Assembly: GCA_002710215.1 (NCBI GenBank)
Contig: PAJQ01000057.1
Location: 8,590 to 44,567 of the forward strand
Reading direction: 5' to 3'
Length of the DNA stretch: 35,978 bases
Source: Chloroflexota bacterium
GTDB taxonomy: Bacteria > Chloroflexota > Dehalococcoidia > Lucifugimonadales > UBA3495
Positions 1 through 35,978 of the stretch are shown here, piece after piece (within the stretch, counting starts at the first letter, position 1; the number at the start of each line of letters is the position of its first letter). Under the pieces are notes generated by a model. It was not told the DNA's origin. It saw nothing but the letters and a program-made list of their open reading frames with translations, and made no database searches. Made by a program: the position numbers and the translations under genes.

Positions 1-2
1 TG

Positions 3-137
3 AAAGTGGTCGGCGGCACCGATGGCGGGTTCTGCGACGCTTGCTTCACCGGTAACTATCCGGTGCCCGTCCAACTTGAGTTGACCAAACTGGTCTTGGA
101 GGAGCCGCCGGCGGAGCTTGAGCTCCTCTCCGATTAA
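3..137 (+). CDS. purF: Amidophosphoribosyltransferase, C-terminal end (partial)
   Basis: The window opens inside a gene whose last 44 codons are visible. The translated tail contains GGTDGGFCDACFTGNYPVPV, the typical C-terminal signature of glutamine PRPP amidotransferase, which makes 5-phosphoribosylamine in the first step of purine synthesis. The stop is TAA at 135-137. purM and purH follow on the same strand, so this is the upstream member of a purine operon. The catalytic N-terminal Cys and the PRPP site lie outside the window. Identification rests on a short but characteristic tail and on the neighbours. Confidence 0.88.
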   Translation, partial: KVVGGTDGGFCDACFTGNYPVPVQLELTKLVLEEPPAELELLSD

Positions 138-305
138 TGTCCATCAGGGGCATTTGATTTCCGGCCGTCTCATCCCATACGGCGGTTATCCCAAAACCGG
201 ACCCAGAATAGGCTCCCCCTTGCCATGCGGGTCCGGCTGTTTTACCCTTTTACTGCGGGGCGGCAGTCCAATATAACGTGGACGGCCCAGGGGAGGAGTA
301 GCCAG

Positions 306-1328
306 TTGACCAGTCAGGCTTACCGCTCATCCGGCGTGAATCTGGATGAGATGGACGCCCTGAAAGAACGGATAAAGGCATTTGCCTCGGCGACTCATGG
401 ACCCGAAGTCCTGAACCCCGAGGGTGGATTCGCCGGCCTGTTCCGGCTCAGGGGCTTTCGACAACCCGTGCTGGTGGCCAGCACCGACGGCGTGGGGACG
501 AAGATCAAAATCGCCGCTCAGTTGGGGCACTTCGAGTCCATAGGCCAGGATCTGGTCACACTCAACGTCAACGATATATTGGCCCGTGGGGCCAAACCCC
601 TCTTTTTCCTGGACTACATTTCATTCACCACCCTGGACGAGCAAGTGATGGACACCCTGCTTCGTGGCATCGTTTGGGGTTGCCGCGAGGTGGGATGCGC
701 GCTGATTGGCGGGGAAACCGCCCAGATGCCTGGGCCGGACGGTTCGGACCATCTGGAACTGGTAGGGTTTGTCGTCGGCGCCGCTGAGCCGGATGGATTG
801 ATGGACGGGTCTCACATGCAGCTCGGCGACTGCTTAGTCGGCTTTCCTTCCAGCGGTTTACATACCAACGGGTTCTCACTGGTGCGCCGCGTCTTCGACA
901 TTGATGACAACCCGTCGGTCCTGTTCCGCCGTTATGATGAGTTGCGGCACACCCTGGGTGAGGAACTGCTGATCCGGCACCGTTGCTATCATCCCATGCT
1001 GGAGCCGGTGCTAAAATCGTTCAAAGGATTGGCCCACATTACCGGGGGAGGACTGCCAGGTAAGATGCCGGCCATCCTACCCGGCCATTTGGCCGCCGAA
1101 TTTCGCCCGGAGACCTGGACGGCCCCGCCCATATTTGAGATCATCCAGCGGGAAGGGAAAATAAGCACAGACGAGATGTACCGGGTATTTAACATGGGCC
1201 TGGGCATGGTGGCGGTCTGCGCCGAGGACGACCTGACGACGATCACCGATAAGATACCCGACGCCCGAGTGGTGGGCCGGATCATCCAGAGAGACGATGG
1301 ACCCCAGGTAACCATACTCGATGGCTAG
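306..1328 (+). CDS. purM: Phosphoribosylformylglycinamidine cyclo-ligase (AIR synthetase)
   Basis: Makes aminoimidazole ribotide from FGAM using ATP. Family signatures are the N-terminal YRSSGVNLDEMDALKERIK and THGPEVLNPEGGFAGLF, then STDGVGTKIKIA, NDILARGAKPLFFLDY, IGGETAQMPG and the C-terminal HITGGGLPGKMP. The frame is open back to an ATG at 225, but family alignment and a strong Shine-Dalgarno (GGGAGGAG at 291-298, 7 nt spacing) favour TTG at 306. That gives 340 residues, normal for the family. It lies about 170 nt after purF and 105 nt before purH in the same direction. Confidence 0.95.
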   Translation: MTSQAYRSSGVNLDEMDALKERIKAFASATHGPEVLNPEGGFAGLFRLRGFRQPVLVASTDGVGTKIKIAAQLGHFESIGQDLVTLNVNDILARGAKPLFFLDYISFTTLDEQVMDTLLRGIVWGCREVGCALIGGETAQMPGPDGSDHLELVGFVVGAAEPDGLMDGSHMQLGDCLVGFPSSGLHTNGFSLVRRVFDIDDNPSVLFRRYDELRHTLGEELLIRHRCYHPMLEPVLKSFKGLAHITGGGLPGKMPAILPGHLAAEFRPETWTAPPIFEIIQREGKISTDEMYRVFNMGLGMVAVCAEDDLTTITDKIPDARVVGRIIQRDDGPQVTILDG

Positions 1329-1433
1329 ATCGGCCATCCGAGTCTGGGCAACTATTCAAAAAGTCAAACGGCCAACGGTCAGGGTGTATACCACCACCCT
1401 GTAGGGTGGAATAGAAGTGAGGCGGTCAAGCGG

Positions 1434-2966
1434 GTGAAAGCGCTCCTTAGCGTCTACGACAAGACTGGCATCGTCGAGTTCGCCCGGGGTCTGGCGGGCG
1501 CGGGATTCGAGCTAATCAGCACCGGAGGAACCCACCAAACCCTTGCACAAGAGGGCGGTCTGCCGGTGCGGCAGGTCTCCGAGGTAACCGGCTCGCCGGA
1601 GATTCTTGACGGCCGGGTTAAGACGCTGCATCCGGTGGTCCACGGCGCCATACTGGCCCGCCGGGATGTTCCGGGCCACATGGCGGAACTGGCCGAATAC
1701 GGTATTGGCCTCATCGACCTGGTGGTCGTCAACCTGTACCCCTTCCAAGCCACCATAAGAAAGCCCGGCGTCACCTTGGAAGATGCTCTGGAAAACATCG
1801 ACATTGGTGGCCCGACGATGCTGCGGGCCGCCGCCAAGAACTTCCCGTCCGTCGCAGTGGTTGTTGACCCTTCGGACTACTCTTGGGTGGCCGAAAAGCT
1901 GGCGGCAGACGGTCTGAGCCAAGAGGAACGCCGTGCTTTGGCGACCAAAGCCTTCCGCCACGTTTCTCAGTACGACGCCGCGGTCACCGGCTATCTTGAT
2001 GTGTCATCAGAAGAAGCGGACAGCTTGCCGGGAGAATTGACCCTTTCGCTGAACAAGCTTGCATCTCTGCGGTACGGCGAGAATCCCCACCAACAAGGCG
2101 CCCTCTACGTACCGGCGGAGGGTGGCGCCGGGGGGATAGCCCACGCCCAGCAGTTACACGGCCGGGAGCTTTCCTATAACAACCTGATGGATGCCGACGC
2201 GGCCTGGCGCACCGTTTCCGACTTTGCCGAAACCACCGTGGCCGTTATCAAACACACTAATCCCTGCGGCTTGGCCAGCCATCAGGACCAAGCCGAAGCA
2301 TACGAGCGGGCCTACCAGGGTGATTCGGTCTCGGCTTTTGGGGGCATCGTCGGGTATAACCGGACGCTCACCGCCCAAGCCGCGCGCGCGATGGATCCGG
2401 TTTTCTACGAAGTCGTAGTCGCTCCCGAATACGAGCCCGAGGCCTTGGATATATTGAAGAAAAAACGTAATCTGCGTATCCTGGCGGTAGGACCGAGCAC
2501 CGGTGGGCTGGACTACGATCTGCGTCCCATCACCGGTGGAGTGCTGGTCCAGGCGCCAGACGCCCTGGACGAAGACCCGGCCACTTGGGAAACCGCCACC
2601 GACCGCCCTCCCACGGACGCAGAGATGCGGGATCTGGCATTCGCCTGGAAGGCTGCAAAGCATATCAAGTCAAACGCCATCGTGTTTGCCAAAGACCTGA
2701 CTCTGGTGGGCATGGGGGCCGGCCAGCCCAACCGCGTGGTCAGCGTCCACCTGTCGGGGCGTGCGGCCGGGGATAAGGCTGCGGGCAGCGTCCTGGCGTC
2801 GGACGCCTTCTTTCCCTTTCCGGACAACATCGAACTTGCGGCGCAGGCCGGAGTCACCGCCATAGTCCAACCGGGCGGCTCGATCCGTGATGCCGAGGTC
2901 ATAGAAGAAGCCAACAAGCACAAGCTGGCGATGGTGTTTACGGGCGTACGCCACTTCCGGCACTAG
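1434..2966 (+). CDS. purH: Bifunctional AICAR transformylase / IMP cyclohydrolase
   Basis: Performs the last two steps of IMP synthesis. The N-terminal IMP cyclohydrolase domain (about 1-140) shows SVYDKTGIVEFA, ISTGGTHQTL and LDGRVKTLHPVVHGAIL. The AICAR transformylase part shows SLRYGENPHQQGALY, VIKHTNPCGLA, SAFGGIVGYNR, KSNAIVFAKD and the closing GVTAIVQPGGSIRD. At 510 residues it is of normal length. The start is GTG at 1434, with an AGTGAGG-like ribosome site upstream. The purM-purH gap holds a small perfect hairpin (CCACCC at 1394-1399, GGGTGG at 1404-1409, TGTA loop) without a T-run, which could stabilise mRNA. Confidence 0.96.
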   Translation: MKALLSVYDKTGIVEFARGLAGAGFELISTGGTHQTLAQEGGLPVRQVSEVTGSPEILDGRVKTLHPVVHGAILARRDVPGHMAELAEYGIGLIDLVVVNLYPFQATIRKPGVTLEDALENIDIGGPTMLRAAAKNFPSVAVVVDPSDYSWVAEKLAADGLSQEERRALATKAFRHVSQYDAAVTGYLDVSSEEADSLPGELTLSLNKLASLRYGENPHQQGALYVPAEGGAGGIAHAQQLHGRELSYNNLMDADAAWRTVSDFAETTVAVIKHTNPCGLASHQDQAEAYERAYQGDSVSAFGGIVGYNRTLTAQAARAMDPVFYEVVVAPEYEPEALDILKKKRNLRILAVGPSTGGLDYDLRPITGGVLVQAPDALDEDPATWETATDRPPTDAEMRDLAFAWKAAKHIKSNAIVFAKDLTLVGMGAGQPNRVVSVHLSGRAAGDKAAGSVLASDAFFPFPDNIELAAQAGVTAIVQPGGSIRDAEVIEEANKHKLAMVFTGVRHFRH

Positions 2967-3057
2967 ACCCAACGCAACACCCTCGCAAATAAGCCCTTCA
3001 AAGGGGTTTAGCTGGGATAGGTAATCGATACGGGATAAATCAAGGCGGGAATTGGAT

Positions 3058-3798
3058 ATGCCTTTGACCATCGACATTGTGGTACCCGTCTACAACGAGG
3101 AGCAGGCTCTCCCTCGCAGCATCCTCATCCTAACGGACTACCTCAGGTCCAATGTCATCAACCCTTGGCAGATAATCATCGCCGACAACGCGTCAACCGA
3201 CAGCACCCGCTCGGTTTCCGAGATGTTGTGTGAGAGGTATCCTGGAGTAAATTACCTTTACCTGCCCCAAAAAGGCCGGGGCCGGGCTCTGAAAGCCGCT
3301 TGGATGGAAAGCACCGCCGACATAGTTTGCTACATGGACGTGGACCTTTCCACCGACCTGGTCCACCTTCCCCAGTTGATCAACTCTATCGAATCAGGGT
3401 CGCACATCGCCATCGGCAGCCGGTTGAGCAAGGAGTCTAAAATCACCCGGTCCTTCCGCCGGGGGTTCATCTCCCGCACCTACAACTTGATGATTAAGTC
3501 CATGTTTTTTACCGGATTCCCCGACGCCCAGTGCGGGTTCAAGGCAATGACAAGGGAAACCGCCAGGACGCTGCTGCCGAAGATCAAAAACAACAACTGG
3601 TTCTTTGACACAGAACTACTGATAATCGCCGCCAAGGGCGGTTTCCAGATCAGTTCCTTGCCGGTCAAATGGGACGACGACCCGGACAGTACCGTGAACG
3701 TCGCCGGCACCGCTACCGAAGATATCAAAGGACTCTTTCGCCTCCGCTTTGGCGGCGTTCCCAGGGTCTCCCCGCCGGCCAGTCCCAATCGCCGGTAG
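3058..3798 (+). CDS. Family 2 glycosyltransferase, dolichyl-phosphate sugar transferase type
   Basis: A GT-A fold transferase that probably moves a sugar from a nucleotide sugar to a polyprenyl phosphate or related membrane acceptor. It opens with IDIVVPVYNEEQALPRS, then ADNASTDSTR, KGRGRALKAAW, and the metal-binding acidic motif YMDVDLSTD. DAQCGFKAMTRETA and WFFDTELL are typical of dolichyl-phosphate glucosyl/mannosyl transferase relatives. About 246 residues, with no hydrophobic C-terminal membrane segments, so probably peripheral. ATG 3058 sits 7 nt after AAGGCGGGA; an in-frame TTG at 3052 is possible. The product is not predictable. It stands alone between purH and an SDR. Confidence 0.85.
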   Translation: MPLTIDIVVPVYNEEQALPRSILILTDYLRSNVINPWQIIIADNASTDSTRSVSEMLCERYPGVNYLYLPQKGRGRALKAAWMESTADIVCYMDVDLSTDLVHLPQLINSIESGSHIAIGSRLSKESKITRSFRRGFISRTYNLMIKSMFFTGFPDAQCGFKAMTRETARTLLPKIKNNNWFFDTELLIIAAKGGFQISSLPVKWDDDPDSTVNVAGTATEDIKGLFRLRFGGVPRVSPPASPNRR

Positions 3799-3963
3799 GC
3801 GGAGCATTGGATCTGTCTACAGCCCCTGGACGAAGTAGCAGACGCACCGCAGATTCTCCCCCCACCCAGCCCCGCCCCGGCAGAGGGTGACCCCCATCTC
3901 CGGAAAAACTAACCTTTTGAAATCCCCGCAAACAGTTTAAATCCCCATGGAGGTTTTCAACTA

Positions 3964-4758
3964 ATGGAACTAGGCTTGAAAGAAAAGAACGTTATCGTCA
4001 CTGGAGGCGGGTCTAACATCGGCCGTTCCATCGTTCACGCCTTCGCCGCCGAAGGAAGCAACATCACCATCGCCGAGCTCTCCCCTAGCCAGGGCGAGGT
4101 AGTTGCCGGAGAGGTAAGCCAGATGAACACGGGAAGCCGGGTCAAGGTGATTGCCTGCGATGTCACCGACCCCGAACAGGTCGACGAAATGGTCGCCAAA
4201 TCCGTCGCCGAGTTCGGTAGCGTGGATGTTTTGGTGAACAACGTGGGCTGGACCATAGACCGGCTGTTCATGGAGAAGCCCCGGGAAGAGTGGGAGAAGG
4301 AGGTCAAGGTCAACCTTTGGGGGGCCATCAACTGCATCCACGGCGTATTACCTTCGATGATAGAACGTCAATCCGGCGCCATTGTCAGCATCAGCTCCGA
4401 CGCTGGACGGATGGGCGAATACCGGGAAGCGGTGTATTCCGCCTGTAAAGCCGGAGTAATCGCGCTGAGCAAGGCGATAGCCAGGGAAACAGGCCGCTAC
4501 GGGTTGCGGCTGAACATGGTGTGCCCCGGACTGGTGGTGCCGGGCGAGGACGAATCCATCAGCGGCGAGAGCATGTGGAATCAGATGAGAGACATCTTCA
4601 CCGAAGATGTATTGGAGCGGGTGAAACGGGGTTACCTTTTCCGCCGGTTGGCCAACGGCAGCGAAATCGCCAACGCGGTGGTGTTTCTGTCTTCAGACGC
4701 CGCCAGCTTCATCACCGGCCAAACCCTCAGCGTTAGCGGCGGCTACACCATGATGTAG
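3964..4758 (+). CDS. SDR family oxidoreductase, BadH-like
   Basis: A classical short-chain dehydrogenase of 264 residues. The Rossmann glycine motif is TGGGSNIG (13-20), the NNAG motif is NNVG, and the catalytic Ser145, Tyr158 (YSACK) and Lys162 are present. The segment SISSDAGRMGEYREAVYSAC resembles 2-hydroxycyclohexanecarboxyl-CoA dehydrogenase (BadH) and related acyl-CoA ring dehydrogenases, so a hydroxyacyl-CoA or alicyclic substrate is plausible but unproven. ATG 3964 follows GGAGG by about 8 nt. A strong terminator lies about 40 nt downstream, so it ends its transcript. The 165 nt upstream hold no gene. Confidence 0.88.
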   Translation: MELGLKEKNVIVTGGGSNIGRSIVHAFAAEGSNITIAELSPSQGEVVAGEVSQMNTGSRVKVIACDVTDPEQVDEMVAKSVAEFGSVDVLVNNVGWTIDRLFMEKPREEWEKEVKVNLWGAINCIHGVLPSMIERQSGAIVSISSDAGRMGEYREAVYSACKAGVIALSKAIARETGRYGLRLNMVCPGLVVPGEDESISGESMWNQMRDIFTEDVLERVKRGYLFRRLANGSEIANAVVFLSSDAASFITGQTLSVSGGYTMM

Positions 4759-4797
4759 ACCAAAATTTCCTAGCCACGGGCTCTAGTTAGGAAAAGA

Positions 4798-4826
4798 AAA
4801 CGGCCCCGATGATATCGGGGCCGTTT
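4798..4826. terminator. Bidirectional intrinsic terminator
   Basis: A perfect 13-bp inverted repeat: AAACGGCCCCGAT at 4798-4810, loop GAT, ATCGGGGCCGTTT at 4814-4826. The plus transcript ends in TTT; on the minus strand the hairpin is followed by TTTTCTTTT. It lies between converging genes (the SDR and the Cys/His-module gene) and should stop both. Confidence 0.9.
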
Positions 4827-4898
4827 AACGTGAGCATTGTCGCTTAGCGGGTGGCTACCCTTTAGGGGCCGCTTACCGCTGATTCCAGGATGGTCGTC

Positions 4899-5798
4899 CT
4901 AGAGGGCGACTACCTGCTCCCGGAGGGACTCCAACTCTTGGATGAGCTGGGCCTTGGTCTTCCGGTTGTCGGTCATGCCGTTTGAAGCTTGATTGTTCTG
5001 AGCAACCAACTCCCATGACCTGGCCTCGATCTGGGGCATCTTCTCTTGAATCAGCTTCTCATCAACCTCGGCGGCTATGGACGGGTAGCCTGCCCGTTCG
5101 ATCATGGACCGCAGGTTACCGGCCTTGAACTGGTCCAAGGTCCAGCGAAGAGTCTCCCCGGAGGTGGTGACGTCCCAATAAACCCGGACGTCCTGGTTGC
5201 GGGGTCCGTAGTGATAGTGAGGGCCCTTCTGGAAGCAGTCGAACGCCAGCAACTCCACTTCCTGACCGGCAACATCGGACAGGACGTGAATCGCCATGCC
5301 CTCGTCGTTGATCTGGGGCAGGTGGCGGTATTCCAGGCCGAATTTCAGGTTGCCGACTTCAATCTTGTCGCCCTCGACCAATTCGGGCATGAGGTGATGC
5401 ACGGTTCGCCGTCCGTTCCGGGACAGGTCCCGGCCCTTGGCCTCGGCTTCATCCAACGTCGTTGTTGATGCGGGACTGGCCTCAACAGCAGAGGCTAGCT
5501 CCTCATAACCGGCCCGGCGAATCATCGACGGTAGCCGGTGACGGATGTTGTCCATCGTCCAACCCAAGGGGTTGCCCGCGGTGGTCTTGTCCATATTGAG
5601 GCGGATGTTGTGGTTCTCCGGTCCGTAGTGGTAATGAGGAGTCTGGTCGAAGCAGTCGAACCGCAGAATCTCCGTGTCTTTACCCTCAACCTTGCCATAA
5701 ACCTGAACGCACAACCCCTGGTCCGGCATAAGATCGGTCCTGTATTCCATCGCGAGATCGACAGCGCCTGCGTTGATTACGGATGTTCCTTTCTCCAC
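4899..5798 (-). CDS. Unrecognised protein with two tandem FDCF...PHYHYGP modules and a coiled-coil tail
   Basis: A 299-residue protein with two homologous modules. Module 1 has FDCF at 47-50 and PHYHYGP at 54-60; module 2 has FDCF at 186-189 and PHYHYGP at 193-199. Each is followed by a TTxGxxLxWT stretch and then SMIRRAGY or SMIERAGY. The conserved Cys and two His (C49/H55/H57 and C188/H194/H196) suggest metal or small-ligand binding; this is inference. There is no signal peptide, so cytoplasmic. The C-terminus (MTDNRKTKAQLIQELESL) matches the linker that usually starts PAS-domain sensor kinases, but the gene stops there. GTG 5798 is chosen because AAGGAGGA lies 5 nt upstream; the frame is open about 67 codons further. 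I do not recognise the family with certainty. Confidence 0.8.
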   Translation of the reverse strand: MEKGTSVINAGAVDLAMEYRTDLMPDQGLCVQVYGKVEGKDTEILRFDCFDQTPHYHYGPENHNIRLNMDKTTAGNPLGWTMDNIRHRLPSMIRRAGYEELASAVEASPASTTTLDEAEAKGRDLSRNGRRTVHHLMPELVEGDKIEVGNLKFGLEYRHLPQINDEGMAIHVLSDVAGQEVELLAFDCFQKGPHYHYGPRNQDVRVYWDVTTSGETLRWTLDQFKAGNLRSMIERAGYPSIAAEVDEKLIQEKMPQIEARSWELVAQNNQASNGMTDNRKTKAQLIQELESLREQVVAL

Positions 5799-5949
5799 GA
5801 TTGTCCTCCTTATCCTTTTGTGAGTGCCCCAACCGTTACGAGAGGCTTCCCTTCCGGGAGCTGTACGCGCTGGTCTTGGGTACCCGATTCCACTGCCGGA
5901 TGTTGTACGGTGGGACGGCTGGCTAAACCCTTCCAACCATGCCATACAG

Positions 5950-5964
5950 GGGCAGTTGCTGCCC
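5950..5964. promoter_or_regulatory. Candidate operator palindrome at the transcription start
   Basis: A perfect inverted repeat GGGCAG-TTG-CTGCCC. It lies just downstream of the minus-strand -10 box at 5968-5973, so it should overlap the start point. It could be a repressor operator or a hairpin at the 5' end of the leader RNA. Confidence 0.5.
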
Positions 5965-5967
5965 GGA

Positions 5968-5995
5968 ATTATAGCATGATAATCAACTCTGGCAA
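5968..5995 (-). promoter_or_regulatory. Sigma70-type promoter of the Cys/His-module gene
   Basis: Read on the minus strand: -35 TTGCCA (5995-5990), a 16-nt spacer, and -10 TATAAT (5973-5968) preceded by TGC, an extended -10. It would give a leader of about 160 nt before the GTG at 5798. The interval 5799-6161 holds no convincing gene, only this promoter, the palindrome at 5950-5964 and the repeats at 6037-6094. Confidence 0.7.
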
Positions 5996-6036
5996 ACACT
6001 TTGTAGACATAACCATTTAGACCGGAGAGCTGTGCT

Positions 6037-6094
6037 ATTGCCGGAACACATTAATTGGGTTAAATTCTTGGAATTGTTCTATTTGCGGAACATA
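6037..6094. repeat. Imperfect direct repeats upstream of the lamin-tail gene
   Basis: ATTGCCGGAACACAT at 6037-6051 recurs as ATTTGCGGAACATAT at 6080-6094 in an AT-rich stretch before the lipoprotein gene. The spacing would suit two sites for one DNA-binding protein, but there is no independent support. No clear -35/-10 pair could be fixed here. Confidence 0.3.
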
Positions 6095-6161
6095 TGTGTT
6101 GAATCAAAATCCTGGCCGTACCGAAGACTAAACGGGAATAGCCACCTCCCGTTGGGGTTTT

Positions 6162-7249
6162 ATGCCGGTCGATTGGCAACGAAAGGGCCAGGTTTTTTTG
6201 GCGATATTTATCGCCGGGTCACTGATGGCCGGTTGCGGCCCATCGGAAGTTGCCGGGCCGCCTACTCATTCAGGGCCAGAGCCGACCCTGGCAGCACCCC
6301 AACCAAAGGTCGATTTACCGCCGGCCAGAGATCTAACCGCCACTGCCAACCCAACCGCAACACTAACCCCAACTTTCACACCGGCGCCCGCTCCTACCTA
6401 CACGCCCTTGCCAACCTACACCCTATACCCAACCTACACGCCTTTTCCCACTCCTACGCCGTTTCAGGCCCCGGCCCAACCAGCCCCTCCCGTGGTAATC
6501 ACCCCCACGCCATCGGCTGTAGCCACCTGGACACCGCGTCCCAGCCCGACAACCGCGCCAATTCTTATCGCCACGGATAGCCCGGAATTTCCGGCCACTT
6601 TAATTACGCCAACTCGTCCGCCCACCGCGACGCCACAAGCAACATCGGTTCCAACGCCCACGCCGGTGGTAACCCTCGCGCCCCCACCCACGGCTGTTCC
6701 CGTGGTTCTCCCAACATCAACCCCAGAGCCTCCAACTCCGGCGGCCACCCAGACACCATCTCCGACATTCGTTCCAACCGCCACGCCTGTCCCCACTCCA
6801 ACCCCGTCCCCCACCCCCACATCAACCCCAACTCCCAGCCCCACGGCCGTCCCCACTGCGACCCCTCCTCCAACGCCAACACCTACAAGTCCACCGCCAC
6901 CAGCAGGCAGCGTAGTGATCGAGTGCATCTTTTTCGACGGCCTGGTTCCCCGAAGCGAAGCCGACGAATATGTTAGATCGCCAACCTGAGCGCCGACACC
7001 GTGTCTCTGGAGGGCTGGCGGCTCCAAGACGTGTCCGACGGCTCACCTACATTCACGTTCCCCACTTATTCCATCGTGCCCGGGGAAAGGGTCCGGGTTT
7101 ACACCAATCAAGTGCACCCGGAATGGGGTGGGTTCTCTTTCCAGCGGGGTAGCTCTATATGGAACAACTCCGATCCGGATACCGCCCGCTTGTTCGACGG
7201 TCAAGGAGCGCAGGTGTCAACCCGAACCTATCCACCGGGGTGCGAGTAA
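6162..7249 (+). pseudogene. Lipoprotein with Thr/Pro-rich stalk and lamin-tail domain, broken by a -1 frameshift
   Basis: The N-terminus is a lipoprotein signal (hydrophobic run, then LMAGC with Cys25), so the product would be anchored to the outside of the membrane. About 210 residues of Thr/Pro-rich low complexity (TPTPSPTPTSTPTPSP style) form a stalk. From about 6912 a lamin-tail domain begins (IFFDGLVPRSEADEYV), but the frame hits TGA at 6987-6989. The domain resumes one frame over (SLEGWRLQDV, VYTNQVHPEWGGFSF, IWNNSDPDTARLFD) to the stop at 7249. Adding one G between 6974 and 6975 restores EYVEIANLSADTVSLEGW exactly. This is a recent mutation, programmed slippage, or a sequencing or assembly error. 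Such stalked lamin-tail proteins are common in Chloroflexota. Confidence 0.85.
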
Positions 7250-7329
7250 ATCCAATCTGGGCACACCTATTCTCACCAAGGCCCTCCTTGATTGGACCGC
7301 CTTCTCATGGGTGATATACTCCCAATCGC

Positions 7330-7353
7330 GCCTGCCATGGGCTCGCGGCAGGC
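7330..7353. other. Hairpin between the lamin-tail and LLM genes
   Basis: GCCTGCC at 7330-7336 pairs with GGCAGGC at 7347-7353 around a 10-nt loop. There is no T-run, so it is a weak terminator candidate at best. The rest of 7250-7471 is noncoding and becomes AT-rich (7377-7410), which may hold the next gene's promoter. Confidence 0.35.
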
Positions 7354-7471
7354 ATCCGGCCAGTAGCCGTCCCAAACAATTTATATTACATAACGTTGCA
7401 TTATAGATAGTTCGTCGAAGATCCATCCTAGACCGAACCAGAATGACTGTACCCAAAGGAGCACTTTTAGA

Positions 7472-8410
7472 ATGAAAGTCGCCATCAGTATCCCCCGGTT
7501 GCCCGACGGTCCCGGCCTACGCGCATTCGTGCAGCGGGCTGAGGCTTTGGGTTTCGATGCGGTCCTGGCGGGCGACCACATCGTTTTGCCCACCGGAGGG
7601 ACCCAACAGTATCCATATACGTCCGACGGCTCGTTTTCCCGCCCCGCCGATGAGCCGTTCTTGGAAACCATGACGTTGTTGGGATACTTGGCGGCCTGCA
7701 CCGAGACCGTCAAGTTGGGCAGCACCGTCATCATCCTGCCCTACCGCAATCCGGTGGTCCAAGCAAAGATGTTCGCGTCACTGGACGTTTTGACCAACGG
7801 CAGAATGATTTGCGGCGTGGGTGTTGGCTGGCTGGAGAAGGAGTTCGACATTCTGGGCGTTCCCTACGCGGAGAGGGGACCCATGACCGACGAGTTTCTG
7901 GAGATATTCATCGCCCTATGGACCCAGCCCGAGCCGGTATTCCACGGCCGGTTTTACGATTTAGAAGGGATTCAGTTCTACCCCAAGCCTGTCCAGCAAC
8001 CCCACATCCCCATCTGGGTGGGCGGCCACACTCGAAGGGCGCTGCGCCGGACTGCCAAGTACGGCGACTGCTGGCACACCACTCGCCAAACCCCGGACTT
8101 TGTGGCGCGAAACCTGCCCTATCTCCACCGGCAAATCGAGGAGGCGGGCCGCGACCCGGCATCCGTGTCCATATCCCTGAAGCGCAGCCTGCATTTCACC
8201 GACATGGGGCTGGGCGAAGGGGAATCCGTGCGCAGCGGCGGCGCAATCATCGGTACAACTCAGGAGATCATTGACGACGTTCACTACTGCCGGGAACTGG
8301 GCATAGACCAGCTAACCTACGACTTTCGGGTGGAAGGAATCGACCAGTCCATCCAAGTCATGGAGCACTTGGCGGACCGGGTACTGCCGGTGGCCGAGCG
8401 TCTGGGTTAA
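7472..8410 (+). CDS. LLM class (luciferase-like) F420- or FMN-dependent oxidoreductase
   Basis: A 312-residue TIM-barrel enzyme of the bacterial luciferase superfamily. Typical elements are the start MKVAISIPRL, AEALGFDAVLAGDHIVLP, the central LGSTVIILPYRNPVVQAK, the glycine-rich GRMICGVGVGWLEKEFDILG and IPIWVGGHTRRALRRTAKYGD. The pattern fits the TIGR03619-type F420-dependent group better than true monooxygenases, but the cofactor cannot be told from sequence alone. ATG 7472 follows AAAGGAG. The gene stands alone. Expansion of this superfamily is a known trait of SAR202 Chloroflexota. Confidence 0.9.
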   Translation: MKVAISIPRLPDGPGLRAFVQRAEALGFDAVLAGDHIVLPTGGTQQYPYTSDGSFSRPADEPFLETMTLLGYLAACTETVKLGSTVIILPYRNPVVQAKMFASLDVLTNGRMICGVGVGWLEKEFDILGVPYAERGPMTDEFLEIFIALWTQPEPVFHGRFYDLEGIQFYPKPVQQPHIPIWVGGHTRRALRRTAKYGDCWHTTRQTPDFVARNLPYLHRQIEEAGRDPASVSISLKRSLHFTDMGLGEGESVRSGGAIIGTTQEIIDDVHYCRELGIDQLTYDFRVEGIDQSIQVMEHLADRVLPVAERLG

Positions 8411-8490
8411 GTAATAGGAAGTCGTGTGCCGACGCCCAAGGACAAGCTATGAATCCGAGAATACGCAAAGCCATCCCTAGATTTCACATG

Positions 8491-8862
8491 TCAATACGGC
8501 GCGAATGTTTCCAACTTCCGGTCAAATGTCACAAGGGGCATACCCAAATATTCAGCCGATTACAAATAGCTAGCATCTTAAGTTGTCAGACCGGTCTCCA
8601 AAGCCTAATCAACCACTGCTGGGTGCAGAAGTTCCACCCAGTTAATTTCCATATTCAAAGACTCTTCCGAAGCGAGCAATATGATGTCCTTCTGCTCGGG
8701 GTAAATCCCGATTTTCTTGCGGGCAATGCTGGCTAATTCATAGGCTAGCAAAACCGGCTCGTAGAGGTCCGCACCGGCAAGCAACGAACGAGCTTCGGCA
8801 GCTCGTGGCTCTCCAAAAACCACGGCGCCAAGCACGGATGCATCGGCTACTTTACCGGGCAT
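8491..8862 (-). pseudogene. VapC-type PIN-domain toxin, decayed (three in-frame stops)
   Basis: A PIN-domain ribonuclease of VapC type. The N-terminus is intact: ADASVLGAVVFGEP carries the first catalytic Asp, followed by LLAYELASIARKK. The frame ends at TAG 8605-8607, too early for a PIN domain. Reading on in the same frame, separated by TAA at 8578-8580 and TAA at 8560-8562, gives ALETGLTT, DASYL and then SAEYLGMPLVTFDRKLETF up to TGA at 8491-8493. That is the canonical PIN C-terminus, including the second acidic region and TFDRKL. So three nonsense changes and no frameshift have inactivated it. The start is probably ATG 8862 (GAGG upstream), overlapping the antitoxin end by 11 nt; GTG 8874 is an alternative. 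Confidence 0.85.
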
Positions 8863-9082
8863 CCCGGTCCTCACGTACGAACTTAACCGACTCCGACCCA
8901 GTCCTCACACCTAATTCTGTTATTCGTGAATGCAACGCTTCCAAAGACGACCCCTTTTGTTGCGCCGCCCCTTCCAAAATGGTCATGAGTTCTCCTTGAA
9001 GCGATCGATGGTTCTTCTTGGCTTGGACCTTCAACCGGTCCAGAACTTCGGCAGGAACGTTCTTTATTGATAAATCAGGCAA
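8852..9082 (-). CDS. VapB/FitA-type ribbon-helix-helix antitoxin
   Basis: A 76-residue protein starting PDLSIKNVPAEVLDRLKVQA and continuing NHRSLQGELMTILEGAA, the usual Arc/FitA-like ribbon-helix-helix fold that binds operator DNA and the cognate PIN toxin. TTG 9082 has GGAG 6 nt upstream. It overlaps the toxin reading frame. The upstream sequence is AT-rich (TTTTTAATATAATAATCC around 9103-9120) and contains CCCTATCAGGG at 9123-9133, a candidate autoregulatory operator. Its open frame looks intact although the toxin is broken. Confidence 0.82.
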   Translation of the reverse strand: MPDLSIKNVPAEVLDRLKVQAKKNHRSLQGELMTILEGAAQQKGSSLEALHSRITELGVRTGSESVKFVREDRDAR

Positions 9083-9253
9083 AGCAGCTCCAAATCAGAA
9101 CCTTTTTAATATAATAATCCTACCCTATCAGGGGTTAAACCTTGGCAGATTTTGCTCACAGCACTAGGTTGAGAGTCTGTGGTCCAGAGAAAATCCCCGG
9201 GGGTATCTAGACGAAGAAACCAGGGAGAGCGCCGAAGATGGCTGCCGAACCCT

Positions 9254-9736
9254 TTAACGAACGGTGCCAAGGGCCCGGCGGGCCTCCCGGTCCAGGTCTT
9301 TGTTTATCAGCGTCCGCCGCTTATCGTATTGACGTTTGCCCCGAGCCAGCCCCAGGCCCACTTTGGCGACGTGACCCTTGATGAAGACGCTAAGAGCCAC
9401 AATCGTAACGCCCTTCTCGGCTACGATGCTCTTCAGCTTGGCTATCTCCTCACGGTGCATCAGTAATTTACGGGGCCGCCTGGGGTCATGATTGTAGATG
9501 CTGCCGGCGTCGTAGGGAGCGATATGGGCGTTCATCAGCCAAAGCTCGCCGTTTTGAGGCCGGGCGTAAGCGTCCCGAAGGTCGATTTTTCCCGCCCTGA
9601 TTGATTTGATCTCCGTCCCGGTAAGAACCAGACCGGCTTCATACCGGTCCAGGATCTCGTAGTCGAAGAACGCCTTCCGGTTGGAGGCTATGGTCCGGGT
9701 GGTTTTTTGCGGGCGTTCAGCTTTTTTGGTGGTCAT
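9254..9736 (-). CDS. smpB: SsrA (tmRNA)-binding protein
   Basis: Binds tmRNA and brings it to stalled ribosomes for trans-translation. The 160-residue sequence shows the SmpB core: ASNRKAFFDYEILDRYEAGL, VLTGTEIKSIRAGKIDLRDA, WLMNAHIAPY, RPRKLLMHREEI and the basic tail GLARGKRQYDKRR. ATG 9736 lies 3 nt after the stop of the upstream protease gene, so the two are translationally close and probably one operon. No tmRNA gene is visible nearby; 9083-9253 between smpB and vapB holds no recognisable gene. Confidence 0.96.
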   Translation of the reverse strand: MTTKKAERPQKTTRTIASNRKAFFDYEILDRYEAGLVLTGTEIKSIRAGKIDLRDAYARPQNGELWLMNAHIAPYDAGSIYNHDPRRPRKLLMHREEIAKLKSIVAEKGVTIVALSVFIKGHVAKVGLGLARGKRQYDKRRTLINKDLDREARRALGTVR

Positions 9737-9739
9737 GCC

Positions 9740-10933
9740 TTAGCTCCCTCGGGCGATCTGTTCCCGCAGAAGATCAATGGCCCGGTTCAGATGGACATCT
9801 TCAGAACCTTCCTCCAGCTTGTCCAATTGAATATCGGGCGAGAGACCTTCGCCCTCTATCAAGGGGCCGTTGGGAGTAAACCAATGGGCGATGGTAAAGT
9901 TAACGCCGGAGCCATCCTGTAAGGCCCAAAGATTACTCACGCTGCCCTTGCCAAATGTCGTGTCCCCGAGAATGGTAGCCCGCTCGTGGTCCATCATCGC
10001 GCCGGTAAACACTTCGCTGGCGCTGGCGCTGAATTCGTTGACCAAAACCACAAAGGGGATTTCCTTGGCTTTGCCACCGGACTTCACTTTCCAATCGGTG
10101 CGGTGACCCTGAGCGTCGATCTGATAAAGCACCAAACCGTCTTCAAGGAACTGACTGGTAACGTCCACCACTGAGGTGAGCAACCCTCCGGGGTTGTTGC
10201 GTAAGTCCAAAACGATCCCTGCGCCGCCGGAGTCCTCGAACCGCTCCAACGCATTCAGCAAGTCCTTATTGGTGGTCTCGGCAAAGTTGAAGATTCGAAG
10301 GTGGCCGATGCCGTTGTCTCCCACGATAAGGCGCACCGAGGTCAGCGAAATCACCCCCCTTGTCACATTGATCACCACCGGCTCGGCTTCGTCCCGGTGA
10401 AGTATCAGGAGCTTAACAATCGTTCCCTTCTTGCCGCGGATCCTATTGACTGCCTCCATGAGGCTGATCCCCTCAGCACTCTCGTCCTCAATCTCCAGAA
10501 TCACGTCGCCGGGGCGAATGCCCGCTCTCTCGGCGGGAGTATCGGGCATGGGAGCGAGAATCGTGACCAGGCCATTCCTGATACCCACCTCAGCCCCGAT
10601 GCCTTCGAAAAATCCCTTCAAGTCTTGGGTCGCGATCTTGTATTGTTCCGCGTTGTAGAAGGCCGAATACGGGTCCCCCAAGGCGTCAAGCATGCCCTTG
10701 ATTGCCCCGTCGCTAACTTCCTGAGGGTCCAGCTTTTCACCGTTTATGTGCTCCCCTTCCAGAAGCTCCCAAACCTCCAGCAGACGTTCGAACTCGGGGG
10801 GCAATCCGTCGAGAGTAGGATCGACGCCACCGGATTGTCCGAGTTGCTGCACGCCACAAGCAGCGGCCAAGGACAAAGCGAGGATACAGATCAAAGAGAT
10901 TAGCGAAGCCCGGACGAGCCGTGATTTGGTCAC
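9740..10933 (-). CDS. ctpA: C-terminal processing peptidase (S41 family), lipoprotein
   Basis: A 397-residue secreted serine protease that trims or degrades envelope proteins. The N-terminus is a lipoprotein signal ending LAAAC (Cys26). A PDZ domain lies at about 110-190 (FEGIGAEVGIRNGLVTILAP, AGIRPGDVILEIED). The S41 catalytic part shows VLDLRNNPGGLL, the nucleophile region NEFSASASEVF, and the Lys of GDTTFGKGSV, giving the Ser/Lys dyad. GTG 10933 has AGGAG 8 nt upstream. It is upstream of smpB. Read on the minus strand, TACAAT at about 11005-11010 could be a -10 box, but no good -35 was found. Confidence 0.92.
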   Translation of the reverse strand: MTKSRLVRASLISLICILALSLAAACGVQQLGQSGGVDPTLDGLPPEFERLLEVWELLEGEHINGEKLDPQEVSDGAIKGMLDALGDPYSAFYNAEQYKIATQDLKGFFEGIGAEVGIRNGLVTILAPMPDTPAERAGIRPGDVILEIEDESAEGISLMEAVNRIRGKKGTIVKLLILHRDEAEPVVINVTRGVISLTSVRLIVGDNGIGHLRIFNFAETTNKDLLNALERFEDSGGAGIVLDLRNNPGGLLTSVVDVTSQFLEDGLVLYQIDAQGHRTDWKVKSGGKAKEIPFVVLVNEFSASASEVFTGAMMDHERATILGDTTFGKGSVSNLWALQDGSGVNFTIAHWFTPNGPLIEGEGLSPDIQLDKLEEGSEDVHLNRAIDLLREQIARGS

Positions 10934-11117
10934 GGAGGTCGTCTCCTAAATGGCAAAATTACTCGTGGGAAGCTAGCCTTGCGGAGTGTTTCGTTCCCAG
11001 GGCACATTGTATCACAGGGCAGAGTTACACCCTCCGGTGGCCATGCGTGGAGAGCGGCTCTTGACCGCCTAAGTGCGGCAGTCTACCCTTGCCGGTACCA
11101 CTCAGGAGATTGATGAC

Positions 11118-12383
11118 ATGAACGCGGAAATAGTAGCCATAGGTTCGGAACTCCTTTTGGGTCAGATAGTTGACACCAATTCGGCTTGGATGGCGCAACG
11201 CCTGGCCGCAGTGGGTATGAACCTTTATTACAAAACGATAGTCGGGGACAATCCTGAGCGTATGCTGGAGACAATCACCGCCGCCATGGAACGGTCGGAC
11301 GTGGTGATAACCTCCGGAGGTATCGGCCCCACCCAGGACGACTTGACCCGGGAAATCGTAGCCAAGGCATCCTCCAGGGAACTGGTCTTGGACCCGGAAC
11401 TGCTAGCCCAGATCGAGGCCAGGTTCCGCCGCCGGGGCTTCATAATGACGGAAAACAACAACCGCCAGGCCTACATCCCTGAAGGGTCCATACCGGTGGA
11501 AAACCCCAATGGAACCGCTCCGTCATTTATCGTGGAAGATCCTAGGGCCGTGGTCATCTGTCTTCCGGGCGTCCCCTTCGAGATGAAGTGGTTGTTCGAC
11601 AACGAAGTCATACCCTATCTTCGGGAGAAGTTCGATCTTTCCGAGGCCATCTACTCCCGGGTGCTGAAGGTGGCGGACATGGGCGAGAGCGGGGTGGACG
11701 ACCTGGCAGGACACCTCATCGCCAACTCCAACAATCCCACGGTGGGTGTGTTAGCCCATCCCGGACAGGTGGACGTTCGTATTAGCGCCAAGGCGGCCAG
11801 CGAGGATGAAGCCAACGCCCTGATAGCTCCATTGGAGAAAGAGGTCAGATCCTTGCTGGGCGATCACGTGTTTGCCACCGGGGAGCAAACGATGCAGGAC
11901 GTCGTCGGCGAGTTACTGCGCTCCAAAGAGTTGACCGTTGCTTCTTTCGAGGGACTAACGGGCGGACTGGTCGCCCAACAACTTCAAGAAGCCGACGGGA
12001 TACGCTTTCTGCAAGGCACTATCGGCCAGCACGAATCTACGCTTCGGGCGGTATTGGCGGTTAACGGCGGGATCGACGAAAAGGCCGTCTCAGCAACGGA
12101 CCCTGAAACCCTGACCGGACAATTGGCCTCGGCGGTTCGGGCCGGGGCCGGGGCAGACTTGGGGCTGGCGGTCTTGTCATTGCCGGATTCCGGCGCTCCA
12201 GCCGGAGGAAACTCCAGCTCCAATTCGGAAAACCTGAGAGCCGGTAACACCTATATAGCAGTGGCGGATCGCCAGGGCATCAGCCGCCGCGCTTACAACT
12301 TTGCCGGTCCCGGTTTGCCCGACCGGACCAGGGCCTCCCTCCACGCCCTGGACCTATTGCGCGTCACGATACTGGAGTCGTAG
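11118..12383 (+). CDS. cinA: CinA family protein with degenerate NMN-deamidase domain
   Basis: 421 residues in two parts. The N-terminal MoCF-biosynthesis-like (COG1058) domain is well preserved: NAEIVAIGSELLLGQIVDTN, VITSGGIGPTQDDLTRE, CLPGVPFEMKWLF. It is linked in the family to ADP-ribose/NAD-derivative pyrophosphatase activity. The C-terminal CinA/PncC domain (from about 260) aligns only loosely: the usual ESCTGG is EGLTGG (278-283), the GGVVAYSNEAK-like segment reads GTIGQHESTLR, and the TGIAGPGG loop is replaced by a Ser/Asn-rich stretch. NMN deamidase activity is therefore doubtful. ATG 11118 is preferred to an upstream in-frame start because AGGAG lies 9 nt before it. Confidence 0.88.
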   Translation: MNAEIVAIGSELLLGQIVDTNSAWMAQRLAAVGMNLYYKTIVGDNPERMLETITAAMERSDVVITSGGIGPTQDDLTREIVAKASSRELVLDPELLAQIEARFRRRGFIMTENNNRQAYIPEGSIPVENPNGTAPSFIVEDPRAVVICLPGVPFEMKWLFDNEVIPYLREKFDLSEAIYSRVLKVADMGESGVDDLAGHLIANSNNPTVGVLAHPGQVDVRISAKAASEDEANALIAPLEKEVRSLLGDHVFATGEQTMQDVVGELLRSKELTVASFEGLTGGLVAQQLQEADGIRFLQGTIGQHESTLRAVLAVNGGIDEKAVSATDPETLTGQLASAVRAGAGADLGLAVLSLPDSGAPAGGNSSSNSENLRAGNTYIAVADRQGISRRAYNFAGPGLPDRTRASLHALDLLRVTILES

Positions 12384-12492
12384 CCTCTGCGCCGGATTTA
12401 CACTCCGCCAACCTGGTGCTACTATTACCCGGCGCCGCAAGGCGAAGCTACCGAGGCCGTACTTCGATGCGCTACGGCCTCGAAAAAGGTTC

Positions 12493-13710
12493 ATGATGGA
12501 TTCAAAATCCTACGATGTCGTGGTCATTGGAGGAGGCATAATCGGCCTCTCCACCGCCATGCAGATCAAACTGGGAAAATACCCCAATTGGCGGGTTGCC
12601 GTGGTGGAGAAAGACTCCGAGATTGCCACGCACCAAACCGGCCACAACAGCGGGGTCATCCACTCGGGAATCTATTACCGGCCAGATTCCCACAAAGCCC
12701 GGTTTTGCGTGGGCGGCGCCAAGTCCCTACGCCAGTTTTGCGACGAAAACGAGATTGAGTACAATCAGTGCGGCAAGGTGATCGTGGCCACCAACGAGGC
12801 GGAAGCGGGCCGTTTGCAGACCCTCCACGAGCGGGGAATCGCCAACGGAGTCGAGGGTTTGGAAATGGTCGGCCCGGAACGGCTGAAAGAGTTGGAGCCG
12901 CACGTGGCCGGGATCCAGGCGCTATGGGCCCCCACCACCGGCATCGTCGACTATCGCAAGGTTGCCGCGGCCTACGCCGAGAAGTTCCAGCAGGCCGGAG
13001 GCGACGTTTTCACCAACGCGCCGGTAAGCCGGATAATCCGAACCCAAGACGAATTGGTGCTGGAAACTCCCGGTGGCGCGCTTCACGCCAAGCACTTGAT
13101 AAACTGCGCCGGACTGTACGCCGACCGGGTGGCCGAAATGATGGGCGAAGACGTGGACGTTCAAATAATTCCCTTTCGGGGCGAGTACTTCACGCTGCGC
13201 CCCGAGAGCCACCACCTTGTGAACGGCTTGGTGTATCCGGTACCCGACCCCCGATTCCCCTTCCTGGGCGTCCACTTCACCCGTAACATTCACGGCTATG
13301 TGGAGGCCGGCCCCAATGCCGTACTGGCTTTGAAACGAGAGGGCTATCGCAAAGTCGACGTGAACCTGGGGGAGTCTTTTCAGACCTTCACCTACTCCGG
13401 TTTCTGGAAAATGGCCATGAAGCACTGGAAAACGGCCCTTGGGGAAATACACCGTTCTTACAGCAAAAAGGTATTTGTCCGGGACTTGCAGGGCCTGATC
13501 CCCGAGATTCAAGACACCGACCTGGCCCCCGGCGGCGCCGGCGTTCGGGCTCAGGCAGTTTCCCGTAGCGGCGCGTTGCTGGACGATTTCAGCATAATTC
13601 GAGGCCGGGAAGCCGTCCACGTCTTAAACGCGCCATCACCCGGTGCTACGTCGTCCCTGGCCATCGGCGCGCACATCGTGGAGTTGGCGGCGGAGGCGTT
13701 CGGCCAATAG
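12493..13710 (+). CDS. lhgO: L-2-hydroxyglutarate oxidase (FAD-dependent)
   Basis: Oxidises L-2-hydroxyglutarate to 2-oxoglutarate, feeding electrons to the respiratory chain. The 405-residue sequence has the dinucleotide fold DVVVIGGGIIGLSTAMQI, then VVEKDSEIATHQTGHNSGVI, HSGIYYRPDS, the DAO-family core and C-terminal HVLNAPSPGATSSLAIG. These match LhgO/YgaF closely. Two ATGs (12493 and 12496) follow AAAGG at 12485-12489; 12496 has the better spacing. It starts about 110 nt after cinA. A glycerol-3-phosphate dehydrogenase-like oxidase is the main alternative, but HQTGHNSGVIHSGIYY favours LhgO. Confidence 0.9.
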   Translation: MMDSKSYDVVVIGGGIIGLSTAMQIKLGKYPNWRVAVVEKDSEIATHQTGHNSGVIHSGIYYRPDSHKARFCVGGAKSLRQFCDENEIEYNQCGKVIVATNEAEAGRLQTLHERGIANGVEGLEMVGPERLKELEPHVAGIQALWAPTTGIVDYRKVAAAYAEKFQQAGGDVFTNAPVSRIIRTQDELVLETPGGALHAKHLINCAGLYADRVAEMMGEDVDVQIIPFRGEYFTLRPESHHLVNGLVYPVPDPRFPFLGVHFTRNIHGYVEAGPNAVLALKREGYRKVDVNLGESFQTFTYSGFWKMAMKHWKTALGEIHRSYSKKVFVRDLQGLIPEIQDTDLAPGGAGVRAQAVSRSGALLDDFSIIRGREAVHVLNAPSPGATSSLAIGAHIVELAAEAFGQ

Positions 13711-13851
13711 TCTTGAGAAAAACCCGATGCTACATCGGTTGACCCGTCCCGAGGCGGCCTGGCTCGCCGCTCGGATACACTTTTGGTCTGTAGTGACCGG
13801 TTTCCCGGCAGGCAAAGAAAAGAAAATGGCCCTAGTGATGAGGCTATAGTG

Positions 13852-13880
13852 TTGCTGCTTGGGAGCACCCTGGGTATAAT
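13852..13880 (+). promoter_or_regulatory. Sigma70-type promoter of the dehydratase-plsX-fabG run
   Basis: TTGCTG at 13852-13857, a 17-nt spacer and a consensus TATAAT at 13875-13880. The start point would be near 13887, about 49 nt before the TTG start at 13936. The rest of 13711-13935 holds no recognisable gene. Confidence 0.7.
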
Positions 13881-13935
13881 CGACCACTAGAGATTCCCTG
13901 GGGGGTTCACGTCGATTCCGCAAGGGGAGGATGGA

Positions 13936-14784
13936 TTGGCGGTTTCAGCGGGATCCGAACTGGATTTGGGAGTCTGGACGGTCACCGAGGATAAGGTCCG
14001 CCAGTACCTAAATGCGGTAGGAGACGAACAACCAGCCTATTTCGATCTGGCCATGGCGCCGCCGTTGGCCCTATCGGCCTGGTCTCTGGGAGCGCTGTTG
14101 GATCAGTTAGCTCTGCCACCGGGAGCCATCCACAGCCTGCAGGAATTGGAAACCTACCGGGGAGTCAGATTTGGCGAAGAGATTCGCGCCTCCGCTTACG
14201 TCACCAGTCCCAGGCAGCGCGGCAACTTGAAATTTCTTTCAGCCGGTTACACCCTGACGGACGGTGCGGGTGAACAAGTACAGTCTGGGAAGAGCACGGT
14301 CTTGGTAGTGGACTCCGCTGAAGAGGAATCTGGCGGGACGAAATCCCCCCAACCCCCCATTACAAATGGGGGTGATTCTGGAAACGGCGGCGATCGGTAC
14401 GGGTCGATGCCTAGGGTTTCCAGAACGATCTCTCAAGAACGATTGAACGCCTATGCTCAAGCATCCGGTGACGGCAATCCCTTGCATCTGGACGCCGAAT
14501 TCGCGGCCAACACCCCTTTCGGGGGTATCATAGCCCACGGTATGCTGACCCTGGCGTTTATCGGGGAAATGATGACGGCCGAACTGGGGCAGGCCTGGCT
14601 TGAAACCGGGGCTATCAAAGCTAGGTTTAAGGGCGCAGCATACTTGGGGGACGATGCTGAATCCTGGGGCCGAAAAACCGGGGACAATGATTCAAGGGTG
14701 GAGTATTCTGTAGGCGTTTGGAATCCGGCAAGCGGCCAGGACCTTATAACCGGGAGCGCTACGGCTAGATCGGCTCTTGCCTGA
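13936..14784 (+). CDS. Two-hotdog MaoC-like (R)-hydroxyacyl dehydratase (HadA-HadB-like fusion)
   Basis: 282 residues with two hotdog domains. The N-terminal half (about 1-125) resembles the FAS1-like/HadA N-terminal dehydratase domain without a catalytic motif. The C-terminal half (about 155-282) has the (R)-hydratase signature ASGDGNPLHLDAEFA with the Asp179/His184 pair, then FGGIIAHGMLTLAFI. It should dehydrate (R)-3-hydroxyacyl-CoA or -ACP. The halves are joined by a Gly/Pro-rich linker encoded by an inserted palindromic repeat (14341-14378). TTG 13936 has AAGGGGAGG 5 nt upstream. plsX and fabG follow, so a role in fatty acid synthesis is a reasonable inference. Confidence 0.82.
   Translation: MAVSAGSELDLGVWTVTEDKVRQYLNAVGDEQPAYFDLAMAPPLALSAWSLGALLDQLALPPGAIHSLQELETYRGVRFGEEIRASAYVTSPRQRGNLKFLSAGYTLTDGAGEQVQSGKSTVLVVDSAEEESGGTKSPQPPITNGGDSGNGGDRYGSMPRVSRTISQERLNAYAQASGDGNPLHLDAEFAANTPFGGIIAHGMLTLAFIGEMMTAELGQAWLETGAIKARFKGAAYLGDDAESWGRKTGDNDSRVEYSVGVWNPASGQDLITGSATARSALA
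14341..14378. repeat. Palindromic repeat inserted in frame in the dehydratase linker
   Basis: A C-run/G-run element whose core is CCCCCATT-ACA-AATGGGGG. It is translated as KSPQPPITNGGDS and lies exactly between the two hotdog domains. It resembles the intergenic C/G-run hairpins at 20837-20912 (both contain ATCACCCCCAT or its close variant on one strand). Confidence 0.6.
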
Positions 14785-14870
14785 GACTCGGTACAAAATC
14801 GCCGGTACGATGATTCAATATACATGTCCCAAGGGACATACCCAAAGGCCCACGGATTAAAAGAGGAAAT

Positions 14871-15905
14871 ATGCTCAAGAATCAGGGAAGGGGAGATGTC
14901 CCGATCAGGGTGGCCGTCGACATTATGGGTGGCGACTTTGGGCCCCCTGAAACGGTAAAAGGGGCTCTGCAAGGGCTAGATACCCACAACATAGAGTTGC
15001 TTCTAGTGGGCGACCAAGACTTGTTGGAATCGGAACTGGCCCACTACAACATCAAGAGCAAACCGGTGAAAGTGGTTGCTTCAGTTGGCAAGATTGGGGA
15101 CGACGAACACCCCATCGAGGGACTGCGCCGGAAACCTCAATCATCTATCTTGGTAGCGACCAAATTGCTGAAGAGTGGCGATGCCGACCTTCTGGTGTCG
15201 ATGGGCTCCACCGGCGCGTCGATGGCCAGCTCGGTTTTCATCCTTGGTTTGATGGACGGACTGGAACGCCCATGCATCGGCGGCCCCTTTCTCGGCGTGG
15301 CGCCTCGGACGGTGCTCGTGGACATGGGAAGCAACATAGATTGCCGCCCTCCTTTGATGCTGAGCTTCGCCGCTCTCGGCTCGGTCTTCTCTCAAAAATT
15401 CTTGGGGATCGAAAATCCGAGAGTCGGTTTGCTCAGCGTGGGCTCCGAGGCCGCCAAGGGCAACCGCCAGGTACATGAGAGCTATCAGCTACTTCAAGAA
15501 AGCCACCTCAACTTCATCGGCAACGTGGAAGGGATGGACTTCTTCACCGGCCGGGCCGACGTTATTGTCTGCGACGGGTTCGTGGGAAATATCCTCATGA
15601 AATTCACCGAGGGATTGGGAACCGCCCTCTCCCATTACGTGGAGCAGCGCTTGGCGGCCCATTTACCCGCCGCCGAGCTTGCCAAAGTCTCCTCCGACCT
15701 CTGGGAAACAACCAACATGCCGCGGACCATGGGTGGCCCTCTGTTCGGCGTGAACGGAATGGTCATGTTGGGACATGGATCTTGCCGGGCCAGCGGTATC
15801 GAAGGCGCGATCGATACCGGCGTGCGTTGCGCCCAGATCGGTATGGTTGACAGTATGAGACAAGAATTGGCTCAGCTTTCCAGCACGGAAGTCCTGAAGA
15901 ACTAG
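14871..15905 (+). CDS. plsX: Phosphate acyltransferase (acyl-ACP:phosphate)
   Basis: Makes acyl-phosphate from acyl-ACP for phosphatidic acid synthesis (PlsX/PlsY pathway). Signatures include VAVDIMGGDFGP near the N-terminus, the LVSMGSTGASMA segment, RTVLVDMGSNIDCRP, VGLLSVGSEAAKGN and VIVCDGFVGNILMKF. 344 residues, normal for the family. ATG 14871 follows AGAGG with short spacing (4 nt); a start nearer to RVAVDIMGG cannot be excluded. It lies 86 nt after the dehydratase gene. Confidence 0.95.
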   Translation: MLKNQGRGDVPIRVAVDIMGGDFGPPETVKGALQGLDTHNIELLLVGDQDLLESELAHYNIKSKPVKVVASVGKIGDDEHPIEGLRRKPQSSILVATKLLKSGDADLLVSMGSTGASMASSVFILGLMDGLERPCIGGPFLGVAPRTVLVDMGSNIDCRPPLMLSFAALGSVFSQKFLGIENPRVGLLSVGSEAAKGNRQVHESYQLLQESHLNFIGNVEGMDFFTGRADVIVCDGFVGNILMKFTEGLGTALSHYVEQRLAAHLPAAELAKVSSDLWETTNMPRTMGGPLFGVNGMVMLGHGSCRASGIEGAIDTGVRCAQIGMVDSMRQELAQLSSTEVLKN

Positions 15906-15936
15906 GAAATGGCATGTAAAACAGCGTTACCAACTC

Positions 15937-16004
15937 CCGTTCGTGGTGAGCCTGTCGAACCATCCTGCTGCGGAAGGACCCTTCGACAAGCTCAGGGCGA
16001 ACGG
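15937..16004. repeat. Dispersed inverted repeat (CCGTTCG...CGAACGG family)
   Basis: An imperfect palindrome. The left arm at 15937-15963 starts CCGTTCGTGGTGAGCCTGTC; the right arm at 15977-16004 ends AGCTCAGGGCGAACGG and is its near complement. The same consensus is widespread between genes in many bacterial genomes, and I recognise it from general experience. It sits between plsX and fabG and may act as an RNA hairpin between them. Confidence 0.8.
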
Positions 16005-16043
16005 AGGATTCTAACGGGAGACTACGACACTAAGTGCTAGCAT

Positions 16044-16796
16044 ATGCCGGGCATTGACTTAAGTGGGTCCGTCGCTCTGGTGACCGGCGCCTCTCGTGGC
16101 ATCGGCGCGGTGATTGCCTGCCGCTTGGCCGAGGCCGGGGCCAAAGTTGGAGTCAACTACCTTTCAAGCCCGGAGTCGGCTGGAGAAGTAGTATCCTCCA
16201 TCATCAGCGCGGGCGGGGAAGCCTTGCTGGTAGAAGGGGACGTAGCCCAAGAGGAACCCGCCAAGTCGACCGTACGGCAGGTGGTGGACCATTGGGGACG
16301 CATCGATATTCTCGTCAATAACGCCGGCATCAACCGTGACCGCCTACTCCTCAGGATGAATACGGATGACTGGGACCAAGTCCTCCAAGTCGATCTAAGG
16401 GGAGCCTTCCTTTGCACCCGGTTCGTTATGCCTCATCTGATAAAACAGCGTAGCGGCCGAGTCGTAAACATCTCATCTGTGGTGGGCATCAGCGGCAACC
16501 CAGGGCAAGCCAACTACGCCGCCGCCAAGGCCGGTCTGATTGGGTTCACTAAATCGGTGGCCCGGGAAGTGGCCTCCCGCAACGTGACGGTCAATGCCCT
16601 GGCTCCTGGCTACATAACCACCGGCATGGTGGAGAAATTATCGGAGGACGCCCGGGAGAAGATACTAAGCCGCATCCCCATGGGCCGTTTCGGCGTTGCC
16701 GAGGACGTCTCGGAAGCGGTAGTCTTCCTTTGCAGCAAGGGCGCTTCCTACATCACCGGCGAAGTGCTGACCATAGACGGAGGTTTGATCGCTTAG
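16044..16796 (+). CDS. fabG: 3-oxoacyl-[acyl-carrier-protein] reductase
   Basis: NADPH-dependent reductase of the fatty acid elongation cycle. 250 residues with TGASRGIG (14-21), NNAGINRD, catalytic Ser145, Tyr158 and Lys162 (NYAAAKAG), the family's VAPGYITT-like ALAPGYITTGM, and the C-terminal GASYITGEVLTIDGGL. The fit to FabG rather than a generic SDR is supported by position after plsX, as in many bacteria. ATG 16044 has no clear ribosome site, so translation may depend on coupling or on the hairpin upstream. Confidence 0.92.
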   Translation: MPGIDLSGSVALVTGASRGIGAVIACRLAEAGAKVGVNYLSSPESAGEVVSSIISAGGEALLVEGDVAQEEPAKSTVRQVVDHWGRIDILVNNAGINRDRLLLRMNTDDWDQVLQVDLRGAFLCTRFVMPHLIKQRSGRVVNISSVVGISGNPGQANYAAAKAGLIGFTKSVAREVASRNVTVNALAPGYITTGMVEKLSEDAREKILSRIPMGRFGVAEDVSEAVVFLCSKGASYITGEVLTIDGGLIA

Positions 16797-16829
16797 GCAG
16801 TCCGTCCTCCAATCTGCCCGGAGGCCACA

Positions 16830-17732
16830 ATGAACACACGCGAGACACCCGCCAGCCGTTTGCGCCGATTGCTGCGTGAGCCCGGCATCATCGTCGCGCC
16901 GGGCGCCTACGATTGCCTCACCGCCAGAATCGTCCAGCAGGCGGGATTCCCGGCCGTTTACATGACGGGCGCCGGCACCTCCGTCGCCGCCCTGGGCTAC
17001 CCCGATCTGGGATTAGCTACGATGACGGAAATGGTCGCCAACGCGGCAGGTATCGCCGATACGGTTGACGTGCCGGTCATCGCCGACGCCGACACCGGAT
17101 ACGGCGGCATCTTGAACGTGCAGCGAACGGTGCGCCAGTACGAGAGGGCGGGGGTAGCCGCCATCCATATCGAGGACCAGGACATCCCCAAGCGGTGCGG
17201 GCACTTGGACGACAAGCGGATCATTCCCACCGGGGACATGGTTCAGAAAGTCCGGGCCGCGGTGGACGCCCGCAACGACCCAGACTTCGTAATCATCGTC
17301 CGCACCGACGCTTTGGCGGTCTCCGGTTGGGACGACACCATGCGCCGTTGCGACGCATACGTCGAGGCAGGCGCCGACGTCCTGTTCGTCGAAGCACTAC
17401 GGACGCCCGAAGAAGCGGAGAGGGTCACCAGCAACTTCAACGTTCCGTTGCTGTACAACTTCGTGGAATCCGGCAAATCACCCTTGATTCCCGCCGATGA
17501 ACTGGAGCGATTGGGCTTCAAGTTGGTTATCTTCCCGGGAAGCGCCTTCATGGTGGTCTGCCAGGCCGTCTCCGAGTTGATGAGTGAGCTAAAAAATACG
17601 GGAACGACGGCATCCATGATGGACCGAATGGCGACCCTTCATCAATGTTTTGAAACGGTGGGCCTTTCCCACATGCTGGCGCTGGACTCACGCTACGCTA
17701 ATGCGGAGCCGGTAGCTGGAGAAAATGATTAG
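16830..17732 (+). CDS. Isocitrate lyase/PEP mutase family enzyme (methylisocitrate lyase or oxaloacetate decarboxylase type)
   Basis: A 300-residue TIM-barrel carbon-carbon lyase. It shows IIVAPGAYDCLTARIV, YMTGAGTSVAALGYPD, the metal-binding VIADADTGYGG (Asp86 and Asp88), IHIEDQ (Glu115) and the catalytic loop PKRCGH with Cys123, so a lyase rather than a phosphonate mutase. 2-methylisocitrate lyase (PrpB) and oxaloacetate decarboxylase are both possible; no prpC or prpD is present here to decide. ATG 16830 lies 33 nt after fabG. Its last 8 nt overlap the next gene. Confidence 0.85.
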   Translation: MNTRETPASRLRRLLREPGIIVAPGAYDCLTARIVQQAGFPAVYMTGAGTSVAALGYPDLGLATMTEMVANAAGIADTVDVPVIADADTGYGGILNVQRTVRQYERAGVAAIHIEDQDIPKRCGHLDDKRIIPTGDMVQKVRAAVDARNDPDFVIIVRTDALAVSGWDDTMRRCDAYVEAGADVLFVEALRTPEEAERVTSNFNVPLLYNFVESGKSPLIPADELERLGFKLVIFPGSAFMVVCQAVSELMSELKNTGTTASMMDRMATLHQCFETVGLSHMLALDSRYANAEPVAGEND

Positions 17733-18282
17733 GCTTCAAACCGCATCATCCCGATGGCTGGCCGGTGTGGCCGTGGTGGTTGTGATTGTGGCCGCTGTCG
17801 GAGTTACCGTGGCTTTCCTATACCGGTCCGGCGAGCTACCCTTGCTCCCCGAGGGCACCCCCGAGGGAACAGTGCACCGGTTTCTGGTGGCTATCGAACA
17901 GGGTGATAGACGCCAGGCTTACGACTTCTTGAGCCCCGATCTGCGGGATGACTGCACCTACGACCATTTTCGGGAATCCATCCGTTGGTTTGAAAACAAG
18001 GATATCCGTAATCCAAATGACCTTAGGGTTACGCTTGAGGGGACCGAGACCGATAACGGCGTGGTGGATGTGCGAGTGAGGATTACCAGGTTCCACCTCT
18101 CTCCTCCATCCCCTTTTTCGCCGCCTTTCGACGGTGGTGAGTCGTCCTACGGCGAGCGCTTCACACTGGAGATGACCGAGGGAAACTGGCTGTTTGTTGA
18201 CCCTCCTTGGCCCATGAGATGGCGCCCAGAGGTGGTGGGAAAGCCATCTCCGGGGGGACAGCCACGGCGGGTACCGCGCTGA
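17725..18282 (+). CDS. Membrane-anchored NTF2-like (DUF4878-type) protein
   Basis: 185 residues. One N-terminal transmembrane segment (about 12-32, AGVAVVVVIVAAVGVTVAFL) is followed by an extracytoplasmic domain that starts EGTVHRFLVAIEQGDRRQAY and DFLSPDLRDDC, the pattern of DUF4878/NTF2-like lipoprotein folds. A Pro/Ser-rich loop (SPPSPFSPPFDGGESS, DNA 18098-18152) interrupts the sheet and looks like a repeat-derived insertion. GGAG precedes ATG 17725, which overlaps the end of the lyase gene by 8 nt. Function unknown; binding of a small ligand is only a guess. Confidence 0.7.
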   Translation: MIRLQTASSRWLAGVAVVVVIVAAVGVTVAFLYRSGELPLLPEGTPEGTVHRFLVAIEQGDRRQAYDFLSPDLRDDCTYDHFRESIRWFENKDIRNPNDLRVTLEGTETDNGVVDVRVRITRFHLSPPSPFSPPFDGGESSYGERFTLEMTEGNWLFVDPPWPMRWRPEVVGKPSPGGQPRRVPR

Positions 18283-18304
18283 GTGGGAAGCAGGTGCTGG
18301 GACG

Positions 18305-20104
18305 TTGAATTTCTTGTTAAGCTTCTTGCCGCTTCTTGTGATCGTCGCGATCATAGCTGCCATTGTGGTCTTGGTACGGCGCCACAGCGGTGTGGAGGAT
18401 GAACCGGGCATAGGGACCCTGCGGCGCCTGTATTACTACGGGCTCGCCTTCGTGGCCTTCATGGTATCGGCCAGTGGCGCCGTAATGCTGGTGGATTACG
18501 TGAGCGACAGTTTCGGCGGGCCGGAGATACTGTCGCGGGGTGCGACTCAACTGGCCATGGCCATCGCGCTGACTGTGGTAGCCACGCCCATATGGCTCTT
18601 CCACTGGATTCTGGCTCAGAGAGCCATCAGCCGATTCCCTTCAGAAATACGCGCGGTCAGCCGGAAAGTATACCTGACTGTGGTGCTCGGAGTTTCCGCC
18701 GCGCTGGGGGCCTTCGGGCTGATCTCGTTACTACGCTGGCTGTTCGGCGGCGATAGCTTCAACGGGCTTCATCTAGCCTTCCCTTTGGTGTGGGGCGCGG
18801 TTTGGGGTTTCCATTGGTATGTTGCGATCCGGGAAGTGCCTAGGACCGAGTTTGGCGACTCCATCCACCGGGCCTACATTTACGCCACATCCTTATATGG
18901 CCTGGTGCTAATGTTGGTTGGCACGGGCATCATCCTGAGGCACCTGTTTGCCCAAGCCTACGATGCCCTCTCTTCTACTCAAGTCCTCCTACCGGGGGAG
19001 GGAGCGCTGTGGAACGGCGCCACCCAAACCGCCTTGGCGATTTTTCTCGTCGGCGGCGCATACTGGTATTGGCACTGGCATCGAGTTGCCCGGGATGACA
19101 TAAATTCAGTTCTGCGCCAGGTGTATCTGCATCTCTTTGCCATCTTGGGTGGCGCCGCCACTGTGTTAGTTACTCTCAATACTCTCCTGTTTCGAGCGCT
19201 CAAGCTGGCCTTCGGTGAGCCGGGCACGGCGGACCAGTTTCAATTCCTACCGGGTGCGCTGGCAGCTTTGATTATCGGCGGGGGACTGTGGGGCTATCAT
19301 CGAGCCGTCGCCAAACAGGAGTCTCCTAAAGCTTTAGTGGGGTTGCCGGCGGCCCAGCGGGTGTACGGCTATCTGCTGGCGGCCTTGGGTCTAGGCACCC
19401 TTGCCACGGCGTTGGTAATGTTGTTTGGTGTAATGATCGGGGTGATAGTACCCCAAGCAGGAGAAAGCCTGGTCCGCGGCGACTGGTGGAGGAACCCATT
19501 AGCTCTCGCAGTGTCCCTGGCGCTGGTGGGAGCGCCCTTGTGGGGCTTTTACTGGGTTGGCGTGCAGCGGGCTGCCGGCACTAGCATGGCGGAACATTCC
19601 GCCTTCTCCCGGCGCACCTTCATCTATCTCGTTCTCGGCGCCACCGTTCTCGCCGCTCTGGGGAACCTAAGCGCCATTCTGTTCATGTTCCTTCGCGACC
19701 TGCTGGAGGGGCAGCTTTCGGCACAAACAGCCCAGAATATCAAGTGGAGTGTAGGCGTGCTGCTGACGGCGGGAGCCATCAGCATGTACTATTGGCTGAT
19801 ACTTAGGGAGGACCGGCGGGCATTGCCACAGCCGGAGGAGCCGTCTGCTGGGGCGATTCCGGTGGGGAAGGCGGTTATCGCCATGGCCACAGAGGCAGCC
19901 CAGCCCTTGGTGCGGCGGTTGGAGGCCCAGTTGGGTATTAACGTGCGCCTTTGGCAAACACTGGACCCCGATGCCGAAGTGCCTACAGTGACTGACGAAG
20001 AGCTCAGGGCAATTCACGAGCGAATCGCCGAAGCTCCGGGAGACCGGGTGCTTTTGACAATCGACGCTTCCGGCGTTCGTGTTGTCCCCTACCGGGAAGT
20101 GTGA
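18305..20104 (+). CDS. DUF5671-like repeat membrane protein
   Basis: 599 residues with a dozen or more hydrophobic segments in about five repeated units. Each unit has an aromatic W/Y-H-W/Y motif followed by a charged patch and then a YxY-type start of the next helix pair: WLFHWILAQRAISRF, WGFHWYVAIREVPRTE, YWYWHWHRVARDD, WGYHRAVAKQESPK, WGFYWVGVQRAAG. This is the look of DUF5671. The last 90 residues are soluble (VRRLEAQLGINVRLWQTLDP). TTG 18305 lies 22 nt after the NTF2-like gene, without a strong ribosome site. The function of the family is not known to me. Confidence 0.75.
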   Translation: MNFLLSFLPLLVIVAIIAAIVVLVRRHSGVEDEPGIGTLRRLYYYGLAFVAFMVSASGAVMLVDYVSDSFGGPEILSRGATQLAMAIALTVVATPIWLFHWILAQRAISRFPSEIRAVSRKVYLTVVLGVSAALGAFGLISLLRWLFGGDSFNGLHLAFPLVWGAVWGFHWYVAIREVPRTEFGDSIHRAYIYATSLYGLVLMLVGTGIILRHLFAQAYDALSSTQVLLPGEGALWNGATQTALAIFLVGGAYWYWHWHRVARDDINSVLRQVYLHLFAILGGAATVLVTLNTLLFRALKLAFGEPGTADQFQFLPGALAALIIGGGLWGYHRAVAKQESPKALVGLPAAQRVYGYLLAALGLGTLATALVMLFGVMIGVIVPQAGESLVRGDWWRNPLALAVSLALVGAPLWGFYWVGVQRAAGTSMAEHSAFSRRTFIYLVLGATVLAALGNLSAILFMFLRDLLEGQLSAQTAQNIKWSVGVLLTAGAISMYYWLILREDRRALPQPEEPSAGAIPVGKAVIAMATEAAQPLVRRLEAQLGINVRLWQTLDPDAEVPTVTDEELRAIHERIAEAPGDRVLLTIDASGVRVVPYREV

Positions 20105-20158
20105 GAGCCTGGCCGGGCCTACATCTGTCCCCGGTAATCGGGAAAGGATGACCAGATT

Positions 20159-20254
20159 ATGAAATCGCAAGACACCCTCAAGGTTTTCCTGGCGTTGGCG
20201 GTCTTGGTGTTGGTATCGGCAGTCTGCTACGGTATCTATCTCGTGGTTCGGTAA
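20159..20254 (+). CDS. 31-residue single-pass membrane peptide
   Basis: A short reading frame coding for a charged start (MKSQDTLK) and one hydrophobic helix (VFLALAVLVLVSAVCYGIYL), ending VVR. AAAGGA lies upstream at 20142-20147. It sits in the same direction between the repeat membrane protein and the cysteine hydrolase, so it may be a small subunit or partner of the membrane protein. Composition and ribosome site make it plausible, but there is no homology evidence. Confidence 0.5.
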   Translation: MKSQDTLKVFLALAVLVLVSAVCYGIYLVVR

Positions 20255-20299
20255 GCCGGCCGGTCCGGTTGACGCCACGGCCCTGAAAAGAGGAACAAT

Positions 20300-20821
20300 A
20301 TGGCAAACGTCGTACTGGTTATAGACATGGTTAAGGGATTCCTAGAGCCAGGCCACAACCTGTACTGCGGCGACGAGGCCAGGGAAATCATCCCCAACGT
20401 GCTGGGTTTGTTGCAGCGGGAACAGGCCGCCGGTTCTGAAATCCTATTTATCTCGGACCACCACGACCCCGACGACCTGGAGTTCCAAGTATTTCCGGTG
20501 CATTGTGTCAAGGGGACCGAGGAGCCGAACGTCATCCCTGAGTTGGAGTCCTTCGTCACCACAGGCAACGTGGTGCCCAAGAACCGTTACAGCGGCTTTT
20601 TCAACACGGACCTGGCCAAAAGACTTGATGCATCCAAGCCTGAGAAAATCATTGTCTGCGGCGTTTGCACCGACATCTGCGTGCTCCACACCACCGCCGA
20701 CGCCCGGAACCGGGATTACCAGGTGGAGGTACCCACGAACTGCGTGGCAACATTCGACCCCGGCGCCCACACGTGGGCTTTGGGACATCTTCAGAAGATT
20801 TTAGGGGCGAAGGTGGTCTAA
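20300..20821 (+). CDS. Cysteine hydrolase, nicotinamidase/isochorismatase family
   Basis: 173 residues with the full catalytic set: Asp9 (VLVIDMVKGF), Lys94 (VPKNRYSGF) and Cys127 (GVCTDICVLHT). Metal ligands are plausible at Asp53, His55 (SDHHDPDD) and His68. This set fits nicotinamidase (PncA-like), which turns nicotinamide into nicotinate for NAD salvage, better than isochorismatase, but related amidases cannot be excluded. GAGGAAC precedes ATG 20300. C/G-run hairpins follow and separate it from the converging CoA-transferases. Confidence 0.85.
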   Translation: MANVVLVIDMVKGFLEPGHNLYCGDEAREIIPNVLGLLQREQAAGSEILFISDHHDPDDLEFQVFPVHCVKGTEEPNVIPELESFVTTGNVVPKNRYSGFFNTDLAKRLDASKPEKIIVCGVCTDICVLHTTADARNRDYQVEVPTNCVATFDPGAHTWALGHLQKILGAKVV

Positions 20822-20836
20822 GGGAAAAGCGAAATC

Positions 20837-20912
20837 TCCTCCCCCCTTGTGGTGGAGGATTAAGGTGGGGGGTATCACCCCCATCCTAACCTTCCCCCGT
20901 AAAGGGGGAAGG
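20837..20912. repeat. Cluster of three C/G-run hairpins between converging genes
   Basis: Three hairpins in a row. TCCTCC (20837-20842) pairs with GGAGGA (20854-20859). GGGGG (20868-20872) pairs with CCCCC (20878-20882). CCTTCCCCC (20890-20898) pairs perfectly with GGGGGAAGG (20904-20912). This looks like a dispersed intergenic repeat. Placed between the hydrolase and the minus-strand CoA-transferase, it may also end transcription, though it has no T-runs. Confidence 0.65.
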
Positions 20913-20939
20913 GACATGGTTGATCTCCCCGGAATTACC

Positions 20940-22157
20940 TCACGCAATCGCCCCGGTAATCACCGCCTCGACCATTTCCTCGTCGGTCATCCCCAATAGC
21001 TCTTTCAGCACATACTCGGTGTGCTGCCCCAGGAGAGGGGCAGGAGAGCGGGGACCGCTGTCGTAGCCGCTGATGCGGAATTGGTGGCCAGGGTATGGGA
21101 CGGTGCCCATTTCTTGATGGTCCAGGTTTCGGAAGAACCCTCTGTGTGCCAGCTGAGGGTCATGCTGAAGGTCGCTGCTCCGCTGCACCACGCCTGCTGG
21201 TACGCCTTCCGAAAGCAAAGCCTCCATCACCGCTTTTGGTGGCAGGGCGTGTGTCCACTCGCTCAACATGCTTTCTATCTCGTCTTGGTGTGCTAGGCGG
21301 CCTGCCGAGTTGTCAAATCGTTCGTCTTTGGCCCAATCCGGTTCCCCCAAAGCCCTGCGCAACCCGGCCCACTGGTGGTCGTTCTCCACGACTATGGCAC
21401 ACCATTGGTCTTCTCCTTGGCAAGGAAATGCTCCATGGGGAGCCATAACGTCGGACCGGTTACCGTCTCGGGTAACCGGCCGGCCGCTTAGACCGTAATC
21501 GATCAATTGGGGCGCAAGAAATTGGAGGCCCATCTCCAATTGGGCAGCATCGATATATTGACCCTCGCCGGTTCTCCGGCGGTGGTCCAAGGCAGCCATT
21601 ATGGTGGCAGCTAAAAATCGGGGGGAGAGGGTGTCGGTATAAGCGGTCCAAGGACCGTCAGGGGGAAGGTCTGGCCATCCAGTAATTTCGTAATAACCCG
21701 CAATAGCGCCAGCGTGAAATCCGAAACCTGCAAAACTGGCAGCGGGACCGGCTTGCCCCATCAGGCAAGTGCTCAGCATGATTACTGATGGATTCAGGGA
21801 ACAAGCTGTTCCGTAGCCAATGCCTAAATCGTCCATGGTGCCGGGGGTAAAGCTCTCGGTAAAAACGTCGGCCCAGGCAATAAGGCGGTGAGCCACCTCA
21901 ATGCCCGCTGGGTTTTTTAAGTCCAGAGTGATTCCGTATTTCGAGGTGTTATAGTCGGCGAAAAACTGGGTGCGGTCCGGGCCGGGCACACCGTCTTTGA
22001 ATGGGCCGGCCACCCGCAGGATGTCCAGCGGGCTGTTGGCTTCCACCCGTACTACCGTTGCCCCGTGGTCGGCGAGGTATTTTGTGGTTGTAGGACCCAC
22101 GGCGACCCAAGAAAAGTCGGCGACCTTGATTCCCTCAAAGGGCAGCGTATCTGGCAT
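20940..22157 (-). CDS. CaiB/BaiF family (family III) CoA-transferase
   Basis: Moves CoA between acyl-CoA and a free acid. 405 residues. Start region PFEGIKVADFSWVAVGPTTT, then YLADHGATVVRVE, DYNTSKYGITLDLKNPAG, SFTPGTMDDLGIGY, and GEGQYIDAAQLEM, whose Asp is at the family's catalytic position. ATG 22157 is chosen because AGAGG lies 6 nt upstream and the N-terminus then matches the family; the frame is open further up, inside the preceding gene. It begins 8 nt after that gene, so the two form an operon and perhaps a heteromeric or sequential pair. Substrate unknown. Confidence 0.9.
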   Translation of the reverse strand: MPDTLPFEGIKVADFSWVAVGPTTTKYLADHGATVVRVEANSPLDILRVAGPFKDGVPGPDRTQFFADYNTSKYGITLDLKNPAGIEVAHRLIAWADVFTESFTPGTMDDLGIGYGTACSLNPSVIMLSTCLMGQAGPAASFAGFGFHAGAIAGYYEITGWPDLPPDGPWTAYTDTLSPRFLAATIMAALDHRRRTGEGQYIDAAQLEMGLQFLAPQLIDYGLSGRPVTRDGNRSDVMAPHGAFPCQGEDQWCAIVVENDHQWAGLRRALGEPDWAKDERFDNSAGRLAHQDEIESMLSEWTHALPPKAVMEALLSEGVPAGVVQRSSDLQHDPQLAHRGFFRNLDHQEMGTVPYPGHQFRISGYDSGPRSPAPLLGQHTEYVLKELLGMTDEEMVEAVITGAIA

Positions 22158-22165
22158 CTGAACCT

Positions 22166-23392
22166 CTATCCTAACGCCCGGCCCGAAGCGGCGGCGATTT
22201 GACTCGTTGACATTCCCAATAGGTCCCCCAAAACCTCCCCAGTGTGCTCTCCCAACCTGGGGGCCCACCGGCGAACCTTCATTGGCGTTTCACTCAGGTT
22301 GGCGAAAATGCCCGGCACCTGCGCCACCTGTCCATTGGGCAGTGGCGCGGTTAGCCAAAAACCCCGCTCCTGCAAGTGGCGAAATCGGGTCAAATCCTCC
22401 ATATTGTTTACTGGAGCTATGGAGACTCCGTCGGCGATCCCTTGTTCAAGCAATTGGTTCTTGGTTTTATCCCGAACATATGCGCCAACAGCGTCCAATA
22501 CTTCTTCAATCGTGTGGGCTACGGGTTGCTGCTGGAGCAACTTGACGTGATACATGGGCCAGTCTTCGGCCGTCATCCAATCCTCGGGAACGATTCCGTC
22601 TCGGACCCACCATTCAACCATCTTAGCCAGCGCTCCTCCGATGGGGAATACCACCACGTGGCCGTCGGCGCACTCGTGGACCAACTGCACGTTGATGGTT
22701 CCCAGCTGGACGATGCTGCCACCCCGGTTGAAATCCCGGCCCTGGACCGCATGAGCGACCATCCCTTGCAGCATGGTCCAGGTCATGGCCGTCTGGGCCG
22801 AAACGTCTACAAATTGGGCTTGGCCGGTGCGAAGCATGAGAGCGTGGGCGGTCAAGGCTCCCACCGCCGCCTCCACCGACGCATGCAGCCAAGCCTGAGG
22901 GAGGGATAGGCGGACTGGAGGACGGTCTGGATGCCCTTGCAGGCTCATGGGACCGCCCATGGCCGCCAGGGTCAAATCGCTGGCGGGCAAATCCGCGTGA
23001 GGCCCATCTTGGCCGAAAGGAGTTATCGCCACGTAAACGATGCGGGAATTGGCCTGCCGCATGGCTTCAAATCCCAGCCCCCTCCCGGCCATCTCGCCGG
23101 GCCGGGCCGACTCGACGATGAAGTCGGCTTTCCCCACCAAGGAGAACAAGGTTTTGCGTCCCGCCTCTGCCTCCAAGTCCAGACTGATGCCGCGTTTGTT
23201 GCGGTTGAATGCAAAATATTGGAGGCTCCGTTCCATCTCCGGAGCGTCGTCCAAAAACGGCCCCATCGCCCGGCTTGGCGAGCCGCTGGGCGGCTCCACC
23301 TTGATGACGTCGGCGCCCAAGTCGCCCAACACCATGCTGGCCAACTCGCCTTTCTCATCCGTCAGGTCTAAAACCGTGTAGGGGCTGAGCAT
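22166..23392 (-). CDS. CaiB/BaiF family (family III) CoA-transferase
   Basis: 408 residues, a second family III transferase directly upstream of the first. It shows YTVLDLTDEKGELASMVLGD, LGADVIKVEPPSGSPSR, FNRNKRGISLDLEAEAG, ESARPGEMAGRGLGFE and AQFVDVSAQTAM with the expected catalytic Asp. It diverges clearly from its neighbour, so this is not a recent duplication. ATG 23392 has AGGAGGG 8 nt upstream. A -10-like TATAAT sits about 29 nt before the start. Paired CaiB genes are frequent in SAR202-type genomes and are often tied to breakdown of unusual acids. Confidence 0.9.
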   Translation of the reverse strand: MLSPYTVLDLTDEKGELASMVLGDLGADVIKVEPPSGSPSRAMGPFLDDAPEMERSLQYFAFNRNKRGISLDLEAEAGRKTLFSLVGKADFIVESARPGEMAGRGLGFEAMRQANSRIVYVAITPFGQDGPHADLPASDLTLAAMGGPMSLQGHPDRPPVRLSLPQAWLHASVEAAVGALTAHALMLRTGQAQFVDVSAQTAMTWTMLQGMVAHAVQGRDFNRGGSIVQLGTINVQLVHECADGHVVVFPIGGALAKMVEWWVRDGIVPEDWMTAEDWPMYHVKLLQQQPVAHTIEEVLDAVGAYVRDKTKNQLLEQGIADGVSIAPVNNMEDLTRFRHLQERGFWLTAPLPNGQVAQVPGIFANLSETPMKVRRWAPRLGEHTGEVLGDLLGMSTSQIAAASGRALG

Positions 23393-23420
23393 CGTTTGGC
23401 CCTCCTGGGCGAGTGGCGGG

Positions 23421-23426
23421 ATTATA
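23421..23426 (-). promoter_or_regulatory. Candidate -10 box for the CoA-transferase pair
   Basis: TATAAT on the minus strand, 29 nt before the ATG at 23392. No recognisable -35 at the usual distance, so this is tentative. It shares the 145-nt divergent interval with the VWA promoter. Confidence 0.4.
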
Positions 23427-23442
23427 GTACGGCATTTCCGCC

Positions 23443-23472
23443 TTGCGGTTTCTCAAATTACCGGGGTATGAT
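23443..23472 (+). promoter_or_regulatory. Sigma70-type promoter of the VWA gene
   Basis: TTGCGG at 23443-23448, an 18-nt spacer and TATGAT at 23467-23472. It would start transcription near 23479, leaving a leader of about 60 nt to the ATG at 23538. Confidence 0.55.
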
Positions 23473-23537
23473 GGTGTTTGTACAGGCCATGTTTTCCTAG
23501 TCCTGGCGCGGCCCAAATCCGGCGGAACGAGGTTAAA

Positions 23538-25568
23538 ATGCTCTTCCGTAACTACCTCTACTCCCAGTGGGACGGCACTCAGCGCATCTTCGAATTAGGC
23601 GCTGAAGAGCTGATGGACCGGCTCTCCGATGAAATCATGAACCAGGGCGATGTCATGCGCGCCCTTAGGGAAATGCTTCGTCAAGGTTTCCAAGACCGGG
23701 ACGGTCAGCAGATTCCCGGCCTCAGGGACATCATGGAGCAACTGAAGAACCGCCGCCGCCAGCAGATGCAACAATATAACATGGACTCGGTGGTAGACAA
23801 TCTCAAGGAACGCCTGGATGACATTCTCCGCACGGAAAGAGAAGGCATCCAACGCCGTTTGGATCAGGCTCGGGAACAGGTCGATGCCACCCCGGAAGAA
23901 GAGCGGTCCGAACAAGAAAGCCTATACAAGCTTTTGGAGCAACGGGCGCGGCGCAACCAGGAGAAACTTGACCAATTACCGGAAGGGATCGGCGGGCAGA
24001 TCCAAGAACTCATGGAATACGACTTCATGGACCCGGAAGCCCAGCAGAAATTCCAGGAGCTTCTGGACATGCTCAAAAGCCAGATGGCTCAAAACGTGTC
24101 CCAACAGATGCGTGACCAGATCCAGGGTATGACCCCGGACCAGATGTCGGCGATGCAGGAGATGCTGCGCCAACTCAATCAGATGATGAAAGACAAGCTG
24201 GAGGGCCTGGAACCCGACTTCCAGGGCTTCATGGACCAATTCGGCTCCGCCTTCGGCCCCAATCCTCCCCAGTCCTTCGACGAACTCATGGAGATGTTGC
24301 AACAGCAGCTTGGGCAGATGCAGTCCATGATGGACAGCATGTCCCCGGAGATGCGCCAGGAGATGGAAGACGCGCTGATGTCGGCCTTGGACCCTGAGAC
24401 CCGGCAACAGATGTCCCAGTTCGCGTCGCTCATGGAGCAACTGATGCCCATGGACGAATTGCGGCGCCAATACCCCTTCCTGGGCGACGACAGCCTAACC
24501 ATGGAACAGGCCATGGAGATGATGGCAAATCTACAGGACTTGGACCAACTGGAACAACAGCTACAGGAGGCCATGCGTACCGGGCAGTTGGACGACTTGG
24601 ACCCGGATAAGCTGGCCGAGTTGCTGGGAGAAGAGGCCCGCAAGGCATGGGAGGAACTGGACCGCCTGCGCAAAATGTTACAGGAAGCGGGTTACGTCAC
24701 CGCTGACGACAAGATGGATCTAACCGCTCGCGGCATCCGCCGTATCGGCCAGAAGGCCCTTAAGGAAGTTTTCGCCAACTTGAAGAAGGACCGGTTGGGC
24801 GATCACCGAATGGATGTTCGAGGCGCCAACGGCGACCGTTTGGGCGAGACAAAGATTTACGAGTTTGGTGACCCCTTCGACGTGGATCTGCAGACCACGG
24901 TGAAGAACGCGGTCATCCGGGGTGGTCCGGGCTTACCGGTCCAGTTGACTCCCCAGGACTTTGAAATTTACCGCAGCGAACACATGACTCGGTCGTCCAC
25001 TGCGGTCCTGCTGGATCAAAGCCGGTCCATGGGCCTATTCAACAACTTCCAAGCGGCCAAAAAGGTAACCCTGGCCCTGATGTCTCTCATTCGGACCCAA
25101 TACCCGCGTGACTCCCTATTTGTTATCGGCTTTTCCGACTACGCCCGGGAGATCAAAGAGGAAGACTTGGCCAAGTCCAGTTGGAATGCTTGGGTTTCCG
25201 GCACCAATCTGCACCACGCCTTGATGTTGGCCCGCAAGCTGCTGAACCAGGAAAAGGGGAGCACCCGCCAGGTATTGCTGATTACCGATGGCGAGCCCAC
25301 GGCCCACCTGGAAGGGGACCGGGCCTACTTCAGCTACCCTCCCAGCTACCGTACTGAGCAGGAAACTCTGAAAGAAGTCAAGCGTTGCACTCAGGAAGAT
25401 ATCCTGATTAACACCTTTATGCTGGAGAATTCTTACCAGCTGGTGAACTTTATCGACCGTTTGACCCGGATCAACCGGGGTCGTGCTTTCTACTCCAGTT
25501 CCGCCAACCTGGGAGAATACGTTCTGGTGGACTATGTACAGAACCGCCGAAAAAAGGTTGTGGCGTAA
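23538..25568 (+). CDS. VWA-domain protein with long Met/Gln-rich helical region
   Basis: 676 residues. The N-terminal two thirds are helical and rich in Met, Gln, Asp and Glu (for example LMEQLMPMDELRRQYPFLGD and DLDQLEQQLQEAMRTGQLDD), probably coiled coil. The C-terminal von Willebrand A domain has the MIDAS motif DQSRS (Asp493, Ser495, Ser497), GTNLHHAL with the MIDAS Thr and ITDGEPTAHL with the MIDAS Asp. Such proteins usually work with MoxR-like AAA ATPases as metal-dependent chaperones, but no such ATPase is in this window. ATG 23538 has GAGG 5 nt upstream; the frame is open 20 codons further. Its last ~110 nt have a decayed copy at 26102-26213. Confidence 0.87.
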   Translation: MLFRNYLYSQWDGTQRIFELGAEELMDRLSDEIMNQGDVMRALREMLRQGFQDRDGQQIPGLRDIMEQLKNRRRQQMQQYNMDSVVDNLKERLDDILRTEREGIQRRLDQAREQVDATPEEERSEQESLYKLLEQRARRNQEKLDQLPEGIGGQIQELMEYDFMDPEAQQKFQELLDMLKSQMAQNVSQQMRDQIQGMTPDQMSAMQEMLRQLNQMMKDKLEGLEPDFQGFMDQFGSAFGPNPPQSFDELMEMLQQQLGQMQSMMDSMSPEMRQEMEDALMSALDPETRQQMSQFASLMEQLMPMDELRRQYPFLGDDSLTMEQAMEMMANLQDLDQLEQQLQEAMRTGQLDDLDPDKLAELLGEEARKAWEELDRLRKMLQEAGYVTADDKMDLTARGIRRIGQKALKEVFANLKKDRLGDHRMDVRGANGDRLGETKIYEFGDPFDVDLQTTVKNAVIRGGPGLPVQLTPQDFEIYRSEHMTRSSTAVLLDQSRSMGLFNNFQAAKKVTLALMSLIRTQYPRDSLFVIGFSDYAREIKEEDLAKSSWNAWVSGTNLHHALMLARKLLNQEKGSTRQVLLITDGEPTAHLEGDRAYFSYPPSYRTEQETLKEVKRCTQEDILINTFMLENSYQLVNFIDRLTRINRGRAFYSSSANLGEYVLVDYVQNRRKKVVA

Positions 25569-25620
25569 GGGGACTCCCACCTAGAGTGCATACCAGTGGG
25601 CATGACCAGCGAGAATAGCA

Positions 25621-26109
25621 TTGCGGACCACGCCGATAGAGCAGAAGTTAATAAGCGCACTGACACAGAGAGGCATCAATTGCGAGCCTCAAAAACCAGT
25701 GCTTTGGACCCCAGGCGTTTGCCGGTCATTATTCCACTGTAAATGCGGCATGCCTTGGCAAGACCCAGATTCCGGAGACTGGGACGATGGAGATGAAGGG
25801 GCTGAGCCTGATTATTGCGCTGGCGAGTGGTGGTCTGAAGGCTATTGGCGATATTACATTGATACCTATATCCCCTCTGGACCAGGACTCGCAATAGAAA
25901 TTGACGACTTCGGTAGCCATCATAGAAAGATTCAAGTTACCAATGACCGAGAACGTCAAGAAAAAATTCGCAAGCTCCTTAACTGCGAATTTGTGCATTT
26001 CGCAGCGACAACTGTATATAACCACACGACACGTTGCGCCAAGCAAATAGAAGATTGGGTTCATGCCAATACATCATCCCAGGCCAAACAGCAATTGCGT
26101 CTCGTGTAA
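25621..26109 (+). CDS. DUF559/VSR-like putative nuclease
   Basis: 162 residues, not firmly recognised. The second half (LAIEIDDFGSHHRKIQVTND, RERQEKIRKLLNCEFVHF) has the layout of DUF559/VSR-like PD-(D/E)XK proteins: an E-x-D strand, a D-x-R-x-x-x-I/L helix, then a short strand. The first half is unusual: CRSLFHCKCGMP, an acidic run and CAGEWWSEGYW, with Cys residues that might bind metal. The start is TTG 25621, without a good ribosome site, so the start is uncertain. Codon use looks more AT-rich than the neighbours, and the gene sits between the VWA gene and a degraded copy of that gene's end, suggesting acquisition. Confidence 0.55.
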   Translation: MRTTPIEQKLISALTQRGINCEPQKPVLWTPGVCRSLFHCKCGMPWQDPDSGDWDDGDEGAEPDYCAGEWWSEGYWRYYIDTYIPSGPGLAIEIDDFGSHHRKIQVTNDRERQEKIRKLLNCEFVHFAATTVYNHTTRCAKQIEDWVHANTSSQAKQQLRLV

Positions 26110-26213
26110 CCCGACTTGTGGTGCCTGGGCTTTCACCCCAAGCTCGCCCAACGTGGTTCAATATGTGCTGGTGCACAATGTACAGAACCGCCGGAAAATG
26201 TTATGGCGTAGGG
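26102..26213 (+). pseudogene. Decayed copy of the 3' end of the VWA gene
   Basis: The sequence aligns with the last ~110 nt of the VWA gene (about 25460-25568). The best part is ATGTACAGAACCGCCG at 26177-26192, matching 25544-25559. Translated in the old frame it reads QYVLVHNVQNRRK against EYVLVDYVQNRRK. Upstream similarity continues (GGCTTTC...CCCAACGTGG against TGCTTTC...CCAACCTGG) with small gaps. The copy has lost its frame. Confidence 0.7.
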
Positions 26214-26242
26214 GTCTGAACCTCTCTCAATAGCCGTGGTGC

Positions 26243-26273
26243 CACTGGATTTCAGCTTGCGCCGGAATAACGA
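26243..26273. repeat. Degenerate dispersed palindrome (CTGGATT...GGAATAACG type)
   Basis: ACTGGATTTCAGCTTGCGCC followed by GGAATAACGAG. It matches, with changes, the very common repeat CTGGATTCCCGC...GCGGGAATGACG found in many bacterial genomes. Arms ATTTCAGC and GCCGGAAT pair imperfectly. It marks this stretch as repeat-bearing accessory DNA. Confidence 0.5.
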
Positions 26274-26309
26274 GTATGAGCAAGGGAGACCAACACGGGG
26301 GAGGCGTTA

Positions 26310-26528
26310 ATGTTGTTGCCACATAACCTAGGTGATATTGATGCCATTAAAGGTGCCCTTACAGATGGACCACCCCTGCACTGTGCATATTGCGGGCAAT
26401 CTGGAGCAGTTCCACAGGATTTGTTGGTTCACGGAGATCAGTGGATATCTGGAAATCGTCTCTCACTGCGATTTTATTTAGCTTGTTCTGATGAAGAGGC
26501 GTGCTCGAAGAATCGCCAGTCAAACTAA
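26310..26528 (+). CDS. Small Cys-rich protein, possible zinc ribbon
   Basis: 72 residues. A CAYC motif (CxxC) followed by GQSG, and later ACSDEEAC (CxxxxxC), make a plausible four-Cys metal site. ATG 26310 has a strong Shine-Dalgarno (GGGGGAGG at 26297-26304, about 5-6 nt spacing), which is good evidence that it is translated. It lies between the accessory repeats and the pyrimidine leader. Function unknown. Confidence 0.6.
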   Translation: MLLPHNLGDIDAIKGALTDGPPLHCAYCGQSGAVPQDLLVHGDQWISGNRLSLRFYLACSDEEACSKNRQSN

Positions 26529-26638
26529 GACACTACTAGGCCTTGAAACCCCTTCCCTCTTGGATAAAGGTCTGTTAACATATCCGAAACAAAAAATAGA
26601 ACCGGGTCGTGAGGCTGTCCTAGATTGGGGTGGCCGGG

Positions 26639-26669
26639 CTTTTAAGACAGTCCCGTGAGGCTGGCAAAG
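26639..26669 (+). promoter_or_regulatory. PyrR-binding hairpin (anti-antiterminator) of the pyr leader
   Basis: The RNA would fold CTTT (26639-26642) with AAAG (26666-26669), an internal purine-rich bulge TAAGA, an upper stem CAG/CTG and the loop TCCCGTGAGG. AGTCCCGTGAGGCTGGCAAAG is the classical PyrR recognition sequence of Bacillus-type pyr operons (AGUCCnGnGAGGCU). Its 3' arm TGGCAA can instead pair with TTGCCA at 26729-26734 in the terminator, giving a mutually exclusive antiterminator. With UMP, PyrR should hold this hairpin and allow termination. The whole interval 26529-26866 is leader, with no gene. Confidence 0.85.
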
Positions 26670-26724
26670 TTTAGCGCCCATTCCACTCCAACTCGCCATC
26701 AAGGGCGTGTTGGATGCGCATAAA

Positions 26725-26757
26725 CCCCTTGCCAACTGATGGGCAAGGGGATTTTTG
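26725..26757 (+). terminator. Attenuator terminator of the pyrimidine operon
   Basis: CCCCTTGCC (26725-26733), an 8-nt loop, GGCAAGGGG (26742-26750), then ATTTTTG. A perfect 9-bp stem with a T-run, about 110 nt before the pyrR ATG. Its position after the PyrR hairpin makes it the regulated terminator. Confidence 0.9.
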
Positions 26758-26866
26758 TTGCGTGGGTCGATTGAGCCTACGTTACATAACGGCAGAGCTA
26801 GGCTCAAGAGGCCAATCGTAAGCTCGGATTTTCGTCGAATTTGGCAATGGCGTCACGTAGGAGTTT

Positions 26867-27403
26867 ATGGCCGACCGGCAGATAATGAATGACCAGGACA
26901 TCAAGCGGGCTTTGGCCCGGGTGGCCCACGAAATTCTGGAAAGAAACCGTGGAGTTGAGGACCTGGTCATCGTGGGGATTCATACCCGCGGCGTCCACCT
27001 GGCCCAGCGGTTGGCGAGCAATCTCTCGGAATTCGAAGGAAGTGAGGTGCCGGTGGCGGATCTGGACATCAATCTCTACCGCGACGACGTGAAATCCAGG
27101 ATGAGCCCCCGGATTCGCCCCACCAGGATGCCCGTTGATATTCAGGGCAAAAAGGTAGTGCTGGTAGACGACGTGCTTTTCACCGGACGCACCGTCCGCG
27201 CCGCAATGGACGCGCTCAACGACTTCGGCCGCCCCCAGCAGGTGCAGCTTGCTATCCTGTTGGACCGGGGCCACCGGGAGTTGCCCATACGCGCCGATTA
27301 CGTAGGGCAGAACGTTCCCACGGCGCCGGATGAAGTAGTCCGGGTCAGACTGATCGAGACCGACGGGATCGACGAGGTAGCTATCGTTCGGGCGGAGGAA
27401 TAG
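26867..27403 (+). CDS. pyrR: Pyr operon attenuation regulator / uracil phosphoribosyltransferase
   Basis: Binds the pyr leader RNA in response to UMP/UTP and has a PRPP-binding phosphoribosyltransferase fold. 178 residues, with [25 protein letters not shown] and the PRPP loop [13 protein letters not shown] (97-109; Asp101, Asp102). ATG 26867 has AGGAG 5 nt upstream. It follows the attenuator and precedes pyrB by 6 nt, the usual position of pyrR. Confidence 0.96.
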
Positions 27404-27409
27404 GCAGTC

Positions 27410-28426
27410 ATGAGCCTCTTGAACGCCATCGAAACCGAGGCCCAACCCCAGATTGAAGCAGCCGCCGTGCGCAAGCGCCGGCGTCACGTGCTGGACTTGG
27501 ACGATTTCTCCCAACAGGAGATCCTCGAAGTCCTCGAGTCGGCTGAGGGCATGTCGGAGGTCCTACATCGGGACATCAAAAAGGTGCCGGCCCTGCGTGG
27601 ACGGGTCGTCGTTACCCTGTTCTACGAAGCCAGCACCCGCACCCGTATCTCCTTTGAAGAGGCAGGAAAGATTCTCAGCGCCGATGTTATCAACATGTCC
27701 GCGAGCGGTAGCAGTACTGAGAAGGGCGAGTCTTTGCTCAATACCGGACTGACGATCCAAGCGATGGGAGTCGACATAATCGTCATTCGGCACCCCCACT
27801 CGGGAGCGCCATACCTGCTGGCCCAGCACCTGGACCGCGTTGGAATAATCAACGCGGGGGACGGCATTCACGCCCATCCCACCCAAGCGCTGCTGGACCT
27901 GTACACGGTAAAAGAAAAACTGGGACGATTGGAAGGACTGAAGATCGTCATCGTCGGCGACGTTCTGCACAGCAGAGTGGCCCGCTCCAACATCTGGGGA
28001 TTCGTCAAGATGGGAGCACAGGTAATCCTTTGCGGACCAAGCACCCTGTTGCCCTTGGACATGCTCCGGCCCAGCGGCAACGACGACCAAGATAATCCCT
28101 TGGCATCGGTTCAGGTCGAAACTAATCTGGACCGAGCACTGGAGGGCGCCGACGTGGTAATGGCGCTGAGACTGCAAGCAGAACGTCAGAACGGCGGATT
28201 CTTGCCCAGCATGAGGGAGTACATCCGCCGTTGGCAGGTTACCGAGGCCCGGTTAAGCCGAGCCAATCCCGATGCATTGGTTATGCACCCCGGCCCGATG
28301 AATGAAGGGATAGAGATAAGCTCCACCTTAGCCCACGGCGGCAGGTCCGTCATTGAGCAGCAGGTAACCAACGGAGTGGCCATCCGCATGGCCCTCCTGT
28401 ACCACTTGTCCGCTGGTGGGGAATAG
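27410..28426 (+). CDS. pyrB: Aspartate carbamoyltransferase, catalytic chain
   Basis: Joins carbamoyl phosphate and aspartate, the committed step of pyrimidine synthesis. 338 residues with the carbamoyl-phosphate motif STRTR (75-79) in LFYEASTRTRISFEEAG, then SGSSTEKGES, IVIRHPHSGAPYLL, HPTQALLDLYT, LHSRVARSN and MHPGPMNEGIE. About 25 residues longer at the N-terminus than many homologues (basic RKRRRHVLDL before the core). No pyrI regulatory chain is present, as expected for a pyrR-controlled operon. Its stop abuts the pyrC start. Confidence 0.96.
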   Translation: MSLLNAIETEAQPQIEAAAVRKRRRHVLDLDDFSQQEILEVLESAEGMSEVLHRDIKKVPALRGRVVVTLFYEASTRTRISFEEAGKILSADVINMSASGSSTEKGESLLNTGLTIQAMGVDIIVIRHPHSGAPYLLAQHLDRVGIINAGDGIHAHPTQALLDLYTVKEKLGRLEGLKIVIVGDVLHSRVARSNIWGFVKMGAQVILCGPSTLLPLDMLRPSGNDDQDNPLASVQVETNLDRALEGADVVMALRLQAERQNGGFLPSMREYIRRWQVTEARLSRANPDALVMHPGPMNEGIEISSTLAHGGRSVIEQQVTNGVAIRMALLYHLSAGGE

Positions 28427-29785
28427 GTGTTCGGATTGGCTCCTGACACGATATTGATAAAAGGACCGCGCATCATCGACCCCGGCAGAGGGGTGGACGA
28501 GGTGGGAGATATCTTGATTCGGGACGGAGTTATTCTGGCATCGGGCACAATCTCTCCGGATGACATCCCGGAAGATTGCCGTGTCGTCGAGGCCGGTGGC
28601 CTGGTGGCCAGTCCGGGCTTTATCGACATCCACTGCCATCTGAGGGAGCCGGGCTACGAATACAAAGAGACTATCGTCGCCGGAACCCGAGCCGCGGCCC
28701 GGGGCGGCTTCACCAGCATCTGTTGTATGCCCAACACCGACCCGCCCATAGACAACTCCGCCATGGTTGAATTTATCCGGCAGCGGGCCAGGGACGAAGG
28801 GATAGTCCGGGTCTTTCCCATAGGTTGCGTCACCAAGGGCCGCAAAGGGAAAGAGTTATCCGAGATGGAAGAGTTGGCCGTCGCCGGCGTCGTGGCCTTT
28901 AGTGACGACGGCGACCCGGTGGAAGACCCCAACCTGATGCGCTTGGCCCTGACCTACAGCTCCGACCTGGGTTTGCCCGTCACCAACCATTGCCAGGACT
29001 TGTCATTGTCACGAAACGGGGTAATGGCCGAGGGACGGGTGGCGACCCGTCTCGGGCTGCCAGGCATTCCGTCCGCGGTTGAAGAGGCCATGATGGCCCG
29101 GGACATTGCTCTGGCCGAACTAACCGGTGGCAGGATACATCTGGCCCACCTTAGCACCGCCGGCAGCGTGCCGTTGGTAAGGCAGGCCCGGGAACGAGGC
29201 ATTCCGGTCACCGCCGAAGTTTGCCCCCACCACCTGACCATCACCGACGAATGGGTATTGGGCGGCCAGGCCACCGGAACCGGCACCGGCGAATCATTCG
29301 CCTACGACACCTTAACCAAAGTCTACCCACCCTTGCGCGGCCAGCAAGACGTGAACGCCCTGGTGCAGGGCCTGGCCGAAGGGGTGATCGACTGTATCGC
29401 CACAGACCACGCCCCCCACGAACTGATCAGCAAACTGGTCACCTACCAAGACGCTCCTTCTGGCATCAGTGCATTGGAAACCGCCCTGGGCTCCGCATTG
29501 CAACTGGTTCACGGGGGCCACATGAGCCTGATCACTCTGGTGGAGCGGATGACCGTGGGCCCCGCTCGTGTTTTGGGCGCTTCCTTCGACCATTTGTCTA
29601 CGCTGGCGCCCGGAACTACGGCGGACATTGTCATCTTTGATCCCGACTTGGAGTGGGTGGTGGACCCCAACGAATTCCAATCCATGGGCAAGAACACCCC
29701 GCTGCAGGGCGCAACGCTGAAGGGTCAGGTGGTGGCCACGATGGTGCAAGGCCGGTTCGTTTACCAGGATGGCGCCGTTGTTTAA
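28427..29785 (+). CDS. pyrC: Dihydroorotase
   Basis: Zinc enzyme closing carbamoyl aspartate to dihydroorotate. 452 residues, class I type. Metal motif FIDIHCHLREPG (His69, His71), then GGFTSICCMPNTDPP, FSDDGDPVEDPNLM, HLAHLSTAGSV, CPHHLTITDEW and the catalytic Asp in CIATDHAPHE. GTG 28427 follows the pyrB stop without a gap. Its end overlaps carA by 17 nt. All signs point to translational coupling along the operon. Confidence 0.96.
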   Translation: MFGLAPDTILIKGPRIIDPGRGVDEVGDILIRDGVILASGTISPDDIPEDCRVVEAGGLVASPGFIDIHCHLREPGYEYKETIVAGTRAAARGGFTSICCMPNTDPPIDNSAMVEFIRQRARDEGIVRVFPIGCVTKGRKGKELSEMEELAVAGVVAFSDDGDPVEDPNLMRLALTYSSDLGLPVTNHCQDLSLSRNGVMAEGRVATRLGLPGIPSAVEEAMMARDIALAELTGGRIHLAHLSTAGSVPLVRQARERGIPVTAEVCPHHLTITDEWVLGGQATGTGTGESFAYDTLTKVYPPLRGQQDVNALVQGLAEGVIDCIATDHAPHELISKLVTYQDAPSGISALETALGSALQLVHGGHMSLITLVERMTVGPARVLGASFDHLSTLAPGTTADIVIFDPDLEWVVDPNEFQSMGKNTPLQGATLKGQVVATMVQGRFVYQDGAVV

Positions 29786-30872
29786 GCAAGCGCATCTGGT
29801 GCTGGAAGACGGCTCGATCCACCGTGGAGAGGCCTTTGGGGCGGAACCCGGCGGACACGGCGAGGTGGTGTTCAACACCAGCATGACTGGTTATCAGGAA
29901 GTCCTTACCGACCCGTCATACGCCGGGCAGTTGGTGACATTGACCTACCCCCTGGTGGGCAATTATGGCATCAACCGGGAGGACTTCGAGTCGCACCGGA
30001 TCCAAGTGTCCGGGTTGATAGTCCGGGAGCACTGCGATGAGCCCAGCCATTCCCAAGCGGTTGCAACTCTTCACGAATTTCTCAAGTCCCAGGATATACC
30101 GGGCATCAGCGGGGTGGACACCAGGGCCATCACCCGGCGGCTGCGCGATCGCGGCGTGATGTCGGGCATCATCACCACGGAATCCCCCGAGTTGGCGCTG
30201 GAAAGCTTGGCCGAATCCACCCGATACGACGATGTCGACTTCGTGCGCACGGTTACCACCGATCACGACTACGCATGGGGCGATCCTCCGTTGGAGCCTG
30301 GCGCTCCGGAACACCGGATATTAGTCACCGATTGCGGACTGAAATACAACATTCTGCGTCTCCTGCGCCAGCGGGGCTGCCAGGTCACCGCCGTGCCGGC
30401 CACCATGGCCGCCGAAGACATGCTGGCGATGAAACCTGCCGGGATCCTTCTTTCGCCGGGTCCGGGGGACCCCCGACTGCTGGACTATCTGGTGACCAAC
30501 GTAGAAAAGCTGATAGGCAGGGTGCCCATGATGGGTATCTGCCTTGGACATCAGATTCTGGCCAGGGCCATGGGCGCCCAGACCTTTAAACTGAAGTTCG
30601 GTCACCGTGGTGGCAACCATCCGGTGAAGGATCTCGTCGACGGACGAGTTTACATAACCGCGCAGAACCATGGGTATGCCGTAAGCAGGGACTCGCTGCC
30701 TCCGGAGCTGGAGATTTCCCACATAAACTTGAACGACGATACCATCGAGGGGCTGAGGCACCGGGACCTGCCGGTCTTTACCATTCAGTACCACTCGGAA
30801 GGTTCGCCGGGGCCCCACGATAACGAATACCTGTTCGATCGTTTCCTCAAGTTGGTTCAAGGGGCCATTTAA
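29769..30872 (+). CDS. carA: Carbamoyl-phosphate synthase, small (glutaminase) subunit
   Basis: Hydrolyses glutamine and passes ammonia to CarB. 367 residues. The N-terminal small-chain domain shows VVFNTSMTGYQEVLTDPSY and GISGVDTRAITRRLR. The class I glutaminase domain has the nucleophile in GICLGHQ (Cys258) and the His342/Glu344 pair in QYHSEGSPGPH, where HPE is usual. ATG 29769 overlaps pyrC by 17 nt. carB is not adjacent: a start-stop site and an unknown gene come between. Confidence 0.96.
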   Translation: MAPLFKQAHLVLEDGSIHRGEAFGAEPGGHGEVVFNTSMTGYQEVLTDPSYAGQLVTLTYPLVGNYGINREDFESHRIQVSGLIVREHCDEPSHSQAVATLHEFLKSQDIPGISGVDTRAITRRLRDRGVMSGIITTESPELALESLAESTRYDDVDFVRTVTTDHDYAWGDPPLEPGAPEHRILVTDCGLKYNILRLLRQRGCQVTAVPATMAAEDMLAMKPAGILLSPGPGDPRLLDYLVTNVEKLIGRVPMMGICLGHQILARAMGAQTFKLKFGHRGGNHPVKDLVDGRVYITAQNHGYAVSRDSLPPELEISHINLNDDTIEGLRHRDLPVFTIQYHSEGSPGPHDNEYLFDRFLKLVQGAI

Positions 30873-30893
30873 GTGCTTTTCCAAATCTTCGCC

Positions 30894-30913
30894 AAGGAGG
30901 AACGCCTATGTAG
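30894..30913 (+). other. Shine-Dalgarno followed by a start-stop (ATG-TAG) minimal ORF
   Basis: AAGGAGG at 30894-30900, a 7-nt spacer, ATG at 30908-30910 and TAG at 30911-30913. Signals for initiation are close to ideal, yet the frame is one codon long. It lies 21 nt after the carA stop and 80 nt before the next gene. It could load and stall ribosomes on the mRNA, or be the remains of a lost gene. The sequence after TAG shows no recognisable protein. Confidence 0.5.
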
Positions 30914-30993
30914 TTTGTAACCCGGAAGATTTATGAAATACGCCAGGTCTGTCAAACCTTGCACGGACAAAGGAATATTTTGGAGGTAACCAA

Positions 30994-31410
30994 ATGTCTT
31001 CATTCTCCTTGGTGTTGGTGGAAGAGGGTGTGGAGGTGGAGATCCCTGGCGACTTGACGAGCGTTGTATCGCTCTTGGATGAAGAGGTACCCTGGTTTTC
31101 ACATTCCGGACACGAATATCAGCTCACTCCAGGCCGGACGGAGCTGGGAGTCCGGTGGGACTTATCTATCAAACTTATCAACTCGGTCCACCGGGACCGG
31201 GACCGGCCCACGGTGGGGCATATCGAGCTGGAGGCTCAAAACCCAGGGGAGGTTGTCTTCCGGATCCCTCCGCGGGACCGGGAGAACTTCGCCGAATACT
31301 CGGAGTTTGATCCGGCGGGAAATTTCTTGGGATCATTTATCTTTCAAACCTTAAATATGCTCCAAAAAAAGGAGCTAATCACACTGCCGGGCCTCCTTCC
31401 CACGTCTTAG
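30994..31410 (+). CDS. Hypothetical 138-residue protein between carA and carB
   Basis: Not recognised. Starts [20 protein letters not shown], with mixed beta-like and charged stretches, no signal peptide and no membrane segment. [20 protein letters not shown] and [20 protein letters not shown] are its most distinctive parts. TTGGAGG at 30981-30987 precedes ATG 30994 at a good distance, so it is likely translated. Its place inside the pyrimidine operon means it shares the attenuator control. A link to carbamoyl phosphate synthesis cannot be drawn from sequence. Confidence 0.65.
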
Positions 31411-31480
31411 GCATTCAGAATCAATAACGCCGGTCCGCTGGCGCGTCGGCGGTCAGTGGCGGTTAAAGGGAGCAAAAGGG

Positions 31481-34400
31481 ATTAGCATCTCGGGAAAACC
31501 GGGAAAGGTACTGGTCATCGGCTCCGGACCTATCGTTATCGGCCAGGCCGCCGAGTTTGACTATGCGGGCACACAAGCCTGCAAAGCCCTCCGTGAGGAG
31601 GGCGTCACAACGGTACTCGTTAACTCCAACCCGGCAACCATCATGACCGACGACGCGACGGCGGACCACGTCTACATAGAACCTCTGTCCGTCGATGTCC
31701 TCGACCGCATCATTGAGCGGGAGAAGCCCGACGGCATCCTGCCAACTTTAGGCGGCCAAACCGGCTTGAACCTGGCCGTGGCCTTAGCTGACGCCGGCGT
31801 GCTGGATAAGTACAACGTTCGCCTGCTGGGCACTCCTCTGGATACCATCCGCCGATGCGAAGACCGGGAATTGTTCCGGGATTTTCTGCGCGAAGTCGGC
31901 GAACCGGAACCAAGGGGCGAGATTGCGTCAACCATGGAAGAGGCCCGGAGCATCGGCAGATCCGTGGGTCTGCCCTTGGTGGTGCGGCCCGCCTACACCC
32001 TGGGTGGCAGCGGCGGCGGCTTCGCCAGCACCTGGGAAGAGTTCGAGGCCATCGTCGAAAGCGGTCTTTCCACCAGCCCCATCTCCCAGATCCTCCTGGA
32101 GCGGTCCCTGGCCGGTTGGAAAGAGATTGAGTACGAAGTCATGCGCGACGGCGCAGACAACTGCATCACCATCTGTAACATGGAAAACATCGACCCCATG
32201 GGCGTCCACACCGGCGACAGCATCGTAGTCGCCCCCAGCCAAACCCTGACCGATAAAGACTACCAGATGCTCCGAAGCGCCAGCCTCAAGATTATTCGCG
32301 GACTGGGTATCGAGGGTGGCTGCAACGTCCAGTTCGCTTTGCAACCCCATAGCCGGGTTGCCCAGGCCATCGGGCTAGAACCTGAATCCGACTCTCCTTA
32401 TTACGTGATTGAAGTCAATCCGAGAGTTAGCCGCAGCTCGGCCCTGGCCAGTAAGGCCACCGGCTACCCCATCGCCCGCGTCGCCGCCAAGATTGCCGTG
32501 GGAAAGCGGCTTGACGAGATTCCCAACGCGGTTACCGACAAGACCAAGGCAGCTTTCGAGCCGGCGTTGGACTACTGTGTGATAAAGATCCCCCGCTGGC
32601 CCTTCGATAAGTTCCCCAGCGGCGACCGCAGCGTTACCACCCAGATGAAGGCCACGGGAGAGGTAATGGTCATCGACCGGTCCTTCGAGGCCGCATTGCA
32701 GAAAGCGGCGCGGTCGTTGGAACTGGGTGGGCGCACCCTTTTGTGGGAAGACCCGGCGTGGCGCCAAGGCGGCACGTTTTCCCTGGACCGCCTGCCACTG
32801 GAACCTAACGATCTGCGGCTCTGGGCCATAATGGCGGCGATCCGCCGGGATGTGGACTCAACCGCTCTGCTGGAGCGTACTTATATCGACCCCTGGTTCA
32901 TCAGCGCGTTGACGCGGATCGTCGCCATGGAGCGCCGCTTGCTGTCCGAACCATTGGCTCCGGACCTGTTGTGGCGCGCCAAGCGGTTGGGATTCTGCGA
33001 CGAACAGGTGGGGACGCTGGCCGACATGCTGCCGGAGCAGGTACGGAATCTCCGGCTCCAGTGGGACATCCGGCCGGTTTACAAGACGGTCGATACCTGC
33101 GCCGCCGAATTCGAGGCGGTCACGCCTTATTACTACAGCACCTACGACCAGGAGAACGAAGCCGAGCCTTTGCCCGGACCCAAGGCGGTGGTGATCGGCA
33201 GCGGACCCATCAGGATCGGCCAGGGGATCGAGTTCGACTATTGCAGCGTCCACGCCGCCCAGGCCCTCTCCCAGAGCGGAGTCCGCAGCATAATGATTAA
33301 CTCCAACCCCGAAACCGTGTCAACGGACTTCGACTCTAGTGACCGGCTCTACTTTGAGCCTTTGGACGAGGAAGCCGTCCGGGACATCATCGACAACGAG
33401 ACGGTGGATGACCGGCCTCCGCCATCAGTGGTGCAATTCGGCGGCCAGACAGCCATCAACCTGTCGCAAGTCCTGTCCGCGGCCGGTTTGCCCATATTAG
33501 GCACCAGCGCGGAGGCCATCGACACCGCTTCGGACCGGCACAAGTTTGAGGAGTTCCTGTCCCGGCTGGGAATACCCCAGCCGCCCGGCGCGGCGGTGAC
33601 CTCGGTGAGCGAGGCCCTTCAGGTCGCCCAGAACATCGGATACCCGGCCGTGGTGCGTCCCAGTTACGTGCTGGGAGGCCGGGCCATGGAGATCGTGCAG
33701 AACGCCTCGGAGCTGATTCGCTACTTGACCGCCGCAGTTCAATTGGCCCCGGAGCAACCAGTGCTTATCGACCGGTATATGGAAGGCAAGGAGTGCGAGG
33801 TGGACGCCATCTGTGACGGGGAGCAAGTCTTGATACCCGGCGTCATGGAGCACATAGAACGGGCCGGGGTACACAGCGGCGACTCGATGGCCATGTACCC
33901 CGCTCTGAACCTGACAGATGAAGAAGTATCCACCATCGTGGACTACACAACGCACATCGGCCTGTCCTTGGGAATCCGCGGCCTGTTGAACATACAATTC
34001 GTTATTCTTGGGGGACCTCCCTATCGAAGCCCTCACTTGCCGGTGGCAGCCGTCGATGCTACGTCCGTGTACGTCCTAGAGGTCAATCCTAGGGGCAGCC
34101 GGACCATCCCGTTCATCTCCAAGGTTACCGGCGTGCCCGTCGCCCCCATCGCCACCCGGGTGATGCTGGGCGAAACCCTAGCCTCCCAAGGCTACGAAGG
34201 CGGTCTCTGGCCCAGGCAGAAACTGGTTGGGATAAAAGCCCCGGTGTTTTCCATGGGCAAGCTGGTAGGCGTGGACTGGCACCTTGGCCCGGAAATGAAA
34301 TCCACGGGGGAAGTTATGGGCGTGGACCGGGACTTCGCCGGCGCCCTATCCAAAGCCCTGTTGGCCGCCAACCTGAACTTGACGAAGAAGATGGGGGTGC

Positions 34401-34792
34401 TGCTAAGCATCGCCGACCAGAATAAGGCCGAAGCCCTGGATCTGGTCAGGGACCTGGGACAGGCGGGTTGCCCCCTTTACGCCACCGAGGGCACCGCCGC
34501 CATGATTTCCGCTTTGGGCATCCCGGTTACCGTGGCCAACAAAAGATTGGGCGAAGGCCATCCCAACGTGGTGGATCTGATCACCGAAGGCACCGTGGGA
34601 GCCGTGATAAACACCCTGTCGGGAGATACTTCGGTCATGCAGGACGGGTTCTTCATCCGCAGGGCTGCGGTAGAGCGCCAGATCCCTTGCTTCACCTCGC
34701 TGGACACAGCCCGGGCCGCAGTGGAAAGCCTCCTGATGGAGCGCACGACCTACAGCGTCCTGCCCACCAAGGAGTACTTAGACCCTAGATAG
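31481..34792 (+). CDS. carB: Carbamoyl-phosphate synthase, large subunit (probable ATT start)
   Basis: Makes carbamoyl phosphate from bicarbonate, ammonia and two ATP. Two ATP-grasp halves are visible: [20 protein letters not shown] at the N-terminus and [20 protein letters not shown] about halfway, with [14 protein letters not shown] and [15 protein letters not shown] as matching lid segments, then a C-terminal MGS allosteric domain ([14 protein letters not shown]). The first in-frame ATG (31643) would delete the conserved nucleotide-fold start, and no ATG, GTG or TTG occurs in frame near the expected N-terminus. ATT 31481, 8 nt after AAAGGGAG, gives 1103 residues and the family's usual lead-in. 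The assigned start is thus inference. Confidence 0.9.
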
Positions 34793-35746
34793 CTACCACT
34801 CCATCTCCGTGCCCAACCCCATCTCCGTGGCCTTGTCATAGGCCAGTTTGGCCGCGGCTACGTCGGCCACCCCGGTACCCATCATCTTGGCATAGACTAT
34901 TTGGCTATGATTGTCCCGGCCCGTTAGAGTACCGGCGACGGCATGGCGCAACTCCAATAGATGACTCCACTGAAGTAATCCCCGGTCCACGGCGCTGGCC
35001 ATGTCACCTGCCTCGTCACGGACCTGCTCGGCTGAGTCCACGAAAATCTTGTCCGCCCGCACCAGCGTTGCGTCGTCCACCTCCCGGATCCGCCAAGTTG
35101 TGGGGCCGGCCCCGACCAGGGTCGCCCCCGTTGCCAGCCATTCCCCGTTCATCACCGGCTCCGTAGCTGCGGCGATGCAGATAACAATGTCGCTGCCTTC
35201 CACCACCTCTTGATGACCAGCTGCCGAGGCAACGTCCAGACCCAGGGAATCGGACATTGACCTGGCAAAGGCGTCCCGGTTCTCGGCGGAGCGACTGAAA
35301 GCTTTGACGCTCTTGATGCTTCGAACTTTGCTCACGGCCTCTAACTGAGTTGGGGCTTGGTACCCGGTTCCGATGATACCCACGGTGGCAGCATCGGAAT
35401 TGGACAGATATTTCACCGCGACCGCCGTAGTAGCCCCGGTTCTTAGTTGGCCCAGGCGGTTGGCCTGCGTGTAGCACATCAGACGGCCTGTGGCTGCGTC
35501 GTAAAGGCTCACTTGGAAAGAGTAGGTGCCACGAACCACGGTGTAGGTTTTAACACCCAAGACGCCGTCGTAGAAGAGTCCCCCGCCCATGACCGCTAGC
35601 ATCCCCCCGCTGGCGATTATCTTGCGTCGGGGCAAAATCATGGCCTCACCTCGGCCAAAATGCCCCTGCATCGACTCGATAGCCGGCAACATGTCGTCCA
35701 TGGTGACGGCGCGTGAAACTTCTTCATCCCGCAAAAATAAGGCCAT
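34793..35746 (-). CDS. Ornithine cyclodeaminase / mu-crystallin family protein
   Basis: 317 residues. NAD(P)-binding core VGIIGTGYQAPTQLEAVSKV, substrate-side GVKTYTVV, LGQLRTGATTAVAVKYLS, and GATLVGAGPTTWRIREVD. The family includes ornithine cyclodeaminase, alanine dehydrogenase and imine reductases such as Dpk-like enzymes; the true substrate cannot be told. ATG 35746 follows AAAGGA. It converges with carB: its stop (34793-34795) directly abuts the carB stop, with no terminator between. Upstream (35747-35890) no gene is seen. Confidence 0.88.
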   Translation of the reverse strand: MALFLRDEEVSRAVTMDDMLPAIESMQGHFGRGEAMILPRRKIIASGGMLAVMGGGLFYDGVLGVKTYTVVRGTYSFQVSLYDAATGRLMCYTQANRLGQLRTGATTAVAVKYLSNSDAATVGIIGTGYQAPTQLEAVSKVRSIKSVKAFSRSAENRDAFARSMSDSLGLDVASAAGHQEVVEGSDIVICIAAATEPVMNGEWLATGATLVGAGPTTWRIREVDDATLVRADKIFVDSAEQVRDEAGDMASAVDRGLLQWSHLLELRHAVAGTLTGRDNHSQIVYAKMMGTGVADVAAAKLAYDKATEMGLGTEMEW

Positions 35747-35892
35747 ATCAATTTCCTTTCAAGGTTTACCGCACCGGTTTTTTGGCGCCGGCGACTCAAT
35801 TGGCCGCTAGTTTACCCTGCATTCCGATAACTGACAACGTGACTGAACCAGCGGAGAACGCTACCGAAATAATTTTTACCGAGGGAAAACTA

Positions 35893-35922
35893 TTGACATA
35901 ACTGTACGGAATATTATATATC
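35893..35922 (+). promoter_or_regulatory. Candidate sigma70 promoter reading out of the window
   Basis: A perfect -35 TTGACA at 35893-35898 followed by a very AT-rich stretch; TATATC at 35917-35922 (18-nt spacer) is the best -10. No gene can be confirmed in the remaining 56 nt. Confidence 0.45.
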
Positions 35923-35978
35923 TATTATTCGCAAGTGGATGACGGATACAACGTCAATGGCGGCTGGAGTGTTATTTG

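Follow-up and report, generated by a model that had tools for sequence, protein, structure and literature searches.

A tandem DUF7700 protein of Dehalococcoidia with a candidate Asp/His/His site in each domain and a family-specific C-terminal helix

TumE (DUF6516, PF20126) is a toxin shown experimentally to inhibit translation and is predicted to consist of a seven-stranded antiparallel sheet and two helices (PMC10584680). Its motif RYDN...PHHxH can be set beside the RFDCF...PHYHY of the Pfam family DUF7700 (PF24777), and the antiparallel sheet and helices predicted for TumE (PMC10584680) have counterparts in our models of DUF7700. The two differ in that DUF7700 genes lack a partner gene and in that the profile match between the families is not significant. 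Another catalogued family, DUF7718 (PF24839), resembles DUF7700 in having a strand that ends in R-[FY]-D, a His motif and then helices. It differs from the tandem DUF7700 proteins in having no Cys at this place, a single domain and an overlapping DUF5647 partner. No paper naming DUF7700 or DUF5647 was found in the literature searched.

We analysed a 35,978-nucleotide stretch of a Chloroflexota contig, here called the window, which carries on its minus strand a protein-coding gene for 299 amino acids comprising two DUF7700 domains and a C-terminal helix (4902..5798). The GTG start (5796-5798, minus) lies downstream of the ribosome-binding site AAGGAGG (5805..5811, minus), the stop codon is TAG (4899-4901, minus) and an orthologue from the same genus encodes a protein 97% identical to that of the window. 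The open reading frame is a real gene. A sigma-70-type promoter-like site, TTGCCA-16-TATAAT with a TG ahead of the second hexamer, is found upstream (5968..5995, minus; 11 of 12 matches). One such site was found where 0.8 were expected in shuffled sequences, and as evidence for a real promoter it is suggestive only. On the other side, an intrinsic-terminator-like hairpin of 13 pairs with a T-rich tail (4798..4826, minus) separates the gene from a convergent SDR gene. We frame the gene as a putative transcription unit of its own, bounded by these two elements. A search for a structured 5' leader gave an RNA fold z-score of 0.48 and no Rfam match at gathering score.

The sequence-only reading had found no characterised family in which to place the fold. 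Both modules match DUF7700, however, with an E-value of 9e-81 and 267.6 bits in two stretches, far over the curated Pfam cut-off of 25 bits that applies to DUF7700 and likewise to DUF7718. Judged by this match, the window protein is a member of a catalogued, uncharacterised domain family, and all 34 tandem homologues and all 12 single-domain alignment rows match it as well. Domain 1 spans residues 8-106 (5481..5777, minus) and includes R46-F47-D48-C49-F50 and P54-H55-Y56-H57-Y58, while domain 2 spans residues 146-259 (5022..5363, minus) with D187-C188-F189 and P193-H194-Y195-H196-Y197; both align over nearly the whole profile. The two modules share 42.6% identity over 101 amino acids (BLASTP E 5e-30), and the duplication is therefore real. 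DUF7700 also occurs in several other lineages, there in single-domain genes, whereas the window gene combines a tandem arrangement with a C-terminal helix. The window protein had no meaningful match in NCBIfam, PADLOC or PHROGs. The gene is now placed in a catalogued family, and a wrong lead, that of a sensor kinase, is removed.

AlphaFold2 modelled the window protein with a mean pLDDT of 85 and a pTM of 0.54, the latter leaving the packing of its two domains uncertain. For a single-domain relative the corresponding values were 86 and 0.83, with the same order of elements as in the window protein. Each domain is predicted to form six antiparallel-looking strands followed by helices, with the Asp close to where strand four ends, the H-x-H on strand five, and the tail is modelled as helical. 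A sequence search of the PDB returned chance matches only (E 0.6), and Foldseek and VIA-align searches against the PDB together with Foldseek against viral models gave nothing over noise (best E 0.027). The best structural hit had a Z-score of 6.3 with an rmsd of 4.3 Å over 114 residues, which is in the tool's own unremarkable range, and chains of the nucleic-acid-binding PURA and Whirly folds scored at Z 4-5, level with folds such as eL28, p32 and polo box. No solved structure convincingly resembles the predicted model.

Conservation was counted over 119 distinct, HMM-selected domain rows. Cys49 is retained in 114 of them, the remainder having Ser, Met or Ile (once each) and two gaps, while Asp48 and His55 are each kept in 108, His57 in 109 and Trp80 in 115. 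The earlier claim of two modules with an invariant Cys and two His thus holds for the duplication and for the positions C49/H55/H57 and C188/H194/H196, but not for strict invariance (114, 108 and 109 of 119). The way in which these residues vary is informative. In nine rows, all domain 1 in one paralogue group, Asp48 and both His are absent jointly while the Cys is retained, the sequence reading N-C-F...S-Y-[VI]-Y. Three other rows with Ser, Met or Ile at the Cys position keep both His. Since Asp and the two His are lost together where the Cys stays, and the Cys is replaced elsewhere, the pattern is suggestive, though not proof, of Asp48/His55/His57 as the functional set with the Cys secondary. 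As this joint loss is confined to a single clade, it may have happened only once. A Cys/His/His metal site is not supported, as the nine rows that have lost both His keep the Cys and the three rows with a replaced Cys keep both His. Of the duplicated metal- or ligand-binding fold proposed earlier, the duplication and a conserved polar, His-containing site stand, with Asp/His/His describing the site better than Cys/His/His. The pattern also offers three residues as targets for mutation.

The loci with the Asp/His-less domain 1 are L002, L003, L032-L035, L085, L093 and L097, each with a second domain alongside, and the NCF...SY[VI]Y copies are apparently inactive. Paralogues with only one intact site exist, so that a second site is dispensable in some members. 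Further, a remote DUF7700 subfamily, with one copy in the window's own genome, reads RFDCH or RFDPH followed by GHWH; in the RFDPH form a Pro occupies the Cys position and RFD...GHWH is retained. Members with the pattern RFDxH...GHWH...GGYD were found at L081:5660-6124, L173:401-874, L214 and L215. At the last two loci the remote gene adjoins a convergent gene resembling a Rieske-type ferredoxin (CPHAGA motif, by eye).

Our preferred explanation, to which we give an even chance, is that of a stand-alone, soluble pseudo-dimer of two fused DUF7700 domains with one D...H-x-H site per domain. In the models D48/H55/H57 and D187/H194/H196 fall on two consecutive strands and would probably form one site in each domain. 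A metal or a small, polar ligand would probably be bound or acted upon there. The Cys beside the Asp, conserved yet replaceable, is probably structural.

Of the 12 long loci that carry the orthologue of the window gene, six retain all five neighbours: purM, purH, a glycosyltransferase gene and the SDR gene form a block to one side, and an LLM-type gene lies on the opposite side. Most of the remaining long loci retain part of this set, and none of the five is a kinase. Around other DUF7700 paralogues and in other lineages the neighbours vary. One member is fused to a CMD/AhpD-type (carboxymuconolactone-decarboxylase-family) domain (L197:428-1369, minus, 313 amino acids), another comes after an MDMPI_N-SCP2 gene, and others adjoin glyoxalase, cysteine-dioxygenase-type and amidohydrolase genes. 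The fusion and these neighbours would fit a role in the catabolism of organic compounds, in which DUF7700, as an accessory or ligand-binding protein, would bind a substrate or a cofactor of catabolic enzymes. We regard this as possible but doubtful, as the contexts change from locus to locus and the window gene has no operon partner. Moreover, eight DUF7700-carrying genomes hold 12-111 amidohydrolase genes each, so that such neighbours are expected by chance, and catabolic neighbours were accordingly discarded as a clue to function.

The C-terminal tail KTKAQLIQELESLREQVVAL occupies residues 280-299 (4902..4961, minus), of which 282-298 are modelled as a helix. The sequence-only reading took it for the first segment of a PAS-domain histidine kinase with a stop directly after ELESL; in fact the protein ends in ELESLREQVVAL, and seven residues, REQVVAL, come between ELESL and the stop. 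From this resemblance it was proposed that the protein is the sensory half of such a kinase, cut after the linker, or a coiled-coil partner of one. The predicted helix at residues 282-298 is compatible with this idea; in our view, however, the likeness to kinase linkers is one that any charged amphipathic helix would have. A profile of 11 aligned tails, all of which share invariant K, L, E, L, R, V, A and L residues, was searched against 13 genomes, and every strong match (E 1e-12 or better) fell at the end of a DUF7700 gene. The next match (E 0.002) lay in a 46-codon open frame and all the rest were above E 0.3, while in the window's own genome the window gene was the only match. Being convincingly found only in DUF7700 proteins, the tail is, as far as these profile searches tell, part of this protein family and not a kinase piece.

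Nor were the kinase-fused homologues envisaged earlier encountered: none of the homologous open reading frames runs on past the tail into further sequence or a further domain, and PAS, HisKA and HATPase domains were found neither in the window protein (Pfam) nor in its homologous frames. The expected kinase close to homologues was likewise missing from the conserved neighbours, and no histidine-kinase ATPase domain was detected when 690 kb of sequence surrounding DUF7700 genes was scanned with a crude motif. Further, 20 of the 34 tandem homologues do without the tail. Because the tail is restricted to DUF7700 genes, no further domain follows it and no HATPase was seen in the 690 kb, the kinase explanation is rejected for the genomes examined, and we consider it highly improbable overall.

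Returning to the pseudo-dimer, the tail is present in 14 of the 34 tandem homologues. Four changes in tail presence are needed on a tree from which the last 20 residues were left out, a number that fits a single gain followed by three losses. The helix would have been gained inside the group of window-gene orthologues and lost several times later. Since it appears to have been gained within this group and then repeatedly lost, it is likely modulatory, most simply through self-association, and not part of the core function.

A possible descent of DUF7700 is suggested by its weak link to DUF7718, which gives a testable idea. According to this idea, DUF7700 would descend from a toxin-like superfamily (DUF7718 and perhaps TumE/DUF6516) as a duplicated, solitary branch and would itself act, with no antitoxin, on RNA or another phosphoester. 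An R-[FY]-D strand end followed by a His motif is common to DUF7700 and this superfamily, and the Pfam model of DUF7718 is matched by 20 of the 34 tandem DUF7700 proteins (best E 8.7e-4). The window protein matches it over residues 30-86, at 15.4 bits (E 0.017) against the cut-off of 25 bits, and is thus no member of DUF7718. DUF7718 itself matched TumE in hhalign with P 0.004 (0 of 60 shuffles as high). With larger alignments, however, the comparison between the DUF7700 and DUF7718 profiles was not significant (P 0.13, 10 of 60 shuffles as high; shuffle counts were used, not the mean, with one outlier at 130.7), and neither was that between DUF7700 and TumE (P 0.075, 10 of 60 shuffles as high). 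TumE was not among the Pfam matches listed for the window protein up to E 10, and a local TumE HMM gave no hit to any DUF7700 protein at E-values up to 20.

Genetic organisation separates the families as well. At 31 of 33 loci, DUF7718 and DUF5647 form an overlapping, toxin-antitoxin-like gene pair, whereas the window gene has no overlapping downstream DUF5647, its next gene being the convergent one behind the terminator-like hairpin. No DUF5647 was found over the cut-off in the window's own genome or in 19 relatives. The lack of a conserved partner gene, the conserved chromosomal position and the CMD-type fusion favour a household role, and we consider toxin-like descent unlikely. The overlap of DUF7718 with a downstream DUF5647 was seen at L099:1498-2081, L144:1495-2096 and 29 further loci, and by analogy the pair looks like an undescribed toxin-antitoxin system. 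We estimate a broader proposal to be quite unlikely: that DUF7700 belongs to a single superfamily with DUF7718 and TumE, all sharing one Asp/H-x-H active site, that DUF7718 and DUF5647 make up a toxin-antitoxin pair not yet described, and that DUF7700 represents its partner-free, duplicated chromosomal branch, turned to a household role in Dehalococcoidia. The superfamily is a lead only.

DUF7700 is present in 42 of 59 related genomes, and most genomes of the window's own GTDB family have five to nine stretches matching it. In a wider sample of the class Dehalococcoidia it occurs in 31 of 393 genomes, and the contig titles of the window-gene orthologues name Dehalococcoidia or Chloroflexi. Relatives were not found in phages or plasmids by tblastn, nor in viral contigs by scanning. 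Knowing the function of DUF7700 would matter for reading the genomes of a mostly uncultured lineage within the Dehalococcoidia that carries several copies per genome.

A minor observation concerns a neighbouring region of the window (6162-7249, plus), where a Pro/Thr-rich frame without a Pfam match lies behind a lipoprotein-like start and is followed by a second short frame. Because both frames cluster with one longer gene of relatives, this gene may be interrupted in the window.
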